Positions 1 through 46,330 of a stretch of 46,330 nucleotides of DNA are shown piece by piece. The DNA comes from an uncultured Desulfosporosinus sp. Lineage in GTDB: Bacteria > Bacillota > Desulfitobacteriia > Desulfitobacteriales > Desulfitobacteriaceae. A program made the translations under genes and the position numbers. The stretch lies in contig CAKMJS010000121.1 in assembly GCA_927405585.1 (NCBI GenBank), forward strand, positions 1 to 46,330, read 5' to 3'. How positions within the stretch are numbered: the stretch's first letter is position 1; every line of letters begins with the position of its first letter. The notes beneath the pieces were generated by a model. The model was not told the origin of the DNA, made no database searches, and saw only the letters and a program-made list of their open reading frames with translations.

Positions 1-201
1 AGGCCCCAGTGTACCGTTCATATTTTTTGGGTACCCAATCACGATCTCCATCACCTCATACTCGCGAATGAGTTCACGCAACTCCTCGATTTCCTTCTTC
101 GAGCGTCTGATCGTTTTAACGCCTTGAGCCGTCCAAAAAAACGCATCACTCATCGCCACACCAATCGTCTTCGAGCCAAAATCCAACCCCATTATCCGCA
201 T
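1..201 (-). CDS. ruvX: RuvX/YqgF pre-16S rRNA nuclease, 3' end cut by window edge
   Basis: Only the first 67 residues are in the window; the family is about 140 residues, so roughly half is missing beyond position 1. The N-terminus shows the RNase H-like first strand [14 protein letters not shown], with the family's metal-binding aspartate at residue 7, and then the IVIGYP strand typical of YqgF/RuvX. The family processes the 5' end of pre-16S rRNA (YqgF) and was also predicted to be a Holliday-junction resolvase. The ATG at 201 follows a good ribosome site (GGAGGA, 6 bases away). In Bacillus the gene follows alaS and ireB (yrzL). Here the same order holds, except that an oxidoreductase gene lies between ireB and ruvX. 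Confidence 0.88.
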
Positions 202-230
202 GATATTTCCTCCAAACTACCCTGATCAGA

Positions 231-475
231 GCATTCAAACCCAGTGGGCGAAGCGGAGCCCACCAACTCCCCCCAGCATGCACACCTCGTCGACGGACCT
301 CCGGTCCCATCCTCCCGCCACCTAGCAAGACCCGAGGCAAACTGCATCCCGAGCACCTTCACCTCCGAGACCCTCAAGCAAGGGGGAGCTTGCGTGGCCG
401 GAGCTGAGCATCAAACGCAGTGGGCGAAGCGGAGCCCACCAACTCCACCTAGCATGCACACTCCGTCGGGCCTCG
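231..475. repeat. Two diverged direct copies of a ~70-bp repeat with an internal hairpin
   Basis: Two stretches, about 231-300 and 407-475, align along most of their length. Both contain the 20-base palindromic core GTGGGCGAAGCGGAGCCCAC (244-263 and 420-439; GTGGGC pairs with GCCCAC), followed by a shared CACCAACTCC and GCATGCACAC. The DNA between them is also C-rich but not obviously repeated. Together they occupy the whole gap between the aldo/keto reductase stop and ruvX. No convincing gene is present, since the reading frames here are shadows. This looks like a dispersed intergenic repeat, REP-like in form. Confidence 0.75.
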
Positions 476-485
476 GTCTTCCTAC

Positions 486-1430
486 CTACACGATTTTCAG
501 GCAGAAATGTGGACAGACTCTGCCACAATACCCGCACAGTATACACGCCTCAGGATCCACCGCTACCAGATTTCCACGAAGGTGCAATGCACCCTGCGGA
601 CAAGCTTCCAAACAACGTCCACACCCCTGGCACCAATCCGCAACATATAATTTCCGCTCTCTGTGCCTTACTTTATCTCGTAAGGTTGGGGGTATATCTT
701 TGCCAGAGAGCAAGAGTAAATTATAATCCACTTCTTCCCGGCTAGACATTCCTAGGGCCATCGCCTGCACGCCCTGAACACTTCTAACAAAGTCCACTGC
801 TTTTCCTGGGTCATGGGTTAAATGCCCACCCCCAAAAATCTTCATAGCGTAAATCCCAACCCCTATTTCAGCAGCGAACGAAATGGCTTCGAGCATCTCT
901 TGCAAGTTTCCATCGATAATCCCTAGCCCTTGATAATTCAAGATGGGATGAATCACATCTAGACCAGGTTGGAGTGCCCCTGCACGAACTCCGGCAACTG
1001 CATGGGTTGAAATGCCGATCCAACGTACGATACCCTTTTCCTTAGCACGCCTCAGTTCTTCCCAAGCCTCCGAATGTCCTTTTAAGGTTAAAGCACTTTC
1101 CTGTTCATGGAGAAGGAAAAAATCCAGGGTTTCTCGGTTGAGGGCAGTTCGCGCTTTTTCCAGACTCTGGCGCATCTCTAAGGCGGTGACAGAGTACGCT
1201 TTGCTGATAATTTGGACCTCTGGATAAGCCTTGGTAGCTGCAGCAAGCTGAGCATAATTGTCATAGATCTCCGCTGTGTCAATCCAATTAACCCCTTGCT
1301 CGAGAGCATACTCAAGTACGGACGCTCCTTCTTCTTCCGTTACACGTCCTTGTAACGGGGATATCGCCAAACTTCCAAAACACACCTCTGAAACCACGGG
1401 TCCCCATAAACCAAGCTTCACCTGCCGCAT
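486..1430 (-). CDS. Aldo/keto reductase with C-terminal 2x[4Fe-4S] ferredoxin domain
   Basis: The protein has 314 residues. Residues 1 to about 255 form an aldo/keto reductase barrel with the full catalytic tetrad placed as in the family: Asp51 and Tyr56 (DTAEIYDNY), Lys77 (IISKAY) and His108 (FFLLHEQ). The last ~55 residues form a bacterial ferredoxin domain with two cluster motifs, CQGCGRCLEACP and CILCGYCGRVCP, for two [4Fe-4S] clusters. This architecture is common in strict anaerobes and suggests that electrons can pass between a ferredoxin-type carrier and the barrel's cofactor. The substrate cannot be read from the sequence. It lies between ireB and ruvX, which are usually adjacent, so it is probably an insertion into that operon. 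Confidence 0.9.
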   Translation of the reverse strand: MRQVKLGLWGPVVSEVCFGSLAISPLQGRVTEEEGASVLEYALEQGVNWIDTAEIYDNYAQLAAATKAYPEVQIISKAYSVTALEMRQSLEKARTALNRETLDFFLLHEQESALTLKGHSEAWEELRRAKEKGIVRWIGISTHAVAGVRAGALQPGLDVIHPILNYQGLGIIDGNLQEMLEAISFAAEIGVGIYAMKIFGGGHLTHDPGKAVDFVRSVQGVQAMALGMSSREEVDYNLLLLSGKDIPPTLRDKVRHRERKLYVADWCQGCGRCLEACPQGALHLRGNLVAVDPEACILCGYCGRVCPHFCLKIV

Positions 1431-1514
1431 CTCATCTCATATTCTCCTTTCGAGGCGAGAGCGAGACGCGAGGTTGGAAGCTCGAGACTCGAGGCCCTTG
1501 GCTCGATATCATAG

Positions 1515-1549
1515 TTCGAGGTTCGATACATAAAATATCGAACCTCGAA
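1515..1549. repeat. Perfect 14-bp inverted repeat in a repeat-rich spacer
   Basis: TTCGAGGTTCGATA (1515-1528) and its exact complement TATCGAACCTCGAA (1536-1549) flank a 7-base loop. The DNA just before it (1441-1510) is made of variants of the words GCGAGA, CTCGAGA and CTCGA. No T-run follows on either strand, so it is not a typical terminator. The same words (TTCGAACCTCGA, TTCGATAT) reappear at the 3' end of mnmA near 6952-7004. The rest of the gap (1550-1678) shows nothing recognisable. Confidence 0.7.
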
Positions 1550-1678
1550 TATTTGAGTTTCTGCACCATATTTCGTGTGTACCGTACTCAGTGCCTTCGT
1601 AGTCGCAGCTCGTCCATCGCACCTCTTGAATCAATTTTAGCTTCGTGTGTCATGAACTGTACATCCCACTTCGCAGCC

Positions 1679-1933
1679 CTACTTCTCTTTTAAGTAGGAT
1701 CTGACCAGTTCTTCGATCAGCTCAAAGCGTTCAAGTTTACGAATCATCGCGCGCGCCTGATTGTGACTAGTAATATATACAGGGTCGCCAGACATAAGAT
1801 ATCCAACCATTTGGTTAATAGGATCATACCCTTTTTCCTGCAAAGCTGCATAGACATTCTGCAATATATCTTGGGCAGAAATGTCTTCTTCTCCCACAGC
1901 TTTAAACATCATGGTTTCTTCCATTCGATCCAT
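1679..1933 (-). CDS. ireB: IreB-type regulatory phosphoprotein (UPF0297, YrzL)
   Basis: This 84-residue protein matches the IreB/YrzL family over its full length: an N-terminal ETMMFK segment with threonine (a phosphorylation site in Enterococcus IreB), then [30 protein letters not shown], and a C-terminal [17 protein letters not shown] helix. In Enterococcus the protein is a substrate of the PASTA kinase IreK and affects cephalosporin tolerance. That role is family knowledge and is not shown here. The first ATG is preferred because GGAAGGGGG lies 8 bases upstream. It follows alaS in the same direction, as in other Firmicutes. Confidence 0.92.
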
Positions 1934-2058
1934 TTTCCTGACCCCCTTCCGCCATCATCCGCTATGCTTGCTACTTGCTACCTATAACTATTCTAGGTAT
2001 CCTCACTATTTTCCTCTATTTAACGAAGCATAGACTCCACTTCTATAAGAAGACGAGT

Positions 2059-4689
2059 TCACTTCAGAAATCCGCGCAGAATCGTCGGAACACGATCAAT
2101 AGCTTCTCCTAGTTTACTAGGATCTTTCCCTCCGGCCTGAGCCATATCGGGTCGACCACCACCGCTGCCGCCGGTTATTTTAGCAACTTCCTTAATAATC
2201 TGTCCGGCATGCAGCCCACTTAAACCTGTTGGACTCACAACTGTTACTAAATTAACCTTTCCCTCGCTGACGGCGCCTAGGACGATGACCCCCGTTTTGA
2301 GTTTACCCCGCAATAGATCCGCCATTTGACGCAGACCTTCCATATCGGGCACCTGCACCTGAGCCGCTAATACCTGAACTCCTTCGATCTCCTGAACTCG
2401 CTTCAGTAACCCTTCAGCCTCATTCCTGCCGAGTTTTGCCTGGAGTTGTCCAATTTCTCGTTCAAGGTCTTTGACCTGGGCCATCAACCCGCTCACACGT
2501 TTACCCACATCAGAAGGCTGGGCTTTCAGGATCTGAGCAACCTCCATGACCTGTTCATCAAGGGAACGCAGATAGGCTAAGGCTTCTAGTCCTGCCACGG
2601 CTTCTATCCGGCGCAGACCAGCTCCAATGCCGCCCTCGCTGAGAATCTTAACCAGCCCGATTTCCCCTGTGCCCATGACATGAGTCCCACCGCACAATTC
2701 TTGATTGAACAAACCCATCCGCACGACCCGGACTGTCTCTCCATATTTCTCACCAAAAAGTGCTGTAGCTCCGCTGAATTTAGCCTCTTTTAATGACATT
2801 TCCGAAACATGTACAGACATATTCTTTAACACCGCTTCATTGATAAGACTCTCTACCGCCCTTAATTCGTCTGCTGTCAACGGAGAGAAATGAGTAAAGT
2901 CAAAACGCAAACGATCCGGCGTCACTAAGGACCCTGCTTGCTGTACATGCTCTCCTAACACAGTTCGTAGGGCCGTGTGGAGGAGGTGAGTCGCACTGTG
3001 ATGACGTGAAATAGCCTGTCGCTCATCACCATTAATTTCTGCTTCCACTGTTTCTCCGACATGTAATACCCCGGTCGTAACCCGGACATGATGATAAAGG
3101 GTACCGGTCACACCTTTCCTGACTTCAAGCACTCGAGCCTCCGCCCGGGACGTTTTGAGGACTCCAACATCGGAGACTTGACCGCCGCTTTCCGCATAAA
3201 ACGGAGTGTCTGAAAGGAAGACAACCGCCTCTTCCCCTTCTCCAGCATCCTGCGCTTCTTCCCCGCCAACAAATAGCCCTTCAATTCGAGCCGTCGCCGA
3301 ACCCTGCTCATATCCGATAAACGGTGTCACGCCTAAAAGTTTTGCTTTTTTAATCAATGACGGGCTTTCTACCACAGCTCGCATCTGCAGAGATTGATCT
3401 TTAGCTCGGAGACGATGCTCTTCGACGGCCGTTTGAAAGGTTGTCATATCCACTGTTAAACCTTGTTCTTCGAGGATTTCTTCTGTCAACTCCACTGGGA
3501 AGCCATAGGTTTCATAAAGATAGAAGGCATCGGGTCCGGTGAGTACCGTCTCGCCTTGCTTAATGAGATCCTTGACTTTTTCCTGAAGCAGCAGAGTGCC
3601 TTGCTCGAGAGTAGCTTGGAAGTTCTTTTCTTCTAAACTTAAATGATTTACGATAAAGTTTTCATTTTCCAGAAGTTCCGGATAAGCCTGAGCATAGTCC
3701 CTTTGGACAATTCGAAAAACTGATTCCAAGAACGGTTTGTCAATACCCAGAAGTTTTGCATACCGGACAGCGCGCCGTAAGATTCGACGCAAAACATAGC
3801 CACGACCTTCATTATTCGGTCGAATTCCGTCTGCCAGCATAAAGGATACCGCCCTTACATGATCCGAGACCACTTTGAGAGCCAGATCATTTTTAGCGTT
3901 TTCCTTATACTTGACCCCTCCCAGCGAGGCCACAAAGTCAATAATCGGACGGAACAAATCGGTGTCAAAATTAGTCTCTACCCCTTGCATGACTGAAGCG
4001 ATTCGTTCTAACCCCATCCCTGTATCAATATTTTGTTTGGGCAGTGATGTCAATACCCCTGCTTCATCGCGATTAAACTGCATGAAAACCAAATTCCAGA
4101 TCTCTAAAAAGCGATCACATTCACAGCTACCTGCACCACAATCAGGCTTGCCACACCCTCTGGTTTCTCCGAGATCGACATAAATCTCCGAGCAAGGACC
4201 ACAAGGACCCGTAGGCCCGGCCGCCCAAAAGTTAGAAGGGTCACCAAGAATCCTCTCAGTCTTGACCCCAGCTTTTTCCATCCAGATCCTTTTAGCATCG
4301 TCATCCTCAGGATAAATGGTTACCCATAACTTCTCCACTGGAATTTTCAATACTTCTGTAATATACTCCCAGGCCCATGGAATCGCATCCTCTTTAAAGT
4401 AGTCCCCAAACGAAAAATTCCCTAACATTTCAAAATAAGTATGATGGCGAGCCGTTTTACCCACTACTTCAAGATCAGGGGTACGGACACATTTCTGGGC
4501 GGTCGTCGCTCTTGGAAAGGGGGGTTCAACTAATCGTTGGAAATATGGTTTAAAGGGTACCATGCCCGCGACCGTTAACAATAGAGTCGGATCATCTTTA
4601 GGAATGAGCGAGGCACTGGGTATAATTCGATGCCCTTTTGCCTCAAAATACTTAAGAAACATGTCCCTTAATTCATTTCCTGTAACCAT
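2059..4689 (-). CDS. alaS: Alanyl-tRNA synthetase
   Basis: Full-length AlaRS of 876 residues, the usual bacterial size. The class II catalytic domain occupies the N-terminal half (VAGMVPFKPYF, RTPDLEVVGKTARHHTYFEMLGNFSFGDYF as separate motif pieces). The editing domain carries the zinc/editing motifs HHSATHLLH near residue 564 and CGGTH near 666. A DHHA1-type C-terminal domain ends with GGSGGGRPDMAQAGG near 841. It charges tRNA-Ala and hydrolyses mischarged Ser- and Gly-tRNA-Ala. The start ATG lies 9 bases after AAAGGAG; an out-of-frame ATG sits 4 bases earlier. A T-box-like terminator precedes it, and ireB follows in the same direction. Confidence 0.98.
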   Translation of the reverse strand: MVTGNELRDMFLKYFEAKGHRIIPSASLIPKDDPTLLLTVAGMVPFKPYFQRLVEPPFPRATTAQKCVRTPDLEVVGKTARHHTYFEMLGNFSFGDYFKEDAIPWAWEYITEVLKIPVEKLWVTIYPEDDDAKRIWMEKAGVKTERILGDPSNFWAAGPTGPCGPCSEIYVDLGETRGCGKPDCGAGSCECDRFLEIWNLVFMQFNRDEAGVLTSLPKQNIDTGMGLERIASVMQGVETNFDTDLFRPIIDFVASLGGVKYKENAKNDLALKVVSDHVRAVSFMLADGIRPNNEGRGYVLRRILRRAVRYAKLLGIDKPFLESVFRIVQRDYAQAYPELLENENFIVNHLSLEEKNFQATLEQGTLLLQEKVKDLIKQGETVLTGPDAFYLYETYGFPVELTEEILEEQGLTVDMTTFQTAVEEHRLRAKDQSLQMRAVVESPSLIKKAKLLGVTPFIGYEQGSATARIEGLFVGGEEAQDAGEGEEAVVFLSDTPFYAESGGQVSDVGVLKTSRAEARVLEVRKGVTGTLYHHVRVTTGVLHVGETVEAEINGDERQAISRHHSATHLLHTALRTVLGEHVQQAGSLVTPDRLRFDFTHFSPLTADELRAVESLINEAVLKNMSVHVSEMSLKEAKFSGATALFGEKYGETVRVVRMGLFNQELCGGTHVMGTGEIGLVKILSEGGIGAGLRRIEAVAGLEALAYLRSLDEQVMEVAQILKAQPSDVGKRVSGLMAQVKDLEREIGQLQAKLGRNEAEGLLKRVQEIEGVQVLAAQVQVPDMEGLRQMADLLRGKLKTGVIVLGAVSEGKVNLVTVVSPTGLSGLHAGQIIKEVAKITGGSGGGRPDMAQAGGKDPSKLGEAIDRVPTILRGFLK

Positions 4690-4712
4690 GCATGAACACT
4701 CCTTTAAACGTT

Positions 4713-4828
4713 AAAAAAATAATCTCGCCCAATTTCGTATCAGGGACGAGATTTTCTCATGGGACCACCCTGCTTAGCTTATGGGCAAACGATGCGATTA
4801 TCCTCATTATTCCATATTTCAAGTGTAT
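4713..4828 (-). promoter_or_regulatory. T-box-like leader of alaS, apparently without stem I
   Basis: On the minus strand the leader has the T-box core AGGGTGGTCCC (4761-4771), then an antiterminator/terminator region in which AATCTCGTCCC (4743-4753) pairs with GGGCGAGATT (4721-4730), followed by ATTTTTTT. This is the expected T-box terminator upstream of a synthetase gene. The core differs from the usual AGGGTGGNACCGCG at its 3' half. Only about 60 bases separate the predicted transcription start (near 4828) from the core, too few for a normal stem I with a specifier loop, and I could not find an alanine specifier. Confidence 0.7.
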
Positions 4829-4834
4829 TTCTAA

Positions 4835-4864
4835 AGTATATACAGGGGAAGTCTAATTTGTCAA
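4835..4864 (-). promoter_or_regulatory. Predicted sigma-A promoter of alaS
   Basis: TTGACA (4859-4864) is separated by 18 bases from TATACT (4835-4840), a near-consensus housekeeping promoter. It begins just past the stop codon of the upstream permease gene. It places the alaS transcript start near 4828. Confidence 0.7.
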
Positions 4865-4869
4865 CTACT

Positions 4870-5901
4870 CTACACCTTTGAGGAAACCAATCTAAAATAG
4901 ACATGATTTAAGACGACTCTGATCATAGCTGCAACGGGGACTGCCAATAACATACCCCAAAAACCTGCAAGCTCTCCACCTGCTAAGAGGGCAAAGATTA
5001 CCCAGAGAGGATGAAGCCCTACACTCTCCCCCATAAGCTTGGGGGAAATGACGTTTCCTTCCAACTGTTGTACGACAAAGATAACCAAGGCAACCTTAAA
5101 GGCCATGACAGGGGACTTCGTTAAGGCCAGTAATACAGCAGGCACTGCCCCGATTATCGGACCAAAATAGGGAATCAGGTCAAATACCCCACAAATCAGA
5201 CCAATCAACAAAGCATACTCCATCCCGACTAGTTTGACGCCAATTCCAACCAATATCCCTACAATCACAGCGATGACTATATCCCCTCGCACAAATTGGT
5301 GGATTACATGGTTAATGTCTTGCCACAATCGTCGCCATTCCATCCGCCAACGTTGCGGAATAACTCGGAAAAAGTGACCCCCTAAGCCTTTCCAATCGGT
5401 CAGTAAATAGATGGCAATCACCGGGGATAGTAGATACAGTGTGGCCGTGGATAACACCTTGGGCAAATTGTCCAGAAAGAGATTAAGGCGATCGGCTATG
5501 ATTGCTTCTCCCTGCCCTAAATGTTGATCGAAGACGAGCGCAACACGACCGGGCAAACCGGTTGCTTTAAATTGCGTTCGAAACCCATCGACCCATTCGG
5601 TGAACACCTGAATTGCATTGGGCAGTATGACAGCCAATTTAATGAGTTCATTATAAAGTGTTGGCAGCATGAGAAAAATAATCGTCAACATAACCCCAAT
5701 AATCAAGCTGAAAACAATCAGAATTGACTTCTTTCGACTAATCCGACGCCGTTCCAAGGCTTCAACCAAGGGATTTAACAGATAAGCAAGAACAAACGCT
5801 AGGAAAAACGGACCCAAAATTGTCCTTACCTTGAAAAGAAGGAGGATCGCCAAGAGTAGACAAGTTCCTGCAAAAATCCAACGCCAAGCTTTGTGCTTCA
5901 T
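4870..5901 (-). CDS. AI-2E family permease (YrrI-like)
   Basis: This 343-residue integral membrane protein has hydrophobic segments near residues 8-42 (paired, split by a short loop), 60-82, 150-170, 205-235, 240-265, 270-290 and 305-330. The conserved C-terminal part with VFDLIPYFGPIIGAVPA and LEGNVISPKLMGESVGLHPLWV is diagnostic of the AI-2E (PF01594) family. Members are transporters of uncertain substrate; AI-2 export was reported for one member and Na+/H+ exchange for others. Bacillus has the relative yrrI near alaS, as here. The ATG follows AGGGGG. It is separated from the upstream zinc-ribbon gene by a terminator, so it probably has its own promoter. Confidence 0.9.
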   Translation of the reverse strand: MKHKAWRWIFAGTCLLLAILLLFKVRTILGPFFLAFVLAYLLNPLVEALERRRISRKKSILIVFSLIIGVMLTIIFLMLPTLYNELIKLAVILPNAIQVFTEWVDGFRTQFKATGLPGRVALVFDQHLGQGEAIIADRLNLFLDNLPKVLSTATLYLLSPVIAIYLLTDWKGLGGHFFRVIPQRWRMEWRRLWQDINHVIHQFVRGDIVIAVIVGILVGIGVKLVGMEYALLIGLICGVFDLIPYFGPIIGAVPAVLLALTKSPVMAFKVALVIFVVQQLEGNVISPKLMGESVGLHPLWVIFALLAGGELAGFWGMLLAVPVAAMIRVVLNHVYFRLVSSKV

Positions 5902-5918
5902 CTTATACCCCCTTATAT

Positions 5919-5944
5919 AAAAAAAAGCGCGCCCTGCGCGCTTT
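5919..5944 (-). terminator. Rho-independent terminator after the PRC-barrel/zinc-ribbon unit
   Basis: On the minus strand AAAGCGCGC (5936-5944) pairs with GCGCGCTTT (5924-5932) around a 3-base loop, followed by a run of T. It lies 40 bases past the zinc-ribbon gene and just before the permease start. Confidence 0.9.
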
Positions 5945-5982
5945 ACTTAAGCCCTTCATCGTTCTATATCAATAGGCATAGA

Positions 5983-6201
5983 TTACTCCATAACAACGCA
6001 GGAAAGATCCCCTTCACCCACTTGAAGAGTGACGTCCTCTAAGGCTGGATCATCCCAGGCCACCAGAGAACCATCTTCCGCTAGGTCATAAATAACGACT
6101 TTGTCAGTTTGAGTAGCGAATTCTACGCAACAATCCCAACAATAGAACTGCCCTACTCCCACTTTACCAATGGCACGCCCACTACAAACTGGACAATTCA
6201 T
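5983..6201 (-). CDS. Small zinc-ribbon protein of unknown function
   Basis: A 72-residue protein. The N-terminus has two cysteine pairs, CPVC at residue 3 and CWDCC near 21, a spacing that suggests a zinc ribbon. The C-terminal half is acidic (DLAEDGSLVAWDDPALEDV) and ends with VGEGDLSCVVME. I recognise no named family. Its ATG overlaps the stop of the PRC-barrel gene (ATGA), so the two are almost certainly translated from one message. A terminator follows. A role in nucleic-acid or protein binding is possible but not shown. Confidence 0.8.
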   Translation of the reverse strand: MNCPVCSGRAIGKVGVGQFYCWDCCVEFATQTDKVVIYDLAEDGSLVAWDDPALEDVTLQVGEGDLSCVVME

Positions 6202-6692
6202 GATAGTAAACCCCCTTCATTTGCTTGGTCCAAGGGGGATACTTGATTATCAACGATCAAAATATCCTTGCCATCAATCATGACACGGGGTCTGAGTATT
6301 GTTCCCCTGCCATGAAGTAGGTCTGCGAAGAGCCCGTCAGAAACTTCAAATCCTACCATTTTCTCTACGGAATCATCAAGGAACACATCTTCAATCGTAC
6401 CTCTTGCTTCTCCACCTTGGGTATAGACTTCATTTCCCACTTTGTCCGTCCATCGAGTCCCCTTAAGTACTTCAACAGCTTTGTCGCAAACGGTTAAGGC
6501 ATCCTTGCCAACGGATATGATGGCTTTTCGAGGAATTCCTTTTTCCGAACGGAAGAAGTGCCCGCCTTCTAAGAGAATACCAACAACCTCGTCTTTATCA
6601 TTATCTAAGACCAGATCCTGTACCCACCCAATTGAGTTCCCACTTTTTAGATCTAAGACGGGTAGGCCGACAATCTCTCGAGTTCGTCGCAT
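6198..6692 (-). CDS. PRC-barrel domain protein, two repeats
   Basis: With the chosen start the protein has 164 residues. Two PRC-barrel units are visible: residues ~4-75 (REIVGLPVLDLKSGNSIG, then VQDLVLDNDKDEVVGILLEG) and ~85-150 (GNEVYTQGGEARGTIEDVFL, then VGFEVSDGL). PRC-barrel proteins bind RNA or act in photosynthetic or ribosome-linked settings (RimM, YlmC/YmxH); which applies here is unknown. An upstream in-frame ATG at 6767 would add 25 residues encoded by the hairpin-rich repeat. I reject it because GAGGTGG sits 7 bases before the ATG at 6692. It overlaps the following zinc-ribbon gene by 4 bases. Confidence 0.85.
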   Translation of the reverse strand: MRRTREIVGLPVLDLKSGNSIGWVQDLVLDNDKDEVVGILLEGGHFFRSEKGIPRKAIISVGKDALTVCDKAVEVLKGTRWTDKVGNEVYTQGGEARGTIEDVFLDDSVEKMVGFEVSDGLFADLLHGRGTILRPRVMIDGKDILIVDNQVSPLDQANEGGLLS

Positions 6693-6757
6693 GCGTCTTC
6701 CACCTCGCAACAAAGTTCTATCTATACTCTGCCCTGCAGTATTACTATTTATGCATG

Positions 6758-6951
6758 CGCTGTCCACGACGATAAGCGGACGAGCTTATCGCCACACTGC
6801 AACTCATTACGCATACTCCTGCAGTGTGGATCGGACGAGTGTCCCTGTAGCCCGAAGACACTGTCTTCGCACGGATTACCCTTCTTGCAGGATGGCGAGA
6901 AGGGACCGCTGTCCACGACTCGTACAGGACGTACGAGATTAGCGTGACGCT
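6758..6951. repeat. Array of at least six short hairpins between mnmA and the PRC-barrel gene
   Basis: Perfect stems follow one another: CGATAAGC/GCTTATCG (6770-6777, 6784-6791, loop GGACGA); CCACACTGCA/TGCAGTGTGG (6792-6801, 6820-6829); CGAAGAC/GTCTTCG (6853-6859, 6863-6869), which competes with AGTGTC/GACACT (6838-6843, 6857-6862); CCCTTCT/AGAAGGG (6879-6885, 6898-6904); CTCGTAC/GTACGAG (6919-6925, 6931-6937); AGCGT/ACGCT (6941-6951). The 13-base word CGCTGTCCACGAC occurs at both 6758 and 6907, and GGACGA is both a loop and a linker. No T-runs follow the stems. It could be a structured RNA or a composite repeat; I do not recognise a known RNA family. Confidence 0.75.
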
Positions 6952-8099
6952 GTTTCGATATTCGAACCACGAACCACGAACTTCGAACCTCGATTTCGAC
7001 CTCGCGGATCGGAACTAATGATCCCCCCGCCCACGACAAGGCTTCCTTGATAAAAAACGACGGCTTGTCCTGGAGTCACTGCACGTTGAGGTTCGTCGAA
7101 TCGGACTACGACTTCATGGTCTTCAGCTCTATCCCCGGGATAAATGGTCGCCGGAACACCCTTGGAATTATAACGAATCTTAGCTTCGACTTTGAGCGGT
7201 TCCTCTAAAGACGGAATGGATATCCAGTTTAGATCGCTTGCCCAAAGCGTATCCGTGAACACATCTGGGTTTTCCCCTAACACTACCTCGTTGCTTTTAG
7301 GATTCAGACCCACGACAAACATCGGTTTACCGAAGGTTACTCCTAAGCCCTTCCGCTGCCCAACTGTGTAATGAATAATCCCTTGGTGCTTGCCAAGATT
7401 ATTGCCCAAAAGATCCACAAAATTTCCTGGTTTAATCAGCTCACTCGAGCGCTCCCGGACAAACGAAGCATAATCATCGTTTGGAACGAAACAAATCTCC
7501 TGGCTGTCGGGTTTGTTTCCTACCCCGAGCCCCCGTTCATTCGCCATTTTTCGAATTTGCTCTTTTGGGTATTCTGCTAAGGGAAAAAGAGTCTGGGCTA
7601 ACTGTTCCTGGGTTAACATGTAGAGTGCATAGGTCTGATCTTTTTTTGTATCAGCACTCTTACTTAATAAGAACCGTTCACTATCTGGATCTCTCAAGAC
7701 TTGCGCATAATGACCAGTGGCTATGTACTCAGCTCCCAGCCCACGGGCTTTACGGAGCATCTCACCAAATTTAACATGCTGATTACATGCCAAACAAGGG
7801 TTTGGCGTTTCTCCAGCCAAATAAGACTGTGTGAAATAATCCACCACAGTCTTCTCAAAGTACGAACGAAAGTTCATAACGTAATGAGGAATTCCCAAGA
7901 GAAAGGCAACCCGTCTAGCGTCATCTATCGCAGAATTGGAGCAGCAGCCTCCTTCGACTTCAGGCCCCGCCGATTCCCAAATCTGCAAGGTAATCCCGAT
8001 CACGTCATAGCCTTCTTCTTGGAGCAAAGCGGCGGCCATGGAACTATCCACACCACCGCTCATCCCTACAACTACTTTTGGTTTCGTTGTTAGACCCAT
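6939..8099 (-). CDS. mnmA: tRNA-specific 2-thiouridylase MnmA (TrmU)
   Basis: A 386-residue enzyme that thiolates U34 of tRNA-Lys, -Glu and -Gln at C2, using sulfur relayed from a cysteine desulfurase. The PP-loop GMSGGVDSS lies at residues 12-20. One catalytic cysteine is in NPCLACNQHVKFG near residue 103 and the second in SQEICFVPNDDY near 202. The C-terminal barrel continues to about residue 365 (VVFYQGSLVVGGGII). The last ~21 residues (RGRNRGSKFVVRGSNIETASR) are encoded by dispersed repeat DNA and are probably not part of the ancestral protein. It follows nifS and iscU, the likely sulfur donors, in one transcription unit. Confidence 0.97.
   Translation of the reverse strand: MGLTTKPKVVVGMSGGVDSSMAAALLQEEGYDVIGITLQIWESAGPEVEGGCCSNSAIDDARRVAFLLGIPHYVMNFRSYFEKTVVDYFTQSYLAGETPNPCLACNQHVKFGEMLRKARGLGAEYIATGHYAQVLRDPDSERFLLSKSADTKKDQTYALYMLTQEQLAQTLFPLAEYPKEQIRKMANERGLGVGNKPDSQEICFVPNDDYASFVRERSSELIKPGNFVDLLGNNLGKHQGIIHYTVGQRKGLGVTFGKPMFVVGLNPKSNEVVLGENPDVFTDTLWASDLNWISIPSLEEPLKVEAKIRYNSKGVPATIYPGDRAEDHEVVVRFDEPQRAVTPGQAVVFYQGSLVVGGGIISSDPRGRNRGSKFVVRGSNIETASR
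6952..7004. repeat. Degenerate tandem repeat forming the mnmA 3' end
   Basis: The words TTCGAACCACGAACCACGA, ACTTCGAACC and TCGATTTCGACCTCG are overlapping variants of a short CGAAC/TCGAA unit. They occupy the codons for the last ~18 residues of MnmA, and related words form the hairpin at 1515-1549. Confidence 0.65.
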
Positions 8100-8106
8100 A
8101 TTTCAT

Positions 8107-8484
8107 CTATTCCTTTTTTGTCTGTTTATCACGATAATTCCCAATTGCCTTATGGAGGGCATCCGCAGCCAAGTTCGAACAGTGCATTTTCGTTTCAGGA
8201 AGTCCTCCTAAGGCCTCAGCGACTGAAGCATTAGAGATAACCATGGCTTCCTCGATCGTTTTTCCTTTGACCATTTCCGTGACCATACTACTGGTCGCTA
8301 CAGCCGCACCACAACCAAATGTTTTAAACTTAACGTCCTTAATAATGTCTCCCTCAATATCTAAATAAATACGCATAATATCTCCGCACTTGGCATTCCC
8401 TACTTCACCCACACCATTGGCATTTTCAAGTTCACCAACGTTACGAGGATTTGTAAAATGGTCCATTACTTTTTCTGTATACAT
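8107..8484 (-). CDS. iscU: Fe-S cluster assembly scaffold, IscU/NifU-N type
   Basis: At 125 residues this is the length of a stand-alone IscU. The three cluster-ligand cysteines are at Cys33 (NAKCGD), Cys58 (FKTFGCGAA) and Cys102 (MHCSNLA), with the conserved Asp35 next to the first. The start YTEKVMDHFTNPRNVG is typical of the family. It builds [2Fe-2S]/[4Fe-4S] clusters on a scaffold with sulfur from the desulfurase encoded just upstream (21-base gap). No HscA, HscB or ferredoxin genes are next to it, which matches the reduced ISC-like sets of clostridial-type Firmicutes. Confidence 0.96.
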   Translation of the reverse strand: MYTEKVMDHFTNPRNVGELENANGVGEVGNAKCGDIMRIYLDIEGDIIKDVKFKTFGCGAAVATSSMVTEMVKGKTIEEAMVISNASVAEALGGLPETKMHCSNLAADALHKAIGNYRDKQTKKE

Positions 8485-8505
8485 CTTATATGTCCACTCC
8501 TTTAC

Positions 8506-9693
8506 CTATTCTGCTTGATTGCATTTAGTAACTTGATCATATAGCGGGGACATCATCCGCAAACGCTCAACAATCTTCGGTAATTGTTCTAGAACGTAGT
8601 CAATATCTTCCTCCGTGTTTTGACTTCCTAATGAAAATCGTAGAGAGCCGTGGGCGATCTCATGGACGAGCCCCATGGCAAGTAAGACGTGAGAGGGATC
8701 AAGGGAACCAGACGTGCAAGCCGATCCACTGGAAGCGGCAATCCCCAGCATATCGAGTGAAAGTAACAAGGACTCTCCTTCAACAAACTGAATACTGACA
8801 TTCACATTGTTAGGTAAACGCTTTTCACCGAGTGGCCCATTCACTTTCACGTGTTCAATGCGCTCTAGAATTCCGTTCATCAGTTTGTCGCGCAGTTTCC
8901 TTTGAAGCTCAGCTTCTTCGTCCATCTGTTTTCCGATCAGTTCGCAAGCTTTACCAAACCCAATAATTCCAGGCGTGTTCTCTGTCCCCGAACGGCGACG
9001 CTTCTCTTGACTTCCCCCATGAGCCAACGGCACTATACGTACCCCTTTACGAATATAAAGGGCGCCAACCCCTTTAGGCCCATAAATTTTATGACTAGAC
9101 ACCGTCATCAAGTCGATATTCATTTCTTGGACATTAATCGGCAGTTTTCCAAAGGACTGAACTGCATCTACATGAAACGTGACACCGTGTTCTTTCGCCA
9201 GATTACCTATCTCAGCAATCGGTTGGATTGAACCGACTTCGTTATTGGCATGCATCACACTAATTAAGATAGTATCTGGTCGGATAGCCTTGCGAACGTC
9301 TTCAACTGCGACAATCCCTTCCGAATCAACTGGGATGACGGTTAACTCAAAACCTTTTTTCTCTAAGAATTCAAAGGTTTCTAGGACTGCATGGTGTTCT
9401 ATGGCCGAAGTTATAAGATGCTTACCTTTTTTTTGTAACGCTTCAACTGTGCCCAGAATGGCTAGATTATCCGCTTCCGTTCCACCGCTAGTAAAGGTTA
9501 TTTCCTTAGGGGTGGCTCCGAGCAGCTCTGCCACTTGGCGTCGAGCCTCCTCTAAAGCTTGTTTAGCCTCTCTACCAAAACCATGGACACTTGAAGGATT
9601 ACCATATTTTTCAGTATAATACGTCATCATTAAAGCGGCAACTTCCAGGTCAACTGGAGTCGTCGCACTGTGGTCTAGATAAATACGCCGCAT
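8506..9693 (-). CDS. nifS: Cysteine desulfurase, NifS/IscS family
   Basis: A PLP-dependent enzyme of 395 residues that makes a persulfide from cysteine and releases alanine. Visible landmarks are the N-terminal YLDHSATTPVD, the PLP lysine Lys202 in SSHKIYGPKG, the histidine of AIEHHAVLE, and the catalytic Cys326 in the long-loop motif SSGSACTSGS, which marks class I (IscS/NifS) rather than SufS. It lies between the IscR-like regulator and iscU/mnmA, so it is the likely sulfur source for both cluster assembly and tRNA thiolation. The ATG follows GAGGGAG. Confidence 0.96.
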   Translation of the reverse strand: MRRIYLDHSATTPVDLEVAALMMTYYTEKYGNPSSVHGFGREAKQALEEARRQVAELLGATPKEITFTSGGTEADNLAILGTVEALQKKGKHLITSAIEHHAVLETFEFLEKKGFELTVIPVDSEGIVAVEDVRKAIRPDTILISVMHANNEVGSIQPIAEIGNLAKEHGVTFHVDAVQSFGKLPINVQEMNIDLMTVSSHKIYGPKGVGALYIRKGVRIVPLAHGGSQEKRRRSGTENTPGIIGFGKACELIGKQMDEEAELQRKLRDKLMNGILERIEHVKVNGPLGEKRLPNNVNVSIQFVEGESLLLSLDMLGIAASSGSACTSGSLDPSHVLLAMGLVHEIAHGSLRFSLGSQNTEEDIDYVLEQLPKIVERLRMMSPLYDQVTKCNQAE

Positions 9694-9731
9694 TGGGCTC
9701 CCTCCCTAGTACATTTAAAATTAACAAGGGT

Positions 9732-10184
9732 CTAAATATAGTACATATATAAGCTTCTGTCCGCTTCACGCTTTTTGGCATCTTCCAGCATAGTTTCAAG
9801 GGTGATGGAATCGAGCACGTCCACGATGGAGTTTCGAACTTTCTCCCAGATTGTCCGGGTCACGCAATAGTCTGCTTTAGCGCAACATTCCGGGTCCTCC
9901 TCGGATACACAATCGGCGGGAGCTATCGGCCCTTCTAAGACGCGAATGATATCCCCGATTCTTATCTTACTGGGTTCTCTGCCCAATAGATAACCGCCCT
10001 GCGCCCCACGCACACTCTTTACAAGACCTGCCTTACGCAACCCAGAAACGAGTTGCTCCAGATAATGCTCAGAGATACCTTGTCTCTCTGCAATGCTTTT
10101 CAAAGAGGTCGGGCCTTCCCCTACATGTTGGGCTAAATCAAACATGGCTTTAACACCATACCGCCCTTTGGTCGAGAGTTTCAT
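9732..10184 (-). CDS. iscR: Rrf2-family Fe-S-type regulator (IscR-like)
   Basis: With the ATG at 10184 the protein has 150 residues: an N-terminal winged helix (MKLSTKGRYGVKAMFDLAQH, SISEHYLEQL-type recognition region, RGAQGGYLL wing) and a cysteine segment DCVSEEDPECCAKADYC. Its Cys92, Cys100, Cys101 and Cys107 resemble the cluster-binding triad of IscR, unlike Bacillus CymR. A GTG nine bases upstream is possible, but the AGGAGG ribosome site is best spaced (8 bases) for the ATG. Being first in the nifS-iscU-mnmA cluster, it probably senses Fe-S status and represses its own operon. The gene symbol is by similarity. Confidence 0.88.
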   Translation of the reverse strand: MKLSTKGRYGVKAMFDLAQHVGEGPTSLKSIAERQGISEHYLEQLVSGLRKAGLVKSVRGAQGGYLLGREPSKIRIGDIIRVLEGPIAPADCVSEEDPECCAKADYCVTRTIWEKVRNSIVDVLDSITLETMLEDAKKREADRSLYMYYI

Positions 10185-10248
10185 TACCCTCACCTCCTCC
10201 TTTCCGGAGTTTAAACCCTACTAATCATCTACAAGATTTTATGTTTAT

Positions 10249-10277
10249 ATCTTATAAAAACACTCGGAATTTGTCAA
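10249..10277 (-). promoter_or_regulatory. Predicted promoter of the iscR-nifS-iscU-mnmA unit
   Basis: TTGACA (10272-10277) and TAAGAT (10249-10254) are separated by exactly 17 bases, upstream of the IscR-like gene. The imperfect palindromic surroundings (ACTCTTGACA, TTCCGAGTG) could hold a regulator site overlapping the -35 box, but I cannot assign an operator. Confidence 0.75.
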
Positions 10278-10368
10278 GAGTATACCCAACTAATTTACTA
10301 TTGTTTAATTATTCTGTAATTTGCCTAACTCCTCCCTATTAAACAGAACAATAGCTCTCATGGTATAA

Positions 10369-11001
10369 TCATGAGGACTTGGCTAGCCAATTGACCACAA
10401 TTATCAGCCAAACAACAGAAATCCCAAGTAACAACCGTTCCGTTAAACCGGTTAAATTATGAAGCGATAATAAGACACCCTTCACATGATAATGATATTT
10501 CAGCGCAAAATCGCCAATAAGACCTAGGTATAATAAAATTGCCAAAACCAAGGCTACTATAGCAATTATTTGTACTGCTAAAGCAAAGGATTGAGACAAA
10601 ACAATCATACCTAATACAGAAACTGCTACTCCAATAACAGAAGAAATTGAGTGCAGGGTACCGATTAATGTCATTTGCTCACCTTTTAAATCGACTTTGA
10701 AAAAACCAGTAAAAGCCTTAGCTACACCCCAAATAGCCATTAGGGTCAGTCCGATGTTCGTAGAGGCTCTAGCTGGCAATACAGCCTGCAAGCACCAATA
10801 AATTGCCAAGATGGCTAAACCGTAAACAACAAAACTACTTGCAGCAAGCGTTCCATACTTACCAACAGCATATTCGCTGATATACCGACTTAGGGGATTA
10901 TAGTCTGGGCGTAATTTGTGCATGGCTATTATAATGACCGTAACGTATCCCAATCCTATTATGGAAATCCAAATAATCAATTCACTATTTAGATTGTTCA
11001 T
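10369..11001 (-). CDS. DUF998-family integral membrane protein
   Basis: This 210-residue protein has about six hydrophobic segments, roughly at 8-28, 52-72, 80-98, 112-135, 140-165 and 183-205. Between the first two lies the DUF998 signature LRPDYNPLSRYISEYAVGKYG. The function of the family is unknown. It is transcribed away from rarA, with 62 bases between their starts. Its codons are more AT-rich than its neighbours'. No promoter is obvious in the short divergent gap. Confidence 0.82.
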   Translation of the reverse strand: MNNLNSELIIWISIIGLGYVTVIIIAMHKLRPDYNPLSRYISEYAVGKYGTLAASSFVVYGLAILAIYWCLQAVLPARASTNIGLTLMAIWGVAKAFTGFFKVDLKGEQMTLIGTLHSISSVIGVAVSVLGMIVLSQSFALAVQIIAIVALVLAILLYLGLIGDFALKYHYHVKGVLLSLHNLTGLTERLLLGISVVWLIIVVNWLAKSS

Positions 11002-11063
11002 ATTTGCACCTCAATGAATTTGCACAAATTTGTGCGCTCACCTGAAAGGAACGTGAAGCTAAT

Positions 11064-12356
11064 ATGGATCTTTTTTCTGCATCGTTTGATCAACATTCAG
11101 TCGCCCCTCTAGCAGAGCGGATGCGTCCTAGAACGCTCGATGAATATATCGGGCAAAGTCACATTCTCGGTCGCGGAAAGCTCCTCCGTCGGGCCATCGA
11201 AGCAGACCGAGTTTCTTCTCTAATCCTCTATGGCCCGCCAGGCACCGGTAAAACCTCTTTGGCACAAGTCATCGCAGCCAAAACTACCTCACGCTTTATC
11301 CGCATAAATGCTGTCACCTCAGGCGTTAAAGACATCCGTGAAATCAATTCTCAGGCTACAGATGACCTTCATCTTTATGGAAAACGTACCTTAGTTTTCT
11401 GCGATGAAGTTCACCGCTTTAATAAAGGACAGCAAGATGCACTCCTTCCTGCCGTCGAAAACGGTACAATTACCTTTATCGGAGCCACAACGGAGAACCC
11501 CTTTTTCGAACTTAATTCTGCGCTCCTAAGTCGTTCAACTCTTTTCCGTTTAGAACTTCTCATTCCTTCAGAAATTCGCCTTGGCCTTGAAAACGCTTTG
11601 AAAAACTCTGAACGTGGCCTTGGCCAATATCTGGTTGAGATTACCCCGGAAGCTTGGGAGCATTGGATCAATTATGCTAACGGGGATTTACGGCGCGCCC
11701 TTAATGCCTTGGAATTGGCCGTGCTCACCACCTTACCGGAAAATGGAACTCGATATATTACCCTTGATATAGCGGAAGAATCAATACAGCAAAGGGCCAT
11801 GCGGTTCGATAAAACAGGGGATAACCATTATGACATCATCTCCGCATTTATTAAAAGTATGCGCGGCTCAGATCCAGATGCTGCACTCTACTGGCTGGCA
11901 GTCCTCCTTGAGTCTGGAGAAGACCCCCGTTTCATCATACGTCGAATTATTGTCCATGCCTCTGAAGACGTTGGACTCGCCGATCCCTCGGTCATGCTCC
12001 AAGCACATGCCGCCGCCAACGCCCTCGAATGGCTTGGCTTACCTGAGGCGAGGATTCCCATAGCTCAAGCTGTGCTAGCTATCACCACTGCCCCAAAAAG
12101 CAATAGCGCCGCCGAAAGCATCGACCGCGCCCTTACTTATGTAAAACAACAACCCACTGGGGAAGTTCCGTCTCACCTGAAAGATAGCAGCTACCCTGGT
12201 GCAAGTAAATTGGAGCACGGTAAAGGGTATCTCTATCCGCACGCCTACCCCAACCACTGGGTCGAACAAACCTACCTCCCTAAAAACGTCCAAGGTCAAA
12301 CCTTTTATGTCTCCTCAGAAATGGGAAAAGAGCGTTCAAAACCTAAAGGGAGCTAA
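11064..12356 (+). CDS. rarA: Replication-associated recombination protein RarA (MgsA), AAA+ ATPase
   Basis: A 430-residue AAA+ protein with APLAERMRPRTLDEYIGQ at the N-terminus, Walker A GPPGTGKTSLA near residue 56, Walker B VFCDEVHRF near 113, sensor 1 FIGATTENP, and an arginine-finger region SALLSRS. The C-terminal half matches the tetramerisation domain of the family (MRGSDPDAALYWLA, DPRFIIRRIIVHASEDVGLADP, PKSNSA). It acts at stalled replication forks, displacing DNA ends and interacting with SSB. It is the only housekeeping gene here on the plus strand. It lies next to the IscR-like gene region, as in Bacillus, where rarA neighbours cymR. The ATG follows AAAGGAA. Confidence 0.96.
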   Translation: MDLFSASFDQHSVAPLAERMRPRTLDEYIGQSHILGRGKLLRRAIEADRVSSLILYGPPGTGKTSLAQVIAAKTTSRFIRINAVTSGVKDIREINSQATDDLHLYGKRTLVFCDEVHRFNKGQQDALLPAVENGTITFIGATTENPFFELNSALLSRSTLFRLELLIPSEIRLGLENALKNSERGLGQYLVEITPEAWEHWINYANGDLRRALNALELAVLTTLPENGTRYITLDIAEESIQQRAMRFDKTGDNHYDIISAFIKSMRGSDPDAALYWLAVLLESGEDPRFIIRRIIVHASEDVGLADPSVMLQAHAAANALEWLGLPEARIPIAQAVLAITTAPKSNSAAESIDRALTYVKQQPTGEVPSHLKDSSYPGASKLEHGKGYLYPHAYPNHWVEQTYLPKNVQGQTFYVSSEMGKERSKPKGS

Positions 12357-12373
12357 AGTTTCTCACACAGAAC

Positions 12374-12398
12374 ATTGGCTATTGGCTTATTGGCTTAA
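12374..12398. repeat. Short tandem repeat between convergent genes
   Basis: TTGGCTA, TTGGCTTA and TTGGCTTA lie in a row in the 38-base gap between the rarA stop and the threonine aldolase stop. No terminator hairpin is visible in the gap. Confidence 0.55.
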
Positions 12399-13441
12399 CC
12401 CCTCATGATCCGAGTGAGTGTTTCCACTAGCTTAAGGCCATCGAGTTCACCGACATCCTTGTGCGTCACAAACCGCACGGTCTGAGGTCCGGAGCCTGCA
12501 GCGAGGACTTCAGCCATCTGCAAAGCCTCGACGAGTTTATCCGCTGTGCCCCAAGCCGAGTCAACTTCAACTAGGACGATGTTAGTCTTTAATCGCTCTA
12601 AATCCACTTTTAGATGTGGGATGACCGAAATGGCCTGCCCTATTTTCCAGGCTAAAGCATGGTCATCCACCAGTCTCTCGGTCATTCTTTCTAGGGCAAC
12701 AACCCCTGCAGCAGCAATTACTCCCGCTTGGCGCATACCTCCGCCCAGCATTTTACGGCACTTTCTGGCTTGACGAATGAATTCCTTACTCCCAGCGAGG
12801 ATGGACCCTACTGGGGCTCCTAGTCCTTTCGATAGGCAAAACATCACAGAATCAACCGGGGCCACAAGTTCGGAAACGTCACAGTTCTGGGCTATAGCCG
12901 CATTAAACACTCGGGCGCCATCCATATGGACCATTAGTCCCCGTTCATGGGCGACCTCAGCAACCGCTTTTACCTGCTCTGGGCTCCAGATCGTCCCCCC
13001 TGCCCGATTGTGAGTGTTTTCGATACAAAGTAGTGATGGCGTAGGGTAGTGAATATTTTCTACTCGCAAGGCTTTTCGCAAAGCATCTGGAGTAATAATT
13101 CCTGCACTCCCCGGAATTAGTCGAGGTATAACGCCGCCTAAAGCGGCCATGCCTCCAACTTCGTAATAATAAATGTGTGCTTCTGACTCCATAAGCACTT
13201 CATCTCCACGTTTGGTATGGGTTAAGACGGCAATCAGATTTCCTTGCGTCCCGCTCGTCACGAAAAGCGCTGCCTCTTTGCCAACTTTTTCGGCCGCTAA
13301 GCGCTCCAAACGCTGGATAGTCGGATCTTCACCTAAGACATCATCTCCCACTTCAGCGGTATACATCGCCTCGCGCATTTCCTGTGTCGGCACAGTGACT
13401 GTATCACTTCGAAAATCAAATGATTTGTTAAGTAGCTCCAC
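12395..13441 (-). CDS. ltaE: Low-specificity L-threonine aldolase
   Basis: A fold-type I PLP enzyme that splits L-threonine or allo-threonine to glycine and acetaldehyde. Landmarks: FDFRSDTVTVPTQEMR at the start, VGDDVLGEDPT, the aromatic/His region ESEAHIYYYE, the aspartate of HMDGARVFNAA, and the PLP lysine in MFCLSKGLGAP near residue 200. The frame is open from 13459, but I place the start at the GTG at 13441, because AGAGGGGA lies 8 bases upstream, giving 348 residues; the GTG at 13459 has no good ribosome site. It stands alone, converging on rarA. Confidence 0.93.
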   Translation of the reverse strand: MELLNKSFDFRSDTVTVPTQEMREAMYTAEVGDDVLGEDPTIQRLERLAAEKVGKEAALFVTSGTQGNLIAVLTHTKRGDEVLMESEAHIYYYEVGGMAALGGVIPRLIPGSAGIITPDALRKALRVENIHYPTPSLLCIENTHNRAGGTIWSPEQVKAVAEVAHERGLMVHMDGARVFNAAIAQNCDVSELVAPVDSVMFCLSKGLGAPVGSILAGSKEFIRQARKCRKMLGGGMRQAGVIAAAGVVALERMTERLVDDHALAWKIGQAISVIPHLKVDLERLKTNIVLVEVDSAWGTADKLVEALQMAEVLAAGSGPQTVRFVTHKDVGELDGLKLVETLTRIMRG

Positions 13442-13492
13442 GTTACTTTCCCCTCTCACCGAACGAATTAAACTCTAACTCTTTGGCCCGTT

Positions 13493-13867
13493 TTATAGCC
13501 ACCCTTTATCTTTATAAAGCGAATATCCTATATCAAGCGCTGCTATTATTTGTTTCTCTAAGTCTTCATTGAGCTTCTTTATATGAAAACAAGATTTCCC
13601 TTTCAATAACTTTAGCAACTCTGGCCCAAATACACTTTTAAGTTCAACATCGGTATAAACTGGCATGTAATAAAAACCGACATAATTACTTTGTATGATC
13701 AGTGCTGCAAAAGAAATTTCTTTCCGCTTTCGACCTTCGATGACCAGGTTTTTCACTGACCATAGATCATATTTACTGTCAAGATCAAATTTAGGGGTGA
13801 GCGGATTTTCATATTTCTTAAGGATTTCTTTAAGTCTTTGGTACACTTCTATTAGTTCGTTATTCAC
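13493..13867 (-). CDS. Small conserved protein, DUF1801/YdhG-like
   Basis: A soluble 124-residue protein with an N-terminal helix (YQRLKEILKKYENPLT), then AALIIQSNYVGFYYMPVY, FGPELLKLLKGKSCFHIKKLNEDL and a C-terminal helix. The pattern of a strand ending in YYMPVY, followed by a GKSCFHIKK strand, resembles DUF1801/YdhG-type proteins, whose function is poorly known. The start is a GTG after AAGGAAGGTG. It lies between the trxA terminator and ltaE. The assignment is by pattern memory only. Confidence 0.6.
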   Translation of the reverse strand: MNNELIEVYQRLKEILKKYENPLTPKFDLDSKYDLWSVKNLVIEGRKRKEISFAALIIQSNYVGFYYMPVYTDVELKSVFGPELLKLLKGKSCFHIKKLNEDLEKQIIAALDIGYSLYKDKGWL

Positions 13868-13893
13868 TATTTCACCTTCCTTCCTAATCTAAG

Positions 13894-13924
13894 AAAGCGA
13901 TGCCCACGTACGTTTGGGCATCGC
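13894..13924 (-). terminator. Terminator after csoR-trxA
   Basis: GCGATGCCC (13897-13905) pairs perfectly with GGGCATCGC (13916-13924) around a 10-base loop. Read on the minus strand, TTTCTT follows the stem. On the plus strand ATTTTG follows, so weak bidirectional use is possible. Confidence 0.85.
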
Positions 13925-13966
13925 ATTTTGTTTATCTTCAGTTGGAACGAGTTTTACTCTCTGGAA

Positions 13967-14296
13967 TTAGAGGTGTGAATTGAGCATTTTGACAAGATCA
14001 GGTTTTCCACGGAAGCCAGTGATTTTGTCAACCATCTTGCCCCCTTTAAAAATTCCCAATGTGGGGATACTCATAACTCCATACTGCTGAGAAATTGGAC
14101 CATTTTCATCGACGTTGAGCTTCCCTATGACAATTCGCCCGACATACTCATCGCCAAGTTCATCAATAACGGGAGCTACCATGCGGCATGGGCTACACCA
14201 AGGCGCCCAAAAATCTACCAAGACCGCTTGCTCAGACTTTAGAACATCCGACTCAAAGTTTGCAGTAGTAAAAGTTTTTACATTTGCACCAGCCAT
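13967..14296 (-). CDS. trxA: Thioredoxin with a WCSPC active site
   Basis: This 109-residue protein has the thioredoxin fold signatures VLVDFWAPWCSPCRMVAPV, LNVDENGPISQQYGVMSIPT (with the cis-proline after SI) and GFRGKPDLVKML. The active site is Cys34-Ser-Pro-Cys37 rather than the usual Cys-Gly-Pro-Cys; the change of one inner residue should alter redox potential or partner choice, but the pair itself is intact. It follows the CsoR-family gene by about 30 bases and shares its promoter, so it is probably controlled by that regulator. The ATG follows AGGAGG. Confidence 0.95.
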   Translation of the reverse strand: MAGANVKTFTTANFESDVLKSEQAVLVDFWAPWCSPCRMVAPVIDELGDEYVGRIVIGKLNVDENGPISQQYGVMSIPTLGIFKGGKMVDKITGFRGKPDLVKMLNSHL

Positions 14297-14327
14297 TAAA
14301 ATTCCCTCCTATTTAGTCTAATCCGAC

Positions 14328-14609
14328 TTATTTAATAAATTTGTTTAGCACCCCGATAAGCTCTTCAATCGCTGCTTCCTGGTCACTGTTTTCAACCGCA
14401 TTTCGCATACATCCTCGCGAATGATGTTCAAAGACAATCGTACCAACTCGGTTAATCGCGGCCCGAACAGCCGCCACTTGGATCAACACGTCAACACAAT
14501 ACTTGTCTCCTTCAACCATGCGTTGAATTCCCTTAACTTGACCTTCGATTTTTTTCAGCCTACGAATGAGATCCTCCTTGGATTCTGTATAAGGGGTTAT
14601 ATTCGCCAT
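14328..14609 (-). CDS. csoR: CsoR-family metal-sensing repressor
   Basis: An all-helical DUF156 protein of 93 residues. Counting from the ATG at 14609, the copper ligands of CsoR are all present with the right spacing: Cys38 (GDKYCVDVL), His63 and Cys67 (EHHSRGC). In Bacillus CsoR the triad is Cys45, His70 and Cys74, the same 25- and 4-residue steps. This fits Cu(I) sensing rather than the persulfide sensor CstR, which lacks the histidine. The upstream ATG at 14618 directly abuts the GGAGGA site, so the second ATG is preferred. No copper exporter is in the window; the downstream gene is trxA. Confidence 0.88.
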   Translation of the reverse strand: MANITPYTESKEDLIRRLKKIEGQVKGIQRMVEGDKYCVDVLIQVAAVRAAINRVGTIVFEHHSRGCMRNAVENSDQEAAIEELIGVLNKFIK

Positions 14610-14626
14610 GCCACGCATTCCTCCGA

Positions 14627-14682
14627 TACCCTAAGGGGGTAACTATACAGATATTATAGCTAATAACCCCCCCCACTGTCAA
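14627..14682 (-). promoter_or_regulatory. csoR-trxA promoter with CsoR-type operator
   Basis: A consensus promoter, TTGACA (14677-14682), 18 bases, TATAAT (14653-14658), carries an 8-G run within the spacer (GTGGGGGGGG). Just after the expected transcript start lies the inverted repeat TACCCCCTTAGGGTA (14627-14641), matching the TACC/GGTA G-C-tract palindromes bound by CsoR/RcnR proteins. Autorepression is therefore likely. The G-run may form a second half-site. Confidence 0.8.
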
Positions 14683-14972
14683 ACGGTTCCAACAAAAAAA
14701 ACTAATGAATTTTATTATATACTCATCTACTCCAGAACTATCCCAGACGTCACCAGGGCGTTTAGAATTTAGCTAGCCTGCAAACATGCAAGTCTAGCGC
14801 ACTGCTTACAAACATACTCTTCCCAGCTTGAGAACATACAAATCTCATTGCGTTACTGAGTTCAAACAGCAAACCAACCAAATTTTTATTAATTTGTATT
14901 AACTTTCCATAATCAAAGTTGAAGAAATTTTCTTTTGTGGACAATCCCCTAACTTTATAATGTCGCCAGTTA
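14683..14972. other. Intergenic DNA without a recognised feature
   Basis: About 290 AT-rich bases between the csoR promoter and the aspS 3' end. A 60-codon frame (14762-14944, minus) has no ribosome site or recognisable domain. Small imperfect repeats of GCAAACATGCAAG type are present near 14776-14825. I see no RNA gene or clear terminator. Confidence 0.5.
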
Positions 14973-15000
14973 AGAGTATCGCCGAAGCCGGGATTCCTAG
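14973..15000. repeat. Dispersed repeat copy providing the aspS stop codon
   Basis: The 28-base stretch beginning AGAGTATCGCCGAAGCCG and ending with CCTAG is nearly identical to 29159-29186, differing at only a few bases. The aspS stop codon (14997-14999) is inside it. Confidence 0.7.
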
Positions 15001-16775
15001 GGCATGTCCTTCAGAACCGTTTTAATATGCAACTCCTGCAATTGTTTGTCCGCTACATTCGAGGGGGCCTGAACCATTAGATCTGAGGCACTTTGCGTCT
15101 TTGGAAAGGCGATTACGTCGCGAATATTATCTTTTCCAGTTAAGAGCATAATCATTCGATCCAGACCAAACGCCACACCACCATGGGGTGGAGTTCCAAA
15201 TTCAAAAGCTTCTAGAAGATACCCGAATTTGTCCTCCGCTTCCTCCTTGGATAGCCCTAATAAATTGAATAACCTCTCCTGAGTGCCACGACGATGAATT
15301 CGAATACTCCCTCCACCAAGTTCAGTGCCATTGAGTACCATATCATACGCTTTTGCTCGAACACTCAGCGTTTCGGTCTCAAGAAGCGGTAAATCTTCAT
15401 CCATGGGTGCAGTAAATGGATGATGAATTGCAATGTAACGTTGTTGCTCCTCATCGTATTCCAAAAGCGGGAATTCTGTCACCCATAAGAAATTCAGAGC
15501 ATCTTCTGGAATAAGCCCTAAACGTTTTGCCAATTCCAAACGGAGATGACCAAGGGCATCTGTGACGATCGAGTAGGTGTCTGCAACAAAGAATACAATG
15601 TCGCCAGTCTCAGCACCCGTGCGTTCAAGTAATGCACTCATTTCGAGTTCAGTGAAAAATTTGGCAATTGGTGATTTGATACCTTCTTCACCCAAAACAA
15701 TCCATGCCAATCCCTTCGCGCGATATGTGCTGACAAACTTTCCAAGGTCATCAATTTCGCGACGTGGTAGGGAAGAGCACCCTTTGGCACAAATGCATTT
15801 TACGCTCCCTCCGCTCGCCACTGCATTGGCAAATACCTTAAATCCTGTCTTTCCGACGAGATCTCCCACATCAATCAGTTCCATGCCAAAGCGTGTATCC
15901 GGCTTATCCGACCCATAACGTTCCATCGCTTCTTTATAGGTTAGGCGAGGGAAAGGCAGGGCTATTTGCTTGCCAATCGTTTCTGAGAAAATCCTCACCA
16001 TTAATTGTTCCATCATCGGTAAGATGTCTTCCACTTCCACAAAGGACATCTCCACATCAAGCTGTGTAAATTCCGGCTGGCGATCCGCTCTGAGATCTTC
16101 ATCCCTGAAACATCGAACGATTTGAAAATACTTCTCCATTCCTCCAACCATCAGGAGTTGTTTGTAGATTTGTGGGGACTGGGGCAAGGCATAAAATTCA
16201 CCCGGTCGAACACGACTAGGAACGAGGTAGTCTCGAGCTCCTTCAGGTGAGGATTTCGTCAGCATTGGAGTTTCAATTTCATAGAAGCCTTGACTGTCGA
16301 AGAAATTACGCATAATTTGCGTGACACGATGTCGAATCTTAAACACAGCCTGCATTTCAGGACGACGCAAATCTAGATAACGGTATTTTAAGCGCACCGT
16401 TTCATCGACATCCACCTGATCAACAAGATAATAAGGAGGTGTTTTCGAGCCGTTCAATACTTCTAAGGACTCAGCAATAACCTCGATTTTTCCAGACGCT
16501 AAGTTTGGATTAATCATCCCCTGAGGCCTTGCGATCACTTTGCCTAGGATGGAGACGACAAATTCGGAACGAAGGCTTTCTGCAAGGGCAAAGCCCACTC
16601 CCATGTTCTCCGGACCAAAGACTACCTGAACCATGCCTGAGCGATCCCGTAAATCAACGAAAATCAACCCTCCATGGTCCCGACGTCTCTGAACCCAGCC
16701 CAGCAAACGAACGACCTCACCAACTTTTTCTAATCCTAACTTCTCATTTTCTACTCGTTCTGAAAATATCGTCAT
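14997..16775 (-). CDS. aspS: Aspartyl-tRNA synthetase, bacterial type
   Basis: A 592-residue class IIb synthetase. An OB-fold anticodon domain (VRLLGWVQRRRDHGGLIFVDLRDRSG in parts) occupies residues ~15-105. Motif 2 (FRDEDLRADRQPEFTQLD) lies near 217 and motif 3 (GGVAFGLDRMIMLL) near 530. The bacterial-specific GAD insertion domain lies between motifs 2 and 3 and includes a CICAKGC segment. It charges tRNA-Asp; whether it also charges tRNA-Asn cannot be decided from what I can see. The ATG overlaps the hisS stop by 4 bases, so it is expressed from the hisS T-box-controlled transcript. Confidence 0.97.
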   Translation of the reverse strand: MTIFSERVENEKLGLEKVGEVVRLLGWVQRRRDHGGLIFVDLRDRSGMVQVVFGPENMGVGFALAESLRSEFVVSILGKVIARPQGMINPNLASGKIEVIAESLEVLNGSKTPPYYLVDQVDVDETVRLKYRYLDLRRPEMQAVFKIRHRVTQIMRNFFDSQGFYEIETPMLTKSSPEGARDYLVPSRVRPGEFYALPQSPQIYKQLLMVGGMEKYFQIVRCFRDEDLRADRQPEFTQLDVEMSFVEVEDILPMMEQLMVRIFSETIGKQIALPFPRLTYKEAMERYGSDKPDTRFGMELIDVGDLVGKTGFKVFANAVASGGSVKCICAKGCSSLPRREIDDLGKFVSTYRAKGLAWIVLGEEGIKSPIAKFFTELEMSALLERTGAETGDIVFFVADTYSIVTDALGHLRLELAKRLGLIPEDALNFLWVTEFPLLEYDEEQQRYIAIHHPFTAPMDEDLPLLETETLSVRAKAYDMVLNGTELGGGSIRIHRRGTQERLFNLLGLSKEEAEDKFGYLLEAFEFGTPPHGGVAFGLDRMIMLLTGKDNIRDVIAFPKTQSASDLMVQAPSNVADKQLQELHIKTVLKDMP

Positions 16776-18049
16776 GCGTTAACACCCCTCTGATACATCT
16801 TGTGAATTTCTTCGACTGCTTGATTGAGTGGTACCTCGATTTGTTCTCCTAAGGTTAAATCCCGTATGACTAGCACTTTTTTCTCCAATTCTTCTTCCCC
16901 AAGAATAAGCGCATATCGAGCGCCTAGGCGATCAGCCGCTTTGAGTTGAGCTTTCAAACTTCGACTAAGCAGATCCATACTTACGGGTAACTCATGTGTT
17001 CTTAAGGCACTAAGGAGCGAAAATCCCTCTGTCTGAGCTTTCTCACCTAGAGCCACCAGCATAGCGAACAGCTTAGGTTTTTCCTCTGGAAGTAGATGTT
17101 TAACTTGGAGCGCCGCTAAGATTCGCTCTAACCCCATGGCAAAACCAAAGCCGGGCGTTGGGGGTCCACCGATTTCTTCCACTAACCCATCATATCGACC
17201 GCCTCCACAGATGGCACTCTGGGCTCCGATTTCCTCTACCATGACTTCAAAGGCCGTTTTTGTATAATAATCCAGTCCCCGTACCAAGCGTGGATTTACG
17301 CGATAAACCACACCAGCAACGCCTAATAAGCCAAGAACTCTCCCGAAATGAGTGCTACAGTCCTCGCAAAGGGTATCACGAGTTGTCGGCGCCCCGATCG
17401 TTACCGCTTGACAAGTAGCGTTCTTACAATCTAAGATACGCAACGGATTGCGGTCATATCGGTCACCACAGTCTTTACAAAGCTCTTCACGACGTGTGCT
17501 CAAAAATTCTTGAAGTAGTGCCCGATGCTTAGTCCGACAGACCGGACAACCCACTGAATTAACATGGACTTCTAGTTGGGTAAGCCCCAGTCGACGATAT
17601 AAGTCCCACACTAAGCTAATCACTTCTGCATCAACAACGGCTTGGTCTGCACCCAACACTTCAACACCAAATTGGTGAAACTGACGAAAACGTCCACTTT
17701 GCGGTCGTTCATAGCGAAACATTGGGCCAATATAGAACAGCTTAACAGGTTGGGGTTGTCCGTACAGTTTGTTCTCAACATAAGCTCTGCAAACAGAGGC
17801 TGTCAATTCCGGACGAAGGGTCATCGAACGATCCCCTTTATCTAAAAAGGTGTACATTTCTTTATTGACGATATCCGTAGTTTGACCGACACCCCTCTGA
17901 AATAGTTCTGTTGCTTCAAACATCGGTGTCCGTATCTCGTCATACCCATAATCGCGGCAAACGCTCCGCATAGTTTCTTCGAGATATTGCCATTGCTCTA
18001 CCGTACCTGGCAACAAATCCTGGGTCCCTTTGGGACGTTGAATTGTCAT
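16772..18049 (-). CDS. hisS: Histidyl-tRNA synthetase
   Basis: A 425-residue class IIa enzyme. Landmarks: RPKGTQDLLPG at the N-terminus, motif 2 with FRYERPQSGRFRQFHQFGVE near 115, the insertion domain with cysteine pairs (CPVC, CKDC, CEDC) suggesting bound zinc, the HisA motif RGLDYYTKTAFEV near 260, and GGGRYDGLVEEIGG. The C-terminal anticodon domain follows. The ATG at 18049 lies after TAGGAGGT. A T-box leader precedes it, and the downstream aspS overlaps by 4 bases; hisS-aspS linkage is standard in Firmicutes. Confidence 0.97.
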   Translation of the reverse strand: MTIQRPKGTQDLLPGTVEQWQYLEETMRSVCRDYGYDEIRTPMFEATELFQRGVGQTTDIVNKEMYTFLDKGDRSMTLRPELTASVCRAYVENKLYGQPQPVKLFYIGPMFRYERPQSGRFRQFHQFGVEVLGADQAVVDAEVISLVWDLYRRLGLTQLEVHVNSVGCPVCRTKHRALLQEFLSTRREELCKDCGDRYDRNPLRILDCKNATCQAVTIGAPTTRDTLCEDCSTHFGRVLGLLGVAGVVYRVNPRLVRGLDYYTKTAFEVMVEEIGAQSAICGGGRYDGLVEEIGGPPTPGFGFAMGLERILAALQVKHLLPEEKPKLFAMLVALGEKAQTEGFSLLSALRTHELPVSMDLLSRSLKAQLKAADRLGARYALILGEEELEKKVLVIRDLTLGEQIEVPLNQAVEEIHKMYQRGVNA

Positions 18050-18212
18050 AGATCATACCTCCTAGATCAATATTTTTTGCTCGACTCAAACAGGGACATT
18101 CTGGATTAGAACACCGCCTTGGATGGCAAGGTGTCGTGATGGCTAGATGCAGTGATGGATATTTGCCGTGGTGGCTAGAAAAGACCTTCCTGGCATTTTT
18201 GCTTATTGGTCA

Positions 18213-18460
18213 GTCGAAAAAAAGCCCTCGTTCCTTGCTTTGCGCAAGGGACGAGAACTTCTCGTGGTGCCACCCTAATTGACGGAATTATTCCGCCCAC
18301 TTTCCAGTCTTTAACGAGACCACCCGTTGTAAAAAATATTCCCTTTTAGGTGTCCTACCGGGTATCTCTCAGGCTAGTTTCAGTCTTGTTAGCCCTCCCT
18401 GGAGAAAGAGTGACCCGGGATCTTTCAAAAAGGTATCGTGAATATCTTACATATTATATA
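18213..18460 (-). promoter_or_regulatory. T-box riboswitch leader of hisS-aspS
   Basis: On the minus strand the T-box core AGGGTGGCACC (18266-18276) is followed by CACGAG and a terminator, CTCGTCCCTTGCGC pairing with GCAAGGAACGAG, then GGGC and seven T (down to 18213). A second, related word, AACGGGTGGTCTCG, lies ~50 bases upstream of the core. About 180 bases between promoter and core leave room for a normal stem I. I could not place the histidine specifier codon with confidence; a CAC in GGACACC near 18350 is one candidate. Uncharged tRNA-His would be expected to allow read-through. Confidence 0.88.
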
Positions 18461-18467
18461 TTTAGTT

Positions 18468-18496
18468 ATTTTACAAAGATAATTGTCGTTTGTCAA
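18468..18496 (-). promoter_or_regulatory. Predicted promoter of the hisS leader
   Basis: TTGACA (18491-18496), a 17-base spacer and TAAAAT (18468-18473) place the transcript start near 18460, giving a ~410-base leader. The -35 box lies ~80 bases from the end of the upstream MBL gene. Confidence 0.72.
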
Positions 18497-18574
18497 ACCG
18501 TTTTCCCGATTGCCTCGCAGAATTTTCATAGAGAGGACCACTCTCCGCACTTTCTGTAATACCAGTGAACGTTA

Positions 18575-19195
18575 TCAAATCAAATAAGGATTATCCCGCT
18601 TTTCTTCTCCAATGCTGGTCTCTTCACCATGTCCGGGGAAAACCCGAGTATCTTCCGGAAGAACTAGAAGTTTATCCTTCACGCCTTTCAAGAGTTGCTC
18701 CAAGGATCCACCCGGAAAATCGGTTCGGCCAATTGACCCGGCAAAAAGCGTATCTCCGCTAAACAGCCCTTCATTCGTTAAAAAACAAACGCAGCCTGGG
18801 GAATGACCGGGGGTAAAAAGCACTTTGAGTGTTTCGTTACCAATCTTTATTTCCTGTCCGTCAGTAAGCAAGATATCCGCGCTTTGAAGTTCAAGTCCGG
18901 GCCCAAAATAACTGGAAAGGTTCTTTTTCCCATTCGTCAGCATCCCTGCATCGCCAGTATGGATCCCAACTAAGACATCTCCTAAAAGCGCTCTGAGTTC
19001 ATCCACCGCACCGATGTGATCCACATGTCCGTGGGTCAGGAGAATATACTCTACCTTGAGGCCCTTTTCTAGAACCCACCGATATATCCTTTTTCCATCG
19101 GCACCTGGGTCAATGATCACTGCTTTCTTGCTTTCCATACAGGCGTACAGGTAACAATTTGCCCCCATAGCACCCATCGCTCTCCCATCAATCAT
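18575..19195 (-). CDS. MBL-fold metallo-hydrolase, glyoxalase II-like (YqgX type)
   Basis: A 206-residue metallo-beta-lactamase-fold protein. The metal-binding motif THGHVDHIG lies near residue 55, a further histidine in TPGHSPGC near 130, an aspartate in FSGDTLFAGSIGRTD near 148, and FPGHGEETSIGEE near 190. This set matches small glyoxalase II-like hydrolases, which bind two metals. True substrates of these short bacterial forms, which lack the C-terminal glutathione-binding domain, are mostly unknown. It lies between dtd and the hisS leader and has a clear ribosome site (AGGAGGAATCGTAA). Confidence 0.88.
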   Translation of the reverse strand: MIDGRAMGAMGANCYLYACMESKKAVIIDPGADGKRIYRWVLEKGLKVEYILLTHGHVDHIGAVDELRALLGDVLVGIHTGDAGMLTNGKKNLSSYFGPGLELQSADILLTDGQEIKIGNETLKVLFTPGHSPGCVCFLTNEGLFSGDTLFAGSIGRTDFPGGSLEQLLKGVKDKLLVLPEDTRVFPGHGEETSIGEEKRDNPYLI

Positions 19196-19213
19196 TTACG
19201 ATTCCTCCTTCTC

Positions 19214-19663
19214 CTAGAATTTCTTCTCACTATCCAAAAGTAAGGTTACCGGGCCATCATTAACCAGCTCCACATCCATCTCCGCTTGAAAAACTCCGGT
19301 CTTCACCTTCATTCCTCGGCTACGCAAGGCCCCCACGCTGCGCTCATACAAAGCATTAGCCAACTCCGGCGGTGCAGCACTTGTAAAGCTGGGGCGTTTT
19401 CCACTACGACAATCACCATAGAGCGTAAACTGAGAGACGACTAGAATTTCACCACCTACATCCAGGACGGATCGATTCATTTTTCCTTCTTCATCTTCAA
19501 AGATCCGCAGACCCACAAGTTTATCCACCATCCAGTTGAGATCTTTTTCTCCGTCCTCTGGCCTGAAACCAAGCAGGACCAAAAGCCCGGTGGAAATCTC
19601 CCCTACAATTACTTCATTCACCGTAACTACAGCCCGTTTAACACGTTGAACAACACTGCGCAT
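19214..19663 (-). CDS. dtd: D-aminoacyl-tRNA deacylase
   Basis: A 149-residue protein with the two diagnostic motifs of [20 protein letters not shown] near residues 77-93 and the Gly-cisPro motif [11 protein letters not shown] near 134. It removes D-amino acids, and glycine in some cases, mischarged onto tRNA, a proofreading step outside the synthetases. It begins 2 bases after the relA stop, a linkage conserved widely in Firmicutes. Confidence 0.95.
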
Positions 19664-19665
19664 GC

Positions 19666-21894
19666 TTACTTTCCTCCTGAATGAACTCGCTCGACATCTG
19701 TAATGTCTTTAACTTTACGGATCTTATGCATCACCATTTTAAGATGTTCAACGTTGCGTATCTCGACACGCAACTGAATATGAGCAGTATTATCCTTTCC
19801 TACACGAGCGTTAATCGCCATAATATGAGTTCTAGTATCTAAGACGGTGTTCATGACCTCGGTAACCAAGCGAGGCTTGTCCTTCCCGTAGATTTGAATA
19901 TCTACAGGATAGGTAGAATCAATCTGTTCCGCCCACATTACTTCGACAACCCGTTCGCGCTCTTCTTCAGAGTGAGTGAGGATATTGCTACAGTCCCCAC
20001 GGTGTATAGAAACCCCACGACCCCTGGTAATATAACCAATTATGGCGTCTCCTGGTAGAGGATTACAGCACCGTGAAAAACGCACCAACACGTTATCGAC
20101 CCCTTTAACCCGGACCCCGTGGGAGGCTTTACCGTAAGGACTCGGCTTCTTCCCCTCCCCTTGTTGGAGTGCCGCAAGGTGCAGCTTTTCCCGTTCTTCC
20201 TTAGACAGCTCTTCACGTAAGCGCATCAGGACTTTATTGGGAGTGATTACTCCGTCTCCGATGGCAGCGTATAAATCATCTATCCCAACAAAATTTTGGC
20301 TCTTCCCAATGGCTACGAGGCTTTCAATCTTAAGGACATTTCCCGGTTCAAGTCCAAGTTTGCGTACTTCTCGCTCTAAACTTTCACGACCACGGGCAAT
20401 ATTATCTTCGCGTTGCTCCTTCTTAAACCATTGACGAATCCGATTCTTTGCTTGAGAGGTTTTAACAAAAGCTAACCAATCCCGGCTAGGTGCTCCGCCT
20501 TGCTTCGAGGTAAGGATCTCTAAAATGTCCCCATTCGCTAATTTTGTCTCGAGTGGTACGATCCGTCCGTTAATCTTCGCGCCAACACAACGATGCCCTA
20601 CATCCGTATGAACACGATAAGCAAAATCGACCGGACACGAATCAGCGGGTAGTTCTACCACATCCCCTTTAGGGGTAAACACAAAGACGGTATCCGTAAA
20701 TAAATCAATCTTTAGAGATTCCATAAATTCTCCGGCATCCCGAGAATCATGTTGCCACTCCAGCAGTTGGCGCAACCAAGAAAGCTTTTGATCAAAGTTT
20801 ACACTCGTTGTTTTGTTAGCACCTTCTTTACTATTGCCTTCTTTACTATTGCCTTCTTTACTACCACCTTCTTTGTACTTCCAATGGGCAGCAATACCGT
20901 ATTCTGACGTGCGGTGCATTTCACACGTCCGAATTTGAATTTCAAAGGGTTCGCCATGGACTCCGATCAGCGTGGTATGTAAAGACTGGTACATATTAGG
21001 TTTTGGCATAGCAATATAGTCTTTGAATCGCCCAGGAATCGGCTTCCATAAAGTGTGAATAATTCCCAGAGCTCCGTAACAATCATTGACCGATTCGACA
21101 ACTACTCGAATCGCCATGAGATCGTAGATTTCGCTCAATTCTTTGTTTTGTGTCACCATCTTACGATAAATGCTGTAAAAGTGCTTAGGACGACCGGCTA
21201 TGTCCGCATATATTTCAACTTCATTCAATTTTTGTCGCATTTGAATAATGACTTCACTGATATATGCTTCTCTTTCTCGTCGTTTGAAAGCGATCCCTTC
21301 AACCAAATCATAGTATTCCTCAGGTTTTAGATATCGAAAGGAAAGGTCTTCCAACTCCCATTTAATCCTAAAAATTCCGAGTCGGTTAGCCAACGGTGCA
21401 AAAATTTCAAGTGTTTCTTGAGCAATTTCTTTTTGTTTTTGGATCGAATGATATTTCAAGGTACGCATGTTATGGAGGCGATCAGCTAGTTTAATCAGAA
21501 TAACTCGAATATCCTTGGCCATAGCCAAGAACATCTTGCGCAAATTCTCAACTTGTTGCTCCATCTTACTCTTGTATTCAATTCGTCCCAGCTTAGTCAC
21601 TCCATCGACAAGTAACGCAATTTCCGAACCAAATTCTTTCTCAATATCTGCAATGGTATACGATGTATCTTCCACAACATCATGAAGCAGGGATGCTGCA
21701 ATAGTTGCCTCATCCAGTTCCAGTTCCACTAAAATCTGCGCAACTTCAAGGGGATGGAGAATATAGTCTTCCCCGGAGTTTCGAAGTTGGTTCCGATGTG
21801 CCACTTCAGCAAATTGATAAGCCTTGTCTATTAAGTCTAGACGTGCCTGTGGGGACTTCTTTTGCAGTTTTACCCTTAACTCAGCGAAGGACAT
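19666..21894 (-). CDS. relA: Bifunctional (p)ppGpp synthetase/hydrolase
   Basis: A long RSH protein of 742 residues. The N-terminal HD hydrolase domain is intact ([23 protein letters not shown] near 70). The synthetase domain has [13 protein letters not shown] near 238, then [15 protein letters not shown] is near 400-460 ([19 protein letters not shown]), a zinc-finger-like region has [14 protein letters not shown], and a C-terminal ACT domain ends the protein. It makes and degrades the stringent-response alarmones. Between synthetase and TGS there is an unusual run of SKEGN-type repeats encoded by a 15-base tandem repeat. It lies in the apt-relA-dtd order typical of Firmicutes. Confidence 0.96.
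20821..20874. repeat. In-frame 15-bp tandem repeat within relA
   Basis: The unit CCTTCTTTACTATTG occurs about three times with flanking degenerate copies. Since 15 is a multiple of 3 it encodes repeats of SKEGN ([18 protein letters not shown]) in the linker before the TGS domain. Copy number could change without shifting the frame. Confidence 0.85.
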
Positions 21895-21948
21895 GGCGAA
21901 CTCCTCTCAACGCGCGATCTAACCTTTACTCCAAGTTCTTACTTTAGC

Positions 21949-21991
21949 TGAATTAGCTGAACTGAACTCAACTGAGCCCAACTGAGCTTAA
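21949..21991. repeat. Short degenerate tandem repeat between relA and apt
   Basis: Variants of AACTGAGCC/AACTGAACT follow one another in the gap between the relA start and the apt stop. The last copy reaches the apt stop codon. No terminator is visible, so apt and relA are probably co-transcribed. Confidence 0.55.
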
Positions 21992-22500
21992 TATTGGACC
22001 AAAGAAAAAACGGGATAATCGGCCAACTTTTCTCTTCCATTCAAAAAGGTTAATTCAATTAGAAAGCCCATCCCGAGCATATCCGCGCCAATTTTTTTCA
22101 TTAAGTTTGCCGTCGCCAGCATGGTTCCACCGGTTGCTAACAGGTCATCGACGATGACGACCCGTGTACCTGGATAAATAGCATCTGCATGGACTTCTAA
22201 AGTATCGAATCCATATTCTAAGGCATAGGTTTCGCTGATGGTTTTCCCAGGTAATTTACCTGGTTTTCGAACTGGGACAAAACCGATTTCTAAGGCGTAG
22301 GCAAGCGGTGCGCCCAGTAAAAAGCCACGAGCTTCAGGTCCGACGATTACCTCTGGCTGCCAAGGCTTAATTTTTTCTACTAAAGCATCAATCGATGCTC
22401 GGAACACTTGACCATTTTTGAGCAAAGTGGTTATATCCTTGTACGAAATCCCTTCCTTAGGGAAATCGTTGATCACTCGAATATGCTCTTTAAAGTCCAT
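21988..22500 (-). CDS. apt: Adenine phosphoribosyltransferase
   Basis: A 170-residue protein. It has [15 protein letters not shown] at the N-terminus, [17 protein letters not shown], and the PRPP-binding motif [16 protein letters not shown] near residue 120. It converts adenine plus PRPP to AMP in purine salvage. The preferred start is the ATG at 22500, with GGTGGAG five bases upstream; the codon before it, a GTG, is also in frame. It lies directly downstream of recJ and upstream of relA. Confidence 0.96.
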
Positions 22501-22537
22501 CACTGCTCCACCTTCTTCCTATTACACTTTTCCGCTT

Positions 22538-24961
22538 CTAGCCATTTTTATCCAGTATAGCTTTTAATAATTCCGTTTGAAACTTTAATGCCCTAGTCAC
22601 ACGCTCTCGCGAATTACGATAACGTAAAGAGGAGTCGAGATCTAACTTGCTTTGGGCAGGAATCCATTCTAAAGCAAGCTCATTGGTTCCACCAACACAA
22701 CGTATAAGCCCCAATTCTTCAAAAATTTTCAGAGCGATGCGTTCAGAAGACGAAATTTTTGAATCTCGTCCTAAGAGGAAAGGGTTCATGAGTTTCGCCT
22801 TGGCCAACAAATCTCGGTATATCTGGATGAGTTCTTCACGTGCTATGGATCCACATCGCTTACGAACCTTTTCTTCATCGGCACTTCGAAACCCTGCAAG
22901 GGCAATACGATGTATTCCCAATTGTCTCAGTTTCTCTATCCCTTCCCTGAAATCCTCTTCTGTCAGTGGGAGTCCAAGCATCAAGCCAAGCTCCGTCCCC
23001 TGACTTAGACGGGTTAGCCCTGCTTGATCATTTTCGTCGGAGGTATGTACACTATCATCACCATCGTTCCAGTGCCGAAGGCTCGGTTCACTTCCCGTGG
23101 CATCCCAAACCCATGTTAGCTCGCAGTTATCAGATAAGGGCAACATTTCTAGGGTAAATTTTCGCCAGTCCAACCACTCTATCTCCGGTTGATCGAGTGT
23201 CACAGCTATCTCCTGACAAACACGGCTAGTGTCTTCTTCTCCGACTACAGCACGATCCTGCCAATCTGCTTTAGCGTGGAGATCTTTAATCATTAATTGT
23301 ACAGTATCTACCCCGCGAAAGGAATTCCAATCTAAGGAAAATGCTACATCCAAGCTGTTTTCACGATTCAACTCATTCATACGTTCACCTAAGCGGAAAG
23401 CAATCCCTTCTTGTTCTCCCTGAGGACCGAAACGAAATTTAAGATGGCTGCGCTCCTTGCCCACCGCACTGACAGAATGCACAGGAACTTCTTTACACGC
23501 AAGGATCGGGCCTGGGTTTCCAAAACCAAACGGAGCCAGCTGTTCGAGTTCGCGAAGCAAATCTCCTGTCACAGCGTCAAGGGCAACTTGGCGATCAATT
23601 TTTAATTCCTGTTGAAATACAGTTTCAGGGAAAACTAATGCTTGTTGATTCAAGCCCACTCTAAATCGTTCAATAGTCTCTGTAGGTATGGAAAAACCTG
23701 CCGCTGCCCGATGCCCGCCAAACTTAGTTAATAGATGGGCTTGCGTTGTCAATTGCTCTAAGACTGGGTAGCCAGAAATCCCACGAGCTGAGCCCTTAGC
23801 TTCCTCCCCTTCTTCAGCAATCATAAAAACAGGCCGATAATAACGTTCTACCAAACGAGATGCAACGATCCCAATCACCCCATGATGCCATTGGTTTGAT
23901 GAAAGCACGATCACCCTAGGTAAGGGTTTCTGCTCCACCATAGCAATTGCTTCAGCAAGGATGTCTTTCTCTGTCTCCTGACGCGACTGGTTTTCTCGAG
24001 TTAAGAGCCGAGCAAGCTCACTCGCACGCTCCGAGTCCTCCGTTAGGAGAAGCTCCAGACCTGCTCGAGCACTGTCCATTCGTCCTGCAGCGTTAATCCG
24101 TGGTGCAACCATAAAGCCAATTTGACCGGCTTTGAGAGGTTTACCACTAAGGCCGCACTCCTCTAGAAGCGCCTTAAGCCCGGTGTGAAGCGTCTTTTCC
24201 ATCTGCAGAAGTCCATGATGGACAATAATCCGGTTTTCACCAACCAGAGGAACTAAATCCGCAATCGTCCCTAACGCTACCAAATCTAGGAGTTCAAGTT
24301 CAGAGTGTATGCCCACTTCAGCAGTTCCTAAAGATTGTAACAAGGCTTGGGCTAATTTAAACGCCACACCAACCCCTGCTAAATCGTAAAATGGATACCC
24401 TGACTCCTTAACTTTGGGGTTTAAGATTGCCAGCGCCTTCGGTAAAATCCCGGTTGGTTCATGGTGATCCGTGATAATGACATCAATATTCAAAGTCTGA
24501 GCAAGTGCTACTTCAGCGACCGCAGTAACTCCACAGTCGACGGTAATCAGAACACCCACACCTGCTTTAGCGGCACGTTCGATGGCTTCGGAATTTAGTC
24601 CATACCCTTCGTCTTGGCGGTGGGGAATATAGGCCACAGCATTAACACCGAGATCAGTAAGGACTTTGTATAACAAAGCGGTACTTGTCACGCCGTCTAC
24701 ATCGTAGTCTCCATAGACAAGTACTTTTTCCTTTTGCTTTAGGGCCACTGACAATCGATTGATTGCAGGCGCCATATCGTGAAAACAAAAAGGTGAAGGT
24801 AAATTCAAAAGGGTAGGGCGCAAAAATTCGATAGCCTCTTCAGGCTGCAGAAAGCCCCTTTGGGCCAAAATATCGGCCACAACCTCTGAAATCCCAAGCG
24901 AATCGCTCAGGGCTACTGACGTTTGTCCGTATAAGTGTTGCCTTGACCATATTCGTCTCAC
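22538..24961 (-). CDS. recJ: Single-stranded-DNA-specific exonuclease RecJ
   Basis: A DHH-family 5'-3' exonuclease of 807 residues. Catalytic motifs: VYGDYDVDGVTSTALL near 82-98, ITVDCG near 140, ITDHHEP near 163 (the DHH motif), and GRMDSA near 290 with the DHHA1 region GSARGISGYPV and FGGHRAAAGFSI near 395-425. An OB-type domain and a long C-terminal extension (~residues 570-807) typical of Firmicute RecJ follow. It acts in RecF-pathway recombination and mismatch repair. The start is a GTG, 6 bases after GGGGGAG, 12 bases downstream of the CDF transporter stop. Confidence 0.96.
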   Translation of the reverse strand: MRRIWSRQHLYGQTSVALSDSLGISEVVADILAQRGFLQPEEAIEFLRPTLLNLPSPFCFHDMAPAINRLSVALKQKEKVLVYGDYDVDGVTSTALLYKVLTDLGVNAVAYIPHRQDEGYGLNSEAIERAAKAGVGVLITVDCGVTAVAEVALAQTLNIDVIITDHHEPTGILPKALAILNPKVKESGYPFYDLAGVGVAFKLAQALLQSLGTAEVGIHSELELLDLVALGTIADLVPLVGENRIIVHHGLLQMEKTLHTGLKALLEECGLSGKPLKAGQIGFMVAPRINAAGRMDSARAGLELLLTEDSERASELARLLTRENQSRQETEKDILAEAIAMVEQKPLPRVIVLSSNQWHHGVIGIVASRLVERYYRPVFMIAEEGEEAKGSARGISGYPVLEQLTTQAHLLTKFGGHRAAAGFSIPTETIERFRVGLNQQALVFPETVFQQELKIDRQVALDAVTGDLLRELEQLAPFGFGNPGPILACKEVPVHSVSAVGKERSHLKFRFGPQGEQEGIAFRLGERMNELNRENSLDVAFSLDWNSFRGVDTVQLMIKDLHAKADWQDRAVVGEEDTSRVCQEIAVTLDQPEIEWLDWRKFTLEMLPLSDNCELTWVWDATGSEPSLRHWNDGDDSVHTSDENDQAGLTRLSQGTELGLMLGLPLTEEDFREGIEKLRQLGIHRIALAGFRSADEEKVRKRCGSIAREELIQIYRDLLAKAKLMNPFLLGRDSKISSSERIALKIFEELGLIRCVGGTNELALEWIPAQSKLDLDSSLRYRNSRERVTRALKFQTELLKAILDKNG

Positions 24962-24973
24962 AATTTACTCCCC

Positions 24974-25969
24974 CTACCGTAGTACCTCATGAGGCCTCTG
25001 GCTTCCGATCTCTGGCTTCTGATCTCCGACCTCTATAACCCTACACCGCTGACAGGAGGGAGCTAATCCTTCTTCAACAGGACATTCCTCATCCCTAGAA
25101 CTGCAAGGTTCTGCGTGAATCAGGACATGAGTCCCCTGTAATCTCAGATTAATTTCTTGTTCAATCAAATCGCACAGTTCATGAACGTCTAGGACTGAAG
25201 TGAATTTAGCAACAACTAGATGTAAATCAATATGCCTTTCTGCTCCAGCCTTCCGAGTGCGAAGTTTATGAAATTCCAGAAATTCATCCGCATGTTGTAG
25301 AAGGACGACTGAAATAATTTCACATTCCTCATCCGGTAAACTGACATCAACCAATGGCAATAACGCTTTCTTGGTAAGATCATAGGCAGCTTTAACGATC
25401 ATAAGTGCAACGCCTAGCGCAATAATAGGATCTAAGATGACCCAACCCGTATATTGAATGATCAGTAGACCCATAAAAACTCCTGTTGACGTATAGACGT
25501 CTGTACGTAAATGCAGTGCATCCGCTTCGAGTGCCACAGAATCAGTCCGTTTGGCTACCCTCATGAGTCGAGACGAAACGATCAGATTTATGATCGCCGA
25601 AGCTCCCATGACAACCAAGCCCAAACTTAGATTTTCGACATGACCTCCAACACCGTTCATTATTTCCTGGATCTTCAGAACTGCCTCTCGAATAATGACC
25701 AGGGCAGCGACAAATATCAAGACAGCCTCTATTGTCCCGGAAACATTCTCAATCTTACCATGCCCGTAAGCATGTTGTGAATCGGCAGGTTTTTCCGATT
25801 CTCGAACCGCGAAAAGAGCTATAAAGGAAGCCAGAAGATCGATTCCAGAGTGAATACCCTCAGACAGGATACTAACTGACCCACTTGCTAACCCAACCAC
25901 CACTTTGACAAGCGTTAAAAATGTATTCGAGGCGACAGATAATGAGGCCACCTGGATCTTCTCCTCCAT
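24974..25969 (-). CDS. Cation diffusion facilitator (CDF) metal transporter
   Basis: A 331-residue protein with six transmembrane segments and a cytoplasmic C-terminal domain. Metal-site motifs are HSGIDLLAS in TM2 (near residue 41) and DALHLRTDVYTS in TM5 (near 152). The QHAYGHGKIENVSG loop after TM2 is typical. It exports divalent cations (Zn, Fe, Mn, Co or Cd; specificity not readable). Residues ~285-312 carry five cysteines (PCSSRDEECPVEEG, SCQRCR), possibly a metal-binding tail. The final ~19 residues (EVGDQKPEIGSQRPHEVLR) are encoded by degenerate 14-bp tandem repeats. It precedes recJ. Confidence 0.93.
   Translation of the reverse strand: MEEKIQVASLSVASNTFLTLVKVVVGLASGSVSILSEGIHSGIDLLASFIALFAVRESEKPADSQHAYGHGKIENVSGTIEAVLIFVAALVIIREAVLKIQEIMNGVGGHVENLSLGLVVMGASAIINLIVSSRLMRVAKRTDSVALEADALHLRTDVYTSTGVFMGLLIIQYTGWVILDPIIALGVALMIVKAAYDLTKKALLPLVDVSLPDEECEIISVVLLQHADEFLEFHKLRTRKAGAERHIDLHLVVAKFTSVLDVHELCDLIEQEINLRLQGTHVLIHAEPCSSRDEECPVEEGLAPSCQRCRVIEVGDQKPEIGSQRPHEVLR
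24980..25035. repeat. Degenerate ~14-bp tandem repeat forming the CDF gene 3' end
   Basis: CCTCTGGCTTCCGAT, CTCTGGCTTCTGAT and CTCCGACCTCTAT follow each other. They encode the last residues of the CDF protein with an EVGDQKPEIGSQRP repeat feel. Confidence 0.65.
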
Positions 25970-26027
25970 GATTGACTCTCCTCACTTCTATAAAATCTAT
26001 TTTACTCTCTGATAACACATAAAAATA

Positions 26028-26110
26028 GGACTCCTTCTAAAAAGGAAGTCCCGCGGATTACTCCGCTGCCTCATAACTTTGAAGCCCAGCTATCGCCTGA
26101 CAAAATAGTT
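26028..26110 (-). promoter_or_regulatory. Candidate structured leader with terminator upstream of the CDF gene
   Basis: Minus-strand RNA would fold into consecutive hairpins: GCTG...CAGC enclosing CTTC/GAGG (26068-26095), GCGGA/TCCGC (26057-26071), then GGACTTCCTT/AAGGAGTCC (26030-26054), followed by TATTTTTATG, a terminator-like end 60 bases before the CDF start. A metal riboswitch or attenuator is conceivable. I do not recognise the NiCo, yybP or other known consensus, and it may instead be a repeat element. Confidence 0.4.
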
Positions 26111-26195
26111 TATGTTTAAGATACCAAAGATTGCACCTTAAAGCAAGGGTTTTCTCTATCAGGTTTATCTCCGGGTGATAGAGGGTTACCATAGC
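26111..26195. other. Intergenic stretch with an 8-bp stem, left of the IS-like element
   Basis: CTCTATCA and TGATAGAG (about 26154-26184) form a perfect 8-bp stem around a 15-base loop. The frame that spans this stretch (26116-26376, minus) has no ribosome site and no recognisable domain. It could be flanking DNA or an older insertion-element end. Confidence 0.4.
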
Positions 26196-26424
26196 GTGGC
26201 CGAAAGCCCCTGACTTCTGTCACGGGAATGAAGGCGGCCTCGTCGTTCAATAAAAAAATCATTAAACAGAACACATGTACTATATAATATGGTATAATTA
26301 GGTTAAATGAACTATTTAATAACCTATAAGTACACGCATAAAGAAAGAATTTGTATATCTCTATCCTAAGAAACAATACAACACTATTTAGTAAACAAAA
26401 ACCACGTATAAGGTGGTGACTGTC

Positions 26425-27894
26425 ATGGCTAAACGAACGAAAAAAACCAAAGAGAAACTAAAGCCGAATTTTGTGCTAACTCTTAAGCTCGATCCTGAAC
26501 TATATCAAGAGGATATCCTAGATAAGCGCTTAGATATCGGTAGAAGAATCTATAATGCCTGTCTTAATGAACTTAATAAGCGGTATCGTTTAATGGTTGA
26601 GAGTAAAGAGTACCAAAGTGCACAAAAAATGCCAAAAACGGAGACATCCCGCAATCTAGTACTGCAAGAGTTAAACAGGAAGTACCGATTGACCGAGTAT
26701 TCAATACACCAGTTTGTTAAGCCAATGCAACATCACTTTAAGAAAAATTTAGATTCTCACACTGTCCAAAAAATTGCCACGCGCTGCTTTGAGGCCTTTA
26801 AGGGGAAGATCTATCATACTGCCAAAACGATACACTTCAAAAAGTATGGCGAATTGCAAAGCTTGGAAGGTAAAACGAATGCAGCCGGTATTAAGTTCCG
26901 AAATAAGACCTTAGTCTGGAATGGACTCTCGATTAGAGTGTTAATTGATCCCACGGATGTCTACGCACAGATGGCACTACTGCAACCAATTAAATACTGT
27001 CGGGTATTAAAGAGTGGCACAAACTACTACTTGCAGTTAGTCCTAGGAGGCTTCCCTCCAGTTAAGCTCGATAAAAACGGTGAGTTCAGGCACAAGGTAG
27101 GCAGCTCGAAGGTTGGAATCGATATTGGCCCGCAGACAGCAGGGATCACCTCCGAAGAAACGGTCAGTTTATTAGAACTGGCCCCTGTGATAGAGACTCC
27201 TTATCGGAAAATCAGGCAATTGCAGCGGAAAATGGATCGAAGTCGCCGAGCAACTAATCCGAACAAGTATAAGGCGAATGGGACGTTTAATCGGAGTAAT
27301 AACGATCGTTGGGTAAAGTCGAAGCACTATCAGTTGGATCAACTCAAACTGCAAAGAATCCAAGGTAAGTTAAAGAGCCTCCGCAAGCAATCGCATAATC
27401 GATTGGCTAACGAGATAATTAGCCTTGGTACAGAGGTTAATGTAGAAACAATGTCGTTTAAAGGTCTCCAGAAGAGAGCTAAAAAGACGACTAAAAATGA
27501 AAAAGGCAAGATCAATCGCAAGAAACGATTTGGTAAATCCTTAGCGAATAAGGCCCCAGCCATGTTTTTAAACATCTTGGATAATAAATTGAAGCATCTT
27601 GGGACAGAATTGCACAGGATCAAAACCGCTGAAGTAAAGGCCTCTCAATATAATCATGTAGAAGATGACTATGTGAAAAAAGAGCTTAGTGAACGGTGGT
27701 CAATGATTGGAAACGATAAAATTCAACGAGACTTATATAGTAGTTTTCTGATCCTGCATGTAAACCCTGATTTAAGCACAATTAATCGCCAACAGTGCCT
27801 TGAAACCTACTCGAGATTCAAGACACTTCACGATAGAGAGATTGAACGACTGAAAACCTCAACGAACCGTAAACTAGTCAGCATGGGAATTTAA
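26425..27894 (+). CDS. TnpB-family RuvC-like protein lacking the zinc ribbon
   Basis: With the ATG at 26425 (AAGGTGG 8 bases upstream) the protein has 489 residues. RuvC-like catalytic residues appear at Asp233 (KVGIDIGPQ), Glu341 (VNVETMSFKGL) and Asp436 (IQRDLYSSFLI). TnpB proteins normally carry two CxxC pairs between the last two motifs (TSQTCSxCG ... CxxCG). Here that stretch reads KASQYNHVEDDYVKKELSERW and has no cysteine, so the zinc ribbon is gone although the frame is intact. About 45 residues follow the last motif. It could be an RNA-guided nuclease of a divergent subfamily or a protein repurposed for another role. Confidence 0.85.
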   Translation: MAKRTKKTKEKLKPNFVLTLKLDPELYQEDILDKRLDIGRRIYNACLNELNKRYRLMVESKEYQSAQKMPKTETSRNLVLQELNRKYRLTEYSIHQFVKPMQHHFKKNLDSHTVQKIATRCFEAFKGKIYHTAKTIHFKKYGELQSLEGKTNAAGIKFRNKTLVWNGLSIRVLIDPTDVYAQMALLQPIKYCRVLKSGTNYYLQLVLGGFPPVKLDKNGEFRHKVGSSKVGIDIGPQTAGITSEETVSLLELAPVIETPYRKIRQLQRKMDRSRRATNPNKYKANGTFNRSNNDRWVKSKHYQLDQLKLQRIQGKLKSLRKQSHNRLANEIISLGTEVNVETMSFKGLQKRAKKTTKNEKGKINRKKRFGKSLANKAPAMFLNILDNKLKHLGTELHRIKTAEVKASQYNHVEDDYVKKELSERWSMIGNDKIQRDLYSSFLILHVNPDLSTINRQQCLETYSRFKTLHDREIERLKTSTNRKLVSMGI

Positions 27895-28093
27895 CTAAAA
27901 CCCAAAAAAGCGTCATGATACGGGCGTCATACTACCGCTAATATAGTCAATGGACTGTTTGGTAGTAAAGTCTTAGGGAAGTAGACCAGTCCTTATGTGT
28001 TGTACCTTGCCGATGAAATACCATGCCAGTGAGCGAGAGTATATCGGAAGTCTATATGTACCTAAGAACCCGCCGACTTTAGTCGCGCGGAGT
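27895..28093 (+). ncRNA. Candidate omega-RNA (TnpB guide RNA) and right end
   Basis: About 200 non-coding bases between the tnpB stop and the element's right end. They have the place and look of omega-RNAs: several short stems (ACTACCG...GGTAGT type pairing between 27932 and 27965) and the terminal hairpin CCGCCGACTTTAGTCGCGCGG (near 28069-28090). The guide would be the sequence directly after the right end. The boundaries are inferred only from position. Confidence 0.45.
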
Positions 28094-28094
28094 A

Positions 28095-28562
28095 TCAGAG
28101 GGTTAAGATGTTTCCGTAGATGATCCATCCTATACCTAAAATTAGACGCAGAATTGTTGGTGCGAAGCTCCAAAGAACCTCACTATTTTTATCCCTAGGA
28201 ATTATGCCGGTTCCGACGACCAAAGCCCACAAAATAATGGCTACAATAGGAGTAATGAAGGCACCAAAGAGAACCAAACTAATCAGTCCACCGACCAAAC
28301 CACTTACAACTTGGGTCTTGTTAGCAATTCTTCCCACTATCAGCAGGAGTATTATGCCAATAATACCTCCTAAAAGAAGAGGGGTCTGCCAACGCCAAAA
28401 CTGCTCAATATCATGGACTAGATAGTTAATTCCGCTTAATAGAACCGTTGCCGCAACAATTCCTCGAATCCCGCCCATAAAGATTAATCCCGCGGAAAGA
28501 AGCAGCGCCCCCTCAAGTAATACGAGAAAAACAAATCCCAAGCAGCCTCCCTCCCCCGCCAC
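28095..28562 (-). CDS. Small integral membrane protein, C-terminus at the IS right end
   Basis: A 155-residue protein with about five or six hydrophobic segments (roughly 7-28, 32-50, 58-75, 85-112, 128-150) and small loops, some glycine-rich. I recognise no domain. The stop codon (28095-28097) lies inside the GAGTATCA right-end sequence of the TnpB element, so the last residues (GNILTL) may have been changed by the insertion and the native protein may have been longer. The start after GGGGGAGGGAGG is ATG at 28562. Confidence 0.65.
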   Translation of the reverse strand: MAGEGGCLGFVFLVLLEGALLLSAGLIFMGGIRGIVAATVLLSGINYLVHDIEQFWRWQTPLLLGGIIGIILLLIVGRIANKTQVVSGLVGGLISLVLFGAFITPIVAIILWALVVGTGIIPRDKNSEVLWSFAPTILRLILGIGWIIYGNILTL

Positions 28563-28800
28563 ACTTTTCTGTTAGTATAGCCCAAAAATATTTAAGCTAA
28601 TCTTAGTGGAGCATTCCTGCCTTGTCATATTGCCACCCTGAATCAAGTGAACTTGTCTCACTAAAGTTAAACATTAGAGTATTTTCCATCAATGGAACAA
28701 TAATTCCATACTTTTCATATTCTATTTTAGGTAAGTTAAGAAGCATTGCAACAAACCTAAATGATAAGAAAATGAATTATATTTGAAGGAGGTTTTCTCT
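28563..28800. other. Intergenic region holding the micropeptide promoter
   Basis: AT-rich gap between the divergent membrane-protein gene and the Trp-rich micropeptide gene. It contains the sporulation-type promoter motif described separately and the AAGGAGG ribosome site at 28786-28792. I see nothing else. Confidence 0.6.
28697..28724 (+). promoter_or_regulatory. Sigma-K/sigma-E-like promoter motif
   Basis: AC (28697-28698), 17 bases, CATATTCTA (28716-28724) fits the sigma-K pattern AC-N16/17-CATANNNTA. It is about 75 bases upstream of the Trp-rich micropeptide start. No good sigma-A promoter is visible here. This suggests late mother-cell expression; short motifs in AT-rich DNA can also arise by chance. 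Confidence 0.5.
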
Positions 28801-28902
28801 ATGTGGTGGGGTCGTTGGGGCTGGGGTTTCCCTTGGTGGCTTGGCTTTGGTGGTTTTGGATTTGGCCCATGGTGGGGTCTTCGTCGCCGCTTCTGGTGGT
28901 AA
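28801..28902 (+). CDS. 33-residue Trp/Gly-rich micropeptide
   Basis: A small gene with an ideal AAGGAGG ribosome site 8 bases before the ATG and a terminator ~60 bases after the stop. The peptide has 10 tryptophans, 9 glycines and 5 phenylalanines in 33 residues, begins MWWGRWGWGFPWW, and has a basic stretch LRRRFWW at the end. I recognise no family. Aromatic-basic peptides of this composition would bind membranes or wall polymers, or form aggregates. With the divergent Gly-rich micropeptides nearby and a sigma-K-like promoter, a spore-coat or membrane role is a reasonable guess. It is too short for most gene finders. Confidence 0.75.
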   Translation: MWWGRWGWGFPWWLGFGGFGFGPWWGLRRRFWW

Positions 28903-28960
28903 CCCATAGGTTCTAATTTCGAAACGCTTAATCATATTCTGTTTCTTTTGAAAAGCATCA

Positions 28961-28996
28961 AAAGGGTCGCTGCATATGCCAGCGCCCTTTTCTTTC
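28961..28996 (+). terminator. Terminator after the Trp-rich micropeptide
   Basis: AAAGGG(t)CGCTG (28961-28972) pairs with CAGCGCCCTTT (28980-28990) around a 7-base loop, followed by TCTTTC. A-run and T-run flank the stem, so it can act in both directions. Confidence 0.88.
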
Positions 28997-29074
28997 ATGA
29001 CTTCCCAAAGCTTAAAGAGGACCCCTTCTCAAAGGGATCCTCTAACTGATTTCACTATATTTCAGATTGATCCA

Positions 29075-29267
29075 ATCGTGAGACTCCCACTTCTACAAGT
29101 GGGAGTGGGACTCCGTACTCCGCTTCACGATAGTCTCCGGTACGATAGTCTCCGGTGGAGAGTATCGCCGAAGCCGTGATCCCTAGAGGAATACCTACCG
29201 GCGTAGGATAGAGCCGCCCTCCCCATAGAAATACTTAGCGGCGAAGGTGGGGGTAGACTCCCCCACC
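29075..29267. repeat. Compound palindromic repeat element
   Basis: From left to right: a 10-bp hairpin ACTCCCACTT/AAGTGGGAGT (29083-29092, 29097-29106) with CTCCGTACTC; two perfect copies of ACGATAGTCTCCGGT (29127-29141, 29142-29156); the AGAGTATCGCCGAAGCCG unit shared with the aspS end (29159-29186); two near copies of AATACYTASCGGCGWAGG (29190-29207, 29230-29247); and GGTGGGGG/CCCCCACC (29246-29253, 29260-29267). Single parts recur at 14973, 34860, 40009 and 43535. It has no reading frame of interest and fills the gap between the two micropeptide units. Confidence 0.75.
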
Positions 29268-29303
29268 GAAGTCTCGATGTTCAACTTTAGTTGGACGAGT
29301 TCA

Positions 29304-29405
29304 CTAGAAGATGACTCCCAACGCGATCAGAATTAACACGGCAATAGCAATAACCCCTGCCCCTGCCCCTGCACATCCTGCAACTCCAGCACCATACCCG
29401 TACAT
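29304..29405 (-). CDS. YjcZ-like Gly/Ala-rich micropeptide 1
   Basis: A 33-residue peptide, start MYGYGAGVAGCAGAGAG, then a hydrophobic helix ending in LIALGVIF. It has a glycine/tyrosine head, one cysteine and one membrane-spanning tail, as in the tiny YjcZ-type sporulation membrane peptides of Bacillus. GGAGGTGA lies 7 bases before the ATG. It is the last of four tandem genes and most similar to micropeptide 3. Confidence 0.7.
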   Translation of the reverse strand: MYGYGAGVAGCAGAGAGVIAIAVLILIALGVIF

Positions 29406-29443
29406 GAACTCACCTCCAAAAAAGTCGCACTTACGGTCGTTTC

Positions 29444-29548
29444 TTAAAAAACAATACCCAAGGCGATGAGCAATAGAATAATCACGACAACAATTGCAAT
29501 TCCTGCACCGACTCCAGTTCCACACCCGACTCCAGCTGCTCCAAACAT
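29444..29548 (-). CDS. YjcZ-like micropeptide 2
   Basis: A 34-residue peptide starting MFGAAGVGCGTGVGAG, with a hydrophobic tail IVVVIILLLIALGIVF. One cysteine lies in the glycine-rich head. GGGAGGTTAATCTT precedes the ATG. It is closest to micropeptide 4 in the tail. Confidence 0.7.
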   Translation of the reverse strand: MFGAAGVGCGTGVGAGIAIVVVIILLLIALGIVF

Positions 29549-29585
29549 AAGATTAACCTCCCTTTTCTTCAATTATCTCTTTCAA

Positions 29586-29693
29586 TTAAAAAATAACGGC
29601 TAAAGCAATTAAGATCAGAATAGCGATAGCAATAATGCCAGCCCCTACACCCGTTGCAACAGGTGCACCACAGCCCATTCCATATCCGTACAT
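29586..29693 (-). CDS. YjcZ-like micropeptide 3
   Basis: A 35-residue peptide starting MYGYGMGCGAPVATGVGAG, with the tail IAIAILILIALAVIF. GAAGGAGGGTCTACC precedes the ATG. It shares the MYGYG start and the IIAIA-type helix with micropeptide 1, which suggests tandem duplication of a two-gene unit. Confidence 0.7.
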   Translation of the reverse strand: MYGYGMGCGAPVATGVGAGIIAIAILILIALAVIF

Positions 29694-29738
29694 GGTAGAC
29701 CCTCCTTCACTTTTTTATAAGATTTTGAGAACTAAACT

Positions 29739-29861
29739 TTAGAATACTATTCCCATTGCGATTAACAGAAGAATAATCACAACTACGATTGCAATCCCTG
29801 GTAAAAAGTTAGGTTTACATACACATTCTACGCCGTCAACAGCACCTACTCCAAATGCCAT
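29739..29861 (-). CDS. YjcZ-like micropeptide 4
   Basis: A 40-residue peptide starting MAFGVGAVDGVECVCKPNF, then the same tail as micropeptide 2 (IAIVVVIILLLIA-GIVF). The head carries two cysteines (CVC) and a short insertion. GGGAGGTTG lies 7 bases before the ATG. It is the first gene of the unit and is nearest the sigma-K/E-like promoter. Confidence 0.7.
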   Translation of the reverse strand: MAFGVGAVDGVECVCKPNFLPGIAIVVVIILLLIAMGIVF

Positions 29862-29907
29862 ATTTAACAACCTCCCTAATTTTAACTATATATTTCTGGG
29901 CTCATAG

Positions 29908-29934
29908 TAAGATATGTAATATTTCCATAATTGT
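29908..29934 (-). promoter_or_regulatory. Sigma-K/sigma-E-like promoter of the micropeptide unit
   Basis: On the minus strand, AC (29933-29934), 16 bases, CATATCTTA (29908-29916) fits AC-N16/17-CATANNNTA. It lies ~47 bases before the first micropeptide ATG, in the right place for a transcript leader. Mother-cell expression during sporulation is inferred. Confidence 0.55.
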
Positions 29935-29965
29935 TAATAATTTCTATATTTATATTGCCGAACGA

Positions 29966-30000
29966 AAAGCCGCTCTCCGGTTAGTCCGAAGAGCGGCTTT
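29966..30000 (-). terminator. Strong terminator after the deacetylase gene
   Basis: AAAGCCGCTCT (29966-29976) pairs with AGAGCGGCTTT (29990-30000), with CCGG/CCG pairing in the loop. On the minus strand it ends in TTTTCG, 12 bases past the deacetylase stop. It separates that gene from the micropeptide promoter. Confidence 0.92.
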
Positions 30001-30011
30001 ATCGTTAAGAG

Positions 30012-30935
30012 CTAATAGTTTGGATTGTGCATGCGTCTCGTAAACTCGTCCATTCCCATTGATGCATAACAATAAACGCGTTCTACTTGCCAGGCATCCG
30101 TACTGACATCTGCCCATCCCCGTTCTGTGGTAACGGCCATCAAATACCCGGTATCCTTCAACGCCTGCACGACGGTGGCATTGAAGTCTCCATAAGGATA
30201 AGCGAAAAAGTCCACCACAAGCCCTAACTCCTTTTCTAAGAGTTCCTTAGAAAGTTGTAGTTCACCCAACACGGCTGAAACATCCAGTTTGGTCAAATGC
30301 GGGTGACTAGTCGTGTGTCCTTCGATTTCCCACCCGTTTGTGACAAGCTCTTTAAGCTGAGTCAGTGACAAAAATCCTTCTCCATTAATATAGCTTGTTA
30401 CCATAAAGACCGTGGCTGTAAACCCATACTTCGATAAAATGGGAAAAGCGTTCGTATAATTATCGACGTATCCGTCATCAAACGTAATTACAAAAGGGTT
30501 TTCAGGGAGAGCCCCCCCTGCATAGGTAGCTTGGTATAACTGATCTAAGGAGATGCTTTGATACCCTTTGTCGTGCAAATAAGCCATTTGGGCCTCAAAC
30601 TGTTCCGGGGGCATTCTTAATTCATTGCCAGTCTCCTGCATCACGGAGTGGTAGTACAGGATGGGTACAGTTTGGGCTTTTGGTACGTTAGCTTGCCCAT
30701 CACTTGGAGGATTAGGCAAATCCCTTGGTAGTTTAACTGTATCATTTGAAGGTTTAACTTGATCGTTCGATAATTCAACTTGATCGTTTACAGATTCGGG
30801 CTGGTCTGGTCCACTCGCTGGAATAAGCGTAGTTATTTGAGTTTGAGAAGTAGGGCTTGACAGTGGTCTAGCGCACCCACTGCTTCCAAAAACAAGGAAA
30901 ACGAAGAGGAGCGCTCCTATTATTTTCTTTTCCAT
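30012..30935 (-). CDS. Lipoprotein polysaccharide deacetylase (NodB domain)
   Basis: A 307-residue protein. The N-terminus is a lipoprotein signal peptide with lipobox GSSGC near residue 21, so the protein is probably anchored outside the membrane. Residues ~25-90 form a linker with repeated SNDQVKPSNDTVK units. The NodB domain follows: FVITFDDGYVDNYT near 150 (the metal aspartate and the general base) and EGHTTSHPHL near 206 (the two metal histidines). It resembles peptidoglycan or GlcNAc deacetylases of spore formers. Wall or cortex modification is inferred. Confidence 0.9.
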   Translation of the reverse strand: MEKKIIGALLFVFLVFGSSGCARPLSSPTSQTQITTLIPASGPDQPESVNDQVELSNDQVKPSNDTVKLPRDLPNPPSDGQANVPKAQTVPILYYHSVMQETGNELRMPPEQFEAQMAYLHDKGYQSISLDQLYQATYAGGALPENPFVITFDDGYVDNYTNAFPILSKYGFTATVFMVTSYINGEGFLSLTQLKELVTNGWEIEGHTTSHPHLTKLDVSAVLGELQLSKELLEKELGLVVDFFAYPYGDFNATVVQALKDTGYLMAVTTERGWADVSTDAWQVERVYCYASMGMDEFTRRMHNPNY

Positions 30936-31005
30936 CGTTTCCTCCTTTAAGCAACAACGGCGATAACCAAAGAGTTGCTACTTGATTTATAATTCACTAT
31001 AACAT

Positions 31006-31040
31006 GAAAAGATCTTGAGCATAATACCCAAGATCTTTTC
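31006..31040 (-). terminator. Terminator after secDF
   Basis: GAAAAGATCTTG and CAAGATCTTTTC (31006-31017, 31029-31040) form a perfect 12-bp stem with an 11-base loop, ending in TTTTC on the minus strand 17 bases past the secF stop. Confidence 0.9.
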
Positions 31041-31056
31041 ACGCCACTACTTGAAA

Positions 31057-32004
31057 CTAGGCGCGGGCTGGCTTGCCGCCTTTACGTTTGGGCTTCATAC
31101 GGTTCTTAATCTCCAAGAGGATTTGACTAGCGATAAAGATGGAGGAATAGGCTCCGATAGATACCCCTATCAGCATAGCCAAAGCGAAATATCGAGTGGA
31201 TTCTCCACCAAAGATAAATATTGAGAGCAAGGCGATCAGGACCGTGATCGTTGTGTTAATGGAACGCCGCATGGTCTGCCAAATGGATTTATCAACCATA
31301 TCTTCATAGGCATCTGTACGTTTCATTTTGTTTTGGTTCTCACGAATCCGGTCAAAGATAATCACTGTATCATTAATGGAATAACCGAAGATTGTTAAAA
31401 TAGCCGCCACAAACCAGGAATTGATTTCCCATTGGAACAACGAGAAAACCCCTACAACTATCAAGACATCGTGTAATAGGGCAATAATCCCGGAGATAGC
31501 AAAGACGAACTGAAACCTGAACGTGATATAGGCGATCATTAGTCCCATAGCAATAATCAGAGCTAAGAAAGCATCTCTAGTAAGTTCTTCTCCGATCGCT
31601 GGACCCACTTTGTCCTCTTGAAGAGACGCTTTGTCATACTCCCCTACCTTGCTTAAGGCAGCGAGTAATTCATTGCGTTTATCTTCTTCAAGGGCTACAG
31701 TTCGGATTAACGCACCAGTATCTCCATTAGACAACTGCACCACAGAATCTTCCAGCCCAACAGATTTCATAGTATCTGTAATGGCAGACTGCGTCACAGC
31801 CTGCTTAAAGGTCACGTCGAGCATCGTTCCACCCTGAAAGTCGATCCCTAAGTTTAAGCCCTGCATGAAGAGGGAAATAACTCCCGGAATCAGAATTAGG
31901 GCTGAAATAGCAAACCACCACAACCGCCTCTTCACAATACTAAAATAAAATTGATGTTGCTGTTTCACTTCATCGTAAGTCGTTGGATGTCCAGTGTTCT
32001 CCAT
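31057..32004 (-). CDS. secF: Protein translocase subunit SecF
   Basis: A 315-residue integral membrane protein with six transmembrane segments and the SecF signatures GIDFQGGTMLDV near 53, the small periplasmic domain, and TIFGYSINDTVIIFDRIRENQ near 215. With SecD it uses proton motive force to pull exported proteins out of the SecYEG channel. Its ATG shares one base with the secD stop (TAATG). Secretion-lipid C-terminus KPKRKGGKPARA is basic and probably cytosolic. Confidence 0.96.
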   Translation of the reverse strand: MENTGHPTTYDEVKQQHQFYFSIVKRRLWWFAISALILIPGVISLFMQGLNLGIDFQGGTMLDVTFKQAVTQSAITDTMKSVGLEDSVVQLSNGDTGALIRTVALEEDKRNELLAALSKVGEYDKASLQEDKVGPAIGEELTRDAFLALIIAMGLMIAYITFRFQFVFAISGIIALLHDVLIVVGVFSLFQWEINSWFVAAILTIFGYSINDTVIIFDRIRENQNKMKRTDAYEDMVDKSIWQTMRRSINTTITVLIALLSIFIFGGESTRYFALAMLIGVSIGAYSSIFIASQILLEIKNRMKPKRKGGKPARA

Positions 32005-33236
32005 TATGCATCCCTCCTAACGCCAAACCATGTTGTATTCATTTTTGGGCTGATTCCAACAGTCCAGCGTAATACCAGACGGGTAAACGTGATTGCAGTG
32101 AATAAACTTACGATGATCCCAATACCCAAGGTAAGTGCAAATCCCTGGATGGAACCGGTTCCTAAGGCGTAAAGGGTAATCGCGGCTATCAGTGTTGTTA
32201 CATGAGCATCAATAACCGTGATGAAAGCCCTGCTAAAGCCAGATTCTACGCCAGCTCGCAACGATTTTCCAAGCCGTATTTCCTCTTTGACTCGTTCATA
32301 AATAATGATATTAAAGTCAACTGCCATCCCCACCGAAAGGATAAAGCCGGCGATGCCCGGCAGAGTTAATACCACTCGGAACATCCAAAAAATCCATAAA
32401 ACGAGGAGAGCATATACAACTAGGGAGAAATTGGCTACAACCCCAGGTAACCTGTAGAACACGAGCATAAAGAGAAATATAAAGATAAGACCGTAAATTC
32501 CGGCCTGAATGCTTTTGTTAAGGGAGTCAACTCCCAAAGAGGCTCCTACCTGACGCTTCTCGGCAATACTCATGCTCACAGGCAAAGAACCAGAGCGCAT
32601 GAGGACCGCATCATTAGCTGCCTCTTCTAAAGTAGCATATCCGGTAATCTCCGCTTGACCATTGAGGATAGGTGTATTAACAGTCGGATTTGTCAAAAGT
32701 TCTTCATCGAGATAAACGCCCAGTCTTTGATCGAGCAACTTAGTCGTTACATCCGCAAACTTTTTAGCCCCATCAGCAGAGAAGGTTAAATTAATGACAT
32801 ACCCCTGCGTCTGACCTTGTCCTCCCTTGGCATCTTTGAGATCATTCCCTTCCAAGACAACATTGCCTTGGGGATCTCTAAAGGTTAACTTGGCCGTTGT
32901 TTTTAAGATTTCAACTGCTTTATCTGGGTCAGTAACCCCAGCTAAGTCAACGATAATCCGTTTCTTATCATAGTCTGCTTGAACTGTGGGTTCAGATACC
33001 CCCAAATCATTGACCCTGTTCTCAATGATTACCTTTGCTCTGTCTATATCATCTCGCGTAATTGGAGTACCACTCTTATCTTGTTCTGCTTGTAGTACTA
33101 AGTGCACTCCACCGCGTAGATCAAGTCCCAAAGGGATACCTTTTACGGGATCCACAAGGGGTTTAACCGATAGTGCAACAGCTACTGCAACCAGTAACAC
33201 AAGTGCTACTAGCTTAATGATGTTTCCCCGTCTCAT
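32004..33236 (-). CDS. secD: Protein translocase subunit SecD
   Basis: A 410-residue membrane protein. After the first transmembrane segment come GIPLGLDLRGGVHLVLQAE (near 36), a periplasmic domain with ENRVNDLGVSEPTVQ and IIVDLAGVTDPDKAV, and the C-terminal transmembrane block with SVGMAVDFNIIIYERVKEE (near 300). It is shorter than the E. coli form, as in other Firmicutes with split secD and secF. It partners SecF and probably YajC, which lies two genes upstream. Confidence 0.96.
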   Translation of the reverse strand: MRRGNIIKLVALVLLVAVAVALSVKPLVDPVKGIPLGLDLRGGVHLVLQAEQDKSGTPITRDDIDRAKVIIENRVNDLGVSEPTVQADYDKKRIIVDLAGVTDPDKAVEILKTTAKLTFRDPQGNVVLEGNDLKDAKGGQGQTQGYVINLTFSADGAKKFADVTTKLLDQRLGVYLDEELLTNPTVNTPILNGQAEITGYATLEEAANDAVLMRSGSLPVSMSIAEKRQVGASLGVDSLNKSIQAGIYGLIFIFLFMLVFYRLPGVVANFSLVVYALLVLWIFWMFRVVLTLPGIAGFILSVGMAVDFNIIIYERVKEEIRLGKSLRAGVESGFSRAFITVIDAHVTTLIAAITLYALGTGSIQGFALTLGIGIIVSLFTAITFTRLVLRWTVGISPKMNTTWFGVRRDA

Positions 33237-33344
33237 CTGCTTTCCTCCCTTTCAATATAATGGGACTTGCCCATACCAACCATCATTATAAAACTTTCAG
33301 GATTACAATGTCAATCCGAAATAAGCGGGAAAATAATGGCTACC

Positions 33345-34007
33345 TTAGAGCAACTTAACATCGTTGATCTTTAATTCAAATTGAGTAAGTAAAAATTCAG
33401 CCGCCCTCCGGGATAAAAGCATCCGTGCTAGAAAGATCTCGAAGTATTCCATCACAGGGCAAATCTCGGTATCAATCATAAGTTCTAAGGCAATTCGTTC
33501 TTTTGGATAGACGCGAAGAAAGGAGCGTTTGACCGCATAATTAACCCGGTCATGAATATCAAACTTAGCCAAGTCAGAATTTCGCACGCGAGAACGATGA
33601 ACGTCTGATTTATCTGCTAGGATCAACGCGGCCGATATGTTATTAACTGGATTCCCATCCTGCTCATCATGGTTCCCGATCGCCCCAATCAAAGAAGCGA
33701 TCTCTTCAGGCGGCATGCCATGCCGTTCTAGTATCCCAGCCGCGAGAATTGCCCCTGAATGGGCATGAGCAACACGATTGACAGCATTTCCGATGTCATG
33801 TAAGTAACCCGCAATGGCTGCTAGCTCGCACTCTCTTTCGGGATGTTCCATCTTGAGTAGTATATTCGAAGCGATGTGGGAAACCAGCCCTGCATGCCTA
33901 AGTCCATGCTCCGTATACCCTATGGCTGCTAGATGACGGTTTCCGGCATCAATCAGTGCTTGAACATAAGAATCTGCTTTAATCTCTTGCAGGGTAACCT
34001 TTGTCAA
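33345..34007 (-). CDS. HD-domain phosphohydrolase
   Basis: A 220-residue protein with the HD motif chain: GLRHAGLVSHIAS near residue 38, AGYLHDIGNAV near 68 (His-Asp pair), AHAHSGAILA near 83, and IGNHDEQ near 113, then LILADKSDVHRSRVR, the last metal aspartate. Such proteins hydrolyse phosphate esters or nucleotides. The C-terminal ~80 residues look like a separate small domain. The start is a TTG with GGAGG 8 bases upstream; it overlaps the EcsC-like gene by 29 bases, implying translational coupling. Confidence 0.85.
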   Translation of the reverse strand: MTKVTLQEIKADSYVQALIDAGNRHLAAIGYTEHGLRHAGLVSHIASNILLKMEHPERECELAAIAGYLHDIGNAVNRVAHAHSGAILAAGILERHGMPPEEIASLIGAIGNHDEQDGNPVNNISAALILADKSDVHRSRVRNSDLAKFDIHDRVNYAVKRSFLRVYPKERIALELMIDTEICPVMEYFEIFLARMLLSRRAAEFLLTQFELKINDVKLL

Positions 34008-34773
34008 AATAAATCCCTCCTGAACTACGTAACCGATAACAATTCTTTCCGACCGTACCTAATTCGTCCAGCAGACCATAATTCGCCCATGCTCCTACGA
34101 TAGCGCCCAAGCCGGGTATAAGCTGAAGGGTTTTTCGGAAATCAATGGCGTCTCGATATTCCTTTTGAAATTGATCCCAATCAATCTGCTGTAAATGCTC
34201 TTCTTCAACTGGCCAATTGCCGATGTTCTCGTCCCAATTGAGAATAATCTTAAATAATTCAAGACGTTTTTCCTGACTCGAAAAAGTCAATTGGAAAATA
34301 TACAGCAAAAACAAACGTTCTCTGTAATCCTTAGTAGAAAATCCATAAAGATGTGCTAACTCAAAGAGAAACTTCATTTTGATGGCAATGAGTGCTGGAA
34401 AATCAGCTATAGCGAGGGTGAAACCGCCTGCACCAGTTCCTGCACCTTCCGCAGCGGCAATCTTTCGATATTTCGTAAGCAGAGTATCCGCCAATTGATC
34501 ACGCTCTTGTAAAGGAACGTGAAAAAGAGGTGGGCTCTTAGGGATAAAATCTAAACCGTAGACTACTGATTTAACCAACCCTTTGACAGTTGCCGTGATC
34601 ACCGTATGCACCTTTTTTGGTATGACCTTGTCATTTACTTTCGTTTGAAGGACTTTTGTCGTTCGTTCCAACAGTCCCGGAGGTTTTAGTAATCTCCTCC
34701 TCCAATGGGCTAAGTCAACTCGCACATGCTCTTCATAGCTTTGTTCTTGAAACGGATCGTTATATAAGGGCAC
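33979..34773 (-). CDS. EcsC-family protein
   Basis: A 264-residue protein with the EcsC pattern: an N-terminal helix of basic residues, KGLVKSVVYGLDFIPKS, a glycine-rich stretch GAGTGAGGFTLAIADFPALIAIKMKF near 115-140, LLYIFQLTF, and LQLIPGLGAIVGAWANY near 225-240. EcsC was named from the Bacillus ecs ABC transporter locus, but the role of the stand-alone family is unknown. Here it has no ABC transporter next to it; it is coupled to an HD phosphohydrolase gene. Confidence 0.85.
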   Translation of the reverse strand: MPLYNDPFQEQSYEEHVRVDLAHWRRRLLKPPGLLERTTKVLQTKVNDKVIPKKVHTVITATVKGLVKSVVYGLDFIPKSPPLFHVPLQERDQLADTLLTKYRKIAAAEGAGTGAGGFTLAIADFPALIAIKMKFLFELAHLYGFSTKDYRERLFLLYIFQLTFSSQEKRLELFKIILNWDENIGNWPVEEEHLQQIDWDQFQKEYRDAIDFRKTLQLIPGLGAIVGAWANYGLLDELGTVGKNCYRLRSSGGIYFDKGYPARD

Positions 34774-34813
34774 AGGTGTTCACCCCTAATTCTCATATCT
34801 GAAAAACAAGCTT

Positions 34814-34843
34814 AAAAGCAAGTGGTCTGAACCACTTGCTTTT
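34814..34843 (-). terminator. Terminator downstream of yajC
   Basis: AAAAGCAAGTGGT (34814-34826) pairs perfectly with ACCACTTGCTTTT (34831-34843) around a CTGA tetraloop, with TTTTAAG on the minus-strand side. It ends the tgt-yajC unit before the EcsC-like gene. Confidence 0.9.
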
Positions 34844-34858
34844 ATGATACTTTCTTTT

Positions 34859-34900
34859 AGTGAGACTGCTACTCCTACAAGTGGGAGGGGCCTCCGTAGA
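34859..34900. repeat. Dispersed hairpin repeat copy (degenerate)
   Basis: GTGAGACTGCTACTCCTACAAGTGGGAG followed by CTCCGTAG, a diverged copy of the element at 29075-29120 and 40009-40060 (given as consecutive motif pieces: GTGAGACTGCTACTCC, TACAAGTGGGAG, CCTCCGTAG). It sits between yajC and its terminator. Confidence 0.65.
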
Positions 34901-34913
34901 TTCTTATCTTTTA

Positions 34914-35201
34914 TTAACTTTTTTCAAGGTCAATATCACGATTTTCTACGCTAATAATTCCCGATTTAGCCATTTCAACTTCTACTTTTTCCGCAATCAG
35001 TAAAATAACAGAATCGTCCTTTACTTTAACGATTTTACCATAGAGTCCCCCAGCTGTGATGATCTGATCCCTTACTTTTATACTACTGAGTAAGGCTTGG
35101 CGCTTTTTAGCCTGCTTCTGTTGTGGTCGGATCATGAGAAAGTACATAATACCGAAAAAAACCACAAAATATAGGACTAAAGTCATTGTCGATGAATCCA
35201 T
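34914..35201 (-). CDS. yajC: Preprotein translocase subunit YajC
   Basis: A 95-residue protein: one N-terminal transmembrane helix (LVLYFVVFFGIMYFLM), the PQQKQAKKRQALLSSIKVRD motif and ITAGGLYGKIVKVKDDSVIL, then a charged tail. It associates with SecDF at the export channel. The position after tgt and before secDF is standard; in this window an EcsC/HD pair lies between. Confidence 0.95.
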   Translation of the reverse strand: MDSSTMTLVLYFVVFFGIMYFLMIRPQQKQAKKRQALLSSIKVRDQIITAGGLYGKIVKVKDDSVILLIAEKVEVEMAKSGIISVENRDIDLEKS

Positions 35202-35284
35202 TTTATTATCCCCCTTTATTTAGTCTTAAAACTATTCCCCATGACTGGGCAAAAATCCTGCTCAATATATCGAAAATAGGAAAA

Positions 35285-37490
<2,206 letters not shown>

Positions 37491-37494
37491 ACCA

Positions 37495-38844
37495 TCATTC
37501 TCCTTTGATATGAGCATTGGCATAATAAAACGCTAATATTTCCTGATAGCTATACCCCAATTGGGCCATATGATAAGCACCCCATTGAGACATCCCAACA
37601 CCATGTCCCCAACCCCGTCCATCAAAAATAAAGGCACCCAATGGTTGAGTATCCGGACTTGGTCCAAGGGATGAACTATAAATTTTCGAAAGCAAGGGTC
37701 CCTGATTCTTTTGATCTAACCGCGATGATTTCGAGACAAGAGATTCTGGAGCTCCAAAAAACACTGATAGGCCCAGTTTTCCTAACGGATCAAAGCTTTT
37801 AGCCATTTGTTGGGCCTCAAAGAAGGTCCCTAATAAGGCGAACTTTTTAATGGGTTGCCCAAAGGGGTAAAACTTTTTAACAAAGGTCCGTGCTGTAACG
37901 GTTTTGGATTGCCCGAATCCGTCTTCCATCCTAACACTTTTTACTCTTCCAGAGGGGAATTTGTCAAGTTCAACCTTACGTACGGGTCCAAGCCCAAAGG
38001 TAGAGCCGAGAACTGGAGCCGAGACGATAAAGCGCCAATGATTTGCAGCCCCACCAACCCCTTCAGAATAGGGATCTGGACGAGACACATTATTACTATC
38101 TGAGTTTCCCCAGACATTTTTTGCATCTTCTGTATATCCACCGCTATGCGCAGAATAGAGAGCTTCAATCGGTTGACCGCTGAGATCATCGACGAGAATT
38201 TCACCTCTCGTTGCCTCAACTGCCACTGTTGCTTCTCCCTCTACGAGCTTACCTGCATAGGCTTGGTCAATATCCGGAGAATCCGTAATCGTCTTTTTGC
38301 CATTTTCAGTATGTCTCACGACGAAGGTCCGCGCAGCTACTGCTTGTGCCTTGAGCGCTTCTGCTCCACCATTAGACCACGCATTGCTCATTTCCATAGG
38401 CACAACGCCTTTAAGGTAGTCTTCACTATCGACCCTATTTACTAACTGCCAATGACTGTTTTTCCAACTTAGCTGTAAATCACCGCGATAAACAGCTGCT
38501 TTATCCTCTGGTGTTTTAACGCTTAGACTACCCGCATTGCTGCCCTTAATTTCTAAAGTAGACCCTTTCATGACTTGAAATTCCTGATGATTAATTCTAA
38601 GTATTGGGGCCCACCCTCCCCAGCCTACTTGTATGCTAGAACCCGCTGAGAACTTGTGGGTCGTTGTATCCACAATCAACTGATAGTCTCCATTCTTAAC
38701 CTCGATTTCCACCCATCCAGCCTCGCCCAATTTCCATACAAGCTCAACCGAAATCTCTTTCGCTGAACATGGTGTCGCTCGTATCAGCACAAATATCACT
38801 AAAGCTATACAGAAAAATGGTAACCGATACACAATCCGGGTCAT
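37495..38844 (-). CDS. SpoIID/LytB-domain exported protein
   Basis: With the ATG at 38844 (AAAGGG 10 bases upstream) the protein has 449 residues; the frame begins 12 codons earlier. The N-terminus is a signal peptide ([15 protein letters not shown], cleaved near ATPCSA). The SpoIID domain has [43 protein letters not shown]-type repeats and [16 protein letters not shown] near 410. SpoIID is a lytic transglycosylase working with SpoIIP during engulfment; related domains occur in LytB amidase enhancers. Position between queA and ruvB is characteristic of clostridia-like spore formers. Confidence 0.9.
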
Positions 38845-38932
38845 GCTCGTCACACCCTTTCTTGGCATCTCAGAAAGCATTCTGATGTCAGATTACCCTT
38901 TTTTCTCGGCTAATATGCTCTCGATTTTTCTC

Positions 38933-39970
38933 CTAAACCTTGTCTTCAGGGAACAGTCCGTAATCAGTCCTATTCTGGGGTAGAGTGTAGCCTAAATGCT
39001 GGTATGCCCTCACGGTTGCCACGCGTCCCCGGGGAGTCCGTTGTAAAAAACCCATTTGCAGTAAAAACGGTTCAACAACGTCTTCAATCGTCACTGACTC
39101 TTCTCCAATGGTTGACGCGAGCGTCTCCAAGCCAACCGGTCCGCCAGCAAATACTTCAATAATAGTTTTTAGAGCTTTCTGGTCAATCTGATCCAAGCCC
39201 ACCGGATCGACTTCCAACCGATTAAGTGCTTCTCGAGCGATTGTTTGAGTCACGACGCCATCTTCCCAGACTAAGGCAAAATCTCGAACTCGTTTTAACA
39301 AACGGTTGCCCACCCTTGGGGTTCCCCGGGAACGTCGGGCAATTTCTTCAGCTCCGTCATCGGTAATATCTAATCTTAAAATACCTGCCGCTCGAAGCAC
39401 AATTTCTTTTAAATCCTCGACCTCATAGAATTCCAGACGGCTAATCACTCCAAAACGATCTCGCAAGGGAGACGTTAACTGTCCAGCGCGGGTTGTAGCT
39501 CCAACTAACGTAAACGGTGGAAGAGACAGTCGAATAGACCGCGCACTTGGCCCTTTTCCAATCACAATGTCTAAACATCCATCTTCCATCGCAGAATACA
39601 GGATTTCTTCTGTGGTAGAGTTCAAGCGATGGATTTCATCGATAAATAGCACATCCCGAGGCTCTAATGCCGTTAGGATAGCTGCTAAGTCCCCAGGACG
39701 TTCAATAGCCGGACCGGACGTAGTGCGTATACTGACGCCCATTTCCGTCGCAATTATATTGGCGAGCGTTGTTTTACCTAAACCTGGCGGACCATATAGT
39801 AAGACGTGATCCAAGGCTTCTCCACGGGTGGAAGCGGCTTGAATAAAGATACTCAAGTTATCTTTCACTTTTCTCTGCCCTATGTAGTCATTCATGCGGC
39901 TAGGACGAAGTACTTCCCCTTCATTATGATCTGTCAGTTGTTCTTGTGGAGCAACCAGACGCTCTTCCAT
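38933..39970 (-). CDS. ruvB: Holliday-junction branch-migration ATPase RuvB
   Basis: With the ATG at 39970 (GAGGTGG 7 bases upstream) the protein has 345 residues, the family length. Walker A is [11 protein letters not shown] near 60 and Walker [10 protein letters not shown] near 112; sensor GATTRAG and the arginine finger SPLRDRFG follow. The C-terminal winged helix ends in [13 protein letters not shown]. It drives branch migration with RuvA. It lies directly downstream of ruvA, separated by a dispersed hairpin repeat. Confidence 0.97.
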
Positions 39971-40008
39971 TTCCAGTCCACCTCTCGTAGCCTCTAATTC
40001 ATCCATCT

Positions 40009-40060
40009 AATCGTGAGACTCACACTTCTTCAAGTGAGAGTGGTCAACTCCGTACTCTGC
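40009..40060. repeat. Dispersed hairpin repeat copy between ruvA and ruvB
   Basis: AATCGTGAGACTCACACTT, CTTCAAGTGAGAGTGG and AACTCCGTACTCTGC follow each other, a near copy of the element at 29073-29120 (hairpin arms ACTCACACTT/AAGTGAGAGT with one mismatch, then CTCCGTACTC). Confidence 0.75.
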
Positions 40061-40063
40061 ATA

Positions 40064-40663
40064 TTAGCCGCCAGCCAGTAAACGAAGTGCCTTCTTAACC
40101 TGTTCTTCAGTCGTTAATTCTCCACTGGCTTTTAGGGTTTGGCCAAGTGCCTGCCTTGCTTCTTCCAAACCAAAGCCAAGAGCCAGTAAGGTTTGTAACG
40201 CTTCAGAGTGAGTTAGAGGAGATGGGGTAGAGAACGATTCCCCTCCAGCCGGAAATGAAACGTGTCCTTTAAATTTTTCTTTGAGCTCTAAAATAAGCCG
40301 TTGAGCTGTTTTCTTCCCAATGCCTGGTACTTTAGTTAATAAATTAAGGTTTTCACTAACAATGGCACTTTCAATCTGAACTGCGCCGAAGGTTGAAAGG
40401 AGCGATATGGCTGCTTTAGGACCAATGCCTGACACACTCAACATTTCCAGAAAGAGTTGTTTTTCTTCTAAAGAGGAGAACCCGTACAGAGATAAATCAT
40501 CTTCGCGCATAATTACATGGGTGTACACGACAAGTTCTTGCCCGGGACTAGACTTCGCTAAGAGCCCATAGGGCACAGTCAATAAATACCCAACTCCTTG
40601 TACATCCAGCACCAACCGCTCTGTTTGAATTTCCCATACCTTACCTCTCAACATCCCAATCAT
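40064..40663 (-). CDS. ruvA: Holliday-junction-binding protein RuvA
   Basis: A 199-residue protein with an N-terminal OB fold ([49 protein letters not shown] in part), two helix-hairpin-helix motifs ([20 protein letters not shown]) and a C-terminal domain III ([20 protein letters not shown]). It holds the junction for RuvB and guides RuvC. It overlaps the ruvC stop by 4 bases. Confidence 0.97.
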
Positions 40664-41157
40664 CGGAATTCCTCCATTCTCCGATTCAATGCAAAACTAT
40701 GGGCATGACAGATTGCCACGGCTAAGGCATCTGCCGTATCGTCCGGTTTCGGGATTTCGTCCAGTCTTAACAAGCCTTTAACCATTTGTTGGACCTGTTT
40801 TTTCTCGGCTCTCCCATATCCCACAACTGCCTGTTTTATCTGTAAGGGGGTATATTCATAGACAGGAATACCTTGTTGGGCACTCGTTAACAACACAACC
40901 CCCCGGGCATGCCCGACAGAGAGTGCGGTTGTAGTATTGCGATTAAAGAAAAGCTCCTCTACTGCCATGTGGTCAGGAGGGTGCTCCTTAAGGAACGGTA
41001 CAATCTGTTCATATAACATTAACAAACGTTCTGCTAAGGGCGTGTGAGCAGGCGTACGCCAGCATGAATAAGTGAGCGCACTTAAGTGATTCCCTTTTTG
41101 TTCAATTAAACCATATCCCATAATTGCTGTTCCAGGGTCAATTCCTAATATAATCAT
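40660..41157 (-). CDS. ruvC: Crossover junction endodeoxyribonuclease RuvC
   Basis: A 165-residue RNase H-like nuclease with the acidic residues Asp7 ([14 protein letters not shown]), Glu66 ([12 protein letters not shown]) and [13 protein letters not shown] near 140. It resolves Holliday junctions by paired nicks at preferred sites. The ATG follows AGGAAGACGTGT. It heads the ruvC-ruvA-ruvB order. Confidence 0.97.
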
Positions 41158-41235
41158 ACACGTCTTCCTTTCAACATAATAGATTTCGACAGAAGACGCA
41201 CGATTCCCTTTCTACTCCATACCTTTCTACTTAAG

Positions 41236-41592
41236 CTACAGGGTTTCATTGACCGTATCAATAAACGATTGAACTTCATCGAGAGAATAGAGCTCGACCT
41301 TAGGAGCCATATCCAACACCTCCTTGGGCCAAGTCTGAACATTTAACGTCGTAATGACTCTACCGCTCGCTCCCGGAGATCCTTCGAGCACGGATAGCAC
41401 CCCTTGCTCGACCTTAAAATAATAGGTAAGCTCAGTCAAAGCATTATCCTTTGAAGCGGGCTCTGCGTTAATAGCATCTAAAGCAATACTGGCACGATGG
41501 TTATCATACCACCAATCCGTTGCAGCAGGTACGATGCTTCCGATTCCAATACCGATCATCAGGACTATACTCATCACAATACGACTAGACAT
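41236..41592 (-). CDS. BofC-like exported protein
   Basis: A 118-residue protein with one N-terminal transmembrane/signal segment (IVMSIVLMIGIGIGSIV). Its C-terminal ~65 residues (YYFKVEQGVLSVLEGSPG, then LDMAPKVELYSLDEVQSFID) match the small BofC C-terminal-type domain, in which a short beta strand precedes a V-x-V-F pattern and a P-V-x-S/L-x-D-E-L helix. In Bacillus, bofC lies next to ruvA and its product inhibits SpoIVB protease signalling across the forespore membranes. Here it lies next to ruvC, which supports the link. The similarity is by pattern; certainty is moderate. The ribosome site is inside a hairpin (see that entry). Confidence 0.65.
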   Translation of the reverse strand: MSSRIVMSIVLMIGIGIGSIVPAATDWWYDNHRASIALDAINAEPASKDNALTELTYYFKVEQGVLSVLEGSPGASGRVITTLNVQTWPKEVLDMAPKVELYSLDEVQSFIDTVNETL

Positions 41593-41600
41593 AATGAAAA

Positions 41601-41644
41601 ACCCTCCTGACTTTGTCTTTTAGTTCTAGTCTTGCCAGGAGGGT
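41601..41644 (-). promoter_or_regulatory. Hairpin enclosing the ribosome site of the BofC-like gene
   Basis: ACCCTCCTG (minus-strand reading of 41636-41644) pairs perfectly with CAGGAGGGT (41601-41609), loop 26 bases. The 3' arm contains AGGAGGG, the only ribosome site of the downstream ATG (10 bases away), and is followed by TTTTTCATT, so it can also act as a terminator. Either way expression of the BofC-like gene would be low unless the stem opens. Confidence 0.7.
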
Positions 41645-41688
41645 ATAATTATTAATCGTTATAGTGTTAGCACTAGACTCTTTAAGGA

Positions 41689-42441
41689 CTAAAAGTCTTC
41701 GTCAGCCAAAGCATCCGCCAGCTCAAAATTAGAATAAACCCCTTGAGCATCATCATGGTCTTCTAACGTATCCATCAAATGGATAATCTTTCGGGCCTGT
41801 GCAGCATCGGTTATCTCGATGGTATTTTGTGGAATCGGACTAATCACCGCTTCCGCAACGGAAATCGTTTGCTCCAGAAGTGCCTGTCGTACACTTTCCA
41901 TGGCATCAGGCGTGGTAAATACAACATACCCTTCCTCATCTATCTCAAAATCCTCAGCCCCTGCTTCTAAGGTCAACATCATTAGATCATCTTCGCTAAA
42001 CTTTAGTCCCTCGCGCAGGATCCTTAATTGCCCTTTTTCTTCAAACATCCAGCCGACACTGCCTGTCTCACCCATGTTCCCACCATTTTTAGAGAAGATA
42101 TAACGAATTTCCCCCGCTGTACGGTTACGGTTATCCGTTAAAATATCAATCATGACGGCAACCCCTCCGGGTCCATACCCTTCATAACGAAGCTCTTCAT
42201 AAACTGATCCTTCTGCTCCGCCAGTCCCTTTAAGAATAGCTCGTTGGATATTCTCGTTAGGCACATTTTCCGCCTTGGCGTTTTCAATGGCGATCTTTAA
42301 TCGGAAGTCGTTAATGTCTCCTCCACTGGCTCGGGAGGCAACCACCAGTTCCCGGCCCAGTTTGGTGAACATTTTCCCCTTATGAGCATCTGCCTTACCT
42401 TTTTTATGTTTAATATTTGCCCACTTTGAATGTCCTGACAT
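41689..42441 (-). CDS. yebC: YebC/PmpR-family (TACO1) protein
   Basis: A 250-residue protein matching the family along its length: MSGHSKWANIKHKKGKADA..., LGRELVVASRASGGD, NIQRAILKGTGG, YEGYGPGGVAVMIDILTDNRNRTAGEIRYIFSKNGGNMGE in pieces, and ...VYSNFELADAL at the end. YebC proteins act as translation factors for polyproline stretches, or as regulators in older annotation. A Firmicute genome usually places it next to ruvC, as here. A promoter precedes it. Confidence 0.94.
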   Translation of the reverse strand: MSGHSKWANIKHKKGKADAHKGKMFTKLGRELVVASRASGGDINDFRLKIAIENAKAENVPNENIQRAILKGTGGAEGSVYEELRYEGYGPGGVAVMIDILTDNRNRTAGEIRYIFSKNGGNMGETGSVGWMFEEKGQLRILREGLKFSEDDLMMLTLEAGAEDFEIDEEGYVVFTTPDAMESVRQALLEQTISVAEAVISPIPQNTIEITDAAQARKIIHLMDTLEDHDDAQGVYSNFELADALADEDF

Positions 42442-42474
42442 GAAACTCCTCCTTATGCTCGTACACTATTGAAT

Positions 42475-42504
42475 AGTTTAGCATAGGGCAATTTCCCTTG
42501 TAAA
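42475..42504 (-). promoter_or_regulatory. Predicted promoter of yebC
   Basis: TTTACA (42499-42504) and TAAACT (42475-42480) are separated by 18 bases, ~35 bases upstream of the yebC ATG, whose ribosome site is AAGGAGGAG. Confidence 0.55.
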
Positions 42505-42520
42505 GCAATAATATGCATGC

Positions 42521-43435
42521 TTAATGAAAAACATCTGTGCTCAAATACCGTTCTCCCGTGTCCGGAGCCATGACTACCACACTTTTACCTTCTCCTAACG
42601 TTTCGGCAACTTTCAAGGCTGCGCTGACCGCAGCACCCGAAGAAATGCCCACTAAAAGCCCTTCTTCACGAGCTAAACGCCGAGTAATCTCTAAGGCATC
42701 CTCATTGCTCACTTGTATAAGCTCATCCACTATAGCCTTGTCAAAAACTAGGGGAACGAACCCGGCACCTATTCCTTGAATTTTATGTGGCCCTGGTTTT
42801 CCACCTGAAATAACTGGAGAAGCGGCGGGTTCCACACCGATAATCTTAATTTCAGGAAGATGAGCTTTTAATATCTGACCGACTCCAGTGATCGTGCCTC
42901 CTGTCCCGATACCTGCGACAAATGCATCCATCTCCTTCAACTGGTCGAGAAGTTCTAACGCCGTGCTTCGTCGATGCGCTTCTGGGTTGGCAGGGTTTTC
43001 AAATTGCTGCGGCATAAAGTAATTTGGGTTTTCACTAAGCAACCGTTTTGCCTCCGCAATTGCCCCTTTCATGCCTTCCGCTCCAGGTGTTAATACAAAT
43101 TCGGCACCATAAGCAGCCATTAGCATCCGCCGTTCGACACTCAGCGTATCGGGCATAACGACAATTAAGCGATAACCGCGGGCTGCAGCGATCATGGCCA
43201 GTCCAATCCCTGTGTTCCCACTCGTCGGTTCGATTATGGTCCCACCTGGGCGTAGTGCACCTCGTTTCTCCGCATCCTGAATCATCCCCCAGGCAATACG
43301 ATCCTTGACACTTCCGCCTGGATTAAACGATTCAACTTTAACATAAATATTTGCCATTCCTGGCTTGACCATTCGTTGCAAACGGACTAAAGGAGTCTGC
43401 CCTATCAAGTCCGTTATAGAATTTGCGACCCTCAT
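42521..43435 (-). CDS. cysK: Cysteine synthase (O-acetylserine sulfhydrylase)
   Basis: A 304-residue PLP enzyme. PLP lysine in the motif [14 protein letters not shown] near residue 43; the substrate-binding [14 protein letters not shown] near 70; [10 protein letters not shown] near 177; [10 protein letters not shown] near 265. It condenses O-acetylserine with sulfide to cysteine, linking sulfide assimilation to nifS-dependent sulfur use. It stands alone with its own promoter. Confidence 0.96.
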
Positions 43436-43474
43436 GTTTAATCCCCCTATTTCTTACTGTTTTACTATGCTTTA

Positions 43475-43503
43475 ATATTACCAAGAATCATACCCTTTGT
43501 CAA
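43475..43503 (-). promoter_or_regulatory. Predicted promoter of cysK
   Basis: TTGACA (43498-43503), 17 bases, TAATAT (43475-43480), about 40 bases upstream of the cysK ATG. No T-box or S-box motif is visible in the short leader. Confidence 0.75.
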
Positions 43504-43534
43504 ACCATCGAATACTACCTCTAATATTCATCCC

Positions 43535-43551
43535 ATCGTGAAGCTCCCACT
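43535..43551. repeat. Fragment of the dispersed hairpin repeat
   Basis: ATCGTGAAGCTCCCACT matches the 5' arm of the element at 29075-29092, with the distal arm missing. Confidence 0.5.
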
Positions 43552-43600
43552 AGTTTTCTCTCGGCAATCTCGATATTCAACGTATATTGAATGACTTGAC

Positions 43601-44023
43601 TTAAGGGGCAGGATTAAGCTTGAGTCGTTCTTCTACCTCGAATACCAAGGCTTCAATCTGGTGGGGCAGTGGGGTGCGAAGGATTCCAACCAGCAGAATA
43701 TTTCCACGTTGGATAGGCAGAAGTAATTTGTCTGCTTTACTGGCAGAAATTGCCGTAGCCATCGCTGGAGTGATTTCTCCCAAAAGGCCATAAACCATCA
43801 TAATCGCCACTGAACCCACAATTAGATCGACTCGATCAACATTAAAACAAATTGCGGACTCCCCTGAAGCGCCCTCAGTGGCCCCGGCTCGCAGCATAGC
43901 TCCCGTTGCCAGGGCATTCGTTCCTAAAGCAAGTATATCCAATCCGGGCATTTTTTTGCGTAATTGCTCAACAATGTGTTTGCCAATTCCGCCACCCTGT
44001 CCATCAATGACTGCTATCCGCAT
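43601..44023 (-). CDS. DUF3842-family protein
   Basis: With the ATG at 44023 (AGGAGGGCACT upstream) the protein has 140 residues. It starts with a Rossmann-type strand and glycine loop, MRIAVIDGQGGGIGK, followed by LGTNALATGAMLRAGAT and VGSVAIMMVYGLLGEITP. These match DUF3842, found in anaerobic Firmicutes and unknown in function. The glycine-rich loop suggests a nucleotide or metal site. It lies between cysK and the hyp genes but its link to either is unclear. Confidence 0.8.
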   Translation of the reverse strand: MRIAVIDGQGGGIGKHIVEQLRKKMPGLDILALGTNALATGAMLRAGATEGASGESAICFNVDRVDLIVGSVAIMMVYGLLGEITPAMATAISASKADKLLLPIQRGNILLVGILRTPLPHQIEALVFEVEERLKLNPAP

Positions 44024-44093
44024 AGTGCCCTCCTGATTTAAGCACATTCAAGAAAATAAAAAATCAGTATGCCAGTCTATTTTACGCCATACT

Positions 44094-44152
44094 GCGTCGG
44101 CATGGTTACCTAATAGCCCGCTATGAGGTAACCATACCTCCTTGTCTGACGC
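44094..44152. repeat. Nested palindrome between the DUF3842 gene and hypE
   Basis: Three nested stems: GCGTC/GACGC (44094-44098, 44148-44152), ATGGTTACCT/AGGTAACCAT (44102-44111, 44126-44135, perfect 10 bp) and ATAGC/GCTAT (44113-44117, 44120-44124) around CC. No T-run follows on either strand. It could be an RNA element, a protein-binding site or a repeat. Confidence 0.75.
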
Positions 44153-44199
44153 AAAATATCCATGGCATCTTTGACTTGTATTTTCTTTCATATGCTTTT

Positions 44200-45192
44200 C
44201 TAACAAATACGGGGAAGGTGTTCACCTTCAAGCATGCCTACAATACGTTTTCCCCCCAGTGGAGTTTCTAAAAGAACCAGCCCAGACTTTCCTGCTTGAA
44301 CCTGCCCGATACGAGTAGCTTGGCGCCCGAGTGGATGTGCTCGCATGTTTAAGAGAACTTGATCCGCCACTTCCGGAGCGACGATAACCAATACTTTCCC
44401 TTCGTTCGCTAAGTAAAGGGGCTCAAGACCTAACATCTCACAGGCCCCTTCTACGCTCGGAGAAAGTGGACATTGTTCTTCAACTAAGAGCATACTTACG
44501 CCAGCTTGTCCAGCCAATTCATTGAGAGTTGTGGCGACGCCTCCACGAGTAGGGTCTCTCATGCATTTCACGCCAGGCATATAAAAGGCGTCGATCAGTC
44601 CATTCAAAGGAGCACAATCACTAATAACCGGCGTTTGAAATTCCAGCCCTTCTCGTTCAGATAAAATCGCAATCCCGTGATCCCCAATTGTTCCCGTAAT
44701 GAGGATTTCGTCCCCTGGACGAATCCGCTCTGGACCGACTAAACGGTCTGTAATATACCCAATCCCAGTTGTGTTTATGAAAATTTTGTCCGCACTTCCG
44801 CGTTCTACGACCTTCGTATCTCCACAGACAATTGCGACGCCGGCTTCGGCGGCTGTCTCAGCAACGCTTTCAATAATCCGTTCTAACTCCTCCATCAGTA
44901 AGCCTTCTTCTAGAATAAGCGCCAGCGTTAAAAACTTTGGTATTGCTCCACTTACCGCTAGATCATTAACCGTGCCACAGACTGCGAGCTTACCTATATT
45001 CCCTCCGCGAAAAAACAACGGAGAAACTACGAAGGAGTCTGTGGTGACTGCCAATTGCTCTCTGCCTGGCAAAAATGTAGCATCATTCATCTGATCGAGG
45101 TATGGGTTGCCTAAATGTTTTTGAAAGAGGGTTTGAATTAACTCATGACTAAGCCGCCCACCACTTCCATGGGCCATCATAATGCGTTCCAT
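44200..45192 (-). CDS. hypE: Hydrogenase maturation protein HypE
   Basis: A 330-residue AIR-synthase-fold protein. N-terminal HGSGGRLSHELI, DSFVVSPLFF and GNIGKLAVCGTVNDLAVSGA near 68, GDTKVVERG near 122, and the C-terminal tail ending in PRIC, where the last cysteine receives the carbamoyl group and is dehydrated to thiocyanate. It makes the cyanide ligands of the NiFe active site with HypF. Its ATG directly follows the hypD stop. Confidence 0.97.
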   Translation of the reverse strand: MERIMMAHGSGGRLSHELIQTLFQKHLGNPYLDQMNDATFLPGREQLAVTTDSFVVSPLFFRGGNIGKLAVCGTVNDLAVSGAIPKFLTLALILEEGLLMEELERIIESVAETAAEAGVAIVCGDTKVVERGSADKIFINTTGIGYITDRLVGPERIRPGDEILITGTIGDHGIAILSEREGLEFQTPVISDCAPLNGLIDAFYMPGVKCMRDPTRGGVATTLNELAGQAGVSMLLVEEQCPLSPSVEGACEMLGLEPLYLANEGKVLVIVAPEVADQVLLNMRAHPLGRQATRIGQVQAGKSGLVLLETPLGGKRIVGMLEGEHLPRIC

Positions 45193-46284
45193 CTAATTCA
45201 CACTCCTCTGTGAATATCTGTGATAAGCGGCACAAGACCCTTCGTTCGATACCATACAAGGTCCCACTGGCTTCATCGGTGTACATCGTTTGCCAAACAT
45301 TGGGCATTGAGTCGGATAAATAAGTCCTTTTAAAACATCTCCGCACAAACAACCTGGTGTTTCTGGCGAATGAAAAACCGGCAGTGCAAATTTTCGAGCT
45401 GCATCCCATGCTCCGTAGTCTTCTCTTATACCCAAGCCACTCAGAGGAATCCTTCCGATGCCTCGCCAGGACGCATCCACTGGCTCGAAGACCCGATCAA
45501 CAACCCTGATAGCATGTGGGTTCCCCTCTGCTTTAGCGACCCGTTTATATTGAATTTCAATTTCCGAGCGCCCCTCTGCACGTTGGCGAAGCAGCATCAC
45601 AATCCCTTCCAAGATATCGAGGGCAGAGAAGCCGGTCACTACGCCGGGTTTCCCATAATCTTTGGCCATAAATTCGATTGGCCCAATTCCAATAATGGCA
45701 CACACATGTCCAGGATCTAGAAAGGCATCGACCACCAGTTCCTCATCTTCCGCCAACAATCGTAAGACTGGGGGAACAACCTTGTGCATGGATAATACGC
45801 TAAAATTTCCGATTTCTTCTTGTTTCGCCATTTCTAAGCTTAAGGCTACCGTAGGTGTTGTCGTTTCAAACCCAATTCCCAGAAAAGCAACCTCTTTGTC
45901 CGGGTTTTTGCGAGCTAATTCTAAGGCATCTTGAGTTGAGTAGACAATTCGAACATCCGCTCCTTCTGCTCTCAGAGCCTGGAGATTTTTCTCAGTTCCC
46001 GGTACTCGAATCATGTCTCCAAAGGTCGCGGTAATAACATTCGGTTGAGCCGCTAAATAAAGGTACCGATCAATATCGCTGCTATCAGTCACACAGACTG
46101 GACAGCCTGGCCCAGATATTAAGCGAACTGTCTCTGGCAACAACTCTCGAAGCGCATTTTTGGCGATGGCTACGGTATGCGTTCCACAAACTTCCATGAT
46201 CGTATACGGGCTCTGGGCTAAGGTTCGAATTTCTGACAAATAGACACCCGCTTGAGCCAATAGATCCTTACTCTCCTTCTTCAT
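45193..46284 (-). CDS. hypD: Hydrogenase maturation protein HypD
   Basis: A 363-residue protein with the conserved cysteine motifs: EVCGTHTVAIAK near 30, SGPGCPVCVTDS near 58, GIGFETTTPT near 137, and the [4Fe-4S] cysteines near the end (GCLCGDVLKG, CPMFGKRCTPMKPVGPCMVS, GSCAAYHRY). With HypC it is the platform on which Fe(CN)2CO is built. It overlaps the hypC end by 17 bases. Confidence 0.97.
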   Translation of the reverse strand: MKKESKDLLAQAGVYLSEIRTLAQSPYTIMEVCGTHTVAIAKNALRELLPETVRLISGPGCPVCVTDSSDIDRYLYLAAQPNVITATFGDMIRVPGTEKNLQALRAEGADVRIVYSTQDALELARKNPDKEVAFLGIGFETTTPTVALSLEMAKQEEIGNFSVLSMHKVVPPVLRLLAEDEELVVDAFLDPGHVCAIIGIGPIEFMAKDYGKPGVVTGFSALDILEGIVMLLRQRAEGRSEIEIQYKRVAKAEGNPHAIRVVDRVFEPVDASWRGIGRIPLSGLGIREDYGAWDAARKFALPVFHSPETPGCLCGDVLKGLIYPTQCPMFGKRCTPMKPVGPCMVSNEGSCAAYHRYSQRSVN

Positions 46285-46330
46285 AGGCCTTAGCTACCTC
46301 CAATAAAAGTTCTTCCGTTTCTTTGGCGCT
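46268..46330 (-). CDS. hypC: Hydrogenase maturation chaperone HypC, C-terminal end only
   Basis: The frame enters from the right edge and ends with a stop overlapping hypD, encoding SAKETEELLLEVAKAYEEGE. An acidic, leucine-rich C-terminal helix just upstream of hypD is what HypC has (the family is about 75-90 residues). The characteristic N-terminus (MCLAIP) is outside the window, so this is inferred from position and the tail only. Confidence 0.7.
   Translation of the reverse strand, partial: SAKETEELLLEVAKAYEEGE

Follow-up and report, generated by a model that had tools for sequence, protein, structure and literature searches.

We conclude that the hairpin array located between mnmA and a gene for a PRC-domain protein in an uncultured Desulfosporosinus sp. 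(contig CAKMJS010000121.1, of which a stretch of 46,330 nucleotides, hereinafter the window, was analyzed) is composed of small Desulfosporosinus hairpin elements, mobile but non-autonomous, that are nested within one another, a reading to which we assign a probability of about 0.85. The modules that make up the array recur separately across the genome and the genus, and elements of the type that we denote A are also present in pseudogene copies of 5S rRNA. Most likely, the array itself serves no dedicated function and persists between the two genes because it is tolerated there.

Organization of the array and its neighboring genes

The array contains two identical copies (100%) of a 13-base word, CGCTGTCCACGAC, at 6758-6770 and 6907-6919, and the word is repeated because it constitutes the left end of two tandem copies of B, a palindromic module of ~54 nt (Table 1). 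Only the start of the second B copy is evident, its 3' part being not recognizable. In addition to the two stems of module A, the array comprises a perfect inverted repeat of 8 bp at 6853-6860/6862-6869, which would realistically fold into 7 bp with a 3-nt loop, a near-perfect one (90%) at 6879-6888/6895-6904 and, delineated by eye, a 7-bp stem with the loop AGGAC at 6919-6925/6931-6937 and an outer helix GTCCC/GGGAC. The hexamer GGACGA serves as a loop at 6778-6783 and as a linker at 6833-6838. Thus, the stems, the 13-base word at both ends and the double role of GGACGA that had been reported in a preliminary description of this DNA are all found in the sequence. Taken as RNA, the region 6750-6960 of the plus strand folds with a free energy of -83.2 kcal/mol, compared to -64.0 +/- 4.2 kcal/mol for 200 dinucleotide shuffles (z = -4.58; none of the 200 as good), and the minus strand yields z = -3.44, with 1 of 200 shuffles as good. 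Inspection of the sequence by eye revealed no T-run after the array stems, bearing out the earlier statement that these are not simple terminators; with no T-run behind them, they can be dismissed as an intrinsic terminator.

Table 1. Modules of the array and flanking features, with window coordinates
Feature	Position	Strand	Basis
Module B copy 1, left end and 5' arm of hairpin 1 (first copy of the 13-base word)	6758-6769	+	Word search; by-eye alignment with the A-less B of G001 and G017 at the same locus and with the B consensus
Module A, a double hairpin (62 nt) within the first loop of B copy 1	6770-6831	+	Covariance model R1, E = 7.5e-20 (R1 was built from 29 sequences, this copy among them); consensus match
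Module A stems, perfect inverted repeats of 8 bp (loop GGACGA) and 10 bp	6770-6777/6784-6791 and 6792-6801/6820-6829	+	
Module B copy 1, 3' arm of hairpin 1 (GGAC, complementary to GTCC of the left end) and 5' half of hairpin 2 (GTGTCCCTGTAGCC)	6832-6852	+	6836-6852 match B positions 18-34; pairing assigned by eye
Module C, 36-nt hairpin in the second loop of B copy 1 (GCC / ... / AGGATGGC)	6853-6888	+	C2 100% at 6852-6889; filled/empty pair L228/L136
Module B copy 1, 3' half of hairpin 2 (AGGATGGCGAGAAGGGACC)	6889-6907	+	6890-6907 match B positions 37-54
Module B copy 2, left end (second copy of the 13-base word)	6907-6918	+	Word search; tandem B in the corresponding interval of G001 and G017
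Module D, hairpin CTCGTAC-AGGAC-GTACGAG followed by ATTAG, occupying the loop position of B copy 2	6919-6942	+	By eye, with D copies elsewhere
Module E, repeat of the TTCGAACC type, which forms a dispersed family of its own	6955-6995	+	Sequence; genome matches; consensus match
mnmA, neighbor, last codons in modules E and D	6939-8099	-	ORF; congener alignments
PRC-domain gene (name from the preliminary description), neighbor, probable start near 6692	6198-6692	-	ORF; congener alignments

The assignment of module D was made by eye, and a search of the array with the typed D consensus gave no match at 6919-6942. The array was previously described as overlapping both neighboring genes, which holds for mnmA, the stop codon of which (6939-6941) lies inside module D, and probably does not for the PRC gene. 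The PRC open reading frame opens with a GTG at 6767, three codons being within the array, but its matches in congeners begin at residue 4 or later in 16 of 17 cases, and at residues 11-31 in 8 of these; therefore, the real start is probably outside the array, perhaps at an ATG close to 6692. The strand that carries the GGA loops is antisense to both genes. Part of the C terminus of this MnmA is encoded by module E, and the last residues of the protein correspond to the repeat modules E and D (6939-7000). Alignments of mnmA with its counterparts in 17 congeners terminate at residues from 363 to 385, in some cases with internal stops.

Dispersal of the modules

The segment 6700-7000 of the window matches at least 42 places, itself included, in its own 4.48-Mb genome (40 of the 71 candidates scored). 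The other matches cover only part of the segment, and 17 of the 42 listed represent the E repeat. Sequence search with up to 20 candidates scored per genome detected pieces of the array in all 24 Desulfosporosinus genomes searched, in two of these weakly (E = 2.7e-4 and 8.9e-4), and in none of the 16 genomes from other families of the order. With the covariance model and up to 65 candidates scored per genome, module A was found in 25 of 29 genomes of the genus and in 7 of 16 other genomes of the same family, compared to none of the 37 genomes outside the family. Because limited numbers of candidates were scored, the copy numbers of the modules are lower bounds. The whole array produced no blastn match to phages and plasmids, and one A pattern had no exact match in viral contigs. 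Comparison with the Rfam covariance models gave no match in the window at the gathering cut-off, no family for 6700-7000 at E <= 5 and no match to the modules in loci L009-L011, L016 and L017.

Several other repeats came to light in these searches. A second nested array is located at 29120-29260 of the window, where an A2-type element resides in the loop of another (CACGATAGTCTCCGGT / ACGATAGTCTCCGGTGGAGAG...), and this nesting accounts for a 15-bp tandem repeat at 29127. The region 18090-18175 contains a degenerate D-type module (consensus match at 18104-18131) followed by more short repeated words. In the near-complete genome G008 (L292-L331), module C is often contained in a larger element (~120 nt) in which an outer AGAAGA/TCTTCT helix encloses C and which is mostly antisense to both neighboring genes. 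Contig C141 of G000 (L016, 1-720) passes, as judged by eye, inside an A element into GC-rich, foreign-looking DNA, perhaps an assembly chimera at the repeat. Finally, strain-variable stretches of TTCGAAC-type words (L185 4615-4746, L212 1873-1979 and L224 2722-2826) look by eye as if they sit in spacers of tRNA genes.

For 18 genomes of the genus, the mnmA-PRC interval was delimited by the same codons, and the array was not conserved as one unit among these orthologous intervals. The interval is short (116-165 nt) in ten genomes, three of which keep an E-like word, and long (248-398 nt) in seven, including the genome analyzed here, with differing mixtures of modules; one further interval, of 188 nt, contains another palindrome. 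In G001 and G017, the position of the array is taken by tandem B copies that lack A. The additional sequence of each of the eight longer intervals is preceded by the word TTTATKCAT, and six of the ten short intervals contain this word as well. Judging from these alignments, the interval may have received a single old insertion, followed by nested changes and losses. The dispersed matches in the genome, the variability of the orthologous interval and the junctions described below all support the suggestion, made in the preliminary description, that the array is a mobile composite repeat. Another palindromic family, with the words GAGACTCCCACTT and AAGTGGGAGTCTC, is represented in the mnmA-PRC interval of G011 (L068) and at 29080-29110 of the window.

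Insertion sites in filled and empty copies

To delineate individual insertions, we compared all fetched loci with one another, apart from L084-L125 (outgroup and Y1 transposase loci), and picked by eye eight pairs of filled and empty copies from 60 of 132 insertion clusters and 34 of the other 72, the latter taken from clusters other than those of the mnmA locus and of 5S words. Many of the clusters viewed were misalignments of tandem or paralogous copies, and the eight pairs are homologous copies rather than proven orthologous loci. In all eight, the insert lies directly 5' of a GGA of the host, in an apical loop. The clearest junction is that of L233/L058, both 5S-type arrays, in which 63 nt of A2, an A-like element, are placed directly before GGATGAG in the loop of A, with no base lost or duplicated. 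The same A2-in-A step is seen, with about one extra base, in L222/L149, L043/L017 and L181/L042, and these four pairs may trace to few events. The hosts other than A are unrelated stems: A is inserted in AGCGCC-ATGGAC-GGCGCT (L133/L194), a 149-nt B with C and A inside in CGGAACAC-AAGGAT-GTGTTCCG (L029/L203), an 86-nt B with C inside in GCGAC-AAGGAT-GTCGC (L053/L203, which shares its comparison locus with the preceding pair), and C in hairpin 2 of B (L228/L136, two tandem units). Several junctions have gained or lost 1-4 bases. At the right junctions, GGA(Y) is common to insert and target, and there is no constant target duplication. The boundaries of the inserts recur for A, A2, B and C among the matches listed. 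A, A2 and C are oriented according to the GGA strand of the host; B is reversed relative to it in both B pairs (L029 and L053), and therefore the choice of strand is not a general rule.

Loop words, covariation and outer helices

The association of the GGA word with hairpin loops was assessed by counting hexamers with a closing C and G across 268 loci that had been chosen for carrying modules, L084-L125 and 21 loci from other organisms with chance pattern matches being left out. A stem of at least 5 bp surrounds the loop at 29 of 217 AWGGAY sites, with 14 different arms, and at 108 of 192 GGAYGA sites, compared to 472 of the 80,335 sites with neither GGA nor TCC in the loop. The stems of the modules are maintained by compensatory changes. 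In 29 A sequences, 98.2% of the cells are paired, the covariation score is 0.183 (0.068 for shuffled and at most 0.050 for slid alignments), and both sides have changed in five of the eight pairs of helix 1; for 12 B sequences, the score is 0.189 (0.071 shuffled, at most 0.101 slid). Conservation of pairing in relatives, which had been named beforehand as a check on the array, is thus observed for the stems of both modules.

An outer helix of at least 4 bp encloses A in 28 of 46 copies of the CGATAAGC type, for which the mean outer helix is 3.85 compared to 3.20 after shuffling (maximum of 300 shuffles, 3.52). With other stems (40 A copies), the mean is 2.70, hardly above the shuffled value of 2.50. 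Both figures refer to loci other than L084-L125.

Connection with 5S rRNA

In the genome analyzed here, A copies with other stems are located, as seen by eye, near contig ends in broken copies of 5S rRNA genes. Intact 5S matches adjoin such A-bearing broken copies in L009, L011 and L017; A was recognized by eye inside 5S copies in L009, L017 and L334, and L335 contains two weak 5S matches (35.5 and 30.7 bits). The closed genome G015 shows an intact 5S followed by broken 5S copies with A, and the arrangement of intact and broken copies with A in G044, a genome of the same family, is like that in G015. One of three insertion sites in 5S copies, with the junction GAGAT/GGGAAC, resembles the before-GGA junctions of the modules; the other two, GGCGAT/GACC (L043/L017) and GGAGGTC/TTAAC (L017/L042), do not fit this pattern. 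The Rfam models produced no 5S match inside the window, which rules out the array itself as an expansion segment of 5S rRNA.

Mechanism of insertion and alternative explanations

Hairpin loops in folded single-stranded DNA are the insertion target that we tentatively favor, because the loop position of the inserts and the outer pairing agree on it. Each insert would bring its own GGAY loops and thereby offer new targets, so that repeated insertion into these would yield arrays of the Russian-doll type; less surely, the step itself may be insertion into folded single-stranded DNA by some enzyme or template switching from one hairpin to another with the same loop word. A rather doubtful, more general formulation is that 'loop-homing' hairpin elements of Desulfosporosinus and its relatives recognize GGAY in apical loops of folded single strands, insert just before it and create new targets. 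Arrays would then grow from the tips of hairpins, and 5S pseudogenes with insertions, perhaps even functional rRNA expansion segments, would be by-products.

The orientation of the modules in G008 bears on the strand involved. In this genome, A lies on the plus strand at 22 of 23 sites in the first half and on the minus strand at 9 of 12 in the second (p = 3e-5), and C runs the opposite way, with 38 of 42 sites on the minus strand followed by 45 of 50 on the plus strand (p = 8e-16), both modules switching strand near 2.5 Mb. The count for A includes 35 of 42 matches, the seven with the stem CGAAAAGC/GCTTTTCG (rRNA type) being set aside, and that for C 92 of 94, after removal of one palindromic site listed on both strands; the strand statistics leave aside G003 and G015. 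For module D, no such statistics could be compiled because six genomes yielded one match, with 3 mismatches. The switch would fit insertion into one strand at the replication fork if the origin is near the contig end, a position assumed from rRNA and gene direction rather than from an identified dnaA. In G006, the relation of C to the replication strand is not significant (p = 0.20). In tandem gene contexts of G008, A is sense in 20 of 24 cases and C antisense in 21 of 23, the latter among 44 of the 94 matches, which were chosen to include most exceptions to the trend and rest on crude ORF calls; therefore, gene direction explains the bias in G008 about as well.

The main rival concerns the mechanism: copies could arise by template switching between hairpins sharing the loop word, with GGA as the microhomology, together with gene conversion, the perfect stems resulting from quasi-palindrome correction. 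This is a variant of the mechanistic step, not of the composite reading. The GGA(Y) shared at the right junctions and the lack of both a constant target duplication and a transposase linked to the modules (none was found in the loci examined) speak for template switching, but the inserts have recurrent boundaries, as in defined mobile units, and on balance we consider it a possible but doubtful origin of the copies. Mobilization of the modules as REP elements by a RAYT (Y1 transposase) of the genus is unlikely. Long Y1 ORFs (~260-320 aa, RAYT-like in our judgement) are indeed present in G000 and several congeners, and on the reverse strand, the 8-bp hairpin of A has GTGG at its foot, as do some REPs in the description of PMC6006769. 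However, this GTGG is paired in hairpin 2 of A, no module match at E <= 0.01 was found in 30 Y1 loci (20 from the genus; some Y1 matches are not represented by a locus), the one Y1 ORF inspected (in L121) is flanked by a different inverted word, and the closed genome G003 lacks a Y1 match yet carries at least 81 copies of C with up to 3 mismatches. The Y1 transposase-like gene of L121 (1390-2270; G000:C68) lies between inverted copies of the word GGGGACGGTTCT...AGAACCGTCCCC, part of which also occurs in L013, and this word is perhaps a true REP family of its own genome.

Functional readings of the array fare less well than its interpretation as a nested mobile composite. Located between mnmA and the PRC gene, the array might attenuate or terminate transcription or serve in 3' processing, and the strong folding on both strands, the location at the mnmA stop codon and the agreement of module orientation with gene direction in G008 would be consistent with such a role; given stems that lack a following T-run, an interval that is short in 10 of 18 orthologs and no Rfam match, we regard this as very unlikely. 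The structured regulatory RNA envisaged in the preliminary description is not supported, because the array matches no Rfam family, is not conserved as a whole, shows no sense bias in mixed loci and has its GGA strand antisense to both neighbors. A specific version of this idea would be an RNA that binds CsrA (RsmA), or sequesters it as a sponge, through C-A(N)GGA(N)-G loops on unrelated stems. Such a loop resembles the CsrA/RsmE site consensus; the AWGGAY word is carried by 14 different arms, csrA is present in 21 of 24 genomes of the genus, and A is mostly sense in G008 (20:4). Against this, csrA is also present in 14 of the 16 genomes from other families, in which the search detected no piece of the array, the A loops (C-GGAYGA-G) do not fit the consensus, and the GGA strand in the window is antisense to both neighbors. 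The array does contain GGA apical loops, and the orientation of the modules is mixed, with sense:antisense ratios in mixed loci of 6:13 for A, 3:6 for B, 7:5 for C, 12:10 for C2 and 1:9 for D (tandem gene contexts by crude ORF calls, ORF-covered cases and L084-L125 left out). We consider binding of CsrA very unlikely.

Comparison with known systems

Parts of this picture are already in print, namely REPs inserted into palindromes and REPs to which no transposase is linked (PMC3733652), hairpin elements of mitochondria (PMC2800124) and single-strand transposition (PMC6006769). The modules resemble REP, BIME and REPIN sequences in being short palindromic intergenic repeats that form clusters, and some REP families described in PMC3733652 are inserted within palindromes (GTAG-15 of A. 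variabilis, GTAG-23 of T. roseum and CGTC-1 of H. neapolitanus). As characterized in the same source, REPs differ from A, a 62-nt double hairpin that lacks an unpaired GTAG or CGTC foot, that has other dispersed modules as hosts, several levels deep and with a shared GGAY loop word, and that also occurs in 5S copies. The modules were not classified with either of the REP types tried. RAYT-associated REPs and REPINs were rejected because the repeats do not flank Y1 genes, without a single module match in the 30 Y1 loci, and an unpaired GTAG/GTGG foot is lacking, the reverse-strand GTGG at the foot of hairpin 1 being paired. The CGTC-tagged REPs have a terminal unpaired CGTC, a stem of 8-9 bp, a loop of 4-5 nt and a CCA tail, have no linked transposase and are listed in PMC3733652 for five phyla, a list from which Bacillota is absent; A has an 8-bp stem followed by CCA, but its loop is 6 nt long and there is no CGTC tag. 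A MITE was likewise rejected, given the absence of a duplication in L233/L058, the variable junctions and the ends of A, which by eye are not inverted repeats.

The double-hairpin elements of fungal and sponge mitochondria, as described in PMC2800124, are similar in comprising hairpins and double hairpins in intergenic regions and rRNA genes, in their complementary stem substitutions and in lacking flanking duplications (said of Allomyces). Unlike the modules, they are organellar, and the term 'nested' is absent from that description; the likeness drawn here is one of description. IS200/IS605 transposons recognize hairpins in single-stranded DNA and prefer the lagging-strand template, according to the account in PMC6006769, whereas here no transposase gene was seen adjoining the modules and the target is the GGA loop. 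With respect to strand preference, the modules show the strong bias in G008, no significant one for C in G006 and confounding with gene direction.

In Desulfosporosinus orientis and D. youngiae, remnant 5S copies that bear insertions have been described from the distal ends of rRNA operons (Stepanov & Fox 2021, PMC7812874), and the A-type elements found here are likewise inserts of 5S copies. The description given there does not link these inserts to intergenic modules or to nesting in repeat loops, and the two sets are compared here by description. In the open-access literature searched, we found no description of nested hairpin modules in Desulfosporosinus, of several-level nesting at a shared GGA loop word or of a likeness between intergenic modules and 5S inserts. 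The arrays also call for caution in that they sit at contig ends of draft assemblies and can supply the ends of genes, here the stop codon of mnmA. What the present analysis adds to the known systems is the loop-targeted nesting and the connection with the 5S inserts, that is, a testable target rule, insertion directly before GGA in an apical loop, for bacterial repeats with unexplained mobilization, and a likely source of the inserts in the 5S rRNA of this family.
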